NCBI GenBank assembly: GCA_945861275.1
Contig: CAMATZ010000008.1
Location: 1-64,000, forward strand
Source: Bordetella parapertussis
GTDB taxonomy: Bacteria > Pseudomonadota > Gammaproteobacteria > Burkholderiales > SG8-41
Direction: 5' to 3'
DNA: 64,000 nucleotides
Of the stretch, positions 1 to 64,000 are shown in pieces. Both the position numbers and the translations under genes were made by a program. The notes beneath the pieces are model-generated. The model saw only the letters and a list, made by a program, of their open reading frames with translations. It was not told the DNA's origin and searched no databases. The stretch's first letter is position 1. Every line of letters begins with the position of its first letter.

Positions 1-1348
1 TGCCGGTGCTGCCGGCTGGTGCGGGTTGTTGTGTAGTCGCACCGTCCGTGCCGGCGGGCCCCGCCGTGCCGCCCGCGACTCTTCCTATGAGTTTTTCGTA
101 AGCCGACTCGCGATCCACCGTTTTTTCGTAGACGCCGTCGACCAGCGAAAGTCTCATGATGGCCGCGCGCTCCTCCGGGGCGACCGGCCCCAGCCGGCTG
201 CCGGGTGGAGCGACGAACGCACGTTCAACCACAGTGGGCCTGCCCTTTTCATCGAGGAACGATACCAGCGCTTCGCCCACGCCCAATTCGGTGATGACTT
301 TTTCGACATCAAGCTTGGGATTCGCGCGCATGGTGGTGGCCGCCGATTTCACCGCTTTCTGGTCGCGCGGGGTGAAGGCGCGCAACGCATGCTGCACGCG
401 ATTGCCGAGTTGGCCGAGCACGGTATCGGGCACATCCAGCGGGTTCTGGGTTACAAAATAAACACCGACGCCTTTGGAGCGCACCAGACGCACCACCTGT
501 TCGATTTTTTCCAACAGCGCCTGCGGCGCATCGCTGAACAGCAGATGCGCCTCGTCGAAAAAGAACACCAGCTTGGGTTTTTCCACATCGCCCACTTCAG
601 GCAGTTGCTCGAACAGCTCCGCCAGCATCCACAGCAAAAATGTGGCGTAGAGCTTGGGCGAGGTCATCAGCTTATCGGAGGCGAGGATGTTGATGACGCC
701 GCGCCCTCTGGCGTCGGTCTGTATGAAATCCATTATGTTCAGCGCCGGCTCGCCGAAAAACTGATCAGCGCCCTGGCTGTCAATTTCGAGCAGGCCGCGC
801 TGAATCGCGCCGATGGAGGCGGCGGATACATTGCCGTATTGCGTGGTGAAATCCTTGGCGTTATTGCCCACGTATTGCAGCATCGCGCGCAGGTCTTTCA
901 TGTCGAGCAACAACAGGCCGTTGTCGTCGGCGATCTTGAACACCAGCGTCAGCACGCCCTGCTGCGTGTCGTTCAAATTCAGCATGCGCGCGAGCAGCAG
1001 CGGCCCCATTTCGGATGCGGTGGTGCGCACCGGGTGGCCTTGCTTGCCGAAGGTGTCCCAGAATACCACCGGGCACGCTTCGCTCCTGAAATCGTCGAGC
1101 TTGAGTTGCTCGACCCGCTCCTTGACCTTGCCTTTGAACTCACCCGCCTGCGACAGGCCTGCCAGATCGCCTTTGACATCGGCCATGAACACCGGCACGC
1201 CGATGCGGCTTAACGATTCGGCGATGCGTTGCAAAGTGACGGTTTTGCCGGTACCGGTCGCACCCGCGATCAGGCCGTGGCGATTGGCGAGGGCCGGCAA
1301 CAAATAGAGGTCATGCTCGCCTTTTGCGACTAATATTGGGTCGGGCAT
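1..1348 (-). CDS. HerA-like ATPase of the DUF853/YjgR family (partial)
   Basis: The gene starts at ATG 1348 and reads leftward off the window edge, so the C-terminus is missing; about 449 residues are visible. Walker A GATGTGKT lies at residues 29-36 and the Walker B/DEAH box (FFFDEAH) at about 262-268. Between them are the conserved stretch around [15 protein letters not shown] and a '[19 protein letters not shown]' segment after the DEAH box, typical of the YjgR/DUF853 branch of HerA-FtsK ATPases. The family is often annotated 'helicase HerA-like'; its cellular role is not established. An Ala/Pro/Gly/Thr-rich linker begins at the visible end, as in other members before a last C-terminal segment. 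It is transcribed away from yebC, sharing a 70-bp divergent gap. Confidence 0.9.
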
Positions 1349-1418
1349 GAAGGTCTCCGTGATAAAATTTTGTCGATTGTAGCCGGTTCCGAAACACCGG
1401 GGTTTCTAAGGACGTGAT

Positions 1419-2144
1419 ATGGCAGGACATTCCAAGTGGGCGAACATCCAGCACCGCAAAGGCCGGCAGGACGCCAAGCGCGGCAAGATTTTTACGCGGT
1501 TGATTAAAGAGATCACGGTAGCAGCCCGTATGGGCGGCGGCGATCCGGCGCTCAACCCGCGTTTGCGTTTGGCGATGGACAAGGCCTACGCCAGCAATAT
1601 GCCGAAAGACAACGTCGAACGCGCGATCAAGCGCGGCACCGGCGACCTGGAAGGCGTGAATTACGAAGAAATCCGCTACGAAGGCTACGGCATCGGCGGC
1701 GCCGCGGTGATGGTCGATTGCATGACCGACAATCGCACACGCACCGTGGCCGACGTGCGCTTTGCGTTCACCAAGAACGGCGGCAACATGGGCGCCGAGG
1801 GATCGGTGGGGTTTCTGTTCAAGCATTGCGGGCAAATGGTATTCGCACCCGGCACCAACGAAGAAAAGTTGATGGAAGCCGCCATCGATGCCGGCGCCGA
1901 AGACGTGGTGGCCAACGACGATGGCAGTATCGAGGTAATCAGCGGCCCGCACGAGTTTCATACGGTAAAAGCGGGCATCGAAAAGGCCGGCTTCAAGCCC
2001 GAGATCGCTGAAGTCATCATGAAGCCTACGGTTGAAAACGCGCTGGCCGGCGATGACGCGGTAAAGATGCAAAAGTTGCTGGATGCGCTCGAAGCGCTGG
2101 ATGATGTGCAGGAAGTGTATACGTCGGCGTTGATCGATGCGTGA
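1419..2144 (+). CDS. yebC: YebC/PmpR family protein
   Basis: 241 residues, the normal length. The N-terminus [18 protein letters not shown] is the family signature, followed by the three-domain body with the [13 protein letters not shown] and [12 protein letters not shown] motifs. Members are cytosolic; some bind DNA as transcriptional regulators, and recent work on the family links it to translation at difficult motifs, so the exact role here is left open. The start is ATG 1419 with an AAGGA ribosome site about 8 bases upstream. It lies just ahead of ruvC-ruvA-ruvB, the common proteobacterial arrangement, separated by a heptamer repeat hairpin. Confidence 0.96.
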
Positions 2145-2208
2145 GGCGTGAGGCGTGAGACGCGAACACCAGCAAATGAGCAGTAACGCTTCACGCCTCA
2201 CGCCTCAC
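2141..2208. repeat. GTGAGGC heptamer inverted repeat between yebC and ruvC
   Basis: Two and a half tandem GTGAGGC heptamers (2141-2158) face an exact 18-bp reverse complement at 2191-2208, with a 32-base loop. The left arm begins at the yebC stop codon and the right arm runs up to the ruvC start region. The same heptamer run occurs at 9143 and 48907. Confidence 0.85.
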
Positions 2209-2730
2209 GCCTTACGGATAATGGGCATCGATCCGGGGCTGCGCGCCACCGGCTTCGGCATTCTGGATAAAACCGGCAGCAATCTCACGTACGTTACCAG
2301 CGGCTGCATCAAAACCGGCACCGGCGAATTGCCGTTGCGGCTGAAGACCATACTCGACGGCCTCGCCGAGGTGATTGCTGTCAACGCGCCGGTGCAGGTT
2401 GCCATAGAAAAAGTATTCGTCAATGTAAACCCGCAATCCACCTTGCTGCTGGGGCAGGCGCGCGGCGCCGCGATCTGCGCGGCGGTCATTCACCATCTGC
2501 CGGTTTCGGAATACACTGCGCTGCAAGTCAAACAAGCGGTGGTGGGCAACGGCCACGCTAAAAAAGAGCAGGTGCAGGAAATGGTGAAACGCTTGTTACG
2601 TCTGGCGGGCGATCCCAGTCCCGATGCGGCCGACGCGCTGGCGTGCGCGATTTGCCATGCGCACGGGGGTCAGGGCCTGGGGCGGCTGGCGACGGCGGGG
2701 TATCGCATGAAGCGCGGGAGGCTGGTTTGA
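2176..2730 (+). CDS. ruvC: Crossover junction endodeoxyribonuclease RuvC
   Basis: Resolves Holliday junctions as a dimer together with RuvAB. The core begins at residue 16 with [13 protein letters not shown], holding the first catalytic Asp; later come the catalytic Glu ([14 protein letters not shown]), and the C-terminal Asp in [16 protein letters not shown]. The start is uncertain. RuvC normally begins 'MR(I)xGIDPG', but here the matching codon is TTA (LRI-MGIDPG), because the right arm of a heptamer repeat abuts it. In-frame starts are GTG 2155, ATG 2176 and ATG 2221; none has a clear ribosome site. ATG 2176 gives 184 residues, ATG 2221 gives 169. The stop overlaps the ruvA start (TTGA). 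Confidence 0.9.
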
Positions 2731-3308
2731 TCGGCAGAATCAGTGGCAAGCTGCTGGCCAAGCTGCCGCCGCAAATCATCGTCGATGTGCAAGGCGTTGG
2801 CTATGAAATCGACGTGCCGATGAGCACGCTTTATCAGTTGCCGGCGACCGGCGCCGACGTGATGTTATTTACGCATCTTACGGTGCGGGAAGATGCGCAT
2901 CTTCTGTACGGCTTTGCTACCGAGCAGGAGCGCACCGTATTCCGCCAGTTGCTGAAAATATCCGGCGTGGGCGCGCGCACCGCGCTGTCGGTGTTGTCGG
3001 GATTGAGTGTCGCGGATTTGCATGCGGCGGTAGTCGCGCAGGACAGCGGGCGGCTCACCAAGATTCCCGGCATCGGCAAGAAAACCGCCGAACGTTTGCT
3101 GCTCGAACTGAAGGACAAACTCAACGTTTCTGTAAGCCACACGCCGGCGACGGGCGTAAGCAACGCAGGTGCCGACATCGTTAACGCGCTGCTCTCGCTC
3201 GGCTACAACGACAAAGAAGCGTCGTGGGCGATTAAGCAATTGCCCGTGGGCGCTAGCGTGAATGACGGAATTCGCCAGGCGTTAAAGGTGTTGTCCAAGA
3301 CGAAGTAA
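2727..3308 (+). CDS. ruvA: Holliday junction branch migration protein RuvA
   Basis: Junction-specific DNA-binding subunit of the RuvAB branch migration motor. The family start '[10 protein letters not shown]' is encoded from TTG 2727, which overlaps the ruvC stop, giving 193 residues, close to the usual 190-205. An N-terminal OB fold (1-63) is followed by two helix-hairpin-helix motifs ([31 protein letters not shown]) and, after a short linker, the C-terminal UBA-like domain ([17 protein letters not shown]) that contacts RuvB. The TTG start and overlap point to translational coupling with ruvC. Confidence 0.95.
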
Positions 3309-3318
3309 TTTTCTCATT

Positions 3319-3333
3319 GAAAACAAATAGTTA
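3319..3333 (+). repeat. AT-rich motif copy (GAAAACAAATAGTTA)
   Basis: One of at least five copies in this window of a motif close to AATAAAAACAAATAGTTA. This copy lies 11 bases after the ruvA stop. The role is unknown. Confidence 0.55.
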
Positions 3334-3337
3334 TGAG

Positions 3338-3373
3338 CGTTATTAAAGGATAGAGCATTATCCTTTAATAACG
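3338..3373. terminator. Perfect AT-rich hairpin downstream of ruvA
   Basis: Arms 3338-3352 and 3359-3373 are exact 15-bp reverse complements around the 6-base loop GAGCAT. No U-tract follows, so it may be a stalling or processing hairpin rather than a classical terminator. The rest of the ruvA-ruvB gap holds a second imperfect hairpin at 3464-3485 (GTTGGGCTT / AAGCTCAAC) of a type common in bacterial intergenic regions. Confidence 0.6.
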
Positions 3374-3565
3374 AAATTGCTTATTAAAGCCGAGCATGCG
3401 TAACACTGAAAACGCTAATGGATCGAGGAGATCGGCGGATGGCGATGTACGCAGCGATTGTTTGTTGGGCTTCGCAAGCTCAACCCAACCTACAACTGCA
3501 TAGAATAGTGTTGTTGTTGTCCGAATCTTCCGTGACTATCGAATTTGTCCAGGACCATTGAGCGT

Positions 3566-4630
3566 ATGACCGTCGAAACCGACCGCCTGATCGCCGCCGC
3601 CCCCGCCTCCGTGCAGGAAGAGGTGTTCGAGCGCGCGCTGCGACCGAAACAACTCGACGAATACATCGGGCAGGAAAAAATCCGCGACCAGTTGTCGATT
3701 TTCATCGAGGCTGCGCGCCGGCGCAAAGAGCCGCTCGATCACGTGCTGCTGTTCGGGCCGCCGGGGCTGGGAAAAACGACGCTGGCGCACATCATCGCGC
3801 GCGAGATGGGGGTAAATCTGCGCCACACCTCGGGGCCGGTGCTGGAGCGCGCGGGCGATCTTGCGGCGATCCTCACCAATCTCGAGCCGAACGACGTGTT
3901 GTTCATCGACGAGATACATCGCTTGTCGCCTGTGGTGGAAGAAATTCTCTACCCGGCGCTGGAGGATTACCAGATCGACATCATGATCGGCGAAGGCCCC
4001 GCTGCGCGCTCGGTCAAGCTCGATCTGCCGCCGTTTACACTGGTGGGCGCGACCACGCGCGCGGGCATGTTGACCAATCCATTGCGTGATCGTTTTGGCA
4101 TTGTGGCGCGGCTCGAGTTCTACAGCGTGGAGGAGTTGACGCGCATCGTGGTGCGTTCGGCCAAGCTGCTCGCAGTCGACACCGCGCCTGAGGGCGCGCG
4201 CGAAATCGCCGGCCGTTCGCGCGGCACGCCACGTATTTCCAATCGGCTGCTGCGTCGTGTGCGCGATTTTGCCGAAGTCAGGGCCGACGGCAACATCAGC
4301 CGCGAGGTCGCAGACGACGCGCTGAAAATGCTCGATGTCGATGCCTTGGGACTCGACGTAATGGACCGTAAATTATTGCTGGCGGTGATAGAACGTTTCG
4401 ATGGCGGTCCGGTTGGCGTGGACAATCTCGCCGCCGCCATCGGCGAAGAGCGCGACACCATCGAAGACGTGCTCGAACCGTATCTTATTCAGCAAGGCTA
4501 CCTGCAGCGCACGCCGCGCGGGCGCATGGCGACAGCCAGCTCGTATCGGCATTTCGGCCTGGTGCAGCCGAGGAACGCGCTGACGCCGGATTTGTGGGAC
4601 GCCGAATCCGCCCGCACCCGCAAGACCTGA
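3566..4630 (+). CDS. ruvB: Holliday junction branch migration DNA helicase RuvB
   Basis: AAA+ hexameric motor that drives branch migration with RuvA. 354 residues from ATG 3566 (MTVETDRLI, the family start); a TTG 21 bases upstream is also in frame but adds non-family residues. Walker [10 protein letters not shown] lies near residue 67, Walker B DEIH in [12 protein letters not shown], sensor 1 in LVGATTRAG, and the arginine-finger region follows in TNPLRDRFG. The C-terminal winged helix contains RTPRGRMAT. An AGGA ribosome site lies 11 bases before the start. The gene is 257 bases from ruvA, so it may have its own promoter. Confidence 0.97.
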
Positions 4631-4726
4631 GCCGCATCGGGCTTGGCGCTTAACCCCACTCCGCCGCGTGCAACGTTGGTAGGTGCGTGGCTGTTGCATG
4701 TGTATGACCTATCAACAAAAGTTATT

Positions 4727-4742
4727 TAAAAACAAATACTTA
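4727..4742 (+). repeat. AT-rich motif copy (TAAAAACAAATACTTA)
   Basis: Variant copy of the AATAAAAACAAATAGTTA family in the gap between ruvB and ybgC. The rest of this 224-base gap shows no clear promoter or hairpin. Confidence 0.5.
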
Positions 4743-4854
4743 GGCTATGACGCTGGCGTGCGGCAACGCGACGCAGTCTGGTACTCGAGGGTGCGGAGTG
4801 GTACCATTTAGCCTCGTGTCGCGCGCCGCGCCACACTCGGGGATATGCAGCCAC

Positions 4855-5313
4855 ATGAACGATTCGTCACCTCGCAGGGCGCCCTTCGTGTGGCTGGTGC
4901 GGGTCTACCATGAAGACACCGATGGCGCGGGCGTAGTCTATTACGCCAATTATTTGCGCTACTTCGAGCGCGCGCGCACCGAGTGGCTGCGCGCGTTGGG
5001 TTTCGAGCAGACCGACCTTGCCGCAGAGTACCGTATCGTATTCGTGGTGCGCGCGATCAACGTCGAGTATTTGCAGCCGGCGCGTTTTAACGACGAATTG
5101 CAAATTACCCTGGAACTCGCGGAACCCGGCGCGAGTCAGATAGTCTTCGTGCAGCGCGCACAACGGGTGTTGCGCGGGACGGCGGCCGTGCTGTGCGAAG
5201 CGCGGGTACGCGTGGCCTGCGTAAGCCTGCTCACCATGAAGCCCGTTAGAATACCGAAACCTGTCAGTACAAAAATGAGTACAAAAATGAGCACAAGAAT
5301 AAGGACAACATGA
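4855..5313 (+). CDS. ybgC: Tol-Pal-associated acyl-CoA thioesterase YbgC
   Basis: Hot-dog fold thioesterase, first gene of the tol-pal cluster. 152 residues from ATG 4855; an upstream in-frame start at 4747 would add non-family residues. The signature VYHEDTDGAGVVYYANYLRYFERARTEW is present, including the catalytic Asp of HEDTD. The C-terminus ends in an unusual Ser/Thr/Lys tail (MSTKMSTKMSTRIRTT) encoded by three 12-base direct repeats at 5266-5301. The stop overlaps the tolQ start by four bases (ATGA), showing coupling. Confidence 0.92.
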   Translation: MNDSSPRRAPFVWLVRVYHEDTDGAGVVYYANYLRYFERARTEWLRALGFEQTDLAAEYRIVFVVRAINVEYLQPARFNDELQITLELAEPGASQIVFVQRAQRVLRGTAAVLCEARVRVACVSLLTMKPVRIPKPVSTKMSTKMSTRIRTT

Positions 5314-5993
5314 ATCCGGGCGTAACTCACGACATGTCGATAATCAGCCTGATTACCGGCGCCAGCGTGCTGGTGCAGGCGGTGATGCTGATTCTGCTGC
5401 TGGCTTCGTTATTTTCGTGGTACTACATATTTCTCAAGTATTTCGCGCTGCGCCGCGCCACCGCGCTGGCCAACGAATTTGAAAAACAATTCTGGAGCGG
5501 CGCCGATCTGAACGATTTGCATCAGCGCGCGATGAATTCGCGCACCGGCGCCGGCAGCATGGAGCGTATTTTCGAGGCGGGCTTTCGTGAATTCATGAAA
5601 CTGCGCAACCAGCCTGGCATGGATGTGCGCGCGGTGACCGACGGCACGCGCCGCGCCATGCGCGCCACCTATCAGCGTGAAATGGATGAGCTGGAATCGC
5701 ACTTGTCGTTTCTGGCCTCGGTCGGCTCGGTCAGCCCCTATGTCGGGCTGTTCGGCACGGTGTGGGGCATCATGAATTCATTTCGCGGCCTGTCGAATGT
5801 GGCGCAGGCCACGCTGGCGGCGGTGGCGCCGGGCATAGCAGAGGCGTTGGTGGCGACGGCGATGGGCCTGTTTGCCGCGATACCGGCGGTGCTCGCCTAC
5901 AACGCCTTCGCCGGCGACGTGAATCGCCTCGCCATTCGTTACGATTCGTTCATGGAAGAGTTTTCCAACATTTTGCAGCGGCAAGTGAACTAA
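5310..5993 (+). CDS. tolQ: Tol-Pal system protein TolQ
   Basis: Inner-membrane proton-channel subunit of the TolQRA motor that drives outer-membrane constriction at division; MotA/TolQ/ExbB family. 227 residues, with three membrane segments: about 12-37, 135-158 (SVSPYVGLFGTVWGIMNSF) and 168-192 (GIAEALVATAMGLFAAIPAVLAY). The GLFGTVWGIM motif and the conserved Thr/Glu pattern are intact. The start ATG 5310 overlaps ybgC; an internal ATG at 5334 is a weaker alternative. Confidence 0.96.
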   Translation: MNPGVTHDMSIISLITGASVLVQAVMLILLLASLFSWYYIFLKYFALRRATALANEFEKQFWSGADLNDLHQRAMNSRTGAGSMERIFEAGFREFMKLRNQPGMDVRAVTDGTRRAMRATYQREMDELESHLSFLASVGSVSPYVGLFGTVWGIMNSFRGLSNVAQATLAAVAPGIAEALVATAMGLFAAIPAVLAYNAFAGDVNRLAIRYDSFMEEFSNILQRQVN

Positions 5994-6003
5994 CGGCCAC
6001 GCC

Positions 6004-6429
6004 ATGATTACCGACAAGCGCAGCGGCCACAAGCTGATGAACCAGATTAACGTGGTGCCCTACATCGACGTGATGCTGGTGCTGCTGGTGATTTTCATGG
6101 TGACCGCGCCCCTGGTGAATCCGGGACAGATCGAGTTGCCGCAGGTGGGCAAAACATCCGCGCCGCCGGTGCAGCCGCTGGAGGTTTCGATCCGCAGCGA
6201 CAAATCGATCTGGCTGCGCGATCGCTCGCAGGGTTCCAACGAACACAAAGTAACACGCGGCGATCTGGTCAAGGCGATCCGCGAAAAACAAAAAACCAAT
6301 CCGGAACAGGCGGTGGTGATCGCCGCCGACAAGGATGTGCGTTACGAAGCCGTGCTCGAAGTCATGGATACGCTGCAACAAAATCAGGTCAGGAAAGTCG
6401 GCCTGCTTGCCAAGCCGCGCGGCGGATAG
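6004..6429 (+). CDS. tolR: Tol-Pal system protein TolR
   Basis: ExbD/TolR family subunit of the TolQRA motor, 141 residues. One membrane helix at about 18-38 carries the essential aspartate in the motif VVPYIDVMLVLLVIFM. The periplasmic domain follows (residues 45-141) and ends in the amphipathic VMDTLQQNQVRKVGLLAKP segment. It lies 10 bases after tolQ and 6 before tolA, one operon. Confidence 0.95.
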   Translation: MITDKRSGHKLMNQINVVPYIDVMLVLLVIFMVTAPLVNPGQIELPQVGKTSAPPVQPLEVSIRSDKSIWLRDRSQGSNEHKVTRGDLVKAIREKQKTNPEQAVVIAADKDVRYEAVLEVMDTLQQNQVRKVGLLAKPRGG

Positions 6430-6435
6430 GCGGGC

Positions 6436-7203
6436 ATGAACGCCGCGCCCTCCCAGCACCGCGACAAGAGCAAGGCGCGCGCGCTTGCATTGGCGATGCA
6501 CGCGTTGTTCATCGTGCTGCTGATCTTTGGCGTGTCGTGGCAAAGAAAGCCGGAGGTGCCGGTAGTGGCTGATCTGTGGAGCAGTCTGCCGCCCATGGCG
6601 CAACCCCCGGTTATTGCGCCGCCGCCTGAGCCGGAGGTGGAACCGGTTGCGCCCAAGCCCGTTCCCCGTGTCGTGCCGCCGCCCAAAGCGGAGCCGGTAG
6701 CCGTGCCCAAGCCCGATATCGCGCTGCGGAAGAAGCCTGAAATAGAAAAGAAGCCTGAGCCCAAAGCCGAACCCAAAAAACGCGAAGACGATAAAGCAGC
6801 GCGCCTTCAGAAAGAAGCCGAGCTCAAAAAACAGAATGAAGAGCGTGAGCTGGAATTGAAAAAATTCCTCGCTGAAAAAGAAGCCAACGCCAAAGCCGCA
6901 GCACAAGCGACCGAACAAGGCAAGATAATTGCCGAATACATGGAGCGTATTCGCAGCAGAGTACGGCAGAACATCGTTGAACCGCCGGGTCTGCAGGGCA
7001 ATCCCACGGCGGAGTTTGATGTGGTGTTGATACCCGGCGGCGAAGTGCTGAGCGTGCGCCTTGTGCGCTCCAGTGGCGTGCCGGCGTACGATGCCGCTGC
7101 CGAGCGCGCGATAGTCAAATCCGCGCCGCTGCCGCTGCCGCCGAACCCGGAACTTTTTTCACGCTTTCGTGACCTACGTCTCAGTGTACGCCCCAAACAA
7201 TAA
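6436..7203 (+). CDS. tolA: Cell envelope protein TolA
   Basis: Periplasm-spanning protein that links TolQR to TolB/Pal. 255 residues: a membrane anchor at about 14-33 (ALAMHALFIVLLIFGVSW), a Pro/Glu/Val-rich stretch (50-95), a Lys/Glu/Ala-rich helix (95-165) and a TonB-like C-terminal domain (about 165-255) containing EPPGLQGNPTAEFDVVLIPGGEV. The helical domain is short compared with E. coli TolA (421 residues), as usual in betaproteobacteria. The stop codon TAA at 7201-7203 runs into the tolB start. Confidence 0.93.
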   Translation: MNAAPSQHRDKSKARALALAMHALFIVLLIFGVSWQRKPEVPVVADLWSSLPPMAQPPVIAPPPEPEVEPVAPKPVPRVVPPPKAEPVAVPKPDIALRKKPEIEKKPEPKAEPKKREDDKAARLQKEAELKKQNEERELELKKFLAEKEANAKAAAQATEQGKIIAEYMERIRSRVRQNIVEPPGLQGNPTAEFDVVLIPGGEVLSVRLVRSSGVPAYDAAAERAIVKSAPLPLPPNPELFSRFRDLRLSVRPKQ

Positions 7204-8519
7204 TGCGATCTCACTATAACAATATGATATTAAACAGTTTTTTTAAATCGATACGAAGCTTGTTGAGCGTGGTTCTGCTGTTGTCCGCAACCGCCCATGC
7301 CGCCATGACCATCGATATTGTCGGCAGCGGCGCCAATCAAATTCCCATCGCCCTGGTGCAATTTCGCGACGAAGGCGGCCTCAAGCAGCCCATCTCGCCA
7401 GTGATTGCCGCCGATCTCGCGCGCAGCGGTTTGTTCAATCTGGTCGATGCCAGCGGCGTCAAGCCACAGCATGAGCCGGAGCAAATTGACTATCCGTTGT
7501 GGCGAGCACGCAGTGCCGATGCGGTGGTGATCGGCAGCGTGGCGGTGCAAGCCGATGGCCGCTATGAAGTGCGCTTTCGCCTGATGGACGCAGCGCGACA
7601 GACACAGCTCGCGGGATTTTCATACCTGGCTTCAGCGGCGCAACTGCGACTCACCGCGCACAAGATCGCCGATGTGATTTACGAAAAGCTGATCGGCGAA
7701 AAAGGCGCGTTCGCCACGCGCATTGCCTATGTGGTACGCCGGCCCGGCAAGCGCTTTGAATTGCACGTTGCCGATGCCGATGGTTTTGCGCCGCAGACCA
7801 TACTGGCGTCGAATGAGCCGCTGATCTCGCCCACCTGGTCGCCCGACGGCTCGCGGCTGGCCTATGTGTCGTTTGAGCAAAAAAAGCCCGTGGTCTATGT
7901 GCAATCGGTAGCCACTGGCGCGCGGCAGGCAGTGGCGAATTTCTTCGGCAGCAACAGCGCACCGGCGTGGTCACCCGACGGACGGCGGCTGGCGGTGGTG
8001 CTGTCGCGCGACGGCGGATCGCAGATGAACCTGATCAACACCGACGGCAGCGGGCAGCCGGTGCGCCTTGCGGCGAGCGCGTCGATCGACACCGAGCCTA
8101 ATTTTTCGCCCGATGGCAGCGCGATTATATTTACCTCGGATCGAGGCGGCGGGCCGCAGATTTATCGCATCGCAGTGGCGGGTGGGCAGGTGCAGCGCCT
8201 GACCTTCGAAGGCAATTACAACATTTCACCGCGCCATAGCCCCGACGGTAAAAGCTTTACCTTCATACAACGCAATGGCGGGCGTTACAACGTGGCGGTG
8301 CAGGATTTCGCCACACGCCAGGTGCAGGTGTTGAGCGAAGGCGGCGTCGATGAATCACCCAGTTTTTCGCCTAACGGACGCATGATTCTCTACGCGAGCG
8401 AGACCGGGGGGCGTGGTATATTAGCCGCCGTTTCCAGTGATGGCCGGGTGAAGCAGCGATTCACAGAAAGTGCAGGCGACATACGGGAACCAGCATGGGG
8501 CCCGATTGTCAGTAAGTAG
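7203..8519 (+). CDS. tolB: Tol-Pal system beta-propeller protein TolB
   Basis: Periplasmic partner of Pal and TolA, 438 residues. A signal peptide (LLSVVLLLSATAHA, cleavage near residue 34) precedes the N-terminal alpha/beta domain (about 35-165) and a six-bladed WD40-like propeller with repeated 'SPDGSRLAYVS'-type blades (TWSPDGSRLAY, AWSPDGRRLAV, NFSPDGSAIIF, RHSPDGKSFTF, SFSPNGRMILY). The start overlaps the last base of tolA. ATG 7203 gives a long n-region; an in-frame ATG at 7224 could also serve. Confidence 0.95.
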   Translation: MRSHYNNMILNSFFKSIRSLLSVVLLLSATAHAAMTIDIVGSGANQIPIALVQFRDEGGLKQPISPVIAADLARSGLFNLVDASGVKPQHEPEQIDYPLWRARSADAVVIGSVAVQADGRYEVRFRLMDAARQTQLAGFSYLASAAQLRLTAHKIADVIYEKLIGEKGAFATRIAYVVRRPGKRFELHVADADGFAPQTILASNEPLISPTWSPDGSRLAYVSFEQKKPVVYVQSVATGARQAVANFFGSNSAPAWSPDGRRLAVVLSRDGGSQMNLINTDGSGQPVRLAASASIDTEPNFSPDGSAIIFTSDRGGGPQIYRIAVAGGQVQRLTFEGNYNISPRHSPDGKSFTFIQRNGGRYNVAVQDFATRQVQVLSEGGVDESPSFSPNGRMILYASETGGRGILAAVSSDGRVKQRFTESAGDIREPAWGPIVSK

Positions 8520-8560
8520 CCTGCGTCACTACTGGCATCATAAAATTGAGGAGTATTAAC

Positions 8561-9139
8561 ATGCTGAAAATTCTCTCTGGATTAACCCTCGTGGTCATGC
8601 TCGCGGCGTGCAGCAGCACACCCACCAAGGAACAGGATGCCGCGCCGGTGGTGGATGGCACGCAGGGCACGCCACCCTCTGCGGTGTTGCAACCGACCAA
8701 GCAGCCGCCGATAGCGGTCACGCAGCAGCCGGTCAAGCCCGCGCAAATTGATCCGCCTACGCAGCTCACCGGCCCGGCTGCGCTGAAAGACCCGAAAAAC
8801 ATCCTGTCCAAACGCATCATTTATTTTGATTACGACAGCAACCTGGTGAAGGAAGAGTACCGTCCGTTGGTGGCGGCGCATGCCAAATACATTGCGCAGG
8901 ACGCCAAAGCGAAAATGATTATTCAGGGCAACACCGACGAACGCGGTGGCCGCGAATACAACCTCGCGCTGGGCCAGCGCCGCGCCGATGCGGTGAAGCA
9001 AATGATGTCCGTGCTCGGCGCCGAATCCCCGCGCGTTGAGACGGTAAGTTTCGGCAAGGAAAAGCCGCGCGTCGAAGGCCGCACCGAGGCCGCGTTCACC
9101 GAAAACCGGCGCGCGGAAATTGTTTATCAGACGGATTAG
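8561..9139 (+). CDS. pal: Peptidoglycan-associated lipoprotein Pal
   Basis: Outer-membrane lipoprotein binding peptidoglycan and TolB. 192 residues from ATG 8561, preceded by GAGGAG about 8 bases upstream. The lipobox LAAC puts the lipidated Cys near residue 17. A Pro/Thr-rich linker (18-80) leads to the OmpA-like domain (85-190) with IIQGNTDERGGREYNLALGQRRADAV, the diaminopimelate-binding signature. It follows tolB by 41 bases. Confidence 0.95.
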   Translation: MLKILSGLTLVVMLAACSSTPTKEQDAAPVVDGTQGTPPSAVLQPTKQPPIAVTQQPVKPAQIDPPTQLTGPAALKDPKNILSKRIIYFDYDSNLVKEEYRPLVAAHAKYIAQDAKAKMIIQGNTDERGGREYNLALGQRRADAVKQMMSVLGAESPRVETVSFGKEKPRVEGRTEAAFTENRRAEIVYQTD

Positions 9140-9142
9140 ATC

Positions 9143-9165
9143 GTGAGGCGTGAGGCGTGAGGCGC
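9143..9165. repeat. GTGAGGC heptamer run at the cpoB start
   Basis: Three tandem GTGAGGC units directly after the pal stop. The third unit provides the in-frame GTG start of cpoB. There is no facing inverted arm here, unlike at 2141-2208. Confidence 0.8.
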
Positions 9166-10023
9166 AACAGCATTTGCGGTGTGTTGGGCAGGATAGTGGG
9201 TGCGCTGCTGTTTGCGCTGACCGTCGCCGTGCCTGCGCACGCCGGCGTGTTCGACGACAATATCGCGCGCAAGGGTGTGGCCGATCAGGCGCGGAGCCTT
9301 GACGAATTCAAGCTCGAAGTCAAAAGCCAGACGGATGCGATTTCGGGCCGCCTGGGCAAGATTGAAGAAGCGCTGCGCGGCAACCAGGTCACGCAACAAT
9401 CGATACTCGAACTGGTGAACCAGATCGAGTTGCTCAAGCGCGAAATTCAGAGCCTGCGCGGACAAATCGAAGTGGTGAACAACGGTGTTGAAAGTAACGC
9501 CAAGCGCCAGCGCGATATGTATGTCGATCTCGATACGCGCCTGCGGCGCATGGAGCAGAGCGCCACGCCGCCGCCCGCCGCCGCCGCGCCTGCGGACGCC
9601 GCCGCACCTGCAGCGGCGCCGCCCGCACCGGCCGCGACTGCGGCAGCCGCCGACGAAACGCGCATTTACGAAGCTGCGCAGCAGCAGCGGCGCATCGGCA
9701 ATTACCGGGGTGCGATTACCTCGTTCCAGTCCTTTCTGGGGCAGTATCCGAAAAGCACTTTGGCGCATCGCGCGCAGTACTGGATCGGCGATTCTTATTT
9801 CAATCTGCGCGATTATAAAAACGCCATTGCCAGCCAGCAAAAGCTGATCGCGGCCTATCCCGACAGCGCTTCCGCGCCGGACGCCATGCTTAACGTCGCC
9901 AGTTCTCAAGCGGAACTCGGCGAAGCCGCCAGCGCGCGCAAAACGATGGACAGCCTGGTCGCGCGTTACCCCGGCAGCGAAGCCGCGGAAAAAGCCAAGC
10001 GGCGCATCACTACGCTGCGGTAG
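9157..10023 (+). CDS. cpoB: Cell division coordinator CpoB (YbgF)
   Basis: Periplasmic protein that couples outer-membrane constriction to septal peptidoglycan synthesis. 288 residues. A signal peptide (GALLFALTVAVPAHA, cleavage near 29) is followed by a coiled-coil trimerisation region (about 35-130), an Ala/Pro-rich linker (133-162) and TPR repeats (165-288: YEAAQQQRRIGNYRGAITSFQSFL, AQYWIGDSYFNLRDYKNAI). The GTG start at 9157 lies inside a heptamer repeat; no ATG is available before the signal peptide, so the repeat seems to provide the real start. Confidence 0.9.
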   Translation: MRRNSICGVLGRIVGALLFALTVAVPAHAGVFDDNIARKGVADQARSLDEFKLEVKSQTDAISGRLGKIEEALRGNQVTQQSILELVNQIELLKREIQSLRGQIEVVNNGVESNAKRQRDMYVDLDTRLRRMEQSATPPPAAAAPADAAAPAAAPPAPAATAAAADETRIYEAAQQQRRIGNYRGAITSFQSFLGQYPKSTLAHRAQYWIGDSYFNLRDYKNAIASQQKLIAAYPDSASAPDAMLNVASSQAELGEAASARKTMDSLVARYPGSEAAEKAKRRITTLR

Positions 10024-10028
10024 CGTGT

Positions 10029-10095
10029 AGGGCGCAATCCCTATTGCGCATGGCTACAGTGCAAATAGTAACCGGCGCAATAGAGATTGCGCCCT
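10029..10095. repeat. Inverted repeat after cpoB, possible terminator
   Basis: Arms 10029-10049 and 10075-10095 are 21-bp reverse complements with one mismatch (AGGGCGCAAT-CCCTATTGCGC type). No U-tract follows. The rest of the 143-base gap before queC shows nothing clear. Confidence 0.65.
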
Positions 10096-10166
10096 GCGCG
10101 GACTGCCGCAAGTAGTAAAATTCCCCGTCTAATATCACGCGTGCGCAATGCAGCGCGCACCCACGC

Positions 10167-10838
10167 ATGAAAACCGCAGTCATCCTGCTTTCCGGCGGAC
10201 TCGATTCCGCAACCGTACTCGCCCTGGCGCGCGAGCAGGGCTACAGTTGCCACTGCCTGTCGCTGGATTACGGCCAGCGTCATCGCGCGGAACTCGCTGC
10301 GGCCGCGCGTGTTGCCTGTGCGCTGGGTGCTGCGCGCCATCGTGTGGTTAAAATTGATCTCGCGGGTTTTGGCGGCTCGGCATTAACGGATACAACTATT
10401 GCGGTGCCGACCGGCGGCATCACACCGGGGATACCGGTGACCTACGTGCCTGCGCGCAACACCATACTGCTGTCGTTTGCGCTGGCGAATGCTGAAGTCG
10501 CGGGCGCGAACGATATTTTTTTCGGCGCCAACGCGGTGGATTACTCCGGTTATCCGGATTGCCGGCCTGATTACGTCAAGGCCTATGAGTTCATGGCAAA
10601 TCTTGCAACCAGGGCGGCAGTGGAAGGCCAGCGTTTGACCCTACATACGCCGATCATCTCATTGTCCAAAGCCGACATCATTCGCAAGGGCATTGCGCTC
10701 GGTGTTGACTACGCGCTGACGGTATCGTGCTACCAGGCCACGGATGAGGGCCTCGCGTGCGGCCAATGCGATGCGTGCCGGCTGCGCCGCAGCGGATTCG
10801 AGCAGGCGCGCGTGAGTGATCCAACGCGATATGCTTGA
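10167..10838 (+). CDS. queC: 7-cyano-7-deazaguanine synthase QueC
   Basis: Converts 7-carboxy-7-deazaguanine to preQ0 with ATP and ammonia in queuosine synthesis. 223 residues. The PP-loop SGGLDS is at residues 9-14, with [15 protein letters not shown] and [19 protein letters not shown], both family signatures. The zinc site is the C-terminal CYQ...CGQCDAC cluster. Placement after cpoB is common in proteobacteria, though queE, often next to it, is absent from the window. Confidence 0.96.
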
Positions 10839-10852
10839 ATGCAATAGTATTC

Positions 10853-10870
10853 AATAAATACAAATAGTTA
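10853..10870 (+). repeat. AT-rich motif copy (AATAAATACAAATAGTTA)
   Basis: Copy of the dispersed 18-mer with one mismatch to AATAAAAACAAATAGTTA, 14 bases after the queC stop. Confidence 0.6.
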
Positions 10871-10919
10871 CACTATACTGACACCGTTAGCTGACCTTCT
10901 GCCTTAAGCAACCTGCCGC

Positions 10920-12047
10920 ATGGAATTCAACGTTCATCATCAAGTGCTGGCTGCCGTTTTTGTGATCGCCGTGATCATGGGTGCGGTCGTCAACAAAACG
11001 AATTTTTGCACCATGGGCGCGGTGTCGGACTGGGTCAACATCGGCGACAGCGGACGCATGCGCGCGTGGGTATTTGCCATGGCGGTTGCGTTGCTGGGCG
11101 TAATCACGCTTGAATCCACCGGCACCATCAACCTTTCCGGCGAAACGTTTCCACAGTATCGCAGCAGCAATTTTTCGTGGCCGCGTTACCTTGCCGGCGG
11201 ATTGATGTTCGGCATCGGCATGGTGCTCGCCAGCGGTTGCGGCAACAAAACGCTGGTGCGTGTGGGCAGCGGCAACCTCAAATCGCTTACGGTGCTGCTG
11301 ATCGGCATGATGGCTTCGTATCTGATGTTGTGGTCGCCGCTGTTTGAAAAAGCATTTCTGCCGTGGCTGCAGCCGGCGACCATCGACCTCGCGCAACTGG
11401 GCATGCCTACACAGGAGGCTGGTGCGGTGGTTGCGAAACTCATCGGTCAAACGCCATCGCAGGCGATCAACCTCGGGGTGGCGCTGCTGTTCGCCGCCGG
11501 CATGCTCGCATTCGTATTCAAGTCGAAAGATTTTCGCTCGAGTTTCGACAATCTGCTGAGCGGCGCGGTGGTTGGACTGGCGGTTGTCGCCGGCTGGTAT
11601 CTCACCGGCGGCCCGCTGGGGCAATCGTGGAAGGAATACGCCGAAATGGCCACCGATATACCCAGCCGCGTGCAGGTGCAGTCGTATACGTTCATCAGCC
11701 CGATGGGCGACAGCGTGCGCTACCTGCTCGACCCGCTGAAAATGTCACTGGTCAATTTTGGCGTGGTGGCGCTCGCGGGCGTGATCAGCGGCTCGTTTGT
11801 CTACGCGATCAGCACCAAGAATTTCCGCATCGAATGGTTCGCATCATTCGGTGATTTCGTGAATCACGCCTTCGGCGGCGTGCTGATGGGCATCGGCGGC
11901 GTGTTGTCGATGGGCTGCACGGTGGGGCAGGCGATCACCGGCATGTCCACACTCGCCATCGGTTCCATGCTCACTTTCGTTGCCATTGTCGCCGGCGCTG
12001 CCGCCACCATGAAATTTCAATACTGGCGCATGACGCGTGAAACGTAG
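10920..12047 (+). CDS. YeeE/YedE (TsuA-like) sulfur-compound transporter
   Basis: Inner-membrane protein of 375 residues with about nine to ten hydrophobic segments. The three Cys-containing family motifs are present: NFCTMGAVSDW (Cys30), ASGCGNKTLVRVGSGN (Cys107) and MGCTVGQAITG (Cys333), matching the thiosulfate-relay cysteines of TsuA/YeeE. The likely role is uptake of thiosulfate or a related sulfur species, inferred from the family. No tusA/yeeD partner gene follows. It lies upstream of tRNA-Lys on the same strand. Confidence 0.85.
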   Translation: MEFNVHHQVLAAVFVIAVIMGAVVNKTNFCTMGAVSDWVNIGDSGRMRAWVFAMAVALLGVITLESTGTINLSGETFPQYRSSNFSWPRYLAGGLMFGIGMVLASGCGNKTLVRVGSGNLKSLTVLLIGMMASYLMLWSPLFEKAFLPWLQPATIDLAQLGMPTQEAGAVVAKLIGQTPSQAINLGVALLFAAGMLAFVFKSKDFRSSFDNLLSGAVVGLAVVAGWYLTGGPLGQSWKEYAEMATDIPSRVQVQSYTFISPMGDSVRYLLDPLKMSLVNFGVVALAGVISGSFVYAISTKNFRIEWFASFGDFVNHAFGGVLMGIGGVLSMGCTVGQAITGMSTLAIGSMLTFVAIVAGAAATMKFQYWRMTRET

Positions 12048-12100
12048 CGTGAGTATCGGCGCGATATACACGTAACAGCGCCTTTATCGACGCACTTTGG

Positions 12101-12129
12101 TTGACCCATACCCCCGCGAGCGGTAAAAT
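12101..12129 (+). promoter_or_regulatory. Sigma-70 promoter of tRNA-Lys
   Basis: -35 TTGACC (12101-12106), a 17-base spacer and -10 TAAAAT (12124-12129), ending 14 bases before the tRNA. Confidence 0.8.
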
Positions 12130-12143
12130 TCGCCCCTTTTTGA

Positions 12144-12219
12144 GGGCGGTTAGCTCAGCTGGTAGAGCAGCGGACTTTTAATCCGTTGGTCGCGAGTTCG
12201 AATCTCGCACCGCCTACCA
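12144..12219 (+). tRNA. tRNA-Lys (anticodon TTT)
   Basis: 76 bases including encoded CCA. Acceptor GGGCGGT pairs with ACCGCCT (one G-U), the D arm is GCTCAGCTGGTAGAGC, the anticodon loop CTTTTAA reads lysine codons, and the T arm is GCGAG-TTCGAAT-CTCGC. Its 3' part is the integration site of the island that follows; the gene stays complete because the island restores the 3' end. Confidence 0.97.
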
Positions 12220-12222
12220 GTC
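12174..12222 (+). repeat. attL: tRNA-Lys 3' end, 49-bp direct repeat
   Basis: Bases 12174-12222, from the anticodon loop to two bases past CCA, are identical to 26561-26609. The flanks differ on both sides (CGG versus ACC before; AAATC versus TTATC after), so the repeat borders are sharp. Confidence 0.93.
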
Positions 12223-12683
12223 AAATCAAGCACTTAGGGCGAAAGCTCTAAGTGCTTTTTCATTTCTCCATCGCAATTGCTACTCTATTGCTACCACTTG
12301 GAGTGATTTGTGAAGATCAAAAATGAACTATTGCATCTCGGCCGCGCAGCGAAATACGAGTACCGCGCGCCGACTGGCGCGATGCATCGTCATATCCAAT
12401 CCACAAAAGTACGAATGCAGACGAATGGTCATGGGAATTTCTTAGGAGAAACAAAAAAAGAGACTGGTCAAGTAACCAGACGTTGTAACTTGAACCGGCT
12501 ACGGCACAGGATTTGGTCAAGCGTTTGGTTTTGAGTTTGGGAGGACTCGGTAAGCGCCTCGGGTAGGCGGGAATATCGACCACGGCCGCTTTGATTGAAG
12601 CAGAATACGGAAAGCGCGCCCGGAACGTCGTACTGGCAACATGTCGCGCTATTAGGGTATGTCGAAGGAAGCGGGAAGAGGCT
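12223..12683. other. Island left end without a convincing gene
   Basis: After the terminator the sequence holds two direct copies of ATTGCTAC spaced by TCT (around 12275-12297), which could be arm-type recombinase sites. Open frames here (for example from GTG 12310) have no recognisable domain, no good ribosome site and unlikely composition. No integrase remnant could be identified. Confidence 0.4.
12228..12260 (+). terminator. Terminator for tRNA-Lys carried by the island
   Basis: A 13-bp stem (12228-12240 with 12245-12257, one G-U) is closed by a GAAA tetraloop and followed by TTTTT. It replaces the native terminator, which now lies at 26615 beyond the island. Confidence 0.88.
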
Positions 12684-13853
12684 ATGAACGACGACTTTCG
12701 TGAGATCGGGCACTCCGGCGGCAAGATCACTTTCACGATTAATACCGAAGCCGATGGGCGGCGCGGATATCAGATCGGAGTAAGAGGTTCTCGTCCGGTG
12801 CCGATGGTGATGATCGCGGTGTATGCGATCGCCCAAGGCATCCCAGTAGGGACTATTCAGCTGGGCGGAATCGGCACTCCTTGGAATCCGCCTCCGTTCC
12901 ATGGTTGCTATCCGGTAATGATCCAGTCGGACAGCCACGGGCAATTTGGACATAACTGCCCGCAATGCGACGGGTACTGGCGTAGCGGTCCGTGGCCACG
13001 CGTGTGCCCGTACTGCAACCTTCATGCGGAGGGCTATCAGTTCCTTTCGAAGGCGCAACTGCGATTCGTTAGGCACTACTGCGAGGTACTGATAAGCGCC
13101 CTGGAACAGATCGAGGACGGCGATGTCGTCATCGACATGGACGAAGTAGCTGATGCCGCCGGCAAAGACGCGGCAGACAAGCCGGCGTTCTACATCGCCG
13201 AGGAGAGCCAGCAGCACAAATTCAAGTGCCCGGCATGCGAGGAGTTCAACGACATTCTTGGCCGCTTCGGGTACTGCTCGCTTTGCGGAACACGTAACGA
13301 TCTCGCGGAGTTTGAGGATAAGACCGTAATCGCGATCCGAGATCGACTAAATGTCGGCGCCCCGCCCCAGGATTGTGTTCGCGATGCCGTCGCCGCGTTC
13401 GATACTTTCGTAGCGCAGTACGCCAAGCAGCTCGCCGGACAGGTGCCGTTGACGGCACGCCGCGTGACCAGGCTAACCAAGTTCAGCTTCCACGATCTTG
13501 ACGAGGTCCGGGGCATCTTGCGCGATTGGTTCGACATCGACATCTGCGCCGGAATAAAAGACACCGAAATCGCCAAGGTCAAGTTGATGTTCTATCGGCG
13601 GCATATCTACGAGCACAACGGCGGGGAGGTTGACCAGAAGTATCTTGACAATAGCGGCGACACGACCGTGCGCCTAAAGCAAGTCATCCGCGAGACCCAG
13701 GAAGGGGCGCACACGCTTCTAGGATCATTGGTAAAGATGGCGCGTAACCTGCACGCCGGATTCCACGAGTTGATCGAGGTCGAGGATGGGCCGATCCGCG
13801 CCTTCGAGGACAAGAAGAAGCGTCTTGCGGAATGGCGGAAGGGCGCATCCTGA
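12684..13853 (+). CDS. Double zinc-ribbon protein of unknown function
   Basis: 389 residues from ATG 12684, preceded by GGGAAGAGG. Two four-cysteine ribbons are visible: Cys92/95/108/111 (CPQC...CPYC) and Cys182/185/198/201 (CPAC...CSLC). An N-terminal beta-rich segment (1-80) precedes them, and a mostly helical C-terminal half (205-389) with many charged residues follows. There is no signal peptide, so it should be cytosolic. I do not recognise a named family. It is the first gene of the island and has the composition of a true coding sequence; a longer in-frame start at 12591 lacks a ribosome site. Confidence 0.7.
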   Translation: MNDDFREIGHSGGKITFTINTEADGRRGYQIGVRGSRPVPMVMIAVYAIAQGIPVGTIQLGGIGTPWNPPPFHGCYPVMIQSDSHGQFGHNCPQCDGYWRSGPWPRVCPYCNLHAEGYQFLSKAQLRFVRHYCEVLISALEQIEDGDVVIDMDEVADAAGKDAADKPAFYIAEESQQHKFKCPACEEFNDILGRFGYCSLCGTRNDLAEFEDKTVIAIRDRLNVGAPPQDCVRDAVAAFDTFVAQYAKQLAGQVPLTARRVTRLTKFSFHDLDEVRGILRDWFDIDICAGIKDTEIAKVKLMFYRRHIYEHNGGEVDQKYLDNSGDTTVRLKQVIRETQEGAHTLLGSLVKMARNLHAGFHELIEVEDGPIRAFEDKKKRLAEWRKGAS

Positions 13854-13976
13854 TTGTGACGTTTTGCTCCGTCTGCCGCGCCGAATGAGCCTTAGCCATG
13901 CGGACTTCTGCCTTGGGTCGATTCCGGATATTGCAGGGATGATCTATCCACAGGCGGTCCCGCGCTAGAATGTGTA

Positions 13977-14075
13977 ATGCGTTGGTTATTTGCCGCTTCG
14001 CTGCTCGTATTCGGGTGTGTCGCCCATGCCGCGACTATCGATGGCAACGTTATCAACGTAGCGGATGGTGAGTAG
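13977..14075 (+). pseudogene. N-terminal remnant of a secreted thermonuclease-like gene
   Basis: The frame from ATG 13977 encodes 32 residues: a signal peptide (WLFAASLLVFGCVAHA) and ATIDGNVINVADGE, then TAG. The last part resembles the first strand of a staphylococcal-nuclease domain, which normally continues DGDTI. The rest of the domain is missing. The assignment rests on a short stretch and is an inference. Confidence 0.5.
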
Positions 14076-14232
14076 CTTCGGCATTAGTGGTCCCACCTAT
14101 GTTTATGAATGCTCTTACTGCGGCAAACGGTTCAACCGTAAAAAACAGGATTCAAAGCTCAACAAGCACAAGGACAAGAGCGGCTGGGACTGTCCGGGGC
14201 GGACGGCGTACTACGTAGATACCAAATATTGA
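14065..14232 (+). CDS. Small zinc-finger protein or gene fragment
   Basis: 55 residues from ATG 14065, in a different frame from the preceding remnant, which it overlaps. It contains CSYCGKRF and a downstream His/Cys pair (HKDKSGWDCPGR), consistent with a zinc finger, and ends YYVDTKY. This could be the C-terminal end of a larger gene whose middle was deleted together with the nuclease domain, or a free-standing small protein. No ribosome site is evident. Confidence 0.5.
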   Translation: MVSSFGISGPTYVYECSYCGKRFNRKKQDSKLNKHKDKSGWDCPGRTAYYVDTKY

Positions 14233-14337
14233 TTCGTTCTACATGACGAGAATCTTGAATTGAAATCAAAATCCTCGATTTGTTTTGAGGCAACGCAGGC
14301 ATAGTTGATAAAGACTGGACAAAAGCGAAAATAAAAA

Positions 14338-16053
14338 ATGCCTACACTCAACTGGATCGGCAAGGACGCCGTTGTAAAGCATCATAAGGATGTGCCGTAC
14401 CGGCTGCTGGAGCCGGTGGCGGAGCTTTCGTGCGGCGACCCGGCGAGCGGCAACCTGATCGTGCAGGGGGACAATCTGCATGCACTGAAGGCGCTGCTGC
14501 CACGTTACGCTGGCCAGGTGAAGTGTATCTACATCGACCCACCGTACAACACTGGTAACGAAGGATGGGTGTACAACGATAACGTCAATAGCTCGGAAAT
14601 CCGCAAATGGCTAGGCGAGGTGGTGGGTAAGGAAGGTGAAACGCTGGATCGCCATGATCGCTGGCTGTGCATGATGTATCCACGGCTCGTCCTGCTCAAA
14701 CAGTTCCTCCGTGAGGATGGGGCTATCTTTGTCTCGATTGATGACAACGAAGTGGGGAATCTGCAGGCGCTTATGCGGGAAATTTTTGGTTCGTCAAATG
14801 AGGTCGCAACTGTCGTTTGGGAAAAAGGTAAGAAAGGGGATTCCAAACTCGTCTCTGTGACCCACGAATACATCGTGGCGTTCGCGCGTAGTAAGGCGCA
14901 TTTGACGGCTAACAATGTCCGTTGGCGTCGCAAAAAACCAGGTGCGGACGAGGTTCTTGATTACTACAACACGCTGCGACAGAAAAACGGTGATGACCAC
15001 TCCACGATTCGCAAAGAAATGATGAGTTGGTATCGCGGACTTCCAAAGAGTGACCCTCGCAAAGCGCATAAGCACTACAACTGGTCCGATCAACGTGGAT
15101 TGTATTTCGCGGCTGACTTTGCGGGACCGGACGATGGCCGAGAAAACCGTCCTCGCTACCCAATTTACCATCCAATCACTCTTGAACCATGCGCCATTCC
15201 TTCGACGGGTTGGAGGTGGGAAGAAGACACAACAAAGGATGCGCTGGCTGAAGATCCGCCACGTATTCATTTCGGAAAGGATCACAAGACTATACCAAAC
15301 CGAAAAAGTTACCTTTTTGAGATTGACGAAGAACCCATGCAGAGCGTGTTCTATAAAGATGGACGCGCAGCAACGCTTGAAGTCGAGGCGATTCTTGGCT
15401 CAGGGGAGTTTCCGTTTCCCAAAGACTCGGAGGTAATCGCTGACCTTATTAGCATGGTCGCTGGCCCGGGAGATATCGTGTTGGACAGTTTTGGGGGTTC
15501 CGGAACCACCGCTCACGCCGTCCTAAAGCGCAACCAGCACTCAAAGATCCCGCTACATTTCATTCTGGTAGAGCTTGATGACAATGTCGCCCAGCGCAAA
15601 ACGCGAGAACGCGTGCGAAAAGCTATCGAGGGTTACACCCCATTGGCGGGGAAAAAGCGCGACAGAGTAGCCGGGCTCCCCGGTGGCTTTCAGTTCTGCA
15701 AACTCTCCGACGAGCCGCTGTTCACAGCGACGGGTCAGATTCGCCCGGATGTGAGCTTTTCTCAGATCGCGGAATTTGTTTGGTTCGCCGAGACCGGCAC
15801 GGGCTACCCGGGAAAAGCCAATTCGCCGCTGCTCGGCAAGCATGAAGGCCGCGCGATTTATTTGCTCTATAACGGCATACTCAAGGATCGCACGACCGGC
15901 GGTGGCAACGTGCTGACGGGGCCGGTATATGACAGCCTGTCGCGACATGATGGCCCCAAGGTGATTTATGCCGCCGCGTGCCGTCTCGGCGCCTCCCGGC
16001 TTATGCGCGAGGGCGTCGTGTTCAAGCAAACGCCATACGCACTGGAGGTTTGA
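14338..16053 (+). CDS. mod: Type III restriction-modification methyltransferase (Mod)
   Basis: N6-adenine DNA methyltransferase that also gives the type III complex its sequence specificity. 571 residues. Catalytic motif IV DPPY is at 67-70 and the AdoMet motif FGGSGTTAHAV at about 385, the IV-TRD-I order of beta-class enzymes; the roughly 300 residues between contain the target-recognition region. It lies three bases before res. There is no obvious simple repeat in the gene, so phase variation by slippage is not suggested. Confidence 0.93.
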   Translation: MPTLNWIGKDAVVKHHKDVPYRLLEPVAELSCGDPASGNLIVQGDNLHALKALLPRYAGQVKCIYIDPPYNTGNEGWVYNDNVNSSEIRKWLGEVVGKEGETLDRHDRWLCMMYPRLVLLKQFLREDGAIFVSIDDNEVGNLQALMREIFGSSNEVATVVWEKGKKGDSKLVSVTHEYIVAFARSKAHLTANNVRWRRKKPGADEVLDYYNTLRQKNGDDHSTIRKEMMSWYRGLPKSDPRKAHKHYNWSDQRGLYFAADFAGPDDGRENRPRYPIYHPITLEPCAIPSTGWRWEEDTTKDALAEDPPRIHFGKDHKTIPNRKSYLFEIDEEPMQSVFYKDGRAATLEVEAILGSGEFPFPKDSEVIADLISMVAGPGDIVLDSFGGSGTTAHAVLKRNQHSKIPLHFILVELDDNVAQRKTRERVRKAIEGYTPLAGKKRDRVAGLPGGFQFCKLSDEPLFTATGQIRPDVSFSQIAEFVWFAETGTGYPGKANSPLLGKHEGRAIYLLYNGILKDRTTGGGNVLTGPVYDSLSRHDGPKVIYAAACRLGASRLMREGVVFKQTPYALEV

Positions 16054-16056
16054 CCC

Positions 16057-18732
16057 ATGACAACCTTTCAGCCCAAAAACTACCAGGCGCAAGTGCTGGA
16101 AAGCATCGAGTCCTATTTCCGTGCGTGCCACGAGTTTCCGAGCCCAAGCGTTGCATACAACGCCGTCACTGAACGTCTGTGGGGCAAAGGGCTGGCTTAT
16201 AGTCCGATCGCAGGCTTTCCATCCGATATGCCGTATTTCTGCTTACGCGTGCCAACGGGCGGCGGCAAAACATGGCTCGCGGCGAAGAGCGTGCTCCTCA
16301 TCAATACGCATTTGCTGCGCAGCGAGCACAGCGTAGTTCTGTGGCTGGTGCCGTCCAAGGCAATCCGCGAGCAAACCATCAAGGCGCTCAAGGATCGCAA
16401 CCATCCGTATCACGCCGCGCTCAGAGACGCAGGGCCGGTCACAGTGCTCGATCTGGACGAGGCCAAAAACGTAACGCGCGCCACGTTGGAAACTTCGACT
16501 ACGGTAATCGTCTCTACCCGGCAGGCATTTCAGGTCGAGGATGCGGAAATCCGCAAAGTGTACGAATCCAACGGCGCGCTGATGCACCACTTTGAGCATC
16601 TTACTCACGACCAGCGCGCTGAGTTGCTGACGGATGGCGACACCACGCCGTATTCGCTTGCCAACGTGCTGCGGCTGCGCCGGCCGTTCCTCATTGTGGA
16701 TGAAGCGCACAACAGCCGTACCGAGCTCAGTTTCGACACGCTCGCGCGCTTCCGGCCGAGCGGCATCATGGAACTGACGGCGACGCCGGATATGGTCAAG
16801 ACGCCGAGCAACGTGCTGCACAGCGTTTCCGCCGCTGAGTTGAAGGGCGAGGAAATGATCAAGCTGCCGATCGTGCTGGAAACCGAACCCAATTGGCAGC
16901 AATGTTTGGCAGATGCGATTGCGCGGCGCGGCGAATTGCAGATGCTGGCGGAACAAGAGCGGCACAAGGGAGCGGCTTATTTGCGCCCCGTAATACTGAT
17001 ACAAGCGGAGAAACGCCGGCAAGGCGTGGAGACACTGGACGTGGAGCGGGTACATAAAGAGTTGACCGACAACCACCGGGTGCCGTCAGAGGAAATCGTG
17101 ATCGCCACGGGTGAGGAACGCGGTTTGGAGAAAATCGACTCCGATTACGCACACGGCATCGCCGACGAAGCGTGCCCGGTGAAATTCGTGATCACGCAAC
17201 AGGCGCTGGCCGAAGGCTGGGATTGCCCCTTCGCCTATATTCTCGTGAGTATGGCGACGCTGCATTCAGCCACGTCGGTGGAGCAACTACTGGGCCGAGT
17301 GCTGCGTCAGCCGGACGCGCGGCATCGCGCGGCGCGCGTGCTCAATCAGTCCTATGCGTTCGTGGTATCGCGAGATTTCGGTGAAACAGCGCGCAGCCTG
17401 CGTGATCGGCTGGTTGAGGCCGCGGGCTTCGAGCGCCGCGAGGTCGCTGAGTTTGTCGTGGCGGCCAAATCGGAGCAGATGCCACTGGACATCGAAGGGC
17501 AGGCCGGGCGCATCGTGATTCACCCGGTAATTGTGTCGTTGCAGGAAAAACCCAACCTGCGCAGCATACCCAAGGACCTTCGTGACAAACTGGTGTGGGA
17601 CGACAAGGCAAAAACGCTGACGATCTCGCAGCCGCTGAAGCCGGAGGAAGAGGAAACCGTCAAGCAAGCGGTGAAAAGCGAGCCCGCAAAACAAGCTATT
17701 CAGCAGGCTGCCGAAGCAAGCCGCACTAAAGCTGTCGAGTTCTTTCAAACACCGGCGGAAAAAGGTTTGCGCTTTGCGGTGCCTCAAATTGCATTGTTTG
17801 TGCAGGGCGTGCTTGCGTTGTTCGATGATCCCGAAGTCCTGGACTATCCGTGGGATCTATCAATGTACAACGCGACACCTGATGCGAATCAGTTGTCGAT
17901 TCTGGATGGCGCGCTCAAGGTGTCCGAAGGAGGGGAAATCGATATCGATGGCGAGACAGGAAAAGTCACGACACGATTCATTGCCAATCTGCAGCGCGAT
18001 CTGGGGCTCGCGTACCGGCCTGAACATTGGGATGAAGTTAAGCTCGCAGCGTGGTTGTGCCGCAATCTGCCTGAACCTTCGGTAACGCATGCCAAGAAAC
18101 AGGCATTTATCGCAAAGTGGACAAAAGAACTACTTGAGCGGCCAGGGTATGACCTCGGCCGCCTGAACCAACAAAAGTTTCTCGCACGTAATCTGCTCGA
18201 ACGAAAAATTCGGGAATTGCGTTTGGCTGCGGTCAAACAGGCGTATCAGGAAACTTTGTTCGGGGATGACCGCGAATTGCGGGTGAAGGTAGACGATACG
18301 TACCGCTTCGAGTTTCATCCGCAGGCTTACGCGCCGAGCAGGGATTACGATCATCGCTTCGGTCATTTCACATTCCGAAAACATTATTACAGCCGCATCG
18401 GCGACTTCGACAGCAAGGAGGAATTTGAATGCGCCGTTTGGCTGGACATGCAGGCACAAAAAGGACGCATCGATTTCTGGGTACGCAATCTGGTGCGCAA
18501 GGAAGGATGCTCATTTTTCCTGCAAAAAGCGGACGGACGTTTTTACCCGGACTTTCTCTGCCAGTTATCGGGCGGCGTTAATCTGGCGGTTGAATACAAA
18601 GGTGCAAACCAGTGGGCTGCCACGGTGGATGACCGCGTGATTGGTGGATTGTGGGAGGAACTCTCCGGTGGTCGCTGTCGTTTTGTGATGACGACAGAAA
18701 AGGATTGGTCACGGATCGACGCGAAATTGTGA
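16057..18732 (+). CDS. res: Type III restriction endonuclease subunit (Res)
   Basis: Helicase-nuclease subunit that, with Mod, translocates or diffuses on DNA and cuts unmethylated sites. 891 residues. Walker A PTGGGKT is at 66-72, DEAH at 215-218, and the helicase C-terminal motif VEQLLGRVLRQPDARH follows near 410. The nuclease domain at the C-terminus carries the PD-(D/E)xK triad Asp832, Glu846 and Lys848 (FYPDF...AVEYK). All key residues are intact, so the system looks active. Confidence 0.93.
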   Translation: MTTFQPKNYQAQVLESIESYFRACHEFPSPSVAYNAVTERLWGKGLAYSPIAGFPSDMPYFCLRVPTGGGKTWLAAKSVLLINTHLLRSEHSVVLWLVPSKAIREQTIKALKDRNHPYHAALRDAGPVTVLDLDEAKNVTRATLETSTTVIVSTRQAFQVEDAEIRKVYESNGALMHHFEHLTHDQRAELLTDGDTTPYSLANVLRLRRPFLIVDEAHNSRTELSFDTLARFRPSGIMELTATPDMVKTPSNVLHSVSAAELKGEEMIKLPIVLETEPNWQQCLADAIARRGELQMLAEQERHKGAAYLRPVILIQAEKRRQGVETLDVERVHKELTDNHRVPSEEIVIATGEERGLEKIDSDYAHGIADEACPVKFVITQQALAEGWDCPFAYILVSMATLHSATSVEQLLGRVLRQPDARHRAARVLNQSYAFVVSRDFGETARSLRDRLVEAAGFERREVAEFVVAAKSEQMPLDIEGQAGRIVIHPVIVSLQEKPNLRSIPKDLRDKLVWDDKAKTLTISQPLKPEEEETVKQAVKSEPAKQAIQQAAEASRTKAVEFFQTPAEKGLRFAVPQIALFVQGVLALFDDPEVLDYPWDLSMYNATPDANQLSILDGALKVSEGGEIDIDGETGKVTTRFIANLQRDLGLAYRPEHWDEVKLAAWLCRNLPEPSVTHAKKQAFIAKWTKELLERPGYDLGRLNQQKFLARNLLERKIRELRLAAVKQAYQETLFGDDRELRVKVDDTYRFEFHPQAYAPSRDYDHRFGHFTFRKHYYSRIGDFDSKEEFECAVWLDMQAQKGRIDFWVRNLVRKEGCSFFLQKADGRFYPDFLCQLSGGVNLAVEYKGANQWAATVDDRVIGGLWEELSGGRCRFVMTTEKDWSRIDAKL

Positions 18733-18898
18733 GGGGTCGCAGCGAGCCTCTAGACGCGCTTGCCGATACAGCCGCGTTAACCTGGTTGAGTTTGATGGAC
18801 ACGAGTTGTCGCGCTTCGAAGACGGCGTTGACGCGAGTGAGGTTTAGAAGCCAGCCACTGAGCAAAGGCCTCAGCGCAGTCACCTTGCTACCGCGAAG

Positions 18899-19396
18899 TT
18901 ACTTGCGGAAAGATTCCAGTTGTTTATCCACTTCATTCCAGGGAAGTCGCCGGCCCGCATCACGCATTGCGCGGTAAGCCCGGCGGGCGGCGGCAAGTCC
19001 GATAACTTTCTGCTCCATCATTTGCCCTACCAGCCAAAGCGTCCCATGAACATCCACTTCCTTGTCTTCACAAACCCGTCGAAGGCGCGAATCGCCCGTT
19101 AGCAGGGGACACGTTTCCTGACTGGCAAGCGCCAAGGCGATCAAGTCATTGCGACTAACGCCGGCCTGCTCGTATTCAACGGCAAGCTCCGCTGCATACT
19201 CCACCGCTTTTTCTTTGAGTTCCAGGGACTTCAAACCGAAACGGGGTAATTCCGGATACTGTGCTTTGAGTTCTTCTTCAAATAGGATATCAGGCACGGC
19301 GAAATCGTAGTCGAGCGCGAACATCGCTTTGAGCAGCCCGCCCGCGTCCATATCAATCAGGACATTGGCATCACTTACCAGTAGCTGTCCGGGCAT
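18899..19396 (-). CDS. PIN-domain protein, probable partner of the XRE-ImmA protein
   Basis: 165 residues. LLVSDANVLIDMD at the N-terminus has the first PIN aspartate (Asp9); other acidic candidates are Glu41/42, Asp84 and Asp102 (LLTGDSRLRRVCE). PIN domains are metal-dependent RNases and often toxins. The start ATG 19396 lies inside the end of the upstream gene (26-base overlap), so the two are co-translated. HTH-ImmA/IrrE proteins are commonly followed by PIN-like DUF4411-type proteins in this way, often annotated as toxin-antitoxin pairs. Confidence 0.8.
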   Translation of the reverse strand: MPGQLLVSDANVLIDMDAGGLLKAMFALDYDFAVPDILFEEELKAQYPELPRFGLKSLELKEKAVEYAAELAVEYEQAGVSRNDLIALALASQETCPLLTGDSRLRRVCEDKEVDVHGTLWLVGQMMEQKVIGLAAARRAYRAMRDAGRRLPWNEVDKQLESFRK

Positions 19397-20438
19397 GGTC
19401 CATGTTCCGCATGGCGTGGAACTTGATCAACGGGAGGCGCAGTAGCTCGGCCGCTTTCGATTCGCTGATGAGATCCTCGGCAAGCGCGTGGAATACTAAT
19501 TGCTCGAACAATTGTGGCTGCTCAGCCGGAAACGGTTCGCCCGGTTCTTTTTTGTGCCAACCGCGGGCGCGGAAGAACTTGACCATAGTGAGGTAGTGCG
19601 CATCCGTGAGAATTCCAAGGTCGTTCGCTCGATGCATCCAGCCACCCATGCTCAACCCATAAGCTTTCTTCAGGACAGCAAGTTCGTTGGGCTCAAGCCA
19701 CGTACGGCGCTCACCGAGTTCCTTGCGAACTTCGGATTCGGGTACGAGAAACGCGCCGGCAAAGCGATTTGCTGCCTTTTCTTCGTCAAGGTCTGCCGCG
19801 AGTCGCCCCTTAAGAATCAAATGTCCCAACTCGTGGGCGAGCGTAAAGCGCTGCCGGTCACCCGGCCAGCCGCTACCCACCACGATTACGGGAATGCCAT
19901 TGACCATCGCCGCCATGCCGTCGAAAGTATCGCCATGGAGGGCCTGAGACTGGAAAACTTTGACGCCACGCTCTTCGAGCATGTCCGTCAGCACGGGTAT
20001 CGGATCGACTCCCAAGTCCCAAGCGTGCCGCAACTTGGCTGCGACCTGTTCGATCTCCGCATAACTTGAAATCTTGGCCGGTAGATCTTCAGGCAACTTG
20101 AATGCTTGCAGCGGCCCCTTGGGAAAATAACGCTCTAATTCAAGGAAGCGTTCGATTTGCTCTAAGACATCGCCCTCGATCTGCTGCAGCACTTTCGCGG
20201 GAAGCTTGGAATGTTTGCGGTATTCAACCTCTTGCAGTTCGACTTTGAGTGGCCGAAAAAAGTACTCCGTACGCACACCTAGTGCCTTGGCCAGCGACAA
20301 CAGAACGCCGGAAGAAGGTGTTGATTTACCGGTTTCATACTTTGATATCGCCATTGCAGTTATGCCGACTTTTACGGCCAGTGCGCGTAATGACAGCCCG
20401 GCCGCTTTCCGTGCTTGATTAATTCGCGCTCCTATCAT
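19371..20438 (-). CDS. XRE-type HTH regulator with ImmA/IrrE metallopeptidase domain
   Basis: 355 residues. The HTH_3 domain is at 4-60 (LSLRALAVKVGITAMAISKYETGKSTPSSG) and the ImmA/IrrE peptidase domain at about 140-250, with the zinc motif HELGH at 202-206 and Glu219/220 downstream. Such proteins either repress mobile-element genes or act as antitoxins that are inactivated by proteolysis or stress. The start lies 12 bases before a perfect inverted repeat that covers the divergent promoter of the TIR gene row, implying autoregulation and control of that row. Confidence 0.88.
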   Translation of the reverse strand: MIGARINQARKAAGLSLRALAVKVGITAMAISKYETGKSTPSSGVLLSLAKALGVRTEYFFRPLKVELQEVEYRKHSKLPAKVLQQIEGDVLEQIERFLELERYFPKGPLQAFKLPEDLPAKISSYAEIEQVAAKLRHAWDLGVDPIPVLTDMLEERGVKVFQSQALHGDTFDGMAAMVNGIPVIVVGSGWPGDRQRFTLAHELGHLILKGRLAADLDEEKAANRFAGAFLVPESEVRKELGERRTWLEPNELAVLKKAYGLSMGGWMHRANDLGILTDAHYLTMVKFFRARGWHKKEPGEPFPAEQPQLFEQLVFHALAEDLISESKAAELLRLPLIKFHAMRNMDHARTATGK

Positions 20439-20449
20439 GGTTTCTCCTG

Positions 20450-20491
20450 TAGTTTACAAACTTGACAAATTATTGCTAATTTTGTAAACTA
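20450..20491 (+). promoter_or_regulatory. Operator and promoter between XRE-ImmA and the TIR gene row
   Basis: Perfect 11-bp inverted repeat TAGTTTACAAA (20450-20460) and TTTGTAAACTA (20481-20491). Between and across the arms is a strong plus-strand promoter: -35 TTGACA (20462-20467), 17-base spacer, -10 TAAACT (20485-20490). The right arm covers the -10 box and the left arm abuts the -35 box, as expected for an HTH repressor site. Confidence 0.8.
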
Positions 20492-20555
20492 TACCCAATG
20501 GAAAGTTCAATGTCAACGCTTTCCTTAATTGTTTCAACTATTTAGGAGAAATTTT

Positions 20556-20729
20556 ATGGCAAAAAACCCTCCCTATGGCGACCACCACCGTGTTGGCGCT
20601 GTGCGCGAACGCTCCCAAACGTTCAATCCGCACACCCAGCAATGGGTAAAGCGGGATACCGAAACAGGTCGTTTTCTGGATCAGAAGGCCGATCCGAAAC
20701 CGTTCAAGGGTGTGACCAAGGAGAAATAA
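20556..20729 (+). CDS. Small basic protein of unknown function
   Basis: 57 residues from ATG 20556 with a good TAGGAGA ribosome site 8 bases upstream. The protein is hydrophilic and rich in Lys, Arg, Pro and Thr, with a central RERSQTFNP and KRDTETGRFLDQK. I recall similar small proteins in other mobile regions but cannot name a family. It is the first gene behind the operator-controlled promoter, one base from the next gene. Confidence 0.7.
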   Translation: MAKNPPYGDHHRVGAVRERSQTFNPHTQQWVKRDTETGRFLDQKADPKPFKGVTKEK

Positions 20730-20730
20730 T

Positions 20731-20889
20731 ATGAATGCAAAGGCACAGGCCGTCGCGGCCTCGCTCGCAATTGGCGGCTTCATTGCCTACAAAGAATATC
20801 AAACTGGTCAGACCAGTTTGAAGCCATTTGTCGGCGCCGGACTGGCCGCGTGGGCAACCAAAATTGCGGCCGCCGTGGCGAGTTCGTGA
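20731..20889 (+). CDS. Small hydrophobic protein
   Basis: 52 residues from ATG 20731, with AAGGAG before the start. Two short Ala/Gly-rich hydrophobic stretches (about 6-20 and 34-50) flank a polar loop, so it may insert into the membrane. It lies one base after the preceding small gene and is immediately followed by the ThsB-like gene (TGA then ATG), which argues for co-translation. No family recognised. Confidence 0.65.
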   Translation: MNAKAQAVAASLAIGGFIAYKEYQTGQTSLKPFVGAGLAAWATKIAAAVASS

Positions 20890-21489
20890 ATGCCGCGCTG
20901 CACAGCCAAGACCACGACCGGACGGCGTTGCTTTAACCGGGTGCCATCTGAGCGAGAGTTTTGCTCTAAGCATAGGGATCAAATATCGCCAGGCACGGTA
21001 ATCGCGACTATCGCCGGCGCGGCCATCGGGAATATAGTGGTGCCAGGCTTGGGAGGCGTGTTGCTTGGTGGGGCAGCCGGCAAACTTATCCGAGATTTTT
21101 CGCGTGAGAATATTATGGAGAGAAAACGAGTATTTGTGAGTTTTGACTTCGACAACGATCGCGCGTTGAAGGACTTTATTGTTGGTCAGGCCCGCCATGA
21201 GGACTCGCCGTTCGACGTTATCGACCACTCCCTGAAAGAGGCAGCGCCGGAAAGTAACTGGCAGAGCAAGGCACGCAATGCCATTAAGAAATCGGACATC
21301 GTGTTGGTTATGGTCGGACGCTACACCTATCGTGCACCCGGCGTCCTGCAGGAGATAAAGATGGCTCGGGAGGAAGGAATTCCAATCGTACAAATCATTG
21401 GATATAGAGATGGCCAATATACGCCGGTACCAAACGCAGGGCGCCTCTTTGCTTGGAACTGGGATAACCTTAAGAAGCTGTTGAGTTGA
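20890..21489 (+). CDS. ThsB-like TIR protein with zinc knuckle and membrane anchor
   Basis: 199 residues. Residues 4-28 form a Cys4/Cys14/Cys25/His28 knuckle (CTAKT...RRC...FCSKH). Residues 35-66 are a Gly/Ala/Val-rich hydrophobic segment able to span or enter the membrane. Residues 78-199 match the TIR-like ThsB fold: KRVFVSFDFDNDR, then SDIVLVMVGRYTYRAPGVLQEIKMA with Glu155 as the candidate catalytic residue, and IPIVQIIGYRDG. In Thoeris defence, ThsB senses infection and makes a cyclic ADP-ribose signal from NAD. The knuckle plus anchor is an unusual addition. Confidence 0.8.
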   Translation: MPRCTAKTTTGRRCFNRVPSEREFCSKHRDQISPGTVIATIAGAAIGNIVVPGLGGVLLGGAAGKLIRDFSRENIMERKRVFVSFDFDNDRALKDFIVGQARHEDSPFDVIDHSLKEAAPESNWQSKARNAIKKSDIVLVMVGRYTYRAPGVLQEIKMAREEGIPIVQIIGYRDGQYTPVPNAGRLFAWNWDNLKKLLS

Positions 21490-21580
21490 GCGATACACGA
21501 AAGGAGGAGCGCGTCGTGAACCGATTTTTGTTACCGGCGGAGTGCTCCCTATTTCCATTTAGATTCTTGATCCTTTTCCC

Positions 21581-22723
21581 ATGACAATTTACCAGCTAGG
21601 AATTTTGGGGTCCCCACCACCAGGGACCGTGGCGACGCTTACTGGTACGCTATCAAGTATCGTTTCGAATTTTGGACTGTCGATCCCTGCCGATGTGTCC
21701 GTTGATCAGGGGGCCAATTTTTCGCCGGACCCTAAACTGGCATCTGCGGCCCTCTACTTCGGTGGGGTCGGCGTTAATGATCCTACGATTCCTGCCATTA
21801 TTGCGACTGGCATACCCGTAGTACCCGTTGTTTCTGACCTGATATCCTTTTCAGCCGAAATCCCATTGGCCTTGCGCCATATCAATGGGCTGTCATTCTC
21901 GGGAGACGATGCACGATTCACCAAAATTGCTTCTGTCCTCCTAGAATGTGTAGGGCTTTTGCCGCGTCAACGTCGAGTGTTTTTGAGTTACCGTAGAACG
22001 GAATCTCGCGAGGTTGCGCTGCAACTATTCGAGGCATTTGCGGCGCGTCAATTTGACGTCTTTCTCGATACGCATGGAGTTCCCCCCGCAGAAGATTTCC
22101 AGGCGATTCTCTGGCATCGTCTTTGCGACTCGGATGTGGTCGTCATGCTTGATACGCCGGGCTACTTCAATAGCCGCTGGACTGACGCTGAGTTCGGCCG
22201 CGCATTGGCAAAATCGATAACAGTTCTGCGAGTGGGTTGGCCCAGCCACGTCGCGTCGCCCCGTCTCGCGATGCAGCCATCCATCGATTTGGCCGCAAGC
22301 GATTTCGATGCGCGTGGTCGTCTGGCTTCTTCTCGAGTCGACCAGGTTTGTACCTCGCTGGAACTTTACCGTAGCAAAAGTATAGCCATTCGTCACTCAG
22401 AAATCGTTGGGACGCTTCGCGTCGCGATGCAGAAGCTCGGCGGCGTTATCGACGGAGTGGGTCAGCGTAGATCGACGTTTCTGACGCTGGCCGACGGAAC
22501 TAAGGTTGTCGCGTATCCCATCGTAGGAGTGCCAACGGCCCAGACGATCTACGAAGCGGAAATGGAAGGTCACAAAGGTTCCGTTGCGATTGTATACGAC
22601 CATGTCGGCCTCCACGAAAATTGGCAAAGACACCTGACATGGCTTGCTAACTATGTTCAGCCGGTTCGCTTCGTCCGGACAAGTGAGGCTGCATGGGTAT
22701 TTGGCGCTTGGGGGGTCAGGTAG
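21581..22723 (+). CDS. TIR-domain protein with extra N- and C-terminal domains
   Basis: 380 residues. A canonical TIR domain occupies about 131-255: RRVFLSYRRTESREVALQLFEAF, FDVFLDTHGVPPAEDFQ, SDVVVMLDTPGYFNSRWTDAEFGRAL; Glu204 is the expected NADase glutamate. The N-terminal 125 residues form a separate alpha/beta region (ALYFGGVGVNDPTIPAI) and the C-terminal 110 another (VVAYPIVGVPTAQTIYEAE), neither of which I can name. The stop codon is directly followed by the start of the SLOG gene, so the two proteins are probably made together. Confidence 0.82.
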   Translation: MTIYQLGILGSPPPGTVATLTGTLSSIVSNFGLSIPADVSVDQGANFSPDPKLASAALYFGGVGVNDPTIPAIIATGIPVVPVVSDLISFSAEIPLALRHINGLSFSGDDARFTKIASVLLECVGLLPRQRRVFLSYRRTESREVALQLFEAFAARQFDVFLDTHGVPPAEDFQAILWHRLCDSDVVVMLDTPGYFNSRWTDAEFGRALAKSITVLRVGWPSHVASPRLAMQPSIDLAASDFDARGRLASSRVDQVCTSLELYRSKSIAIRHSEIVGTLRVAMQKLGGVIDGVGQRRSTFLTLADGTKVVAYPIVGVPTAQTIYEAEMEGHKGSVAIVYDHVGLHENWQRHLTWLANYVQPVRFVRTSEAAWVFGAWGVR

Positions 22724-23326
22724 ATGAGAGCCATCTTTCTTTCCGCGAGCGTACCCGTCATTGGACGAGGAGATTTCTACAAGACCGCCGATGTCATGCT
22801 AATCCAGGCTGCCGTGCGAGCGTTCGTCATAGTTGCCCTTGGACGGAAGCTGATAGTTTGGGGCGGACATCCAGCAGTCACGCCAATGATATGGGCAACC
22901 GCTAAGGATCTTGGTGTGTCATATTCCGACTGGGTACATCTGTTTCAAAGTAAATTTTTTAACGAGTTTTTTCCTGACGAGAACAAGCTCTTCAAAAATG
23001 TTACTTATATCGATGCTGTTGACAACGATAGGGGTAGCAGCTTAACCAAAATGCGGGTCGAAATGCTCAAGAGCTACCAATTTGACGCCGCGGTTTTCGT
23101 CGGTGGCATGGAGGGAATCTTTGAAGAACTGGCGCTGTTTCAGAAGTTCCATCCGAATGCCACTCTTATTCCCGTCGGCTCAACAGGCGGTGCTGCCTTG
23201 GAACTCGCGCAGAAGCTACGAGGCTCGGTAAGTTCATCTCACCAGGCTATTGACTACATAGGGCTGTTTCATGCCGAACTGAAGATTGCCCCCGATGAAC
23301 CTCGCGGAGCCGCCACCGGTGCTTAA
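22724..23326 (+). CDS. SLOG-domain (LOG-like Rossmann) protein
   Basis: 200 residues. The start 'MRAIFLSASVP', the WGGH motif at 46-49, the glycine loop VGGMEGIFEE at 126-135 and GSTGGAA at 152-158 match the SLOG superfamily, whose members bind nucleotide-derived ligands; in Thoeris ThsA a SLOG domain binds the TIR-made signal and activates the effector. Here SLOG is a free-standing protein without SIR2 or other effector domain. The start is immediately after the TIR gene stop. Role as signal receptor is an inference from the family and neighbourhood. Confidence 0.78.
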   Translation: MRAIFLSASVPVIGRGDFYKTADVMLIQAAVRAFVIVALGRKLIVWGGHPAVTPMIWATAKDLGVSYSDWVHLFQSKFFNEFFPDENKLFKNVTYIDAVDNDRGSSLTKMRVEMLKSYQFDAAVFVGGMEGIFEELALFQKFHPNATLIPVGSTGGAALELAQKLRGSVSSSHQAIDYIGLFHAELKIAPDEPRGAATGA

Positions 23327-23379
23327 TTAAGTTTGCGCCACTCGATTTCAATAACCATCGATAGAAGGGGGTAGGCAAC

Positions 23380-23865
23380 ATGGCACGCAAGTCATTTTTT
23401 AGTTTTCATTACAAGCCGGACAATTGGCGCGCCGGACAAGTTAGGAACATGGGAATAGTAGAGGGCAACCAACCAACTAGTGACAATGATTGGGAATCGG
23501 TCACCAAGGGGGGCGATCAGGCGATAAAGGATTGGATTGCCAGGCAGCTCAATGGGCGTACATGCAGCATCGTGCTAATCGGCCAGAATACCGCAAATCG
23601 TAAGTGGATTACTCATGAGATTGTTGAATCCTGGAATGCCAAAATGGGTGTATTTGGAATATATATCCACTATCTAAAGGACAGCGATGAAAAACAGGCT
23701 TCAAAAGGGGGCAATCCGTTTGACTATGTCGATGTAGGCGACAAAAAACTATCGTCGATGGTTCAAACATACGATCCTCCGTACTCCACCAGTACTGACG
23801 TATACGCTCACATAAAGAAAAATCTATCCACGTGGGTTGAAAAAGCAGTTCAGGACAGGGGATAG
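23380..23865 (+). CDS. ThsB-like TIR-domain protein
   Basis: 161 residues, nearly all one domain of the PF08937-type ThsB/MTH538 fold: KSFFSFHYKPDNWRAGQVRNMG, SIVLIGQNTANRKWITHEIVESW (Glu80 as candidate catalytic residue) and GVFGIYIHYLKD. It lacks the knuckle and membrane segment of the first ThsB-like protein in this row. It follows the SLOG gene by 53 bases, with GGGGG-type purines before ATG 23380. Multiple ThsB paralogues beside one receptor are known in Thoeris, each tuned to different phages. Confidence 0.85.
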   Translation: MARKSFFSFHYKPDNWRAGQVRNMGIVEGNQPTSDNDWESVTKGGDQAIKDWIARQLNGRTCSIVLIGQNTANRKWITHEIVESWNAKMGVFGIYIHYLKDSDEKQASKGGNPFDYVDVGDKKLSSMVQTYDPPYSTSTDVYAHIKKNLSTWVEKAVQDRG

Positions 23866-23988
23866 GTGCGCATGCAGCAATGGCGAACCAGGAAACGCGC
23901 ATCACCGGGCTTTTTGATCAAGGAAGACTAGGTATCAGAAAGTAAGCTGACTGGATTGTGAGTTGTCCCATTCTGCGGGAGCACAGTG

Positions 23989-25434
23989 ATGCCTAAAAAT
24001 ATCTTGATCTTCTCAGACGGTACAGGCCAGGCGGGCGGTCTAAAACCGGATCAGCAACTCAGCAACATCTACAAACTTTATAGGGCGGCGCGGACGGGGC
24101 CAGACAGTGAAATAGACCCAGCGCAGCAGATTGCCTTCTACGATGCGGGCTTGGGGACCGCGAAAGACGAGGGAACCGTACCAATTCGCGCACTACAATT
24201 CATTAGAAAGTTTATAAGTGCTTCAATCGGATTTGGGATCAGCAGAAATATTGCTGACTGTTATGAAGCTATCTTGAAATATTACGAACCTGGTGACCGG
24301 ATTTTTCTATTCGGCTTTAGTCGGGGAGCTTACACCGCACGATGCGTCGGTGGGGTACTCCATCTTTGCGGAGTCCCTTTGAAACTGGCGGATGGTCAGT
24401 CAATTCCCAGATACGGTAAGGCGCTTAGAGCGATCGCAGATGAAGCTGTTAGCAAGGTGTATGAACACGGTGCCGGTAGGGATCGTGACAAATTCGCACC
24501 AGAGCGGGATGAACAGGCGCGACGCTTTCGACAAAAGTATAGTTGTGAAATTGACGGACAATCGAATGTTGTGCCTCATTTTATGGGCGTTTTCGATACC
24601 GTCGCCGCGCTGGGCGCATCTGGCGCGAAAAGATTCGGCATGAATTTCATCATTATTAGCTTTGCATTGCTTCTATCGTGGGTTACCGCGCGCATCCTTA
24701 CAGTATTCAATATTAGTTTCTGGGTTGGCTTCTGGATCGTACTTATTGGGGGCAGTCTCGCCTTCTGGATTCCACTTCTAAGATCCAGCTTCAAAATTAT
24801 TTCCAATTACCCAGGGCCGGGCCAGTTTCGATGGCATTTTGCTGGATGGCGATCCGGTTTCTACGATAAGACCTTGGACAACCGAGTTCGTTACGCACGC
24901 CATGCTTTAGCAATTGATGAGACAAGAAAGGATTTCGCAAGAGTGCCATGGGGACTAAAAAGCGATCACCCCACTTACGGGCCGGAGGAACCGGAATGGT
25001 TTCAGCAGATTTGGTTTGCCGGCAATCATTCCGACATCGGCGGTAGCTATGCCGAAGAAGACTCCCGGCTGTCGGATATTGCGCTAACGTGGATGCTAGA
25101 CGCAGTTACCGTTATTCCGATGCCTGTGATTGTGGATAGAGCGAAACTTAACCTGTTTCCCGCTCCCGCTGGAATGCAGCACTCCGAAGTGACAGCCTTG
25201 CTAGACAAATATCCCAGCTGGTGGCCCCATGGCCTACGATTCGTATGGAAAGAGCAACCACGTGTTGAGGTTTCCGGAGCTCCACTGCATGAAAGCGTTT
25301 TGGCGCGATTCAAACTACCTGCCGTATTGCACTATGATCGTATGCAGCCTTATCGTCCTGAGACGCTGAGGCACGACCCGCAAGTGGCACATTTTTACGA
25401 GGACATTGACTCATCTGCTGCGGCAGCAGAGTAA
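23989..25434 (+). CDS. DUF2235 alpha/beta hydrolase with two membrane segments
   Basis: 481 residues from ATG 23989; GTG 23986 is an alternative. It begins KNILIFSDGTGQ, the DUF2235 entry motif, and has the nucleophile elbow GFSRGAYTAR (Ser at about 111), VFDTVAALG (Asp about 203) and NHSDIGGSY (about 346-353), as in type VI secretion phospholipases of the Tle1 group. Two membrane helices at about 219-239 and 243-264 interrupt the hydrolase fold. There is no VgrG, PAAR or immunity gene nearby, so a secreted antibacterial role is not supported; a membrane-damaging effector for the TIR/SLOG genes upstream is an inference. Confidence 0.82.
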   Translation: MPKNILIFSDGTGQAGGLKPDQQLSNIYKLYRAARTGPDSEIDPAQQIAFYDAGLGTAKDEGTVPIRALQFIRKFISASIGFGISRNIADCYEAILKYYEPGDRIFLFGFSRGAYTARCVGGVLHLCGVPLKLADGQSIPRYGKALRAIADEAVSKVYEHGAGRDRDKFAPERDEQARRFRQKYSCEIDGQSNVVPHFMGVFDTVAALGASGAKRFGMNFIIISFALLLSWVTARILTVFNISFWVGFWIVLIGGSLAFWIPLLRSSFKIISNYPGPGQFRWHFAGWRSGFYDKTLDNRVRYARHALAIDETRKDFARVPWGLKSDHPTYGPEEPEWFQQIWFAGNHSDIGGSYAEEDSRLSDIALTWMLDAVTVIPMPVIVDRAKLNLFPAPAGMQHSEVTALLDKYPSWWPHGLRFVWKEQPRVEVSGAPLHESVLARFKLPAVLHYDRMQPYRPETLRHDPQVAHFYEDIDSSAAAAE

Positions 25435-25624
25435 ATCCCCGCGTTGCTCGCCAAATTCAATCAGTTACCGATCAATACGATCTCTCGCCAGTGCCCACCT
25501 TTATCCCCTTTGGGATGCCTGCGGCGAGTCGAACCACGAGAATAACGGGTACCTGCTCGAAAATCTGGTTAACTAGAAAAAATCCTGCTTCACCAAGTTA
25601 GGCGGCTTCAAACCGGGTCCAAAC

Positions 25625-26413
25625 ATGAAATTTTCTCTCGTAAACAGACAACGCCAGGAAGCTCAGCCCAATCTTTCAGGCGAGTGTCCTGGCTGCGGAA
25701 AACCGATGGTTGCAAGGTGCGGAGAAGTCCGGGTTTGGCACTGGGCTCACCAAGGGCGTCGTCTTTGCGATCCGTGGTGGGAAAATGAAACGAAGTGGCA
25801 CCGCGCTTGGAAAGACCAGTTTCCCTCAGATTGGCAAGAGATCGTCCACCCTGCCGAAAGCGGTGAACGACACATCGCAGACGTGAAGACCCATGATGGT
25901 TGGGTGATTGAGTTCCAGCACTCCAACATCAAACCTGATGAGCGCAGATCTCGCGAGGCCTTTTACCAAAGTCTGATTTGGGTGGTGGATGGAATGAAGC
26001 GAGAGAGAGATGTAGTTCAATTCTCTCGAGCGTGGGGCTCTGGCGAATCGCGTGATCCGCTTTCGTCCAAGCGGAGAATTTCCCTGCCCAAGGGCGCACT
26101 GCTACGGGATTGGGCAGGAAGCCGCGCGCACGTTTTCTTTGACTTCGGCGACGAGCGCGAGCTTTGGTGGCTTTTCCCCGAGAGCGACGATCGGCGGGCG
26201 TACGTCCAACGCATTTCGCGCGCACAGTTCGTCAGAATCCATCGGGAGAGGTGCACACATGGGCCAAGCGAATTCGATTCGCTTGTGGAGAACTTCCACG
26301 CATTCATCGCGCACTACGAGTCGCCTCCACCCACACCTCGACCTCGGAGGTTGACAGAGATTCCTCCGGACCCGAACCGCAGACCAACAATTCGGAGAAG
26401 TTTTCGGCTTTAG
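25625..26413 (+). CDS. CoiA-like nuclease
   Basis: 262 residues. An N-terminal CPGCGKPMVARCG...HWAH zinc element (Cys21/24, His39/42) is followed by a PD-(D/E)xK-type nuclease core: IADVKT (Asp86) and WVIEFQHS (Glu96, Gln98), then SREAFYQSLIWVVDG. This is the competence CoiA-family pattern. Members occur in competence and also in defence and mobile regions. It stands alone, 190 bases after the DUF2235 gene; that gap shows no clear promoter. The last 30 residues are Pro/Arg-rich. The gene is the last one before the right island border. Confidence 0.8.
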   Translation: MKFSLVNRQRQEAQPNLSGECPGCGKPMVARCGEVRVWHWAHQGRRLCDPWWENETKWHRAWKDQFPSDWQEIVHPAESGERHIADVKTHDGWVIEFQHSNIKPDERRSREAFYQSLIWVVDGMKRERDVVQFSRAWGSGESRDPLSSKRRISLPKGALLRDWAGSRAHVFFDFGDERELWWLFPESDDRRAYVQRISRAQFVRIHRERCTHGPSEFDSLVENFHAFIAHYESPPPTPRPRRLTEIPPDPNRRPTIRRSFRL

Positions 26414-26560
26414 GACACCTCTTAGTCTCGTTGGTCGCTGTGCCGCAATTGTGACGTGACAGGCCCGCGTAAAATTGGTTGTGCCTTGAGTGACATTGAT
26501 TTGTAAATTGGCAAGCATCGCAAGCGATTGATTTAACAACGGTCTCGTTTTACATCTACC

Positions 26561-26609
26561 ACTTTTAATCCGTTGGTCGCGAGTTCGAATCTCGCACCGC
26601 CTACCAGTC
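26561..26609 (+). repeat. attR: second 49-bp copy of the tRNA-Lys 3' end
   Basis: Identical to 12174-12222. It lacks the 5' half of the tRNA and is not a functional gene. It marks the right border of the island; the native downstream sequence resumes after it. The 147 bases before it, after the CoiA-like gene, hold nothing recognisable. Confidence 0.93.
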
Positions 26610-26614
26610 TTATC

Positions 26615-26643
26615 AAGGGGTTACGTGCAAACGTAGCCCCTTT
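26615..26643 (+). terminator. Native tRNA-Lys terminator displaced by the island
   Basis: 11-bp stem (26615-26625 with 26632-26642, one G-U), 6-base loop and a short T run. It would lie just after tRNA-Lys in an island-free chromosome. Confidence 0.75.
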
Positions 26644-26780
26644 CCTATTTGCAGCGTGAGGAAAACGCAGCGCGCTGGATCCTGTTTCCCCCTTTGCCGT
26701 TCCGGCTCCGCTGCGCAGCGACCACCACATGTTGCGTTACTATCAAACACGCTTCATCACTACAGAGAGTCACCACGCCC

Positions 26781-28208
26781 ATGTCAGCGTCAGCAGATAT
26801 CACCAAGGGCACAACGGCCATCTTGGCCGAATGGGCCGCCGGCTTCCGGCTGGAAGATGCGCCGGATCAGGTAGTGCAGCGCATGAAGGCGCTGGTGCTG
26901 GATTTTTTGCGCGTGGTTGCGGTGGGTGTGCGCCTGCCGTGGAGCCGTTCCACGCGCGCGCTGGCGCTGCAACTGGGCGGCAAGGGTGAAAGCAGTCTGC
27001 TGCTGTGCGGCAGCCGTATCGATGCCGCGCGCGCGGCTTTCGTCAATGGCGCTTATGCGCACGCCTGCGATCTTGACGACACGCATGTGGGATCGATGCA
27101 TCACGCGGGTGCTTCCATCTTGCCGGCGGTGCTGGCAATGGCAGAGCGCGAAAACTCCAGTGGTCGCGCTGTGCTGGAGGCCGCGATCATTGGTTATGAA
27201 GCATCGTTACGTATAGGTTTGGCGACACAGCCCGCGCTGTTTCAGCGCGGCTTTATGGCCACACCCACCTGCGGTGCGATGGGTGCGGCGCTCGCCGCCG
27301 GTAAATTACTCAACTTCAAGGCGCAGGACATGGCCGGCGCACTGGGCGCGGCGGGCGCCTACGCGGGCGGGCTGGCGCAGTTTTATCACTCCGGCGGCGT
27401 CACCAAGCGTCTCAACGGCGCGCGCGGCGCCGAGTCCGGGGTGATGGCGGCGTTGCTCACACAGGCCGGCATCTGGGGCCCGCGCGATATCCTCGAAGGC
27501 GAAGCGGGATTTTTTCGTGCGTTCTCCGGCAATGCCGATCCGCTCAAGGTGACCGCCGATCTGGGGCAAGGCTACCGGCTGATGGAAGTCAGCACCAAGA
27601 TCCATGCGGGTGCGGGGCGCTTGCAGGCGACAGCCGATGCCGGGCTTGTGTTGGGTGCGCAGCACGGCCTGCTGCCCACGCAGATTACCGAGGTTGAAGT
27701 AGGCATACCCAAAGTCGTGCAGGGCAGACTCACGCAACTCGATCCACCGGATTTGCAAAGCGCGCAACTCAGCATCCCGTTCAGTTTGGCGATGGCACTG
27801 TCGCTCGGACGCACGCGTGGCGCGCAGGCGGCGCTGCGGCGTGAAGATTACGAGACTGCGCTGGTGGATGCCGAAGTGCGCGCGCTGTCGAATCGCGTGC
27901 GTTGCGTGCTCGATGCTGAAATCGAAGCCGGCACCAACACCGAAGAGGTGCCGTCGCGCGTGACGATTACGCTGGCGAACGGCAACACATTGGTGGCGCG
28001 TGAGCCACACCCGCGCGGCAGTCCGCATCGGCGCATGCGTTGGGACGAACTGTCGGCGTTGTTCAAGGATACGGTTGCGGATGCGCTGCCGGCGTCCGCG
28101 TTGAACAAGGTGTTGAATCTGGTGGCAGGGCTGGATCGTGATGCACAGCCACGCGAGCTGATGTCGGCGTTCGTCGCCGCGCCGGGATGGATGGAGCGTG
28201 ATCGCTAA
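26781..28208 (+). CDS. MmgE/PrpD family protein
   Basis: 475 residues from ATG 26781; upstream in-frame codons from 26649 lack family similarity. The family includes 2-methylcitrate dehydratase, aconitate-type dehydratases and immune-responsive decarboxylases. Visible signatures are FVNGAYAHACDLDDTHVGSMHHAGASILPA (helical domain, substrate-binding Asp/His), LNGARGAESGVMAALLTQAG and STKIHAGAGRLQATADA. The substrate is not predictable. It starts a unit with a ketopantoate-reductase-like gene and a Bug receptor, suggesting catabolism of an imported carboxylic acid. Confidence 0.88.
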   Translation: MSASADITKGTTAILAEWAAGFRLEDAPDQVVQRMKALVLDFLRVVAVGVRLPWSRSTRALALQLGGKGESSLLLCGSRIDAARAAFVNGAYAHACDLDDTHVGSMHHAGASILPAVLAMAERENSSGRAVLEAAIIGYEASLRIGLATQPALFQRGFMATPTCGAMGAALAAGKLLNFKAQDMAGALGAAGAYAGGLAQFYHSGGVTKRLNGARGAESGVMAALLTQAGIWGPRDILEGEAGFFRAFSGNADPLKVTADLGQGYRLMEVSTKIHAGAGRLQATADAGLVLGAQHGLLPTQITEVEVGIPKVVQGRLTQLDPPDLQSAQLSIPFSLAMALSLGRTRGAQAALRREDYETALVDAEVRALSNRVRCVLDAEIEAGTNTEEVPSRVTITLANGNTLVAREPHPRGSPHRRMRWDELSALFKDTVADALPASALNKVLNLVAGLDRDAQPRELMSAFVAAPGWMERDR

Positions 28209-28218
28209 CAGGAGAAAG

Positions 28219-29274
28219 ATGATGGAAAAACAAATCGCAGTGCTCAGCACCGGCGCCATCGGCAGCAGCATCGGCGCCGACCTTGCGCACGCGGGTTACA
28301 GCGTATCACTGGTCGATCAATGGCCGGCGCATGTCGAAGCCATGAAGGCGAACGGCCTGCATGTGAAGATGCCGGACTCCGAGTTGCATACCAAGGTCGA
28401 GGCCTATCACCTGTGCGAGTTGTCGTCGCTCAACCGGCAATTCGATATCGTGCTGCTGACGGCGAAATCGCACGACACGCGCTGGCTGTGCGAATTCATC
28501 AAGCCTTATCTGAAAGATGACGGCATGCTCGTGGGTGCGCAGAACGGCATGAACAACGCCGACATCATCGACATCATCGGCAAGCCGCGCGTGATGGGCT
28601 GTGTGCTTGAATTGTCGGCGGAAGTGTTTACGCCGGGCCATGTTCAGCGCAACACCGATCCGGCGCACACCTGGTTTGGCCTCGGCGAACTCGACGGCAG
28701 CGTGACGCCGCGCCTCACCGAACTTGAAAAGTTGATGAAGCATGCCGGCAAGATCACGATCACCGATAACATCGAAGGCGCGAAGTGGACCAAGCTGGTC
28801 AACAGTTCGATGATCCTCGCGCCGTTCGGCGCACTGGGACTGCAGTCGTGGCAGGCGGTGGAAATCCCGGAAGTCGTCAATCTGTGTGCGCAACTGGCGA
28901 GCGAGACCATGCGTGTGGGCGCGGCGCACGGCTACAAGCTCGATGCGATTTTTGGCCTGAGCCCCGAAGAGTTTATGGGACCCGAAGAAAAGATCATCGA
29001 CAAGCTGCTGTATACGATCCTCGGCCACATGGGCAAAAAAGGGTCGCGCACCGCGCGCGGCGTGGTGTTGCAGGATTTTCTCAAGGGGCGCAGAACCGAA
29101 ACCAATTTCCTGAACGGCCATATCGGACGCAAGGGCCGCGAGGCGAATATCGCCACGCCCGCCAACGATGCGATTGTTGAATTGTGCCGCCGTATCGAAC
29201 GCGGCGAGTTAAAGCCGGGAAAATCCAATATAGATATCATCCTGCAGCGCATGAGGCTATCGGTCGTAAAATGA
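28219..29274 (+). CDS. Ketopantoate reductase (PanE/ApbA) family protein
   Basis: 351 residues from ATG 28219 (ATG 28222 also possible), with AGGAGA just upstream. The N-terminal Rossmann motif is AVLSTGAIGSSIGADLAHAGY, followed by VLLTAKSHDT and QNGMNN, and the C-terminal helical domain with GAKWTKLVNSSM (Lys as catalytic candidate) and ANIATPANDAIVEL. It is longer than true PanE (about 300 residues) and lies in a catabolic unit, so a 2-oxoacid reductase or a role other than pantothenate synthesis is likely. The stop overlaps the next gene by four bases. Confidence 0.85.
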   Translation: MMEKQIAVLSTGAIGSSIGADLAHAGYSVSLVDQWPAHVEAMKANGLHVKMPDSELHTKVEAYHLCELSSLNRQFDIVLLTAKSHDTRWLCEFIKPYLKDDGMLVGAQNGMNNADIIDIIGKPRVMGCVLELSAEVFTPGHVQRNTDPAHTWFGLGELDGSVTPRLTELEKLMKHAGKITITDNIEGAKWTKLVNSSMILAPFGALGLQSWQAVEIPEVVNLCAQLASETMRVGAAHGYKLDAIFGLSPEEFMGPEEKIIDKLLYTILGHMGKKGSRTARGVVLQDFLKGRRTETNFLNGHIGRKGREANIATPANDAIVELCRRIERGELKPGKSNIDIILQRMRLSVVK

Positions 29275-30254
29275 AAAACCATTTAAAAACAAGTACTTAC
29301 CGCACGACAGCACTGGTACTGCTGGCGCTGGGCAGCGCGCACGCGCAGACCGGCGCACCGTATCCGACGCGGCCGCTGCGCCTGGTGGTGCCGTACTTTA
29401 CCGGTGGCACGCCCGATCTGCAGGGCCGCGCGCTGGCGGAGCAACTGCGCACGCGGCTCGGCCAATCGGTGGTGGTGGATAACCGACCGGGCGCCAACGG
29501 CAGCATCGGCGTGGGCATAGTCGCGCGCGCGCCCGCCGACGGTTACACACTGCTGATCGCGCCGGTGGGGCCGTGGGTGGTGAATGCGTATCTCTACAAG
29601 TTGCCATACGATTTGCGCAGCGATCTCGCGCCAGTGATCCACATCTCGTCGGTGCCGGCGATTCTCGCGGTGCATCCGGGGGTGGCGGCGCAATCGGTTA
29701 AAGAGTTGATTGCGCTGGCACGCCAAAAGCCCGGTGAGCTCAATTACGCCTCCGCCGGCATCGGCGGTTTCGGCCACATTTCGGGCGCGCTGTTCTGCCT
29801 GATGACGGGTGTCACCATGACGCACGTGCCGCACAAAGGCGCGGTGGGCGTGTTGACGGATCTCGCGGGTGGGCATGTGCAGGTGTCGTTCAATGTGTCG
29901 TCCAGCACGCTGCCCTTTGTCAGAAGCGGCAGGGTGCGCGCGCTGGCAACCACCGGCAAGACACGCTTTGAACATCTGCCGGACTTGCCCACCGTCGCGG
30001 AAACCGTGCCGGGTTATGAAAATCAAACCTGGAACGGCGTCGGCGTGCCCGCGCGCACGCCGCAGGCGGTGATTGAGCGGCTGAACCGCGAGATGGCAGC
30101 CATCCTGCAAACGCCGGCGATGAAAGAGACCGCGCGCGTAGAGGCGTACACCATAGTCGGCGGCACGCCGGAACAGTTTGCTGCTTTCCTGCGCAGCGAG
30201 CACACCAAGTTCGCCAGGCTGGTGAAGGATGCGGGCATCAAGAGTGCGGAGTAA
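29271..30254 (+). CDS. Bug/TctC-family periplasmic substrate-binding protein 1
   Basis: 327 residues from ATG 29271, which overlaps the preceding stop (ATGA). A signal peptide (TTALVLLALGSAHAQ, cleavage near 24) is followed by the Bug fold: YPTRPLRLVVPYFTGGTPDLQGR, VVVDNRPGANGSIG, and the THVPHKG motif. Bug proteins bind carboxylates or other small ligands for tripartite tricarboxylate (TctAB) transport; no tctA or tctB is in the window. Its first codons contain a variant of the AT-rich dispersed motif (29281-29299). Confidence 0.92.
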   Translation: MKNHLKTSTYRTTALVLLALGSAHAQTGAPYPTRPLRLVVPYFTGGTPDLQGRALAEQLRTRLGQSVVVDNRPGANGSIGVGIVARAPADGYTLLIAPVGPWVVNAYLYKLPYDLRSDLAPVIHISSVPAILAVHPGVAAQSVKELIALARQKPGELNYASAGIGGFGHISGALFCLMTGVTMTHVPHKGAVGVLTDLAGGHVQVSFNVSSSTLPFVRSGRVRALATTGKTRFEHLPDLPTVAETVPGYENQTWNGVGVPARTPQAVIERLNREMAAILQTPAMKETARVEAYTIVGGTPEQFAAFLRSEHTKFARLVKDAGIKSAE

Positions 30255-30368
30255 GATCAATGTCTATTGAGGATTACCGCGTTCGCCCGGAAGGAGCGTA
30301 GCGTATTACGGGGCAAGCGCTGATCCTGCAATACCCTCGCATACTCCCGTGGTCGCGTTTGCGGAACC

Positions 30369-30638
30369 CTACGCCGCAGAGCGCGACTTGAGCCACTCGC
30401 GCAGCGCCGCATCGACGCGCGTTTGCCAGCCATCGCCGGTGGCGCGGAAGGTGCTGACCACATCGGGCGAAAGACGGATGGTGATGCGCTCCTTCGTCAC
30501 CGCCGCCTTGGGACGTCCGCGCAGCTTGGCCTGCAACGACGCCGGCAAGGTGGAAAACGGCTTCGCCACCTGAAAATCGTCCGTGGTCAATTCGCGGATT
30601 TCGCCCTCTTTATCAGTCAATTTTTTTCGCTTTGCCAT
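30369..30638 (-). CDS. brnA: BrnA-type antitoxin
   Basis: 89 residues. The N-terminal half neutralises the toxin in this family; the C-terminal ribbon-helix-helix (ERITIRLSPDVVSTFRATGDGWQTRVDAALREWL) binds DNA as an autorepressor, a segment nearly diagnostic for BrnA. It starts inside the end of brnT with a 26-base overlap, the normal toxin-first BrnTA order. It lies on the minus strand between two plus-strand Bug genes, so it was probably acquired separately. Confidence 0.9.
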   Translation of the reverse strand: MAKRKKLTDKEGEIRELTTDDFQVAKPFSTLPASLQAKLRGRPKAAVTKERITIRLSPDVVSTFRATGDGWQTRVDAALREWLKSRSAA

Positions 30639-30891
30639 GTCGCTTCGCCTCTCGCGTATTGGCCTTACGGAAACTCACCACGCGAATGCCAGTCGCCGTT
30701 TCCACAAAGCACAGTTGATGCAATCGACCTTCCAGATAACCGATGGCGATCCGGCGCACTTCACGGTACTCGCGCCGGTCATCGATCAGGTAGGTCGCGC
30801 CCAGGAAATCAAACGCTGCCGCCCGCTCGAAACTCAAGCCGCGCAAGGCTATGTTGCGGGAGTTTTTAGCGGGATCGTAGGTGATGTCCAC
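30613..30891 (-). CDS. brnT: BrnT-type ribonuclease toxin
   Basis: 92 residues if read from GTG 30891 (MDITYDPAKNSRNIALRGLSF), which matches the usual BrnT start '...WDPAKN...KHGVSF'. A longer frame from ATG 30909 is possible, but its first codons lie on the -10 box of a strong promoter, so transcripts would start after it; with a start point near 30892 the mRNA would be leaderless. The RelE-like fold shows RREYREVRRIAIGYLEGR and RVVSFRKANTREAKRH, the conserved catalytic Arg/Ser region at the C-terminus. Confidence 0.87.
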   Translation of the reverse strand: MDITYDPAKNSRNIALRGLSFERAAAFDFLGATYLIDDRREYREVRRIAIGYLEGRLHQLCFVETATGIRVVSFRKANTREAKRHGKAKKID

Positions 30892-30898
30892 ACGAATT

Positions 30899-30927
30899 AT
30901 TGTATGCACACAAAATCAGCGTGTCAA
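30899..30927 (-). promoter_or_regulatory. brnTA promoter
   Basis: Minus-strand -35 TTGACA (30922-30927), 17-base spacer, -10 TACAAT (30899-30904). A near-palindrome around the -10 box (TTGTGTGCATACAA) is a likely BrnA operator. Confidence 0.78.
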
Positions 30928-31132
30928 GGTTTGTTGTGCATGCATTTCGGGGAAATCTCGCGCTTTTAAATCCACGCTGGCCCGAGTGGTATTACAAATG
31001 GATTGTGGTCACAAAATTGACAATATCACGATGGGGGGGAACTATAGCGAGGGAGGGTAGCGCTCCCCGAATTGCGCTGCGCTCCATCCGGGCTACAAAT
31101 TCTCTTGATATGTGCAAAGCCCAAGGAAGACC

Positions 31133-32104
31133 ATGAAAGTGGATTGGAGGATTCTGCTGGCAGCCACGGCGCTGGCACTGGGCGTGTCGCATACGCACGC
31201 TCAAAACTATCCGCAACGCCCGGTACGCCTGGTCGTTCCGTTCGGCGCGGGCGGTCCCGATGCCATTGCACGCATTGTCGGCCAGCAGCTGGGCACGCAA
31301 ATGGGACAGACTTTTGTCGTCGACAATCGTCCGGGCGCCAACGGCATCGTCGGCACCGAGACAGTGGCGCGGGCGACGCCCGATGGACACACGCTGCTGT
31401 TGGTGTCGGCCTCGATCGCGGTCAATCCCAGCATCTACCGCAAGCTGCCGTACGACGCGGTGAAAGACTTCACGCCTATCTCCAACATTTGTGCGCTCGA
31501 CGCATTCATCCTCACCGTGCATCCGTCGGTGCAGGCGCAGACGGTGCAGGAGTTTGTTGCCTTGGGACGCCGGCCCGAAAGCAAGCTCGCGTACGGCTCG
31601 CCCGGCATCGGGAATACGATACATCTTGCCGGAGCGCTGTTCGCGGCACGCGCGAAGACCAGCATGGTGCATGTGCCCTACAAAGGCGGCGGACCGGCGG
31701 TGGCGGCGTTGCTGGGCGGTGAAATCCAGGCGATGTTCGCTAATACCAATCTCGCGTTGCCGCACATCAAGGCGGGCCGCTTGCGCGCGCTTGGCGTCAC
31801 CGGCAAGTCGCGCCTCGCGGCATTACCCGATGCACCAACTTTCACCGAAGCCGGCGTGCCCGGCATGGAAATCGACGCTGGCTGGTTCGGCCTGTTCGCG
31901 CCCGCGAACGTGCCCGCCGCCATCATCAACAAACTCTATCAGGAAACGAGCACAGCGCTGGCGAATCCGCAAGTGAGAGACAAGCTGCGCGAGCAGGGAT
32001 TCCCGCCGGTGGGCAATACGCCCGCGCAGTTCAAAGCGTATCTGGCGTCGGAGATCACAGCCTACGCCGAGATGACGCGTGTAGCGGGGATCAAGCCGGA
32101 GTGA
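31133..32104 (+). CDS. Bug/TctC-family periplasmic substrate-binding protein 2
   Basis: 323 residues from ATG 31133 with AAGGAAGA upstream. Signal peptide ILLAATALALGVSHTHAQ, then YPQRPVRLVVPFGAGGPDAIARIV, VVDNRPGANGIVGTE and MVHVPYKGGGPAVAALLGGEI, all Bug signatures. It stands alone after the brnTA pair; the 242-base gap before it contains a common intergenic fragment (GGGTAGCGCTCCCCGAATTG type) and no clear promoter. Confidence 0.93.
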   Translation: MKVDWRILLAATALALGVSHTHAQNYPQRPVRLVVPFGAGGPDAIARIVGQQLGTQMGQTFVVDNRPGANGIVGTETVARATPDGHTLLLVSASIAVNPSIYRKLPYDAVKDFTPISNICALDAFILTVHPSVQAQTVQEFVALGRRPESKLAYGSPGIGNTIHLAGALFAARAKTSMVHVPYKGGGPAVAALLGGEIQAMFANTNLALPHIKAGRLRALGVTGKSRLAALPDAPTFTEAGVPGMEIDAGWFGLFAPANVPAAIINKLYQETSTALANPQVRDKLREQGFPPVGNTPAQFKAYLASEITAYAEMTRVAGIKPE

Positions 32105-32140
32105 ATTTGAGGATTCTTTATCCTAAAAACAGCAGTTCAG

Positions 32141-32447
32141 CCACAGAGAACACAGAGAACACAGAGAAATTCAAAGAGTTACGCTAGCGTAGTGCTTCAC
32201 TCTATGCGGCACTTATGCAACGGCACGGCACCAGCGAAACTCCTCCCCTTTCAAGGGGGAGGCTGGGAGGGGGATGGGGGCGCGCGAATGCCACCCCATC
32301 CCCACCCTAGCCCTCCCCTTGAAGGGGAGGGAATGTCTCATGAATTGCGAAGCAGTACACTAGCGCTGCACACTCACCCAACGGGCGGGAGTCGCAAACC
32401 GATTTATGCTCTTGATTTTCCTCGGTGTTTCTCTGTGTCCTCTGTGG
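32141..32447. repeat. Nested inverted repeats between two Bug genes
   Basis: An outer pair is made of CACAGAGAA-type repeats (32141-32170) facing a TTTCTCTGTGTCCTCTGTGG run (32416-32447). Inside lies a long GC-rich palindrome at 32241-32332, with arms reading CTCCCCTTTCAAGGGGGAGG and, reversed, CTCCCCTTGAAGGGGAGGG. Both types look like dispersed intergenic repeat elements. No gene is visible in the 430-base gap 32105-32534. Confidence 0.75.
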
Positions 32448-32534
32448 CAAATGCTTTTTCTAGGTTTATTACTATTCGGGTTCGAGAGAAACCGTCCGGG
32501 AGAGTCGCGTGAAATCCAATCCAGGAGAAAATTG

Positions 32535-33506
32535 ATGACGCAGGGGTTTCGCCGCAGGGTGATGGGGTGCGTGTTGTTGTCGGGCGTGACGGCTTGCGCG
32601 GGCGCACAATCGTACCCGCAGCGCCCGGTGCGCCTGGTGGTTGCGGTCACTGCCGGCGGCAGCACCGACATTATTGCGCGCGTGATCGGGGCGAAACTCG
32701 GTGAACGCATCGGGCAGCAGGTGGTGGTGGACAATCGTCCCGGCGGCAGCAGCATCATTGGCGCCGACATCGTGGCCAAGGCGCAGCCTGACGGCCACAC
32801 CTTGCTGATGGGTTCCGGTTCGATGGGCACCATCAGCAGCCTGTTCAGCAAGCTGCCGTTTGACCAGTTCAGGGATTTTGCGCCGGTATCGCTGATCGGC
32901 ACCTCGCCGTATGTGGTGGTGGTGCAGCCGTCGCTGCCGGTGAAAACCGTGGCTGACCTCATCAGCTACGGCAAGGCCAATCCCGGCAAACTCAATTTTT
33001 CCGGATCGACGCCGGGGTCGCTGCAACGGCTGACAGGCGAAATGTTAAAGCGCAACGGCGGTTTCGACATGGTGTTTGTGCCCTACAAAGGCACCGGCGC
33101 GCTGCTGCCCGATCTGCTGGGTGGGCGTTTGCACGTGGCGATCGACAATGTGCTGATTCTCACGCCATACATTCGCAACAACACGTTGCGCGCGCTGGGT
33201 GTTACCAGTTCAAAGCGCTCGGCGTTGTTTCCGGAACTGCCGGCGCTGGCGGAAACCGGGCTGCCGGGCTTTCATGCGGTCGGCTGGTTTGGCGTGTTCG
33301 CGACCGGGCGCACGCCCGACGCCATCATTACCCGGCTCAACAGCGAACTGTCGGCCATCATGAAAACGCCGGACATGCGCGAGCGTTTTGTCACGCAAGG
33401 CTCGGAGCCGTTGTCCGGCCCGCCGGACGATCTGCGCAAATATTTTGCCAACGAAGTCAGCAAGTGGGGCAAAGTGATTCGCGAGGCGGGCATCAAGGCG
33501 GAATGA
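32535..33506 (+). CDS. Bug/TctC-family periplasmic substrate-binding protein 3
   Basis: 323 residues from ATG 32535, with CAGGAG 9 bases upstream; a longer in-frame stretch from 32406 is repeat-derived and rejected. The signal peptide has a lipobox-like VTACAG near residue 20, so it may be a lipoprotein. Bug motifs: YPQRPVRLVVAVTAGGSTDIIARVI, VVVDNRPGGSSIIGA and FVPYKGTGALLPDLLGG. It overlaps the next gene by four bases, implying that its ligand is activated by that CoA synthetase. Confidence 0.92.
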   Translation: MTQGFRRRVMGCVLLSGVTACAGAQSYPQRPVRLVVAVTAGGSTDIIARVIGAKLGERIGQQVVVDNRPGGSSIIGADIVAKAQPDGHTLLMGSGSMGTISSLFSKLPFDQFRDFAPVSLIGTSPYVVVVQPSLPVKTVADLISYGKANPGKLNFSGSTPGSLQRLTGEMLKRNGGFDMVFVPYKGTGALLPDLLGGRLHVAIDNVLILTPYIRNNTLRALGVTSSKRSALFPELPALAETGLPGFHAVGWFGVFATGRTPDAIITRLNSELSAIMKTPDMRERFVTQGSEPLSGPPDDLRKYFANEVSKWGKVIREAGIKAE

Positions 33507-35614
33507 TGTCGGTCAATTTCTCCAAACTATTGAATCCACGCGGCGTCGCCATTGTAGGCGCGACCGATGACACCGATCGCGCCGGCGGACAGGCGCTGCA
33601 CGCGATTGCACAGCACGGCTATAGCGGCGGCATTTTTCCGGTCAATCCCAGGTACGACACGCTGGGCAAACACCGGTGTTACCGCAGCATCACCGAAATC
33701 GATCGGCCGTGCGACGTCGCAGTAGTCGCCGTGCCCGCACAACATGTGCCGGGCGTCATCGAGCAATGCGGCCAGCACGGTGTCCCGTTCGCGGTGGTGC
33801 TGGGCGGCGGCTTTCGCGAAGCGGGGCCGCAAGGCATTGCCAATGAAGAACGCATGTTGGCTGCAGCACGCAAGGGCGGCGTGCGCCTGATCGGGCCTAA
33901 CTGTCTGGGCCTGGTCAACATACATCAGCGCGTGTACGCCGGCTTCGGCAGCATCACCAAACCGCCGCAATTGAAGCCGGGGCCGGTGTCGGCGGTGATT
34001 CAGAGCGGGGGCTTTGGCAACAGTCTTGTGGTGCAAACGGCGGCGGCCGGCGTCGGCTTTCGTTATGTGGTGGCGAGCGGCAACGAAAGCGACATCAAGG
34101 CGCCGGAGTTGATCAATGCTTTTGTCGATGATCCTGAAACCAAAGTGATTCTCGCCTATCTTGAAGGTGTAGCCGATGGGCGCGGGCTGATGACCGCGGC
34201 GCGCCGCGCGCTGGCAGCGGGCAAGCCGGTGATTACTCTGAAGGCGGGCAACACGCAACAGGGCCTGCGCGCCGCTGCCTCGCACACCGCCAATCTCACC
34301 AGCAGCTACGATGTATTTCGCGCGGCATTAAAGCAGTGCGGCGTGATCGAGGTGCGCGATACGCACGAAGCCGCCGACTACGCGCAGTGTTTCGCGGCGG
34401 GTCGCCGCGCGCGCGGGCGCAACGTGGTGGTGATGGGCGGCTCGGGCGGTTCCGCAGTGGCGTTTTCCGATGCGGCCGACGAAGTGGGATTGAAACTCAT
34501 CCCGCTGTCGGCAAAGACCATGACGGTGCTGCGCGAAAATCTGCCGAGTGTGGCTTCGCTCGAAAACCCGGTGGATTACGCCGCGGGCTTCATCAACGAT
34601 AAAAACGCGCCGCGTTTTCAGCGCGCGCTTGACGCGGTTCTGGCAGACCCGGATGTGCACCAATTGGGCATGCTGCTGGCCACCTCCACCGGCCGCACCA
34701 TGTACAACGGCGCAGCGGGCGTTGCCGAGGCGCTCAGGAAATCGGATAAGCCGGTAATGCTGTTTTGCTCCATACCGTACTCCGCCGCGCCGGAAGGCTT
34801 TGACGTCATCGCCGCCGAGAAAATCCCGATGCAACCGTCGCCGCGCCGCGTGGCATACGCGATGGGTACGCTGGCGGACTATACCGACACGCTGAATCAA
34901 CGTGAGCGCATCTGCAATCCGCCCGAAGTAAAAGCGCGCGCCTTGCCGCCCTTGCCCGACGGTGTGGCAACGCTGAATGAACACGAAAGCAAAGAGGTGC
35001 TGCGCGCGTTTGGTATCCCGGTGACACAGGACACACTGATAGCGCCGGGCTCCGCCGTGCCCGCCAAGGTAAAGTTTCCGGTAGCGGTAAAAATCGCGTC
35101 GCGCGACATTGCGCACAAATCCGATATCGGCGGCGTGCGCCTCCATGTGCAGGACCGGGCGCAACTGGAAGCAGCAATCGCCGAAGTGCTCGCCAATGCC
35201 AAACGCGCCGCGCCGCAGGCAAGCATCGCCGGGGTGCTACTGTCGGAAATGATCAGCGATGGCCTCGAAACCATTGTCGGCGTGGTCAACGACCCGTGCT
35301 TTGGCCCGGTGGTGGCGTTCGGCTTGGGCGGCATATTCGCCGAAACCATCCGCGACGTAACCTATCGCGTTGCGCCGTTCGATAAGGTTGAAGCGCACGC
35401 GATGGTGCGCGAAATTCGCGGTGCAAAACTATTCGACGGCGTGCGCGGCCAGCCCGCGCGGGATGTCGATGCGCTGGCTGGTCTGCTGGTGGCGGTGTCG
35501 GAAATGGCGTGGCTGCTGCGCGAACGAGTGGCCGAGATGGACATCAATCCGGTGCTGGTGCGGCTTGCGGGCAAAGGCGTGGTCGCGGCGGATGCACTGG
35601 TGGTGTTGACGTAA
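33503..35614 (+). CDS. Acyl-CoA synthetase (ADP-forming, acetyl-CoA-synthetase-like), fused subunits
   Basis: 703 residues from ATG 33503 (ATG 33506 also possible), overlapping the Bug gene. Domain order: CoA-binding Rossmann (6-135, NPRGVAIVGATDD), succinyl-CoA-synthetase-like flavodoxin domains (145-455, including SGGFGNSLV and the phosphohistidine candidate in LRAAASHTANL), then an ATP-grasp domain (480-703, FPVAVKIASRDIAHKSDIGGVRL). Fused alpha-beta architecture as in NDP-forming acyl-CoA synthetases. It would convert an imported carboxylic acid to its CoA ester with ATP; the acid is unknown. Confidence 0.9.
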   Translation: MMSVNFSKLLNPRGVAIVGATDDTDRAGGQALHAIAQHGYSGGIFPVNPRYDTLGKHRCYRSITEIDRPCDVAVVAVPAQHVPGVIEQCGQHGVPFAVVLGGGFREAGPQGIANEERMLAAARKGGVRLIGPNCLGLVNIHQRVYAGFGSITKPPQLKPGPVSAVIQSGGFGNSLVVQTAAAGVGFRYVVASGNESDIKAPELINAFVDDPETKVILAYLEGVADGRGLMTAARRALAAGKPVITLKAGNTQQGLRAAASHTANLTSSYDVFRAALKQCGVIEVRDTHEAADYAQCFAAGRRARGRNVVVMGGSGGSAVAFSDAADEVGLKLIPLSAKTMTVLRENLPSVASLENPVDYAAGFINDKNAPRFQRALDAVLADPDVHQLGMLLATSTGRTMYNGAAGVAEALRKSDKPVMLFCSIPYSAAPEGFDVIAAEKIPMQPSPRRVAYAMGTLADYTDTLNQRERICNPPEVKARALPPLPDGVATLNEHESKEVLRAFGIPVTQDTLIAPGSAVPAKVKFPVAVKIASRDIAHKSDIGGVRLHVQDRAQLEAAIAEVLANAKRAAPQASIAGVLLSEMISDGLETIVGVVNDPCFGPVVAFGLGGIFAETIRDVTYRVAPFDKVEAHAMVREIRGAKLFDGVRGQPARDVDALAGLLVAVSEMAWLLRERVAEMDINPVLVRLAGKGVVAADALVVLT

Positions 35615-35750
35615 AACAGAACCGGCTTGAATGGATGGATGGCTTTTGGGTGTGAGGCGGGGAATGGGCAGGTTTGGGGAAACGGCTATTGCTGGAATTG
35701 GCCAGTACCAGTCAGTGAAGCAACGCCCTCAATACTGCCGAAAAGTTGAC

Positions 35751-35822
35751 CTTAACGTTTGAGCTCAGCCGCGGGCAAAAGGCGCAGCCTTTTGAACGTC
35801 GGCTGGAGCGAAGGGTTAGGCC
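35751..35822 (-). repeat. Integron attC site after the phosphotransferase cassette
   Basis: On the minus strand the site starts with R'' GCCTAAC, contains the stem pieces CCAGCCGAC and GCGGCTGAGC around a perfect CAAAAGGC-TGC-GCCTTTTG hairpin, and ends in R' CGTTAAGG. It lies directly downstream of the cassette gene, as expected. Confidence 0.8.
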
Positions 35823-35828
35823 GCTCTT

Positions 35829-36443
35829 TCACACGCGCTCCTCGCGAGAAGCCATTTTCTCGAACGCGCTCGGCCGCTGCCTAGCTTTCCAAGCCGCCAC
35901 CAACGCTGCGCCGATTTCTTCCGGCTGCTCAGAGGTGGTGTCAACCTCGAAGTCATACCCGCCAAACGTGTGCGTGATCTCATAGTCTGCCCGGGCCTCG
36001 CCGAGCTTTCGATTACCGCGCACAATCGCCCGACGCTCTAGCTCATGCAGGGCACAGTGCACACCTACGAAGTAGACGTCGAAATCTGCTAGAAGTAAAA
36101 GCAAACGGCTCATCCATGCCTCGGTCTCTACTATGTGCTCGACGACGAGGTTGTTGCCACCTTGCGCCAACGCAGGGAGGCAGCAATGGAACCCCTCGAA
36201 GAAGTGGGGCCGGAGGTCGCGCCAGATGAACTCGCCACTGTCGATGCGTTGCTGCGGTAGTACGCTTGCGGCAATGAGATGGTCAATTGAAAAGTGCCAG
36301 AAGGGCCCCGGCAGTGTTGCCTGTAAAATTCGCGCAAGCGAGGACTTGCCCGAACTCGACGCGCCATTGAGCAGAATGATCTTGCCCGGCGACACAACGG
36401 CTGGTGCTTCATTCGAAGTAGCGGCGTTGGAACTGGGCGGCAT
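35829..36443 (-). CDS. Chloramphenicol-phosphotransferase-like protein (integron cassette)
   Basis: 204 residues. Walker A GASSSGKSS at about 27-35 in IILLNGASSSGKSSLARIL, the WHFSIDHLIAASVLP segment with the catalytic-Asp position, and VYFVGVHCALHELERRAIVRGNRKLGEAR match the CPT family, known from Streptomyces self-resistance to chloramphenicol. Whether this protein acts on chloramphenicol is not known. The start ATG lies 12 bases after a GTTAGGT site and the stop lies just before an attC, the standard layout of a gene cassette. Confidence 0.85.
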   Translation of the reverse strand: MPPSSNAATSNEAPAVVSPGKIILLNGASSSGKSSLARILQATLPGPFWHFSIDHLIAASVLPQQRIDSGEFIWRDLRPHFFEGFHCCLPALAQGGNNLVVEHIVETEAWMSRLLLLLADFDVYFVGVHCALHELERRAIVRGNRKLGEARADYEITHTFGGYDFEVDTTSEQPEEIGAALVAAWKARQRPSAFEKMASREERV

Positions 36444-36452
36444 TGTGGAGCG

Positions 36453-36518
36453 ACCTAACGTCCACCTTGAACGGCGCGCGGCTCTATCGCGCGTCCAATT
36501 TCGAACGCATGGTTAGCC
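36453..36518 (-). repeat. Integron attC site between the two cassettes
   Basis: On the minus strand it runs from R'' GGCTAAC to R' CGTTAGGT (matching GTTRRRY), about 66 bases, with internal CGCGCG arms and GTTCGAA/TTCAAG partial pairing. The stop codon TAG of the GNAT gene lies inside the GTTAGG core, a hallmark of cassette genes. Confidence 0.8.
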
Positions 36519-37042
36519 CTCACTGCAAACTGCTGCGCGGTGGTACTGAAGAACAGCATGGTTCCCGCCTTTCCCTGGAACGACCGCCTCTGTTCATGCA
36601 CTCGCGATGCTACTTTGAGTGACGCGGAATTGGCAGGATCGACTATTGAGCCAATCTCGGAGGCCCGTAAATTGTCGAAGCCAAACTTGAGGCAGGCTAG
36701 CCCCGCTTCCGAGGCGTAGCCCATTGATCGAAACTTAGGATCGATGTGCCAACCGATTTCCAAGACGCGCTCACCCTCAACCGTTTGATATGTTATTCCG
36801 GCATCACCAATGAACAAGCCGTTCCCGAGTAATTCAAGTGCCCATAGCCCAAAGCCATGCTCGGCGTAATTGTTCAGATTCCATTCTATCCATCGCTCAA
36901 GCGCATCGTTTTGACCCATTGCGGGATAAAACTTTGCAGCATAAGGATCAGAGAACACCGCGCGCAGTGCCTCAAGGTCTGAAATCGCGTATCGCCGCAT
37001 GCCCAAGCGTTCGGTTTGAAGAATGTACGATTGGCCCAACAT
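36455..37042 (-). CDS. GNAT acetyltransferase, RimJ/RimL type (integron cassette)
   Basis: 195 residues. LQTERLGMRRYAISDLEALRAVFSDP at the N-terminus and EIGWHIDPKFRSMGYASEAGLACLKFGF (acetyl-CoA-binding RxxGYA) place it in the RimL-like GNAT family; the substrate is unknown. The expected conserved Asn region near 'VDPANSASLKVASR' is present. The last 25 or so residues are encoded by the attC site and are not part of the enzyme fold. The start is 12 bases after a GTTAGCC core. Confidence 0.85.
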   Translation of the reverse strand: MLGQSYILQTERLGMRRYAISDLEALRAVFSDPYAAKFYPAMGQNDALERWIEWNLNNYAEHGFGLWALELLGNGLFIGDAGITYQTVEGERVLEIGWHIDPKFRSMGYASEAGLACLKFGFDNLRASEIGSIVDPANSASLKVASRVHEQRRSFQGKAGTMLFFSTTAQQFAVRANHAFEIGRAIEPRAVQGGR

Positions 37043-37052
37043 TGGTTTCGAA

Positions 37053-37128
37053 GGCTAACGTAAATTGAACACCCGAAACGCAGTGTATCAGCGCCACGAC
37101 AGAAACGGAATTCAGTCAATCATTAGAC
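37053..37128 (-). repeat. Probable attC site upstream of the GNAT cassette
   Basis: The minus strand reads GTCTAAT (37122-37128) through weak complementary pieces (ATTGACTGAATT and TTCAATTTA) to CGTTAGCC (37053-37060), just before the GNAT start. It is more diverged than the other two sites. It would be the recombination point at which the GNAT cassette was inserted. Confidence 0.55.
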
Positions 37129-37538
37129 TTTCTTATCTATTTGTATTGTCCAACGCGCATTTGGTCTTGTGTATGCGGCGTCATCTGCAGTAGGCATCGG
37201 AGATAGGCTGCAAGGTGGGAATTATTGAAGATTACGTATCTGCGTGACATTTTTTTCCCTCATCCCAACCCTTCTCCCGGGGGGAGAAGGGCTTTTCATC
37301 CCTCTCCCACCGGGAGAGGGACCGAGGGTGAGGGAAAGAAGCACCATGCGCGAATTTGTCGCGAGGTAATGCAATCCTCAATAATATTCACAGGATCAGA
37401 TACTTATGGTTCTGCCGCAAACCATCCCCGGCCGGCAGATAGGCTGGGCGACGGGATCAGCCGATTCATTTACTGTTGCACATCAAATGAACCTGCGATC
37501 AAAACATCGGCAACACAACAACGTCACCCACACCCGCC
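37129..37538. other. Gap with hairpin repeats, no gene
   Basis: At 37258-37334 two hairpins stand side by side: CCCTTCTCCC/GGGAGAAGGG (37269-37278, 37282-37291) and CCCTCTCCC/GGGAGAGGG (37300-37308, 37312-37320), bracketed by CCCTCA and TGAGGG. This is a dispersed GC-rich repeat type. A reversed AT-rich motif variant lies near 37133-37148. I see nothing in the remaining bases. Confidence 0.6.
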
Positions 37539-38522
37539 TCACTCCACCCGTATCCCCGCCGCCTTAACCACGCGGCGCCATTTCGCGATCTCCGCCGCCA
37601 GATGTTTGTGAAATAACTCCGGGCTGCCGCCAGCCGGTTCCGCGCCGTCGGCGGCGAGCTTTTGCCGCACCTCCGCTAGTGCGATCACTTTGCCGAGTTC
37701 GCTGTTCATGCGCGCAATCACGCTCACACGCGTGCCGGCAGGCGCGAGCACGCCGTACCAAGTGGTGGTTGCGTAATCACGCACGCCGGCTTCGGCGACC
37801 GTGGGCAGGTCGGGCATCGCCGCGGAGCGTTTGACGCTGGTCACCGCCAGCGCGCGCAAGCGCGTCGAGCGCACGTGTTGCTGTGAAGAAATAATGCTGG
37901 CGAAGGTCAGCTGCACCTGCCCTGCGATGGTATCGGTCATCGCCGGTCCCCCGCCCTTGTGCGGCACGTGAACCATCGTGATTCCCGTCGCGCTCTGAAA
38001 CAGCACGCCCGCGAGATGCCCCGAACTGCCGGTGCCGCCCGACGCATAGTTCAGGGCGTCCGGTCGGGCTTTGCCCAGCGCTACCAGATCTTTCACCGAG
38101 CGCACCGGCAGCGACGGATGCACCACCAGCAGAAACGGCGCTTGTGCCAGCAGAATGATTGGCGCCAGATCCTTGAGTGGATCGAACGGCAGATTGGCAT
38201 ACAGACTGGGGTTGATTGCGTAACTGCTCGAAATCGCCAGTAAGGTGTAACCGTCGGGCGCGCTTTTCGCCACCAGCCCCGCGCCGATGGAACCCGCAGC
38301 ACCCGTGCGATTCTCGACAATCATCGTTTGCCCGACGGCATCAGTGAGCCTGGCGGTCAGCGTGCGTGTCACCAGATCAGTAGCGCCACCGGGCGCCTGC
38401 CCCACCACGAAACGCACGGGCTTTAGCGGATACGGCGGATCACCGCCTTGCGCGTACGCGGCGCTGGCTTGCAGCGTGATGCAGGCGTAAAGGGGTATCT
38501 GTAAGCATTTGTTATTAAACAA
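37539..38522 (-). CDS. Bug/TctC-family periplasmic substrate-binding protein 4
   Basis: 327 residues from TTG 38522, the only start before the signal peptide (PLYACITLQASAAYAQ). Bug motifs: YPLKPVRFVVGQAPGGATDLVTRTL, MIVENRTGAAGSIGAG and MVHVPHKGGGPAMTDTIAG. The first codons carry a variant of the AT-rich motif (TTTAATAACAAATGCTTA), close to that in Bug 1. It is the only Bug gene here on the minus strand, divergent from the capA-like gene. Confidence 0.9.
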   Translation of the reverse strand: MFNNKCLQIPLYACITLQASAAYAQGGDPPYPLKPVRFVVGQAPGGATDLVTRTLTARLTDAVGQTMIVENRTGAAGSIGAGLVAKSAPDGYTLLAISSSYAINPSLYANLPFDPLKDLAPIILLAQAPFLLVVHPSLPVRSVKDLVALGKARPDALNYASGGTGSSGHLAGVLFQSATGITMVHVPHKGGGPAMTDTIAGQVQLTFASIISSQQHVRSTRLRALAVTSVKRSAAMPDLPTVAEAGVRDYATTTWYGVLAPAGTRVSVIARMNSELGKVIALAEVRQKLAADGAEPAGGSPELFHKHLAAEIAKWRRVVKAAGIRVE

Positions 38523-38623
38523 TATTTTTTAATCCTCAATGAGTAGAGCCATCGCGTCCACGCCAAGTACGCAGCAGTCAGCGCGTGCACTCGTGTGTAA
38601 TATACCTGACCAAAAGGAATCTC

Positions 38624-39748
38624 ATGATGACAACAAACAACAGCGTAGTACTGCTCGGCGTCGGTGACGTCGGCCCGATACACGAACCGATGGACGCCTA
38701 TAGCACGCTCGCGCGTCCAGTGCTCGCGGCGGGCGATATTCGCTTCGGCCAATGCGAGCGCGTTTATTCCGAGCGCGGCGCGCTGCAATTGCATTCCGGC
38801 GGCGCGCACAGCCGTGTCAAGCCGCACTTGGCCACGGTGTTCAGCGATTGCGGCTTCGATGTGGTGTCGGTGGCGAGCAACCATGCGATGGATTGGGGTG
38901 AGGATGCGCTGCTCGATACGATTGCGTTGCTTGAAAGCAAAGGCATCAAAACCATCGGCGCGGGACGCAATCTTGGTGAAGCGCGGCGTCCGGCGATCAT
39001 TGAAAAGAACGGCATACGCGTGGCGTTTCTCGCCTACTGCTCGATACTCAATGAAGGCTACGCTGCACAACCCAACAAAGCGGGCGTCGCGCCGCTGCGT
39101 GCACATACGTATTACGAGTCGGTCGACTATCAGGCGGGCGTGCCGCCGCGCGTGGTGACTGTGCCCTACGAAGACGACCTTGCCGCGATGGTGAGTGATA
39201 TTGCCGCGGCCAGGGCGAACGCGGACGCAGTGATCGTGTCATTACATTGGGGTATCCACTTCGTGCCGCGCCTCATAGCCGACTACCAGCCCGCCGCGGC
39301 GAAGGCCGCGTTTGCCGCCGGTGCGGATTTGATTCTCGGCCACCACGCGCACACGCCCAAGGCCATCGGCGTGTATGGTAATAATGGCGGCAAGACCTGC
39401 TTTTACAGCCTCAGCAATTTCATCATGTCGTCTACGGCAAAAAGCGCAGAAAGCGCCGTAGCCTTTGAAAAGAAATACGGCGTGAAGCTCGACCCAGATT
39501 ACCCGCACCTCGCTTATGGCGACGATGCCAAACGCAGCCTCATCGCCAAGGCGGTGATTGGCAAATCCGGCGTGCAAAAAACCTCATTCCTGCCGGTGCT
39601 GATCGACAAGCAGTTGCGGCCCGAAGTGCTCAAGCGCGGCGATGCACGCTTTGAGGATGCGGTGAAGTTTATGCATAACGTGTCGCAAGATTTTGACCAC
39701 AAGTTTGTCGTCGAGGGCGACGAGGTTTGTGTACACCAACAACTTTAA
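38624..39748 (+). CDS. CapA-family protein (metallophosphatase fold)
   Basis: 374 residues from ATG 38624, with AAAGGA upstream. VVLLGVGDVGP at the N-terminus, DVVSVASNHAMDWGEDALLDT, VIVSLHWGIHF and ADLILGHHAHTPKAI are the PF09587 signatures, with the metal-binding Asp, Asn-His and His residues kept. CapA-family proteins are named for poly-gamma-glutamate export in Bacillus, but many relatives in proteobacteria occur in catabolic regions with unknown roles. No signal peptide is seen. It is followed by the VOC gene after 18 bases. Confidence 0.85.
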   Translation: MMTTNNSVVLLGVGDVGPIHEPMDAYSTLARPVLAAGDIRFGQCERVYSERGALQLHSGGAHSRVKPHLATVFSDCGFDVVSVASNHAMDWGEDALLDTIALLESKGIKTIGAGRNLGEARRPAIIEKNGIRVAFLAYCSILNEGYAAQPNKAGVAPLRAHTYYESVDYQAGVPPRVVTVPYEDDLAAMVSDIAAARANADAVIVSLHWGIHFVPRLIADYQPAAAKAAFAAGADLILGHHAHTPKAIGVYGNNGGKTCFYSLSNFIMSSTAKSAESAVAFEKKYGVKLDPDYPHLAYGDDAKRSLIAKAVIGKSGVQKTSFLPVLIDKQLRPEVLKRGDARFEDAVKFMHNVSQDFDHKFVVEGDEVCVHQQL

Positions 39749-39766
39749 CAATTCCTGGGAACCCAC

Positions 39767-40654
39767 ATGTTTACCGGTATCGACCACGTGATGATCTGTG
39801 TGCCCGACTTGCCGCAGGCCATCACTCAATACGCCAATATGGGCTTCAACATTTATCCGGGTGGCGCGCATCCGGGCAAAGGCACGCACAATGCCATCGT
39901 GTTCAATGGTGAGGAGTATCTTGAATTGCTGGCGATCCGTGATCAAACGGAGTACGCGGCATCGGGTAAACCCGGAACCTGGAATACCGGACTGACCGAT
40001 TTCATCGCGGCGGGCGGCGGCATTCGTTATGTGGTGGTGCGAAGCGACGACCTCACCGCTGACGTGGCTGCCATGCGCAGCCGTGGCGTAGACGTCAGCG
40101 ATGCGATGGACGGCAGCCGGCGCACGCCGGCGGGGCAGGGACTCCAGTGGAAATCCGCAGTGCCCGGCCCGAAAAATCCACTGCCGATATTTTTCATACA
40201 ACACGTGACGCCATTGGCTGAGCGCCGCAAGCAGGTGCCGGTTGCCGGCAATCATCCCAACGGCGTCTACAAGCTTGAGCGCGCCTACATCGTCACGCGC
40301 GATGCCGAGGCTGCCGCAGCCGTGTACGCCAACGTGCTCGGCGTCCCCAAGCCAACCCTGCACAAGGGCACGGTGGTGATGTCGGACATGGCGATATTTG
40401 AAATAGGCCCCACCGGCCTTGGCGTGGTGCAGCCCTACGCGCCCGGACCGGCCGCTGATGCGCTGGCGCGCCGTGGGCCGGGTCCGTTTCAGGCCTTGTA
40501 CCGCACCACCAGTATGGGTGCGGCCGCGCGCTGGATGGAATCCCACGGCCTGCCGCCACCGGCACGGGGCGTGCGCAGCAATGGCGAACAGGCGATGCTG
40601 ATGACGCCGCCGGATACCTTTGGCGCCTACATTGGGTTTGTGGGGCCGGAGTGA
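39767..40654 (+). CDS. VOC (glyoxalase-like) superfamily protein
   Basis: 295 residues. FTGIDHVMICVPDLPQAITQYANMGFNIYPGGAHPGKGTHNAIVFN is a PF13468-type glyoxalase-like domain (His7 as metal ligand, Glu50 region EEYLELLAI). A second half (166-295) repeats the fold, KLERAYIVTRDAEAAAAVYANVLG. The reaction is unknown. It forms a short unit with the CapA-like gene. Confidence 0.85.
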   Translation: MFTGIDHVMICVPDLPQAITQYANMGFNIYPGGAHPGKGTHNAIVFNGEEYLELLAIRDQTEYAASGKPGTWNTGLTDFIAAGGGIRYVVVRSDDLTADVAAMRSRGVDVSDAMDGSRRTPAGQGLQWKSAVPGPKNPLPIFFIQHVTPLAERRKQVPVAGNHPNGVYKLERAYIVTRDAEAAAAVYANVLGVPKPTLHKGTVVMSDMAIFEIGPTGLGVVQPYAPGPAADALARRGPGPFQALYRTTSMGAAARWMESHGLPPPARGVRSNGEQAMLMTPPDTFGAYIGFVGPE

Positions 40655-40688
40655 CGGCCTGGTTCGCAGCCTGGAAGTTGGTAGCTTA

Positions 40689-40881
40689 AACATCGATAGA
40701 CAGGATTAACAGGATTAACAGGATGAACAGGGCGGCGGTTTTATCCTGTTAATCCTGTCGGAAATGTTCTTCGGGTTGGGCTTGCTTTAACATCGATAGA
40801 CAGGATGAACAGGATGAACAGGACGGCGGTTTTATCCTGTTAATCCTGTTCATCCTGTCGAAAATGTTCTTCGGGTTGGGC
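40689..40881. repeat. Two tandem 93-bp ACAGGATTAACAGG elements
   Basis: Copies at 40689-40781 and 40789-40881 each read AACATCGATAGACAGGAT, several AACAGGAT units, GGCGGTTTTATCCTG (reverse complement of the first half) and AAATGTTCTTCGGGTTGGGC. Each copy can fold into a hairpin. A third, inverted copy lies at 51246-51326. The rest of the 352-base gap shows only the ribosome site of the next gene. Confidence 0.85.
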
Positions 40882-41006
40882 ATACACCATGCAGCAGGTA
40901 GCGACTGTCGCTTTGTTCCTGGCGTCGGAAGAATCGTCTTTTGTTACGAGAGATCGTATAGTGTGTGCGGGCGCAAGGTAACTGTAGCAGCGATGAAGGA
41001 GAATTC

Positions 41007-41981
41007 ATGGTGAGACTGTATTCAGCGCTACGCGTGCTTGCGGCAGTTGTCGCGGCGTCGGGCGCAACCACGACAGCGCTCGCGCAGGTCTACCCCAGCA
41101 AACCCATCCGCCTCGTCACCGCCGAGGCCGGTGGCGGCAACGATTTCACCGCGCGCGCGATTGTGCGGGGGCTGGGAGACAGCCTGGGTCAGCAACTGAT
41201 CGTGGACAATCGCGGCGGCGCCGGTGGCATTATCGCCGCCGAAATTGCGGCGCGGGCGCCGCCTGACGGCTATACGCTGCTGGTTTACGCCAGCAATATC
41301 TGGATCATTCCGTTGTTGAAAAAAAATGTGCCCTACGACGTGGTGCGCGACTTTGTGCCGCTGACGTGGGCGGCGCGCTCGCCCAGTACGCTGGTGGTGC
41401 ATCCCTCGCTGCCGGTAAAGTCAGTCGGGGATCTCATCGCGCTCGCCAAAGCCAAACCAGGACAGCTCAACTATGGGTCGGGTGGTTCGGGCGCCACCAC
41501 GCATGTTGCGGCCGAACTGTTCAAGTCGATGGCGAAAGTCAATATCGTGCGCGTCACCTACCGCGGAAACGCACCCGCGATCAATGATCTGATCGCCGGA
41601 CAAATACAAGTGATGTTTGCAACCGCGGGCGCCGTAGCGCCACATACCGGATCAGGCCGATTGCGGGCATTGGCGGTTACCAGCGCGCAGCCGACGCCGC
41701 TGGCGCCCGGCCTGCCTACCGTGGCCTCGGCGGGCCTGCCGGGGTATGAGTCGCTATCTATCTATGGCGTATTCGCGCCGTCAAAAACCTCCGCTGCAAT
41801 CATTCAGCAACTGAATCGCGAAATTGTGCGGGCGCTGCACAAAGCCGATATAAAGGCACTGTTTCTTAACGCCGGAATAGAGGCGGTCGGCAGTACACCG
41901 GAAGCGTTTGCAGCAGCGATAAAAGCCGATGTTGCACGTATGAGCAAGGTGATTAACGAAGCGGGTATCCGTGAAGACTGA
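41007..41981 (+). CDS. Bug/TctC-family periplasmic substrate-binding protein 5
   Basis: 324 residues from ATG 41007 with AAGGAG 6 bases upstream. Signal peptide VLAAVVAASGATTTALAQ, then YPSKPIRLVTAEAGGGNDFTARAIV, IVDNRGGAGGIIAAE and IVRVTYRGNAPAINDLIAG. The usual 'PYKG' is 'TYRG' here, a small deviation in the ligand-binding region. It is 13 bases from the carboxymuconolactone-decarboxylase-like gene and likely in one operon with it. Confidence 0.92.
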   Translation: MVRLYSALRVLAAVVAASGATTTALAQVYPSKPIRLVTAEAGGGNDFTARAIVRGLGDSLGQQLIVDNRGGAGGIIAAEIAARAPPDGYTLLVYASNIWIIPLLKKNVPYDVVRDFVPLTWAARSPSTLVVHPSLPVKSVGDLIALAKAKPGQLNYGSGGSGATTHVAAELFKSMAKVNIVRVTYRGNAPAINDLIAGQIQVMFATAGAVAPHTGSGRLRALAVTSAQPTPLAPGLPTVASAGLPGYESLSIYGVFAPSKTSAAIIQQLNREIVRALHKADIKALFLNAGIEAVGSTPEAFAAAIKADVARMSKVINEAGIRED

Positions 41982-41994
41982 GGAGGAGACTGTT

Positions 41995-42585
41995 ATGAAA
42001 TCTGATTCCATTAGCGGCGGCACGCCGCGCTTCAAGCCGCTGGCCGAAAGCGACATGAGCGAGGCGCAGCTTAAGGCCGCGCGCGAACTGGCCAGCGGCC
42101 CGCGCGGCAAGCTGAACCCGGACGGGCCCAATGCCGTGCTGTTGCGCAGTCCTGATCTGATGAGCCGCACGCAAAAGGTCGGTGCGTATCTTCGCTACAG
42201 CAGCGCGCTGCCGGCGCGGCTTAACGAGTTCGCTATTATTATCACCGCACGCCAATGGAATGCGCAGGTCGAATGGCTGGCCCACCAGCCACTGGCTCTG
42301 AAAGCCGGACTCAACCCGGCGGTGGCTGAAGACCTGGCGCGGGGCTTGCGTCCCGCCGGCATGCAGGACGATGAAGCAATCATTTACCAATTTTGCACGG
42401 AACTGCACCAGACCAAGGCCGTCAGTGACGCCGCCTTCAAGGCGGTGGCGGACAAGTTTGGCGAGCGTGGTGTGGTGGACCTTATTGCATTGACCGGTTA
42501 CTACACCATGCTGGCGATGGTGCTCAATGTGGCGCAGCAACCGTTGCCCGGCGGCGTGCCGCCGCCGCTGGCGGCGCTGAAGTGA
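41995..42585 (+). CDS. Carboxymuconolactone decarboxylase-like (AhpD fold) protein
   Basis: 196 residues from ATG 41995 with AGGAGG upstream. AIIITARQWNAQVEWLAHQPLALKAGL carries the Glu93 and His97 positions of the CMD/AhpD fold. The CxxC pair of peroxidase-type members is absent; only Cys134 remains, so decarboxylase or another non-redox role is more likely. It is coupled to a Bug receptor, which points to uptake and breakdown of an aromatic-derived acid, an inference from context. Confidence 0.85.
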   Translation: MKSDSISGGTPRFKPLAESDMSEAQLKAARELASGPRGKLNPDGPNAVLLRSPDLMSRTQKVGAYLRYSSALPARLNEFAIIITARQWNAQVEWLAHQPLALKAGLNPAVAEDLARGLRPAGMQDDEAIIYQFCTELHQTKAVSDAAFKAVADKFGERGVVDLIALTGYYTMLAMVLNVAQQPLPGGVPPPLAALK

Positions 42586-42675
42586 CGTAGCCTGCGGTGT
42601 GGCACGTGCGCGCCGTCTCAAGCTAAGGCGCATAACGTGTCTCGCATGACCAGGGCGACATCAGGGCTGGAAAAT

Positions 42676-43134
42676 TCATGTGGCTCGACGCGATTGGGTC
42701 CATGCAGCAAAAATCCTGTCGCCAAGGTCGCCGCTAAAAAGCAGGCGGCGGCTGAAACCGGCAATATGCACCGCCACCCGATTCGCGAACCAAACCTTTA
42801 CGTGTTCGCATCGTTCCACCGCGGACCACGGGATCACCAGCTGAGGATGCAAAAAACGGAAAGGAAACAGCACCGATAGCGCAAAGCCCTGAGCGCCGAC
42901 CGTGGCAAAAAGAGTGCTGCGGTAACTGACGGGGAATGCTTCCCACCCCATAGCCCCCGAGCGAAAGTGAAAACGTTCGCCATCAACGAGCGCATCACTC
43001 TTAAACCGTGCGGCCAAGTGATACCACCCACCCAGCAGCGAGAGCACGCCGCAGATTGCCAGCCACAACACGAAAGCTGGCAGAAACCAATCGGAATTCG
43101 GAACGGGCACGGTTTTCCCTCGTTGTCTAACCAC
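42676..43134 (-). CDS. Membrane protein of unknown function
   Basis: 152 residues. One or two membrane helices (about 18-38, FVLWLAICGVLSLLGGW; weaker near 75-92) are followed by a beta-rich C-terminal domain with FHFRSGAMGWEAFPVSYRSTLFATV and PQLVIPWSAVERCEHVKVWFANRVAVHI. I recall similar uncharacterised proteins with a 'HPxLxIPW' motif but cannot name a family. It lies upstream of and in line with ppx on the minus strand direction, convergent with the CMD-like gene. Confidence 0.65.
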   Translation of the reverse strand: MVRQRGKTVPVPNSDWFLPAFVLWLAICGVLSLLGGWYHLAARFKSDALVDGERFHFRSGAMGWEAFPVSYRSTLFATVGAQGFALSVLFPFRFLHPQLVIPWSAVERCEHVKVWFANRVAVHIAGFSRRLLFSGDLGDRIFAAWTQSRRAT

Positions 43135-43150
43135 GCGCTACCGGACTCAC

Positions 43151-44680
43151 TCAATCCGCCGCTGCGATCTCAGCTCCGTCATCGGTCGCATACAGCCCGC
43201 TGATTTTCACGTCGTATCCTATCTTTTCCCATTCGCGGATTTCTGCGCCGAGCACGGTGTTGGTGAGCGGGTTGCGCAGCAGCCAGGCGGGGTCGATGGC
43301 GAGCCTGAATTTTCCTGCACTGGACTTGGCCGAAAGGATACGCGGATTGTTTGCGGTGCGCCGCTGGCACAGCAACACCGCGATGCGCAGTGCGAATACG
43401 CTGCGCCAGTCTATCGATTGATCCAGCTCGGGCAGCAGTTTTTTCAGCGAGCGCCGGTGCGCGAGCAGCAGTTGCGCGATGCGGTGCTGTTCTTCGCGCG
43501 TGAAGCCGGGCATGTCGGCGTTGGCGGCGATGTATGCGCCGTGGCGATGGTAGCTGCTGTAAGCGACGGAAATGCCGATCTCGTGCAGCTGCGCGGCCCA
43601 CGCCAGCTCGTGCGCGCCGCGCGCATCCTCGCCCGCCATCTGCTGGCGCAGATGGAGCGCAAGCTGGCTTACGCGCCGCGCTTGCGGCGCATCGACATGG
43701 TAACGCTGCATGAACTGGGCGACGGTGGCGTCGCGCGTGTCGTGGTGGCTCTTGCGGCCCAGCATATCGAGCAGTATGCCTTCGCGCATAGCGCCATCGG
43801 CCACGGTCATGTGCTCAATCTCGAGTTCCGACAGCACCGCGCTCATGATGGCCAGGCCGCCGGGCAGCACCGAGGCGCGCTCGTCGCGCAGACCTTCGAT
43901 GCCGATGCGCGCCATATGTGCCATGTCACCGGCCTTGATCAACAGCGCGCGCAGCCGCTCCAGCCCGTCCGGGGTAATGCCCGATTCGCCCGCGTTATTC
44001 AGCCCATTCAGTTGCAACACCTGCGCCAGTGCGCGCGCGGTGCCGGAGGACCCTACGGCGTGTTTCCAGTTGGCGCGTGAGAATCCCGCCACGATGTGCT
44101 GCAACTCGGCGCGCGCGGCAAGTTCAGCCTGTTTGAAAGCGCCTTTACTGAGTTTGCCATCGCCAAAATAACGCCCGCTGAATGATACGCAGCCCATGTA
44201 AAGGCTATCGAGACGCTGCGGCTCGTAGCCTTCGCCGACGATGCATTCGGTAGAGCCGCCACCGATATCCACCACCAGCCGCCGCTCGCTGGAAACCGGC
44301 AGGCTGTGCGCGACACCCAGATAAATCAGCCGTGCTTCTTCGCGGCCGGCGATGACCTCAATGGGAAAGCCGAGGGCGGCCTCGGCTTTTTTCAAAAACA
44401 CGGCGGCGTTTTTCGCCACGCGCAGGGTGTTGGTGCCGAGCGCACTCACCTCGCTGGCTTGAAAGCTGCGCAAGCGTTCGCCAAAGCGTTGCAGGCAGGC
44501 GATAGCGCGCGCTTGTGACGGCTCATCAAGAATTTTATTCTCGTCAAGGCCCGCGCCCAGACGCACCGGTTCGCGCAGGCCGTCGAGCGGGTAGGTTTGA
44601 TTGCCATCCACGCGCGCAATCTGACAGTGAAACGAGTTCGAGCCCAGATCCACGGCGGCGATCGTAGTGTACTCAGCCAC
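43151..44680 (-). CDS. ppx: Exopolyphosphatase / guanosine pentaphosphatase (Ppx/GppA)
   Basis: 509 residues. The ASKHA fold shows AAVDLGSNSFHCQIARV (phosphate 1), the catalytic Glu in GREEARLIYLGV (Glu114), DIGGGSTE (138-145) and VGSSGTARAL. A C-terminal HD-like domain (about 315-500) follows with AAQLHEIGISVAYSSYHRHGAYI. It degrades inorganic polyphosphate and possibly pppGpp, affecting phosphate and stress physiology. Six bases separate its start from the rpiA stop, so the two are co-transcribed. Confidence 0.93.
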   Translation of the reverse strand: MAEYTTIAAVDLGSNSFHCQIARVDGNQTYPLDGLREPVRLGAGLDENKILDEPSQARAIACLQRFGERLRSFQASEVSALGTNTLRVAKNAAVFLKKAEAALGFPIEVIAGREEARLIYLGVAHSLPVSSERRLVVDIGGGSTECIVGEGYEPQRLDSLYMGCVSFSGRYFGDGKLSKGAFKQAELAARAELQHIVAGFSRANWKHAVGSSGTARALAQVLQLNGLNNAGESGITPDGLERLRALLIKAGDMAHMARIGIEGLRDERASVLPGGLAIMSAVLSELEIEHMTVADGAMREGILLDMLGRKSHHDTRDATVAQFMQRYHVDAPQARRVSQLALHLRQQMAGEDARGAHELAWAAQLHEIGISVAYSSYHRHGAYIAANADMPGFTREEQHRIAQLLLAHRRSLKKLLPELDQSIDWRSVFALRIAVLLCQRRTANNPRILSAKSSAGKFRLAIDPAWLLRNPLTNTVLGAEIREWEKIGYDVKISGLYATDDGAEIAAAD

Positions 44681-44685
44681 AGCAG

Positions 44686-44704
44686 TTAACTATTTGTTTT
44701 TATT
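44686..44704 (-). repeat. AT-rich motif copy (AATAAAAACAAATAGTTAA)
   Basis: Covers the last codons and stop of rpiA. The 18-mer AATAAAAACAAATAGTTA is identical to that at 59925-59942. Confidence 0.65.
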
Positions 44705-45354
44705 ATGGTTTTTACGCCATCCGCAGCGCCGAGCAATAACACGTCTGCACCGCGCCGCGCGAACAGGCCGTTGCTCACCACGCCGACGATTTGATTCAGC
44801 GCGGCCTCCAGTTCCATGGGTTTGATGATCGACATATTGTGTATGTCGAGTATCAGGTTGCCGTTATCGGTGGTGAAGCCTTGCCGCCACGCGGGCTGGC
44901 CGCCGAGCTTGACGATCTCGCGCGCCACGTAAGAGCGTGCCATGGGAACTACTTCGACCGGCAGCGGAAATTTGCCGAGCACATCCACCTGCTTCGATTG
45001 ATCGGCGATGCACACGAATTTGCGCGCCACCGCGGCGACGATTTTCTCGCGTGTGAGCGCGCCGCCGCCGCCTTTGATCATCGCCAGGTGTAGCGTGATT
45101 TCATCCGCGCCATCGACGTACAGCGGCAGATCCTTTACGCCGTTAAGATCATAAACCGCAATGCCCAGCGCTTTGAGTTTTTGCGCCGTACTCTCGGAGC
45201 TGGCCACCGCGCCGTCGATGCGATGCCTGATTTTGCCGAGCGCCGTGATAAAAAAATCCGCGGTGGAGCCGGTGCCCACACCCACCACGCTGCCGTCGTC
45301 GACGTAGCGTATCGCAGCCTCGGCGGCTGCCTGTTTCATCTCATTTTGATTCAT
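44686..45354 (-). CDS. rpiA: Ribose-5-phosphate isomerase A
   Basis: Interconverts ribose 5-phosphate and ribulose 5-phosphate. 222 residues from ATG 45354; an in-frame ATG at 45408 adds non-family residues. GTGSTADFF (27-35), DGADEI (81-86), [11 protein letters not shown] (94-104, with catalytic Glu103) and the C-terminal [19 protein letters not shown] are all present. The last five codons (IKTNS) and stop are part of an exact copy of the dispersed AT-rich 18-mer. Confidence 0.95.
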
Positions 45355-45437
45355 AGGCCTATGATAATCTTCAAAGGTTGCGCTGTACAGTCTGCTCGCG
45401 TGCATCATAGTCCTGATTCCTGCTAACCTTGCGCACT

Positions 45438-46952
45438 ATGAGAACCCCTGATTACCTCCGGCGCATTCTTGGCGCTCGTGTTTACGATGTGGCCATCGAG
45501 TCGCCGCTGGATTTTGCGCCCAATTTGTCCAGGCGCCTCAACCATCGCGTGCTGATCAAGCGCGAGGATTTGCAGCCGGTGTTTTCGTTCAAGCTGCGCG
45601 GCGCGTACAACAAAATGGTGCGCTTGCCGAAGGCGGCGCTGGATCGCGGCGTGATTGCCGCCTCCGCCGGCAACCACGCACAGGGGGTGGCGCTGGCGGC
45701 GCAAAAGCTGCGCGGCAAGGCAACGATAGTGATGCCGGTAACCACGCCGCAGATCAAGGTGGAAGCCGTGCGTGCGCGCGGCGCGCGCGTGGTGCTGCAT
45801 GGGGATAGTTACGAGGAATCCTATGCCCATGCGAAAATTATTGAACAAAAACAAAAACTTACATTTGTCCATCCGTACGACGATCCCGATGTGATCGCAG
45901 GCCAGGGCACTATCGGCATGGAAATTTTGCGCCAACACGCGGCGCCGATCGATGCGATTTTTGTGCCGGTCGGCGGCGGTGGTTTGATTGCCGGTATCGC
46001 CGCCTACGTCAAGCGGCTGCGGCCCGAGATCAAGGTGATAGGTGTTGAGCCGGAAGATGCCGACGCGATGTATCAGTCATTGAAAGCGGGGCGCCGCGTC
46101 AAGCTCGATCAGGTGGGATTGTTCGCCGATGGGGTGGCAGTCAAGCAGGTGGGCGCGGAAACATTCCGCCTGTGCCGCGCGCTGGTGGACGACATTATCC
46201 GCGTCGATACCGACGCCATCTGCGCCGCGATCAAGGATGTGTTTACCGACACGCGCGTGATACTCGAACCGGCGGGCGCGCTTGGCGTCGCCGGCGCCAA
46301 GACCTATGCCGCGAAAAACCGCGCGCGCGGACAAACGCTGATCACGGTCGCCAGCGGCGCCAATATGAATTTCGACCGCCTGCGTTTCGTGGCGGAGCAA
46401 GCGGAACTCGGCGAGCACCGCGAAGCCATACTCGCCGTGACCATTCCCGAAAAACCCGGCAGCTTCAAGGCATTTTGTGAATTGCTGGGGCCGCGCAACG
46501 TCACCGAATTCAATTACCGCTACGACGACCCTGCAGCCGCGCAGGTGTTCGTGGGTGTACAGGTTAAAAATCGCGACGAAACTGCGCGCCTCACGCGCGC
46601 CTTGCGCCGCGCCGGACTCAAAACCCACGACTTGAGCAACAACGACCTCGCCAAACTGCATGTGCGGCACACCGTGGGCGGTCACGCGCCGTCAGTGAAT
46701 AATGAAATCCTTTACCGCTTTGAATTCCCCGAGCGCCCCGGCGCGCTGATGCGGTTTTTGACCAGTATGAGCCGCGGCTGGAACATCAGCCTGTTTCATT
46801 ACCGGAACCACGGCGCCGACTACGGCCGCGTGCTGGTAGGCATGCAGGTGCCGCCGCAGGACAAAAAGCAATTTCAGGCGTTTCTCGACAAGATAGGTTA
46901 TCCGTACTGTGATGAAAGCCACAATCCGGCGTACCGGTTGTTTTTGGGTTGA
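45438..46952 (+). CDS. ilvA: Threonine ammonia-lyase, biosynthetic
   Basis: PLP enzyme making 2-oxobutanoate for isoleucine synthesis. 504 residues from ATG 45438. The PLP lysine is Lys52 in FSFKLRGAYNKM; SAGNHAQGVALAA and VPVGGGGLIAGIA bind the cofactor. Two ACT-like regulatory domains (about 325-504, starting AILAVTIPEKPGSFKAFCELLG and YRFEFPERPGALMRFL) predict feedback control by isoleucine, the biosynthetic form. It is divergent from rpiA with an 83-base gap. Confidence 0.96.
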   Translation: MRTPDYLRRILGARVYDVAIESPLDFAPNLSRRLNHRVLIKREDLQPVFSFKLRGAYNKMVRLPKAALDRGVIAASAGNHAQGVALAAQKLRGKATIVMPVTTPQIKVEAVRARGARVVLHGDSYEESYAHAKIIEQKQKLTFVHPYDDPDVIAGQGTIGMEILRQHAAPIDAIFVPVGGGGLIAGIAAYVKRLRPEIKVIGVEPEDADAMYQSLKAGRRVKLDQVGLFADGVAVKQVGAETFRLCRALVDDIIRVDTDAICAAIKDVFTDTRVILEPAGALGVAGAKTYAAKNRARGQTLITVASGANMNFDRLRFVAEQAELGEHREAILAVTIPEKPGSFKAFCELLGPRNVTEFNYRYDDPAAAQVFVGVQVKNRDETARLTRALRRAGLKTHDLSNNDLAKLHVRHTVGGHAPSVNNEILYRFEFPERPGALMRFLTSMSRGWNISLFHYRNHGADYGRVLVGMQVPPQDKKQFQAFLDKIGYPYCDESHNPAYRLFLG

Positions 46953-46984
46953 GGTTTGCACTTCGATGTAGTTACAATGCTTCT

Positions 46985-48901
46985 ATGAAATTCGCGAACA
47001 CATGGCTTTCCCCCCTGCTGCTGCTCGCCGCCAGCGCCTGCGCCGCACCCGGCGATGACGATTTCCTGGCGATGCGCGAGGCGTTCCGCGCCAATGACAC
47101 GCGCAAGCTGGAGCTTTATGCGCCGCGCCTGAAAGGCCACGTGCTTGAGCCGTATGCGGCGTACTGGCAATTGCGCTCGCGGCTGGATGATGCCGCGCCG
47201 GAAACCGTGCGTGCGTTTCTTGCCGAATACAAAGATACGTTCGTCGCCGAACGCATGCGCAGCGACTGGCTTAAACGGCTGGGCAATAAGCAGCAATGGG
47301 AGTTGTTCGAGGCGGAACGCGCGGTGCTGGTGGATGATGATGTGGAGATTACCTGTTACGCATTGCAGGCGCGTGCGCGCACCGACGCCACCGCGGTGCG
47401 CGAGGCACGTTCCCTGTGGTTTACCGAAAAGGACACGCCGGCAAGCTGCGCGCCGCTATTTGCCGCGTTGGGGGCGTCCAACCAGCTCAGCGTGCAGGAT
47501 GTGTGGGGGCGTGTGCGCTTGGCGCTGGCGGCCGGACAGGTGGGCGTGGCGAGCCGGGTGGCCGCGTATCTGCCCGCGGGTCAGGCGCCCAATCCCACGG
47601 TGTTGTCCGCGGTTTCGCAGAATCCCGCAGCGCATCTGGCGCGGCCATTGGATGCAGGCAGCCGCGCCGCGCGCGAAACCGCCATGTTCGCGGTGTACCG
47701 TTTGGCGCGCTCTGCGCCGCAACAAGCGGCTGCGCACTGGTCAGGCATGGAGGCAAAATTCACCGAGGATGAACGCGCGTTCGTGTGGGGCCACATCGGC
47801 TTGCAGGGCGCGTTGCGGCATCGCCCGGAAACGCTGGCCTGGTACGCCAAAGCCGGCGATATGAACGATTATCAGTTGGAGTGGAAAGCGCGCGCGGCAT
47901 TGCGCGCCGGCGACTGGAAAACGCTGATTGCCGCGGTTGATGTGATGGTGGTGGAAGGTCAGGATTCGCCGTGGCGCTATTGGAAAGCGCGCGCGCTGAA
48001 AGCGACCGGGCGCGACGCCGAGGCGCTGGCGCTGTTAAAGCCGCTGTCGCAGGAGTACATTTTTTACGGGCAATTGGCGCTTGAAGAATTGGGCGGCAAG
48101 GTGAGCGCACCGCCCGCAGCCTACACGCCGACGGCGGCGGAAACGCAGGCGATGAGTCAAAACCCCGGCATTCGCCGCGCACTCGCGCTGTACGCGTTGG
48201 GCCTGCGCGTGGAAGCGAACCGCGAATGGATGTGGACGCTGCGCGACCTGGATGATCGCAAGCTGATTGCGGTGGCGCAAGTCGCCAAGCGCGCCGATCT
48301 TCCCGACCGGGTGATCAATACCGCGGAAAAAACACAGTCGGTGCACGATTTCCGCTTGCGCTATTTCGCCCCGTATCATGATGTTTTGAAAGTGCATGCC
48401 GCGCGCCAGGGCCTTGATGAAGCATGGGTGCTGGGTTTGATCCGGCAAGAGAGCCGTTTCATGGCCGACGTGCGTTCCAGTGCCGGCGCGATGGGCCTGA
48501 TGCAATTGATGCCAGGCACCGCGCAGTGGGTGGCGGGGAAAATGGGTCTCAAAAACTGGCGCTGGGCCGGCGTAACGGATGTCGATACCAATATCAGTTT
48601 GGGCACCTACTACCTGCGCCATGTGCTGGATTACCTCGACGGCAACCCGGCGCTTGCGTCCGCTGCCTACAACGCCGGACCGGGACGCGCGCGCGCGTGG
48701 CGGCCAGAGCACGCGATGGAAGCCGCCGCGTGGGCGGAGACGATACCGTTCAATGAGACGCGGCACTACGTCAAACTGGTGATGGCCAACGCCAGTTATT
48801 ACGCGAATCTGCTTTCCCAGCAAGCACAATCACTGCGCGGACGCCTCGGCGACGTGGGGCCGGCGCGTCCGGCGGAAAAATCGCTGGGGGATACGCCCTG
48901 A
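46985..48901 (+). CDS. slt: Soluble lytic murein transglycosylase
   Basis: 638 residues from ATG 46985. Signal peptide SPLLLLAASACA; the Cys at about 19 resembles a lipobox (AASAC), so it may be lipid-anchored. A long helical superhelix (about 25-455) is followed by the lysozyme-like domain (470-610) with catalytic Glu489 in IRQESRFMADVRSSAGAMGLMQLMPGTA and GTYYLRHVLDYLDGNPALASAAYNAGPGRA. It cleaves glycan strands with formation of anhydromuramic ends. Confidence 0.94.
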   Translation: MKFANTWLSPLLLLAASACAAPGDDDFLAMREAFRANDTRKLELYAPRLKGHVLEPYAAYWQLRSRLDDAAPETVRAFLAEYKDTFVAERMRSDWLKRLGNKQQWELFEAERAVLVDDDVEITCYALQARARTDATAVREARSLWFTEKDTPASCAPLFAALGASNQLSVQDVWGRVRLALAAGQVGVASRVAAYLPAGQAPNPTVLSAVSQNPAAHLARPLDAGSRAARETAMFAVYRLARSAPQQAAAHWSGMEAKFTEDERAFVWGHIGLQGALRHRPETLAWYAKAGDMNDYQLEWKARAALRAGDWKTLIAAVDVMVVEGQDSPWRYWKARALKATGRDAEALALLKPLSQEYIFYGQLALEELGGKVSAPPAAYTPTAAETQAMSQNPGIRRALALYALGLRVEANREWMWTLRDLDDRKLIAVAQVAKRADLPDRVINTAEKTQSVHDFRLRYFAPYHDVLKVHAARQGLDEAWVLGLIRQESRFMADVRSSAGAMGLMQLMPGTAQWVAGKMGLKNWRWAGVTDVDTNISLGTYYLRHVLDYLDGNPALASAAYNAGPGRARAWRPEHAMEAAAWAETIPFNETRHYVKLVMANASYYANLLSQQAQSLRGRLGDVGPARPAEKSLGDTP

Positions 48902-48906
48902 AGGGC

Positions 48907-48939
48907 GTGAGGCGTGAGGCGTGAAGGGTGAGGCGTGAG
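48907..48939. repeat. GTGAGGC heptamer run after slt
   Basis: Four units (GTGAGGC, GTGAGGC, GTGAAGG and GTGAGGC-type) with one variant, starting 6 bases after the slt stop. Same family as at 2141 and 9143. Confidence 0.8.
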
Positions 48940-48992
48940 GAGGATGGGGTAAACTGGACTCTCTCCAAGCCACTGTTTACTGATAGGCCAAG

Positions 48993-49934
48993 ATGAGTAT
49001 CACTACCATTTGTGTTTTGGGCGGCTCGGGATTTGTCGGGCGCCATGTGTGCGCGGCGCTGGCTGCGCGCGGGCTGCGGGTGCGCGTGCCCACGCGCAAT
49101 CGCGAGCGCGCCAAGCATCTCACCATGCTGCCGACGGTCGAACCGCTGACTGCCGACGTGCACGATACGGCCACGCTGACAGAAGTTGTGCGCGGCTGTG
49201 ATGCGGTAATCAATCTGGTCGGCGTGCTGCATGACGGGCGCGGCAACGCAAGCTTCGCCACCGCGCATGTCGGATTCGCGCGCAAACTCGTGGACGTCTG
49301 CCGCGAAACCGGTGTGCGGCGTTTGTTGCATATGAGCTCTTTGAATGCGGCGGCCAATGCTCCCAGTGAATATCTGCGCAGCAAAGGTGAGGCCGAAGCC
49401 ATCGTCCGCGCTTCAGGTCTGGATTTCACTATTTTCAGACCGTCGATTGTGTTTGGCCGGGAAGACAAATTTCTCAATCTGTTCGCGGCGCTGCTCAAGC
49501 GTTTTCCGCTGCTGATCGTGCCCTCTGCGCGCGCGCGGTTTCAACCGGTGTATGCGGGCGATGTGGCGCGTGTGTTCGCCGACGCGCTACAGCGACAGGA
49601 CAGCATCGGCCAGAGTTACGATCTGTGCGGCCCCACGGTCTACACCATGCAGGAACTCGCCGAGTTTGTGGCGCACACCACCGGGCATTGCCGCATGATT
49701 TTCGGCGCGGACAGCACGCTCACCAACATTATGGCGTTCGCGATGGAATGTCTGCCAGGTCAAATGATGAGCTTCGACAATGTGCGTTCGATGACGCTGG
49801 ACAGCGTGTGCCGGGATTGCACCTTGCCGTTTGGCATCGCGCCCGAATCGCTGGCAGCGGTGGCGCCGGCGTGGCTCGCCTACCGCACGCCGCGCGGACG
49901 CTACGCGCACTTGCGCGACCGCACGCGGGCGTGA
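48993..49934 (+). CDS. NAD(P)-binding epimerase-like protein (complex I NDUFA9 type)
   Basis: 313 residues. The atypical short-chain dehydrogenase motif CVLGGSGFVGRHVCAALAARG binds the dinucleotide; DAVINLVGVLHDGRG and MSSLNAAANAPSEYLRSKGEAEAIVRASGLDFTIFRPSIVFGRED match the bacterial relatives of NDUFA9. The catalytic YxxxK tyrosine is kept in EYLRSKGEAE. The function in bacteria is not established. It lies 18 bases before cca, a frequent neighbour pair in betaproteobacteria. Confidence 0.9.
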   Translation: MSITTICVLGGSGFVGRHVCAALAARGLRVRVPTRNRERAKHLTMLPTVEPLTADVHDTATLTEVVRGCDAVINLVGVLHDGRGNASFATAHVGFARKLVDVCRETGVRRLLHMSSLNAAANAPSEYLRSKGEAEAIVRASGLDFTIFRPSIVFGREDKFLNLFAALLKRFPLLIVPSARARFQPVYAGDVARVFADALQRQDSIGQSYDLCGPTVYTMQELAEFVAHTTGHCRMIFGADSTLTNIMAFAMECLPGQMMSFDNVRSMTLDSVCRDCTLPFGIAPESLAAVAPAWLAYRTPRGRYAHLRDRTRA

Positions 49935-49952
49935 TGTAAAAATCTGTTTTAA

Positions 49953-51182
49953 ATGAAAATTTACACCGTCGGCGGTGCGGTGCGCGATCAACTGCTGGGC
50001 CTGCCGGTGGCGGATCGCGACTACGTGGTGATCGGCGCCACGCCGCAACACATGGTCGCGCAGGGCTATAAGCCTGTCGGCCGCGATTTTCCGGTTTTTC
50101 TGCATCCGCAAACACACGAGGAATACGCGCTGGCGCGCACCGAGCGCAAAACCGCGCGCGGTTATCACGGGTTTGCGTTTCACGCCGCGCCTGAGGTCAC
50201 GCTGGAGCAGGACCTTGCGCGGCGCGATCTCACCATCAACGCCATGGCGAAGGATGAACACGGCGCGCTGATCGATCCGTTCAACGGCGCCGCGGATCTC
50301 AAGGCGCGCGTGCTGCGCCATGTCAGCCCGGCGTTTGCCGAAGACCCGGTGCGTATTTTGCGGCTGGCGCGCTTTGCCGCGCGATTCGCACGCTTGGGAT
50401 TTACGGTTGCCGACGAAACCCTGGCGTTGATGCGGCATATGGTCAGTGACGGTGAAGTGGACACACTGGTGGCCGAGCGCGTGTGGCAGGAGCTCGCGCG
50501 CGGCCTGATGGAGGCAAAGCCCTCGCGCATGTTCGACACGCTGCGCGCGTGCGGCGCGCTGGCGCGTGTGTTGCCGGAAGTGGATGCGCTTTTCGGCGTG
50601 CCGCAACGCGCCGATCATCATCCGGAAGTCGATACCGGCGTGCATGTGATGATGGTGGTTGATTACGCGGCAGGCCGTGATTACGCGCTGGAGGTGCGCT
50701 TCGCGGCGCTGACCCACGATCTGGGCAAAGGCGCCACACCACCGCAGGAATGGCCGCGCCACATCGCCCATGAAGCGCGTAGCGTTGAGCTGGTGGCCGC
50801 AATGTGCGAAAGGTTGCGGGTACCGGCCGCTTGCCGCGACCTTGCGCTAATCATGGCGCAACAGCATGGCAATGTTCACCGCGCGGCGGAGTTGCGGCCC
50901 GGCACCATAGTGCAGTTGTTGCAAAGCGCCGATGCATTTCGCAAACCGCAGCGCTTTGCGCACCTGTTGCAGGCCTGCGAAAGCGATGCGCGCGGGCGGC
51001 TGGGGTTTGGCGACCGCCCGTACCCGCAGGCGCAGCGCCTGACGGCTGCATTCGCGGCAGCGGCTGCGGTTGACTCAGGCGCCATTGCAAAACAATACGA
51101 AGAACCCGAGCGCATCAAGGACGCCATCCATCAGGCGCGCGTCGCGGCGGTGCGTGCGGCGTTGCATGAAACGGAAGATTAA
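49953..51182 (+). CDS. cca: Multifunctional CCA tRNA nucleotidyltransferase
   Basis: Adds or repairs the 3' CCA of tRNA. 409 residues. GGAVRDQLLG and the metal-binding DxD (Asp21, Asp23 in VADRDYVVIG) form the nucleotidyltransferase core; RRDLTINAMA and the B/A motif ARFAARFARLGF follow. The HD domain (about 225-330, LTHDLGKGATPP) adds phosphohydrolase/phosphodiesterase activity typical of gammaproteobacterial- and betaproteobacterial-type bacterial enzymes. Confidence 0.95.
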   Translation: MKIYTVGGAVRDQLLGLPVADRDYVVIGATPQHMVAQGYKPVGRDFPVFLHPQTHEEYALARTERKTARGYHGFAFHAAPEVTLEQDLARRDLTINAMAKDEHGALIDPFNGAADLKARVLRHVSPAFAEDPVRILRLARFAARFARLGFTVADETLALMRHMVSDGEVDTLVAERVWQELARGLMEAKPSRMFDTLRACGALARVLPEVDALFGVPQRADHHPEVDTGVHVMMVVDYAAGRDYALEVRFAALTHDLGKGATPPQEWPRHIAHEARSVELVAAMCERLRVPAACRDLALIMAQQHGNVHRAAELRPGTIVQLLQSADAFRKPQRFAHLLQACESDARGRLGFGDRPYPQAQRLTAAFAAAAAVDSGAIAKQYEEPERIKDAIHQARVAAVRAALHETED

Positions 51183-51245
51183 AACAACGACAGTGCGTAG
51201 GATGCCGGTGACGAAGGAACCGCATCAGACGCGGTTTAAACATAA

Positions 51246-51326
51246 CCAACCCCAAGAACATTTCGACAGGATATACAGGATGAACAGGATAAAACCTTCA
51301 TCCTGTTAATCCTGTCTATCGATGTT
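51246..51326. repeat. Inverted copy of the ACAGGATTAACAGG element
   Basis: Opposite orientation to the copies at 40689 and 40789; it ends about 32 bases before the GST gene start. The arms CAGGATGAACAGGAT and ATCCTGTTAATCCTG-type pair. Confidence 0.82.
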
Positions 51327-51357
51327 AATTTACACAAGAGTCAAACAAGGAGCCTCA

Positions 51358-51975
51358 ATGATCGACCTCTACACCTGGACCACCCCCAACGGCCGCAAAG
51401 TCTCCATCATGCTCGAAGAATGCGCGCTGCCGTATAACACGCACGCCATCAACATCGGCAAGGACGATCAGTTCACACCGCAATTCGTGGCCCTCAATCC
51501 CAACAGCAAGATTCCCGCGATCACCGATGCCGAAGGCCCGGACGGTAAACCGCTGAACGTATTCGAGTCCGGCGCGATCCTGATTTACCTCGCCGAAAAA
51601 ACCGGCAGGTTTCTCGCTCCAAGCGGACGCGACCGCAGCGTGGCCTTGCAATGGCTGATGTTCCAGATGGGTGGTGTGGGGCCGATTTTCGGGCAGGTGC
51701 ATCACTTCCTGCGCGCCGCCAAAGAGCCGGTGCCCTACGCGATCGAGCGTTACGGCAAGGAAAAAGACCGGCTCTACCGGGTGCTGGACAATCACCTGAA
51801 ACAGCATCAGTATTTGGCTGGCGAATATTCGATAGCCGACATGGCGACTTACCCATGGGTGGCGCGTTACGAGTGGCACAAAACGGACCTCGCCTCCGTG
51901 CCGCATGTCAAACGCTGGTTCGACGCGATTTCGGCGCGGCCCGCGGTGCAACGCGGCATGGCGGTGCCAAGTTAA
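51358..51975 (+). CDS. Glutathione S-transferase family protein (nu-class/YfcG-like)
   Basis: 205 residues from ATG 51358 with AAGGAG upstream. The thioredoxin-like N-domain begins IDLYTWTTPNGRKVSIMLEE, with the Thr-Pro-Asn pattern of YfcG/YghU-type enzymes, which bind two glutathiones or glutathionylspermidine and have disulfide reductase activity. FVALNPNSKIPAITD and ESGAILIYLAEKTGRF are glutathione-site motifs. The helical C-domain follows with YSIADMATYPWV. Cytosolic detoxification or redox role. Confidence 0.9.
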   Translation: MIDLYTWTTPNGRKVSIMLEECALPYNTHAINIGKDDQFTPQFVALNPNSKIPAITDAEGPDGKPLNVFESGAILIYLAEKTGRFLAPSGRDRSVALQWLMFQMGGVGPIFGQVHHFLRAAKEPVPYAIERYGKEKDRLYRVLDNHLKQHQYLAGEYSIADMATYPWVARYEWHKTDLASVPHVKRWFDAISARPAVQRGMAVPS

Positions 51976-52044
51976 ACGGTTGCAATCCGTTCACGGAAAC
52001 ATTGAATACGCTAAGATTACCGGGATGACCAAAAGGAGTGAAAC

Positions 52045-52536
52045 ATGAAACACAGTAAGTTTTCGCAGCGGCGCAGACAGCTGATGACAATGGGTGCGGG
52101 CGCATTGGCGGCGCCCGCTGTAGTGATGGCGGCGCGGGAACCGGTAGGGCCATTCGCACCACAAGCCGCAGACAAAATTATCGTTTCCGGCCGCATCCTC
52201 GGCGCGTCCGCCGGCCAGCCGCTGGCGGGTGCGCAAGTGGAAATCTGGCAGGCCGATGCCCGCGGCGTTCGTGCCGAACACACGCGCGAAGTCGTCACCG
52301 CCGATGGCGACGGACGTTATTTTGCGGCACTCAACGGCAATGCGCCACGGCTGCACTATCGCGTGAGCCATCAGGGTTACGCCGCGCGTGTGACGCAAAT
52401 GCACACCACCGGCACGCCGCAGCGCTCGGTAACCTTGACCCGCGATGATGCAGGCGCCACGCGCGCGGCGTTCGAATTGACCCTCGCGCCGGGCAACAAG
52501 CTGGCGTCGGCTGCTCCGGATACCATCGCTCTGTAG
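52045..52536 (+). CDS. Small secreted intradiol-dioxygenase-like protein, active site lost
   Basis: 163 residues. RRRQLMTMGAGALAAPAVVMA at the N-terminus looks like a Tat-type signal (twin Arg). The beta-sandwich SGRILGASAGQPLAGAQVEIWQAD and DGDGRYFAAL match the intradiol family, but the iron ligands are missing: there is no Tyr at either expected site and the HIH motif reads RLHYRVSH, leaving one His. It is probably a non-catalytic partner of the next gene. Confidence 0.75.
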   Translation: MKHSKFSQRRRQLMTMGAGALAAPAVVMAAREPVGPFAPQAADKIIVSGRILGASAGQPLAGAQVEIWQADARGVRAEHTREVVTADGDGRYFAALNGNAPRLHYRVSHQGYAARVTQMHTTGTPQRSVTLTRDDAGATRAAFELTLAPGNKLASAAPDTIAL

Positions 52537-52542
52537 TTGTAG

Positions 52543-52570
52543 GGCGGGTTAGGCGAAGCCGTAACCCGCC
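52543..52570. repeat. Hairpin between the dioxygenase-like genes
   Basis: GGCGGGTTA (52543-52551) pairs with TAACCCGCC (52562-52570), with inner GGC-GAA-GCC. A repeat type often seen in intergenic DNA. Confidence 0.7.
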
Positions 52571-52575
52571 AACGC

Positions 52576-53151
52576 GTGCATACCCGCAATAACGTTTCCC
52601 GCCGCCGCCGGCAACTGCTGTTCGCCGGCTCCGCGGCACTCATCATTCTGCCGGCCGCTGCGCAGCAATGCCGCGGCACGCCGCAAGATCAACTCGGCCC
52701 GTTCTATACTCGCGGTGCTCCCGAGCAAAGCGAATTATGTGCGAGCGGTTCCGGCGGCAGGGAGCGGCTGATGGTTAGCGGGCGTGTCCTCGGCGCCGAC
52801 TGCAAACCGCTCACCGGCGCGCTGGTCGAGGTGTGGCACGCCGATGCCAACGGCGACTACAGCGAATTCACACGCGGCAAGAAGGATGATCCCGCGTGCC
52901 TGTTGCGCGCAAGTATCAAAACCGACACCGACGGACGATACGCTTTTTCGAGCATAGTGCCGGCGCAATATCCGGGACGCCCGCGCCACATCCACTATCG
53001 CGTGAGTCATGCGGCGCACGCCACGCTGGTGACGCAACTTTACTTTGGGCGCGAGCGCGGTGTGGCGGATGAACTCGTGACGACCTTGCAACGCGACGCT
53101 CAAGGTATCGCGCGGGCGGCGTTTGACGTTACGCTGTCGCGGACGCTCTAG
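52576..53151 (+). CDS. Secreted intradiol ring-cleavage dioxygenase-like protein
   Basis: 191 residues from GTG 52576. Four arginines precede a hydrophobic signal (RRRRQLLFAGSAALIILPAAA). The non-heme Fe(III) ligands of intradiol dioxygenases are present: Tyr95 (NGDYSEF), Tyr132 (AQYPGRP), His138 and His140 (PRHIHYRV). Substrates of the family are catechols. At 191 residues it is shorter than protocatechuate dioxygenase subunits, a size typical of secreted single-domain relatives. It forms a pair with the preceding degenerate copy. Confidence 0.85.
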   Translation: MHTRNNVSRRRRQLLFAGSAALIILPAAAQQCRGTPQDQLGPFYTRGAPEQSELCASGSGGRERLMVSGRVLGADCKPLTGALVEVWHADANGDYSEFTRGKKDDPACLLRASIKTDTDGRYAFSSIVPAQYPGRPRHIHYRVSHAAHATLVTQLYFGRERGVADELVTTLQRDAQGIARAAFDVTLSRTL

Positions 53152-53160
53152 CGCACCTGT

Positions 53161-54078
53161 TCACTGCGCCGGCTCCGGATCAAACTCCGCCAGATTGCGG
53201 CTGGCCGACAGCCACGCGCCGAGCCAACCGAGCGCGGCAGCGATCATGCACAGGATTAGGGTGTCGGGCGCCGAGAGGTGATGCAACTGGAGATTCGCGC
53301 CATAAAATTCGGCGAGGCCGGCCAGGCGGTCATTCAGCAGATACAGCCCGCCCCAGGTGATCAGCCAGCCGCTCGCGCCCCCGGCCAGACCCAACACCGT
53401 GCCGTAGTACAAAAATGGGCGGCGGATGAACGGGTTGGTGGCGCCTATCAATTTGGCGACTTCGATCTCGGCGCGCTGGGTGAGTATCTGCAAGCGGATG
53501 GTGTTGAAGGTTACTGCCACCAGCGCGCATGCCAGCAACGCCCCCAGCACCAGCACCACCAGCCGCGCCAATTGCAATGTCGCATCCAGCCGCCTTGCCC
53601 ATGCCGAATCGAGCTGCACATGTTCGATTTTGGGCCAGGCTTTGAATTCATCACGCAGACGTTCCAGCGCGGCGACAGAGTTTTCTTTTGCGTCCACCAC
53701 GAAACCATCCGGCAGCGGATTGCGGCCGAGACTGCTGATCACGTCGGTCAGCCCTGACCTGGCCTTCAAATCGTCCAGCGCCTGAGCGCGCGGGATGAAT
53801 CTGAATTTGCTCACGCCGGTATGTCGTTGCAGACGGCTGGCGATCTCGCGCGTGTCGGTGTCCTGCGCTTCCACCTGCAGAAACAGGCTTACCTGCGGCG
53901 CGGGTGAGCTGTCGCGCGCAATGTCCCGCACATTCACCAGCACCACATAAAGCGCCAACGGCAATGCCAGCGCTGCGCCGACCACGCCGATGTTCAACAG
54001 GCTCGCCAACGGCGTGCGCACGAGGCGCGCCAGCGTGGCGCTGAAACCCAGCCAGTGCTGGCGCAGCCAGTTTCTCAT
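53161..54078 (-). CDS. ftsX: Cell division protein FtsX
   Basis: Permease-like partner of FtsE that activates septal peptidoglycan hydrolases. 305 residues with four membrane helices (about 25-50, 172-197, 222-250, 275-295). The extracytoplasmic loop (55-165) lies between helices 1 and 2. The motif VTFNTIRLQILTQRAEIEVAKLIGATNPFIRRPFLY is the FtsX signature. It overlaps ftsE by four bases. Confidence 0.94.
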   Translation of the reverse strand: MRNWLRQHWLGFSATLARLVRTPLASLLNIGVVGAALALPLALYVVLVNVRDIARDSSPAPQVSLFLQVEAQDTDTREIASRLQRHTGVSKFRFIPRAQALDDLKARSGLTDVISSLGRNPLPDGFVVDAKENSVAALERLRDEFKAWPKIEHVQLDSAWARRLDATLQLARLVVLVLGALLACALVAVTFNTIRLQILTQRAEIEVAKLIGATNPFIRRPFLYYGTVLGLAGGASGWLITWGGLYLLNDRLAGLAEFYGANLQLHHLSAPDTLILCMIAAALGWLGAWLSASRNLAEFDPEPAQ

Positions 54079-54743
54079 GCGGCGGCCTCGCCTTGCACCA
54101 GCTTGCCGTGTTCGAGCGCGATGCGGCGCGGCTGCAAGCGCGCGGCGAGCTGTTCATCGTGTGTGGCGATCACTACCGTGACCCCGACCTGATGAAACGA
54201 GCGCAGCAACTCGCCGAGCTCCAGCGCATAGGCCGCGTCGAGATTCGCTGTCGGCTCGTCCGCCAGCAAAATCGCAGGCCGGTGCACAATGGCGCGCGCG
54301 ATGGCGAGCCGTTGCTGCTCGCCACCGGAGAGCGTGACCGGCAGCGACTTCTCTTTGCCCAGCAAGCCCACTTTGTCGAGCGCGGCGCGCACCCGTCGGG
54401 CAGCGTCGGCGGCCTGATAGCCGATGATATCCAGCGGCAGCATCACATTCTGGTACACGTTACGGTCATACAGCAATTTGTGATCCTGAAACATCAGGCC
54501 AAAATTACGCCGCACATACGGAATCGCCGAAGCGCGCAGCGTGCCGACGTTCTGACCCTTCACCAGCACGCTGCCGGAATTGGGCCGCTCAATCGCCGCC
54601 ATCAGTTTGAGCAGTGTGCTCTTGCCGGCGCCGGAGTGTCCGGTGATGCACACCATTTCGCCGGACTGAATTTCCAGCGTGACCGACTTCAGCGCCTCAA
54701 AGCCGCCGGGGTAGCGTTTGGTGACGTGGCTGAAACTGATCAT
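54075..54743 (-). CDS. ftsE: Cell division ATP-binding protein FtsE
   Basis: ABC ATPase driving FtsX. 222 residues. Walker A GHSGAGKS (35-42), Q-loop [20 protein letters not shown] (family-specific), signature LSGGEQQ (138-144) and Walker B ILLADEPT (158-165) are intact. It is 5 bases from ftsY, and ftsY-ftsE-ftsX form one operon. Confidence 0.96.
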
Positions 54744-54748
54744 TTTTT

Positions 54749-55756
54749 TCAGGTTTGATCCAGCAATGCCGCCACAAACTCAGCCGCTTTGAACGGACGT
54801 AAATCCTCCAACCCTTCGCCCACGCCGATAAAGCGCACGGGTATCGGTAGCGCGCCCGCTTTCCCCGCGCGCACATGCGCGATGGCGGCAATCACGCCCC
54901 CCTTGGCGGTGCCGTCGAGCTTGGTCAACACCAGACCGGTGACGCCCAGCGTGTCATCAAACGCTTTCACCTGCGCCAGCGCGTTCTGGCCGTTGTTGGC
55001 GTCGAGCACGATCAGTATCTCGTGCGGCGCGCCGGGCAGCGCTTTGTCGATAACGCGCTTCACTTTTTTTATTTCATCCATCAGATTCAGTTGCGTGGGC
55101 AGGCGACCGGCGGTATCCGCCAGCACCACGTCGATACCGCGCGCCACCGCCGCATGCATCGCGTCAAACATCACCGCCGCTGCGTCACCCGAGGCCTGGC
55201 TGATGACCGCGACGTTGTTGCGTTCGCCCCACGCCATCAATTGTTCGCGCGCCGCCGCGCGATAGGTGTCGCCCGCCGCGAGCAGCACTTTTTTACCCTG
55301 TGCCTGATAGTAATGCGCGAGCTTGCCTATCGAGGTGGTTTTACCGGCGCCGTTCACCCCCGCCAGCATGATGACAAACGGCTTGTGCGTGCCCACATCC
55401 AGCGGCTGCTCTATGGGCATGAGCATCGCGGTGAGGTTTTCCGCCAGCGCCTGTTTGAGTTGCACTGCGTCGGTATAGCGTTCGCGCCGCGCTTGCGCGC
55501 GCAGGGCGTCTATCAGGAAAGCGGTGGCTGTCACGCCTACGTCGGCGGACAGCAGCACCGTTTCGAGTTCGATGTAAAACGCCTCGTCGAGCTTGCGGCC
55601 CGCGCCAAACAGCCCGGCGACCTGTGCGCCGAGTTTTTCGCGCGTTTTTGTAAGCCCCGACTTCAGCCGCGTGAGCCAGCCGCCGGAGGGCGTGCCGGCT
55701 TCGCCAGCAACCGCGGGCGCCGCATCTTTGTCTTTGGATTTGAGGAAACCAAACAT
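54749..55756 (-). CDS. ftsY: Signal recognition particle receptor FtsY
   Basis: GTPase that receives SRP-ribosome complexes at the membrane. 335 residues from ATG 55756; the frame stays open upstream but lacks family similarity there. The acidic N-terminal A domain is very short, with NG-domain from about residue 35. G1 GVNGAGKTT (133-141), DTYRAAA, DTAGR (214-218), TKLD (278-281) and KAAEFV near the end are present. Confidence 0.96.
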   Translation of the reverse strand: MFGFLKSKDKDAAPAVAGEAGTPSGGWLTRLKSGLTKTREKLGAQVAGLFGAGRKLDEAFYIELETVLLSADVGVTATAFLIDALRAQARRERYTDAVQLKQALAENLTAMLMPIEQPLDVGTHKPFVIMLAGVNGAGKTTSIGKLAHYYQAQGKKVLLAAGDTYRAAAREQLMAWGERNNVAVISQASGDAAAVMFDAMHAAVARGIDVVLADTAGRLPTQLNLMDEIKKVKRVIDKALPGAPHEILIVLDANNGQNALAQVKAFDDTLGVTGLVLTKLDGTAKGGVIAAIAHVRAGKAGALPIPVRFIGVGEGLEDLRPFKAAEFVAALLDQT

Positions 55757-55870
55757 CGGAAGTCGTGTCAGAAGCGAAGTCGGGCGCCAAGGGATGATAC
55801 CTGGCGCACTGTAATTGGATACAATTCTACCCGAAACATTTTGCAGGTCTCTCCTCCGGTGGTGCTTATA

Positions 55871-57277
55871 GTGAATAATCTGAATAAATGGATGGCGCGG
55901 CATGTCGCGCTCGGCGTGGTTGCGTTTTGCGTGCAGGCGGGGCTGCCAGCCACGGTGCACGCTGCCGACGCCAGCGTGGGCGAACACACTCTCACCAACG
56001 GCATGCGCGTGATCGTCAAGACCGACCGCCGTGCGCCGGTGGTGGTGTCGATGGTTTGGTACAAGGTGGGCAGTGTGGACGAGGTGAACGGTGTCACCGG
56101 CGTCGCGCATGTGCTTGAGCACATGATGTTCAAGGGCACTAAAACCAATCCCAAGGCGGATTTTTCCAAACTGGTGGCGGCGGTGGGCGGGCGCGACAAT
56201 GCGTTTACCGGCCGCGATTACACCGGCTATTTTCAGACGGTGCAAAAATCGCAATTGCCGCTGATGCTCAGGATGGAGGCCGATCGCATGGTCAACACCC
56301 TGATCACGCAGGAGGAATTCAGCAAGGAAATCAAAGTGGTGATGGAAGAGCGGCGCATGCGTACCGACGACCGCGCACGTTCTGTGGTGTATGAACAATT
56401 GATGGCAACGGCCTTGCGTGCGCATCCCTACCGCGCGCCGGTGGTGGGCTGGATGAGCGACCTGCAAAGCATGAACGCCGAGGACGCGCGCGCCTTCTAT
56501 GAAAACTGGTACGCGCCCAACAACGCCACGCTGGTGGTGGTGGGCGACGTGTCGCATGAGGAGGTGTTCAAACTGGCGCAGGAACATTTCGGGCCGCACA
56601 AATTAAAAACCTTGCCGCAGCGTAAACCGCAGGACGAGCCGCCACAGACCGGTATCCGCCGCATCACCGTCAAAGCCCCCGCCGAACAGCCTTATTTTTT
56701 GATGGCGTACCGCGCGCCCAAATTGCTGGATGCGGAAAAAGACTGGGAGCCGTACGCGCTCGACATGCTGGCCAGCGTGCTCGACGGCAACGGCGCGTCG
56801 CGCTTCAGCCGCGAACTCATACGCGGCACACAAATCGCCAGCAGCGTGGATGCCAGCTACGATGGCGTGGGCCGCGGCCCGGCGTTCTTTTATTTTTCGG
56901 GTGTGCCCACCTCGGGCAAAACGCTGGCTGAACTGGAGCAAGCGGTGCGCGGTGAAGTCAAAAAAATCATCGACGACGGCGTTACCGAAGACGAACTCAA
57001 GCGCATCAAGGCTCAGGTCATCGCCTCGCGCGTGTATGAACGCGATTCCATGTTTTTCCAGGCGCGCCAGATCGGCTCGATGGAAACCTCGGGCTATTCT
57101 TATAAGTCGATTGATCTTATGACCGAAAAATTCAAAGCCGTCACCGCCGAACAAGTGCGCGAAGTTGCACGCAAATATTTGATCGACGATGTGTTGACCG
57201 TGGCCTATCTCGATCCACAGCCGGTGGCTGAAAGAAAGCCCGCGGCGCCTTCAGCGGGAGGACGTCATGCGCAGTAA
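55871..57277 (+). CDS. M16-family zinc metallopeptidase (catalytic)
   Basis: Periplasmic insulinase/pitrilysin-type protease. 468 residues from GTG 55871; GTG 55859/55862 or ATG 55892 are alternatives, as no ribosome site is decisive. A signal peptide (ALGVVAFCVQAGLPATVHAA) is followed by the inverted zinc motif HVLEH (80-84) in VTGVAHVLEHMMFKGT and the downstream Glu in KEIKVVMEERRMR. It overlaps the second M16 gene by 11 bases; the two should form a heterodimer. The arrangement opposite ftsY is common in betaproteobacteria. Confidence 0.92.
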   Translation: MNNLNKWMARHVALGVVAFCVQAGLPATVHAADASVGEHTLTNGMRVIVKTDRRAPVVVSMVWYKVGSVDEVNGVTGVAHVLEHMMFKGTKTNPKADFSKLVAAVGGRDNAFTGRDYTGYFQTVQKSQLPLMLRMEADRMVNTLITQEEFSKEIKVVMEERRMRTDDRARSVVYEQLMATALRAHPYRAPVVGWMSDLQSMNAEDARAFYENWYAPNNATLVVVGDVSHEEVFKLAQEHFGPHKLKTLPQRKPQDEPPQTGIRRITVKAPAEQPYFLMAYRAPKLLDAEKDWEPYALDMLASVLDGNGASRFSRELIRGTQIASSVDASYDGVGRGPAFFYFSGVPTSGKTLAELEQAVRGEVKKIIDDGVTEDELKRIKAQVIASRVYERDSMFFQARQIGSMETSGYSYKSIDLMTEKFKAVTAEQVREVARKYLIDDVLTVAYLDPQPVAERKPAAPSAGGRHAQ

Positions 57278-58610
57278 GTTATTGTTTTTATTAGTTATTC
57301 TATTGTTGTCGAGTGCCGCGCAAGCCATTCTGCCGATCCAGCATTGGCAAACCGCCAACGGTGCGCGCGTGTATTTCGTGGAAAACCGCGACATACCGAT
57401 GCTGGATCTGAGCATCGACTTTGCCGCCGGCTCGGGCTTTGACCGCAGCGAAAAACCCGGCGTGGCGAGCATGACCAATCGCATCATGCGCCTCGGGGCC
57501 GAGGGCATGACGGAAGACGAAATCGCCAGCAAAACCGCTGACGTGGGCGCGGGGATTTCAGGGCGTTTTGACAGCGATCGCGGGGGCCTCTCCATGCGCA
57601 CGCTGTCGAGCCGCGCGGAGCGCGAGCAGGCGCTGGAGGTCTACACGCGCATTTTGCACAAGCCGCTGTTTCCGCAGCCTGCGTTTGAGCGTGAAAAAAC
57701 GCGGCTCATCGGCGCGCTCAAGGAATCCGATATTCAGCCGGGCACCATCGCGGGACTGACGTTTAACCGGTTGATGTATGCCGCGCACCCTTACGGACTG
57801 CGTGCGTCGGGCGACATTGAATCGGTGGGCAGAATTACGCGTGACGATCTCACCGCGTTTTACCAGCGCCACTACGCCGCGCGCAATGCCGTAATCGCCA
57901 TCATGGGCGATGTGTCGCGCGATGAGGCCAACGCCATTGCCGAGCGCATCACTGCGGGTCTGCCCCAGCCGGACCCGCAGGGGAGCGCAGCGCCGGTGCT
58001 GCCGCCGGTGGAAGCGCAAGCGCAAAAGGTAACGCGCCTGATCCCGCATCACGCCTCGCAAAGCCACATTCTCATCGGCGCCATCGGCATTGCGCGCAAT
58101 GACCCGGATTATTTTCCCTTGTTCGTCGGCAACTACGTGCTGGGCGGCGGTGGATTTTCCTCGCGCATCAACGAAGAAGTGCGGCAAAAGCGCGGCCTCG
58201 CCTATTCCGCGTACAGTTATTTTTCGCCGTTGGCGCAAAAAGGCTCGTTCGTCATCGGCATGCAGACGCGCAAGGATCAGGCGCAGGAAGCGCTCGACGT
58301 CACGCTTAAAACCCTGCGCGATTTTGTGGCGCATGGCCCGACCGCGAAAGAACTGCAGGATGCCAAGGCCAATCTCATTGGCGGCTTTCCGTTGCGCATC
58401 GACAACAACCGCAAAATTCATGAATATCTGGGCGTGATCGGCTTCTACAATCTGCCACTGAAGTATCTGGATGAATTTACCGGCAACATCGAGCGCGTAA
58501 CCGCCGCCGACATCAAGCGTGCCTTTGCCGCGCGTATAGACCCCGACAAGCTGATCACGGTGGTGGTGGGCGCTGAGGGCACTGAAAAAGCGGCAGCCGC
58601 ACCGAAATAA
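57267..58610 (+). CDS. M16-family protein, non-catalytic partner
   Basis: 447 residues. Signal peptide LLFLLVILLLSSAAQA. The zinc motif position reads SMTNR instead of HxxEH, so it cannot bind zinc there, while the C-terminal substrate-binding Arg/Tyr region (LGGGGFSSRINEEVRQKRGLAYSAYSYF) is kept. This division of labour is known for two-subunit M16B proteases. It is two bases before rsmD. Confidence 0.92.
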   Translation: MRSKLLFLLVILLLSSAAQAILPIQHWQTANGARVYFVENRDIPMLDLSIDFAAGSGFDRSEKPGVASMTNRIMRLGAEGMTEDEIASKTADVGAGISGRFDSDRGGLSMRTLSSRAEREQALEVYTRILHKPLFPQPAFEREKTRLIGALKESDIQPGTIAGLTFNRLMYAAHPYGLRASGDIESVGRITRDDLTAFYQRHYAARNAVIAIMGDVSRDEANAIAERITAGLPQPDPQGSAAPVLPPVEAQAQKVTRLIPHHASQSHILIGAIGIARNDPDYFPLFVGNYVLGGGGFSSRINEEVRQKRGLAYSAYSYFSPLAQKGSFVIGMQTRKDQAQEALDVTLKTLRDFVAHGPTAKELQDAKANLIGGFPLRIDNNRKIHEYLGVIGFYNLPLKYLDEFTGNIERVTAADIKRAFAARIDPDKLITVVVGAEGTEKAAAAPK

Positions 58611-58612
58611 GT

Positions 58613-59916
<1,304 letters not shown>

Positions 59917-59924
59917 AATTATTC

Positions 59925-59942
59925 AATAAAAACAAATAGTTA
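59925..59942 (+). repeat. AT-rich motif copy (AATAAAAACAAATAGTTA)
   Basis: Lies 8 bases after the ferredoxin stop and is identical to the 18-mer at the rpiA end. Confidence 0.65.
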
Positions 59943-59989
59943 TATAATTGTTGGGCAAGTAGAACGCAGCCCGGTAAGAGTAACGCCCT

Positions 59990-60559
59990 ATGAGTGCGAC
60001 TGAAAAAGCCACAGGCTCAATGCTAGCCCGCGAAACGATACTTCGTGGGTTGCAGGCGTTGTCTGACGCATTGGAAAAACACGGCGTGACGGGTGAGGTT
60101 TGCCTGTTTGGCGGCACCGTCATGGTGCTGGCTTTTAGCGCGCGGCTGATGACGAAAGATGTGGATGCGCTATTCCAACCCACCCGGACCATTCGCGAGC
60201 TCGCCCGCCGTATCGCAACGGAGCAACATCTGCCTGCCGATTGGCTTAATGATGGTGTCAAGGGTTATATATCAGCTCGCCACGAAACCACTGCAGGAAA
60301 TCTTCCCCAATTTACGCATCTGCGTTTAACCATGCCGGTGCCGGAATACCTGCTCGCCATGAAATGTATGGCTGCCCGCATCGGCACTGCTGTAGGTGAA
60401 CCGACAGACGTCGCCGATATTGTGTTTCTGATCCGCCACCTTAAACTCACATCCGCACACGCGGTAATAGAGGGCGTAGCACGCTACTATCCCGCCAATC
60501 GCATCGCGTTGAAAACGCAGTATCTGGTAGAAGGCTTGTTCGAGGAGGGGAAGGTATGA
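59990..60559 (+). CDS. Nucleotidyltransferase-fold protein
   Basis: 189 residues. LFGGTVMVLAFSARLMTKDVDALF has the GG(T/S)...DxD pattern (Gly41-42, Asp57, Asp59) of nucleotidyltransferases related to AbiEii-type and DUF6036 proteins; EYLLAMKCMAAR and DVADIVFLIRHL at the C-terminus also fit. It overlaps the next gene by four bases. Such pairs are often toxin-antitoxin or small defence modules, but I cannot assign one. Confidence 0.75.
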   Translation: MSATEKATGSMLARETILRGLQALSDALEKHGVTGEVCLFGGTVMVLAFSARLMTKDVDALFQPTRTIRELARRIATEQHLPADWLNDGVKGYISARHETTAGNLPQFTHLRLTMPVPEYLLAMKCMAARIGTAVGEPTDVADIVFLIRHLKLTSAHAVIEGVARYYPANRIALKTQYLVEGLFEEGKV

Positions 60560-60936
60560 GACCCAGTACCCTGCTGCAAGTCGCACAATGCGCGCATGAT
60601 GGCGATGACTTTGACCGATGCCTGGCCAATTTTCTCGATGCGTTTTACGCCGCGCCTAACGCGGAGGCGCTGTCGCCGGAGCCGGCCCTGTTAGCGCCCA
60701 CGCAGGGTGAACTGGGCCAGGTGCAGGATGCGTACCTCGCGGCAACGGCCGAGCACCTGGCTTGCCGCTACGGCTTTGCCGTGCCCGCCTGGGTTGTGGC
60801 GGAAGAACGCAAATTGCAGCGCCCGTGGTTTGCCTCGCAACTGGCGTCCTTGCGTGCGGTATTGCTTTTGGAAAGCCCCGTGGCGTTTCGTTCGCGCAAT
60901 ATTTTCATCAGCGAGAACGCCCTCTCACGCACGTAA
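60556..60936 (+). CDS. Partner protein of the nucleotidyltransferase
   Basis: 126 residues, mostly helical. PWFASQLASLRAVLLLESPVAFRSRNIFISENALSR at the C-terminus is a stretch I recognise from other small proteins encoded next to nucleotidyltransferases. The start overlaps the upstream stop (ATGA), so expression is coupled. The function is unknown; a neutralising or adaptor role is an inference from the pairing. Confidence 0.7.
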   Translation: MRPSTLLQVAQCAHDGDDFDRCLANFLDAFYAAPNAEALSPEPALLAPTQGELGQVQDAYLAATAEHLACRYGFAVPAWVVAEERKLQRPWFASQLASLRAVLLLESPVAFRSRNIFISENALSRT

Positions 60937-61028
60937 GCCGCCAACACGCCAGCCGCCAGCGAAGGCAGCTCCGGCATTGAGGTGACAATTCACCGCGTTT
61001 CTGCGTAAAGACATTCAAGATTGTTCAT

Positions 61029-61913
61029 ATGACACTCGCTAGCCGCATACCGGAACCTCCAGTCTGCCCCAGCCCCGATCTCAACGCGCGCAAGCCGTCG
61101 TTCACCCTGCCGCCGGGCGCCACTGACAGCCACGCCCATGTGTTTGGCGAGCGCGAAAAGTACGGTTACGCCGCCGACCGGCAGTACACGCCGGCGCCGG
61201 TATTCGTGAAAGACTATCTTGCCATGCACGATGCTGTGGGCTTCACGCGCGGCGTGGTGGTGCAATCGGGTGTGCATGGCACCAACAACAGCGTAATCGT
61301 CGATGCCATCGCGCAGTCGCAAGGCCGGCTGCGCGGCATTGCGTTGCTGCGAGAGGACATTGCCGACGCCGAACTCGATGCGCTGGACCAGGCGGGGGTG
61401 CGCGGCTTTCGCGCGAATCTGGTGGCGAAGGTTGGCGTGCAATTCGACGCCGCAAAAAAACTCGCTGCGCGTGTTGCGCGTCTGGGCTGGCACGCGCAGT
61501 TTTTGCTGGATATCGAAAATTTTCCGGATTTTGATCGCGTCGCAGCCGAATTTCCAAGCGTGATGATGATTGATCACATGGGCCGGCCGGATGTTGCGAA
61601 GGGCGTAACCGCGCCGGGCTTTCAAGCGCTGATACGTGCGCTCAAAAGCGGGCGCGTGTGGACGAAACTGTCTGCGCCGTACCGTACTTCCCACGCGCCG
61701 ATACCCTATGATGATCTAACGCCGTTCGCGCATGCGCTGGTGGCCGCCGCACCCGATCAGCTCGTTTTTGGCACTGACTGGCCGCATGTGATGATGGAAG
61801 GCGAAATGCCCAATACCGGCACGCTGGTGGAACAGCTTGCGGTGTGGGCGCCGGATGCCGCCATGCGCACGACGATACTGGTGAACAATCCCGCTCGCTT
61901 GTATCGTTTCTGA
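61029..61913 (+). CDS. Amidohydrolase family protein (PDC hydrolase-like)
   Basis: 294 residues. ATDSHAHVFG (metal-site His pair), GVVVQSGVHGTNNSVIVDAI, MIDHMGRPD and the C-terminal LVFGTDWPHVMM (active-site Asp) match the amidohydrolase_2 group that includes 2-pyrone-4,6-dicarboxylate hydrolase and related lactonases. The substrate is unknown but probably a cyclic ester or aromatic-derived acid. The stop codon TGA is part of an 11-bp duplication that flanks the adjacent MITE-like element. Confidence 0.88.
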   Translation: MTLASRIPEPPVCPSPDLNARKPSFTLPPGATDSHAHVFGEREKYGYAADRQYTPAPVFVKDYLAMHDAVGFTRGVVVQSGVHGTNNSVIVDAIAQSQGRLRGIALLREDIADAELDALDQAGVRGFRANLVAKVGVQFDAAKKLAARVARLGWHAQFLLDIENFPDFDRVAAEFPSVMMIDHMGRPDVAKGVTAPGFQALIRALKSGRVWTKLSAPYRTSHAPIPYDDLTPFAHALVAAAPDQLVFGTDWPHVMMEGEMPNTGTLVEQLAVWAPDAAMRTTILVNNPARLYRF

Positions 61914-61916
61914 GTG

Positions 61917-62091
61917 CAATGGCGCTATCTTAAGCGTTCGTAATAACCGTAGCGTGCGCTGTGCGCACGACAAATCCGGTGGATGCGTGGCTGTTGAATG
62001 CTGATTCCGCCCTTGGTGGCATCGTCATGTGGTTTTGTCGTGCGCGCAGCGCACGCTACGAGCGCGGCAACCGCTTAAGATAGCGCCATTG
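61917..62091. mobile_element. 175-bp MITE-like element with 11-bp target duplication
   Basis: Perfect 20-bp terminal inverted repeats (61917-61936 and 62072-62091, CAATGGCGCTATCTTAAGCG) and further inner arms (CGTAGCGTGCGCTGTGCGCACG facing its near complement). Exact copies of GTTTCTGAGTG flank it at 61906-61916 and 62092-62102. It encodes no protein. Confidence 0.8.
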
Positions 62092-62172
62092 GTTTCTGAG
62101 TGTTGTTTTTGGGCGGGCTGTAGTGCGGGAAATCATTGCATTCGAGCCGGTGTGGATGCCCTCCACCGCAAA

Positions 62173-62877
62173 TCAACTGAGGGAGGTCACCGGTACCGCA
62201 GCGCCATGCACGGCGCGTGCGGCATCCGACGCGAGGAACACGATCACGTTTGCCAAATCCGCCGGCGCGACCCACTTCGCCGGATTGGCCTTGGGCATCG
62301 CCGCGCGATTTTCGGGCGTGTCGATAATGGTCGGCAGCACGCAGTTGACGTTGATGTTCTTCTCACGCAGTTCCGCAGCCATCGCTTCGGTCATGCGGAT
62401 CACCGCGCCCTTCGACGCGGTGTAAGCGCCCATCTGCGCCACGCCCTTTTGCGCGGCAAAGGCGCCGACGTTGACGATCTTGCCGCCGCCCGCCGCTAGC
62501 ATGTGCGGCACCACGGCACGCACCGCGTGAAGCAGCGTGCGGGTGTTGATGTCGAACAGGAAGTTCCAGTTCTCGTCCGAGGTCTCATGCACTGTCTCGC
62601 CCATGCGGAATCCGCCGGCGATGTTGCACAGCACGTCGATGCGCCCGAAGCGCGCGAGTGCGGCTTGCGCAACGCCGGTCGCCCCGGCCATCTCGAGTAG
62701 ATTCGCGGGCGCGAACGAGCGGTGTTCGCCCTCCTCTCCAAAGGCCGCCTGCAGACTCTCGCGTTTGAGATCCACCAGCATCAGGTTTGCGCCCAGATCG
62801 GCAAACGCCTTGGCCGCAGCCTTGCCCAGATTGCCGGCCGCGCCGGTGACGATGACAGTTCGATTGCCGAAGCTCAT
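62173..62877 (-). CDS. Short-chain dehydrogenase/reductase
   Basis: 234 residues from ATG 62877, with AAGGA upstream. TVIVTGAAGNLGKAAAKAFADLGANLMLVDL binds the dinucleotide, CNIAGG is the NAG-type motif, and the catalytic Tyr-Lys is in GAYTASKGAV. The substrate is unknown. It lies 58 bases downstream of mutM on the same strand. The MITE-like element lies just beyond its 3' end. Confidence 0.9.
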   Translation of the reverse strand: MSFGNRTVIVTGAAGNLGKAAAKAFADLGANLMLVDLKRESLQAAFGEEGEHRSFAPANLLEMAGATGVAQAALARFGRIDVLCNIAGGFRMGETVHETSDENWNFLFDINTRTLLHAVRAVVPHMLAAGGGKIVNVGAFAAQKGVAQMGAYTASKGAVIRMTEAMAAELREKNINVNCVLPTIIDTPENRAAMPKANPAKWVAPADLANVIVFLASDAARAVHGAAVPVTSLS

Positions 62878-62935
62878 GTTCCTTCTCCCAAATACGGTGT
62901 GGACAGTGTGTGCAGATTGCATTTTGCCACGCCGA

Positions 62936-63751
62936 TCAGCGTTGGCAGGTAGAGCAATAGAATGTCGACCGCTGCCCTTGCAGCAAGCGCTTAATCAGTG
63001 TGCCACAGCGGTTACACGGTTGCTCCTCGCGGTCATATACCGCGAAATTACTCTGAAAATTTCCTGCCATGCCGTCGCCGCCGACATAATCGCGAATGCT
63101 GCTGCCGCCCGCAGTGATGGCTGCGCTTAAGGTTTCCCGAATCGAACTGGCCAAAGCGTCACAGCGCGCGCGCGTGAGCCGGCGCGCGGCGATGCGTGGG
63201 CCAATGCCAGCACGGAACAGCGCTTCGCTGGCGTAGATGTTGCCCACGCCCACCACCACGTGGCTGTCCATGATGACGAGTTTGATGGCGGCGCTGCGCT
63301 TGCGCGTGGCCTTGAACAGCGCGGTACCGTTGAAATCTGCGGATAGCGGTTCGGGACCCAGGCGCGCGAACAACTTGTGCCGCAACACGTCGCCGCTATG
63401 CCACAGTACCAGGCCGAAGCGCCGCGGGTCGCGCAGGCGGACGGCTTTGCCGTTCGACAGCACCAGATCGAAGTGATCGTGTTTTTCCGGCGGCGTGTCG
63501 CGATCCACCAGCCACAAGCGCCCCGACATGCCCAGATGCACAATCAAGGTACCGGTGCCGCAATCGATCAGCAAATATTTTGCACGGCGTGTCAGTGCGT
63601 GTATGGTCAGGCCTGCTACGCACCGGGGCAATGCGCGCGAAATCGGCTGTCGCATGCGCCGCTCGCGCACCAGGGCGTGTTCGATGCGCACGCCTACCAT
63701 CGCCGCGAGCAGGCCGCGGCGCGTGGTTTCGACTTCAGGTAGTTCGGGCAT
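62936..63751 (-). CDS. mutM: Formamidopyrimidine-DNA glycosylase
   Basis: Removes 8-oxoguanine and nicks the abasic site. 271 residues from ATG 63751. MPELPEVET gives the catalytic Pro2-Glu3, RRAKYLL holds the conserved Lys58, MDSHVVVGVGNIYASEALFRAGI is the helix-two-turn-helix, and the C-terminal zinc finger is CNRCGTLIKR...YCSTCQ. Confidence 0.97.
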   Translation of the reverse strand: MPELPEVETTRRGLLAAMVGVRIEHALVRERRMRQPISRALPRCVAGLTIHALTRRAKYLLIDCGTGTLIVHLGMSGRLWLVDRDTPPEKHDHFDLVLSNGKAVRLRDPRRFGLVLWHSGDVLRHKLFARLGPEPLSADFNGTALFKATRKRSAAIKLVIMDSHVVVGVGNIYASEALFRAGIGPRIAARRLTRARCDALASSIRETLSAAITAGGSSIRDYVGGDGMAGNFQSNFAVYDREEQPCNRCGTLIKRLLQGQRSTFYCSTCQR

Positions 63752-63815
63752 TTGCTTGCTGTGAAGAGTGAAGGGTGGAGGGGAGGAAAGGGCAAGGGCG
63801 TGAACGGGTGTAGGA

Positions 63816-63877
63816 GTGAAGGAGTGAAGGAGTGAATGGGGTATCTCTTTCACCCCTTCACTCCTTCACTCCTTCAC
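63816..63877. repeat. Octamer inverted repeat upstream of mutM
   Basis: GGAGTGAA octamers (63813-63836) face an exact 21-bp reverse complement: arms 63816-63836 and 63857-63877, 20-base loop. Similar in design to the GTGAGGC hairpin at 2141 but with an 8-base unit. Confidence 0.8.
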
Positions 63878-63888
63878 GGATTCACACC

Positions 63889-64000
63889 TCACCGCCCTAC
63901 AGGCGGCGACATCATTTGCTTGCCGATGTCTGCGGTGAAAACGAACTGCAGGCCGAGATCCGCGCGGCGCACGATGAGTTCCGGTTCGGATCGCACTATG
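63889..64000 (-). CDS. C-terminal end of an unidentified protein (partial)
   Basis: 36 codons and TGA (63889-63891) are visible in the minus strand: ...RRADLGLQFVFTADIGKQMMSPPVGR. The rest lies outside the window. It is in line with mutM. The family cannot be told from this fragment. Confidence 0.45.
   Translation of the reverse strand, partial: IVRSEPELIVRRADLGLQFVFTADIGKQMMSPPVGR

What the first reader, a model, noticed from the sequence alone, without database searches (positions are those of the whole stretch)
20438..20556. XRE-ImmA/IrrE regulator shares an operator with the TIR gene row
A perfect 11-bp inverted repeat brackets a near-consensus promoter for the TIR row (TTGACA-17-TAAACT), and the divergent neighbour is an HTH protein with an intact HELGH peptidase motif. 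This suggests that the row is repressed until the regulator is inactivated, linking defence expression to a proteolytic or stress signal, and may join the PIN protein to the same circuit.
Basis: partly seen in the sequence, partly recalled or inferred. Interest (0 to 1): 0.72.

Follow-up and report, generated by a model that had tools for sequence, protein, structure and literature searches.

The report
Swappable switch for antiphage gene operons
A repressor-protease gene paired with a probable toxin shares one DNA control site with a row of antivirus genes, and the same repressor, toxin and control site recur beside different antivirus gene sets in other microbes, so this looks like a portable on-switch for bacterial immunity.

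Summary
A perfect 11-bp inverted repeat (20450-20460 / 20481-20491) lies between an XRE-ImmA gene and a rightward operon with type III Thoeris genes. Their -10 boxes overlap by 3 bp inside the right arm.

The regulator is RosmerTA-type (RmrA), in effect CapH fused to CapP; a PIN gene follows it in 66 of 72 relatives. Its operator GTTTACA-N21..24-TGTAAAC lies (at most 2 mismatches) upstream of 81 of 83 RmrA genes, in bacteria and archaea. An operator-only scan of 369 genomes gave 11 matches, 9 before an RmrA gene (window included; 4 of the other 8 were already in the defining set).

The link to the TIR row is local, not general: 8 of 8 other type III Thoeris loci inspected lack RmrA. Divergent cargo differs between loci: CBASS, AbiLi, a DRT reverse transcriptase, E1/Bil-like genes, Thoeris; many loci show no defence cargo. 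Best reading: a portable immune-operon controller wired to a toxin, a new variant of the Cap regulators. Binding, repression, toxicity and proteolytic release are inferred.

The parts
20450..20491 (.). operator: 11-bp perfect inverted repeat; conserved half-sites GTTTACA 20452-20458 and TGTAAAC 20483-20489, 24 bp apart
   Evidence: at most 2 mismatches in 81 of 83 RmrA loci; only exact copy in this genome
20462..20490 (+). predicted rightward promoter PR, TTGACA-17-TAAACT; -10 lies in the right half of the operator
   Evidence: -35 of 5/6 or better in 10 of 81 operator loci
20488..20516 (-). predicted leftward promoter PL of the regulator, TTGACA-17-TATAGT; its -10 overlaps PR's -10 by 3 bp
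   Evidence: (11/12, best in region); -35 of 5/6 or better in this geometry in 11 of 81 loci
19371..20438 (-). RmrA-type regulator: XRE HTH fused to M78/ImmA metallopeptidase (CapH-CapP-like fusion), 355 aa
   Evidence: Pfam HTH_3, Peptidase_M78; PADLOC RmrA 1.2e-54, capP 6.6e-15, capH 2.1e-11; AlphaFold pLDDT 91, first Foldseek match CapP 7t5t at E 2e-3
18899..19396 (-). PIN-domain protein, overlaps the regulator gene by 26 bp; probable toxin partner
   Evidence: Pfam PIN and DUF3368; next to RmrA in 66 of 72 loci; acidic residues D9, E41, D84, D102 conserved in 56-60 of 60
20556..20729 (+). S38: 57-aa protein of unknown function (PADLOC PDC-S38), first gene of the divergent operon
   Evidence: PADLOC 4.8e-33; next to RmrA or WYL regulators elsewhere
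20731..20889 (+). 52-aa ORF (sm2), probable N-terminal remnant of a YdjM-like protein
   Evidence: 12.6 bits to a profile of five YdjM-like proteins from other S38 operons
20890..21489 (+). ThsB-like TIR protein with an extra N-terminal segment
   Evidence: Pfam ThsB_TIR 1.8e-8
21581..22723 (+). ThcB4, TIR protein of type III Thoeris
   Evidence: NCBIfam NF058526 431.8 bits, cutoff 220
22724..23326 (+). ThcA, SLOG protein of type III Thoeris
   Evidence: NCBIfam NF058525 236.1 bits, cutoff 110; Pfam LD_cluster3
23380..23865 (+). ThsB-like TIR protein
   Evidence: Pfam ThsB_TIR 4.4e-25, PADLOC ThsB 3.2e-69
23986..25434 (+). Tle1-like phospholipase (DUF2235); operon membership inferred from strand and spacing only
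   Evidence: Pfam T6SS_Tle1-like_cat 6.1e-67; a 43% relative sits in an RmrA-headed CBASS operon, L287
25625..26413 (+). CoiA-like protein; may or may not belong to the operon
   Evidence: Pfam CoiA_N 3.2e-7

Best explanation
A portable immune-operon controller. RmrA (HTH fused to an M78 metallopeptidase) binds the two half-sites as a symmetric dimer or higher oligomer and represses two overlapping promoters: its own (RmrA plus PIN toxin) and that of the divergent operon (S38, then exchangeable defence genes, here type III Thoeris). When infection or DNA damage activates the peptidase, or RmrA is lost, the HTH part leaves the operator. The Thoeris row is then induced and PIN is freed or over-produced. 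Shown by computation: the anatomy, operator conservation with RmrA, the PIN pairing, differing cargo. Inferred: DNA binding, repression, cleavage, the signal, PIN toxicity.
For: Operator at most 2 mismatches in 81 of 83 RmrA loci, 69 perfect, 10-77 bp from the start codon, from Betaproteobacteria to Chloroflexota and methanogens. Operator-only scan: 11 of 369 genomes match, reversed-pattern control 2 of 369; 9 of 11 lie before RmrA. Of the 10 outside the window, 4 were already in the defining set (L145=L021, L152=L022, L151=L079, L153=L078 by sequence), 4 are new with RmrA, 2 are new without. In 12 plasmid loci not used for the motif: 6 perfect, 1 with one mismatch, 3 with the symmetric GTTTATA/TATAAAC change, 1 with perfect half-sites 34 bp apart, 1 without. 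HExxH histidines and E220 invariant in 65 of 65. First Foldseek match CapP 7t5t (E 2e-3, none at 1e-3 or better); CapH N-terminal domain 7t5u at rank 13. Profile search: P22 c2 and ImmR HTH, 9vzy (2.3e-9) and IrrE over the M78 part. Cargo: DNA alignable to L018 around the module ends at 18894 and 20577; for four other relatives it ends at 20517-20725. Divergent defence genes by PADLOC: CD-NTase (L019, L020), AbiLi (L025), RT_UG19 (L124), E1-E2/BilD (L031, L032, L126, L128); SMODS cyclases in L286-L290. Passages: CapW, CapH+CapP, CapK+CapS head diverse immune operons (PMC13373217); CapW palindromes overlap -10 boxes (PMC9122588).
Against: No binding, expression or phage data. 17 of the 29 loci whose right-hand genes were scanned by Pfam gave no hit or only housekeeping or ambiguous hits, so many RmrA-PIN pairs may control only themselves. 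A good PR -35 is found in 10 of 81 operator loci; both PL and PR -35 boxes are good in 6; in 28 of 81, mostly Chloroflexota, the operator fits a differently placed leftward promoter. One of the five plasmid CBASS loci (L289) and L124 (3 mismatches) lack the standard operator. RmrA is far below the NCBIfam cutoff for the spr1629 antitoxin (120 of 335 bits). 8 of 8 other type III Thoeris loci lack the module. The count of promoter-like sites in the region is at chance level.
Confidence: 0.6

Rival explanations
1. Plain toxin-antitoxin autoregulation. The operator only controls RmrA-PIN; the Thoeris row is an accidental neighbour in a defence island and PR is a by-product of an AT-rich palindrome or is not limiting.
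For: Operator conserved in many loci without recognised divergent defence genes (17 of 29 loci scanned). 71 of 81 operator loci have a PR -35 below 5/6. Type I R-M genes follow the RmrA or PIN gene co-directionally in 5 of 12 plasmid loci. The window also has a type III R-M pair next door.
Against: PR is the second-best promoter match in 7.9 kb and the only rightward one before 25309. The 10 loci with a good PR -35 include Thoeris, CBASS and E1/BilD cargo. S38 lies on the far side of the RmrA upstream region in 14 of 84 loci, 13 of them with the operator. The divergent first operon is CBASS in 5 of 12 plasmid loci.
Confidence: 0.26
2. RmrA activates the row rather than repressing it: bound at the left half-site it recruits polymerase to PR, as lambda CI does at PRM.
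For: The left half-site ends 3 bp before the PR -35 box, a position from which some XRE proteins activate (recalled).
Against: The right half-site lies on the PR -10 box, where binding should block polymerase. Related controllers CapW and CapH+CapP are repressors (passages in PMC9122588 and PMC13373217).
Confidence: 0.06
3. The row is controlled mainly by something else (the S38 product, a phage factor, a distant regulator) and RmrA sets only a background level.
For: S38 also sits next to WYL regulators (8 of 8 tested), so induction of such operons may rest on a shared factor. Other type III Thoeris loci do without RmrA.
Against: No second rightward promoter match before 25309. The exact operator occurs once in the genome, as expected of a local controller.
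Confidence: 0.08

Closest known systems
CapH + CapP (CBASS-associated HTH repressor plus M78 metallopeptidase)
   Same: HTH of the CapH type and an M78 peptidase of the CapP type (PADLOC and Foldseek), placed at the promoter of an immune operon.
   Different: Here both are one protein, apparently co-transcribed with a PIN gene; the operator is bipartite with half-sites about three helical turns apart. ssDNA activation untested.
RosmerTA (RmrA antitoxin with various RmrT toxins)
   Same: XRE-ImmA antitoxin plus adjacent toxin gene; PIN-like partners noted in print (PMC10440598, passages).
   Different: A divergent exchangeable immune operon under the same operator was not mentioned in the passages read; toxicity not tested here.
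COG2856-Xre fusion with PIN (Makarova et al. 2009, PMC2701414, passages)
   Same: Same domain fusion and PIN partner, predicted as a three-component stress module with unknown regulatory targets.
   Different: The present data supply a conserved operator and candidate targets.
CapW/BrxR and CapK+CapS controllers of adjacent pathways
   Same: One regulator family heading many different immune operons; CapK+CapS already heads type IV Thoeris in 12 cases (PMC13373217, passages). S38 is shared with WYL-headed operons.
   Different: Unrelated protein families and, for CapK+CapS, phosphorylation instead of proteolysis.
Type III Thoeris (ThcA, ThcB4; NCBIfam)
   Same: Both proteins above their equivalog cutoffs.
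   Different: 8 of 8 other loci inspected have no RmrA, PIN or S38 match nearby.

Membership tests
RosmerTA (RmrA) | XRE HTH fused to ImmA/M78 peptidase domain | tested here: met
   (PADLOC RmrA 1.2e-54)
RosmerTA (RmrA) | adjacent toxin gene in the same operon | tested here: met
   PIN gene overlaps by 26 bp; PIN next in 66 of 72 relatives; that PIN is a toxin is inferred
RosmerTA (RmrA) | toxicity neutralised by the antitoxin; antiphage activity | not testable with these tools
   needs bench work
spr1629/RipB equivalog (NCBIfam NF052239) | score above curated cutoff of 335 bits | tested here: not met
   120.3 bits
CapH + CapP | separate HTH and M78 proteins | tested here: not met
   one 355-aa ORF carries both
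CapH + CapP | CapH-like HTH and CapP-like peptidase folds | tested here: inconclusive
   7t5t rank 1 (prob 1.00) but E 2e-3 and TM 0.30 over the whole model, 7t5u rank 13; capP 6.6e-15, capH 2.1e-11 by PADLOC profiles
CapH + CapP | peptidase activated by ssDNA cleaves the repressor | not testable with these tools
   HExxH histidines and E220 conserved 65 of 65, E203 63 of 65 allows it
Cap-type controllers of adjacent pathways | same regulator heads several unrelated immune operons | tested here: met
   by gene position only:
Autoregulated type II TA operon | operator at the antitoxin's own promoter | tested here: inconclusive
   operator in 81 of 83 loci, PL predicted; binding not tested
Type III Thoeris | ThcA and ThcB4 equivalogs | tested here: met
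   236.1 of 110 and 431.8 of 220 bits
Type III Thoeris | signal synthesis and effector activation | not testable with these tools
   -

The most novel reading that the evidence does not exclude
RmrA-PIN is a distinct family of immune-operon controllers, with one operator kept across bacteria and archaea, that ties a toxin to a swappable defence operon: one event (loss or self-cleavage of RmrA) both frees a PIN nuclease and switches on CBASS, Thoeris, DRT or AbiLi. Back-to-back promoters sharing a -10 region make the two states exclusive in one clade. S38, a 57-aa protein found behind both RmrA and unrelated WYL regulators, is a common early-acting part of such inducible operons.
Probability: 0.33. 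Interest if true: 0.8.

Novelty: new variant of a known kind. Interest (0 to 1): 0.6.

Why it matters
Makarova et al. (2009; passages) predicted that COG2856-Xre-PIN modules form a three-component stress circuit and left the repressor's targets open. A conserved operator of two 7-bp half-sites and a list of adjacent immune operons make that directly testable, and give a DNA pattern that finds such loci (8 of 10 matches outside the window, 4 of 6 among those not seen before). It would add a fused CapH-CapP with a toxin partner to the known immune-operon controllers, and points to S38 as an unstudied shared component.

Tried and rejected
Rejected: that the operator belongs to the TIR row as such (8 of 8 other type III Thoeris loci inspected lack RmrA and S38: 7 of the 29 plasmid records, picked by hand, and the one other genome found; ThcA itself was in 2 of 369 class genomes, the window's included). 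Not supported: a multi-site regulon, since the own genome has one exact operator (degenerate sites were not searched). Led nowhere: the fold of S38 (three short strands, pLDDT 72, no PDB match at E 0.001 or better); Pfam on several cargo proteins (L018 437 aa, L036, L037, L083, L129, L133, L134: no hit). VIA-align 2 filled its list with HTH domains and says little about the peptidase. S38 presence is not clustered on the RmrA tree (12 changes, shuffles 12.8-12.9).

Limits: no background rate for defence genes beside arbitrary XRE regulators was measured. The 29 loci scanned by Pfam (of 84) and the 12 plasmid records inspected (of 47) were chosen by hand, not at random; PADLOC was run on 10 cargo proteins from 10 loci, so the defence count is a lower bound. 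Rows dropped: duplicates removed before the 84-locus list; one locus too short upstream (83); the shuffle control used an earlier 94-row list that held duplicates. L020's S38 is frameshifted but was labelled S38-positive on the tree. In one search one and several of the S38 genome hits are partial or weak.

Papers: only search listings and passages were seen (PMC10440598, PMC13373217, PMC9122588, PMC2701414, PMC12795458, PMC12457610); none was read whole; the paper that I recalled as the CapH+CapP original was not held. 'Type III Thoeris' had 0 occurrences in the 20 papers listed (179 papers held 'Thoeris'); 'PDC-S38' was in no paper; two searches found no paper with all their terms.

Full report
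Observation. The intergenic region 20439-20555 holds a perfect 11-bp inverted repeat, arms 20450-20460 and 20481-20491. The rightward promoter TTGACA-17-TAAACT (20462-20490) is as described. A leftward promoter, TTGACA-17-TATAGT (20516-20488), was missed; both are consensus matches, not mapped starts. They are the best two of 7 sigma-70-like sites in 18700-26600, and no other rightward site occurs before 25309; the number of sites is at chance level (shuffles 6.4 +/- 2.4). Their -10 boxes overlap by 3 bp inside the right arm, so polymerase should be unable to use both at once (inference). The repeat alone arises in 7 of 2000 dinucleotide shuffles of this region.

The proteins. The regulator has HTH_3 and Peptidase_M78 domains; PADLOC calls it RmrA (1.2e-54), with capP and capH as further hits. 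Its AlphaFold model (pLDDT 91) has CapP 7t5t as first Foldseek match, though at E 2e-3, with CapH, ImmR and DdrO HTH domains further down; a profile search finds P22 c2-like HTH domains, 9vzy and IrrE. The HExxH histidines and E220 are invariant in 65 of 65 relatives, E203 in 63. The PIN gene overlaps the regulator gene by 26 bp. The row to the right begins with a 57-aa protein (PADLOC PDC-S38) and a 52-aa ORF, then a TIR protein, ThcB4 and ThcA of type III Thoeris (both above NCBIfam cutoffs), a second ThsB-like protein, a Tle1-like phospholipase and a CoiA-like protein.

The operator belongs to the regulator. RmrA was found at E 1e-30 or better in 16 of 149 relatives' genomes, the own one included. 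Of 84 non-duplicate RmrA loci, 83 had enough upstream sequence: 69 have GTTTACA and TGTAAAC perfect, 78 with at most 1 mismatch, 81 with at most 2, spaced 21-24 bp apart. 0 of 470 mononucleotide shuffles reached 1 mismatch or fewer, 3 reached 2 (an earlier 94-row list with duplicates). Twelve plasmid loci not used for the motif gave 6 perfect, 1 with one mismatch, 3 with a matching change in both half-sites (GTTTATA/TATAAAC; two of the three are Shewanella baltica plasmids), 1 with perfect half-sites but a 34-bp gap, about one helical turn longer, and 1 (L289) with none. In the reverse direction, a scan of 369 class genomes for the operator alone found 11 genomes with a match (reversed-pattern control: 2); 9 lie immediately before an RmrA gene and 2 do not. 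Of the 9, one is the window, 4 are loci that had helped define the motif (same sequence as L021, L022, L078, L079), and 4 are new. The window's genome has one exact copy.

Regulator and PIN form the constant unit; cargo changes. PIN follows RmrA in 66 of 72 loci with enough flank. The closest relative, L018 (RmrA 89% identical), aligns with the window around the module only from 18894 to 20577 (one further 87-bp match lies at 12151); the S38 start codon is lost there, and its right-hand genes are a 437-aa protein without Pfam hit and a HipA. Four further relatives align around the module only as far as 20517-20725. I scanned right-hand proteins of 29 hand-picked loci with Pfam (40 proteins). 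Eight loci have PADLOC-supported defence genes: CD-NTase in L019 and L020 (L020 with patatin), AbiLi in L025, RT_UG19 in L124, E1-E2-like in L031, L032 (weak, 4e-6, but with DUF6791, ThiF and DUF6527 by Pfam) and L126, BilD in L128 (10 proteins from 10 loci, 8 with hits). Four more are suggestive only: HsdR in L048, a SNF2-type helicase in L053, HipA in L018 and L029. The other 17 gave no hit or housekeeping or ambiguous ones. L124's operator is a variant (GTTGACA/CGTCAAC, 3 mismatches). Of 47 plasmid records with RmrA, I inspected 12: 5 have CBASS genes as the divergent operon, with SMODS cyclases confirmed by Pfam; 1 has a Cap17-like nucleosidase and an exonuclease; 5 have type I R-M genes after the RmrA or PIN gene, co-directional; 1 lies beside type I-U CRISPR genes. 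Type III Thoeris is not otherwise tied to RmrA: 0 of 8 other loci, and no other RmrA locus matched the window's TIR, ThcB4 or ThcA proteins.

S38. The 57-aa protein lies across the upstream region from RmrA in 14 of the 84 loci, the window and the frameshifted L020 included; 13 of them have the operator. Elsewhere it sits next to WYL regulators: 8 of 8 non-RmrA regulators tested were WYL by PADLOC, two of them on plasmids. Not every S38 fits: a Phocaeicola plasmid copy follows TIR and SIR2 genes and a Hymenobacter one follows arsenic genes, neither with such a regulator beside it, and L115 showed no regulator. It was found in 13 of 369 class and 6 of 399 order genomes, the own one in both, some hits partial. 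On the RmrA tree its presence needs 12 changes, about as many as shuffled labels, so it seems to be gained and lost freely.

Mechanism, with the steps marked. Shown by computation: anatomy, operator-regulator pairing, PIN pairing, differing cargo. Inferred: RmrA binds the half-sites and represses PL and PR; its peptidase inactivates it on a signal, probably DNA damage or phage DNA, as CapP does for CapH (PMC13373217, passages) and ImmA for ImmR (PMC10440598, passages); release induces Thoeris and frees PIN. CapW operators also overlap -10 boxes (PMC9122588, passages). The main rival is that the operator serves only the RmrA-PIN pair and the row is a passenger; a good PR -35 occurs in just 10 of 81 operator loci, and good PL and PR together in 6.

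Place among known systems. The concept (a regulator family heading many immune operons) is published for CapW/BrxR, CapH+CapP and CapK+CapS, the last also before type IV Thoeris (PMC13373217, passages); the COG2856-Xre-PIN module was predicted in 2009 (PMC2701414, passages), and RmrA with PIN-like partners was noted in 2023 (PMC10440598, passages). In the listings, and the passages read, I did not find a shared operator of the fused protein or its link to CBASS and Thoeris; those papers were not read whole. Hence a new variant of a known kind.

Noticed in passing
20556-20729: S38 (PDC-S38), a strongly conserved 57-aa protein of unknown function, stands next to two unrelated regulator families (RmrA and WYL) and occurs on small Klebsiella and Yersinia ruckeri plasmids.
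   Followed up: partly
20731-20889: 52-aa ORF resembles the N-terminus of YdjM-like proteins that follow S38 in L029, L032, L112, L114, L117; it lacks their later LPD..EP...HHR motif, so it is probably a remnant.
   Followed up: partly
20799-20821: Perfect 10-bp hairpin TCAAACTGGT-CAG-ACCAGTTTGA inside the 52-aa ORF; listed as a leftward terminator-like site.
   Followed up: no
14338-18732: Type III restriction-modification pair (N6_N4_Mtase and ResIII by Pfam), convergent with the PIN gene.
   Followed up: partly
23986-25434: Tle1-like phospholipase has a 43% identical relative in an RmrA-headed CBASS operon of Sulfitobacter indolifex (L287 1968-3404), so it may be effector cargo rather than a secreted effector.
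   Followed up: no
L120 1177-6567: S38 next to a WYL regulator heads four genes that look by eye like a Wadjet/MksBEF-type set; two were tested by PADLOC and only the large one matched, LmuB at 1.1e-7.
   Followed up: partly
L285 5206-5367 and upstream of 5501: Cyanobacterial plasmid with S38, RmrA and operator half-sites 34 bp apart, about one helical turn longer than usual.
   Followed up: partly
L142, L144: S38 followed by proteins resembling DUF6791-ThiF and DUF6527 by eye, as in L032; possible ubiquitin-like defence operons.
   Followed up: no
L106 2302-5174: On a Phocaeicola vulgatus plasmid S38 follows TIR, SIR2 and TIR genes and precedes a retron-type HNH endonuclease gene: S38 beside a Thoeris-like set without RmrA.
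   Followed up: no
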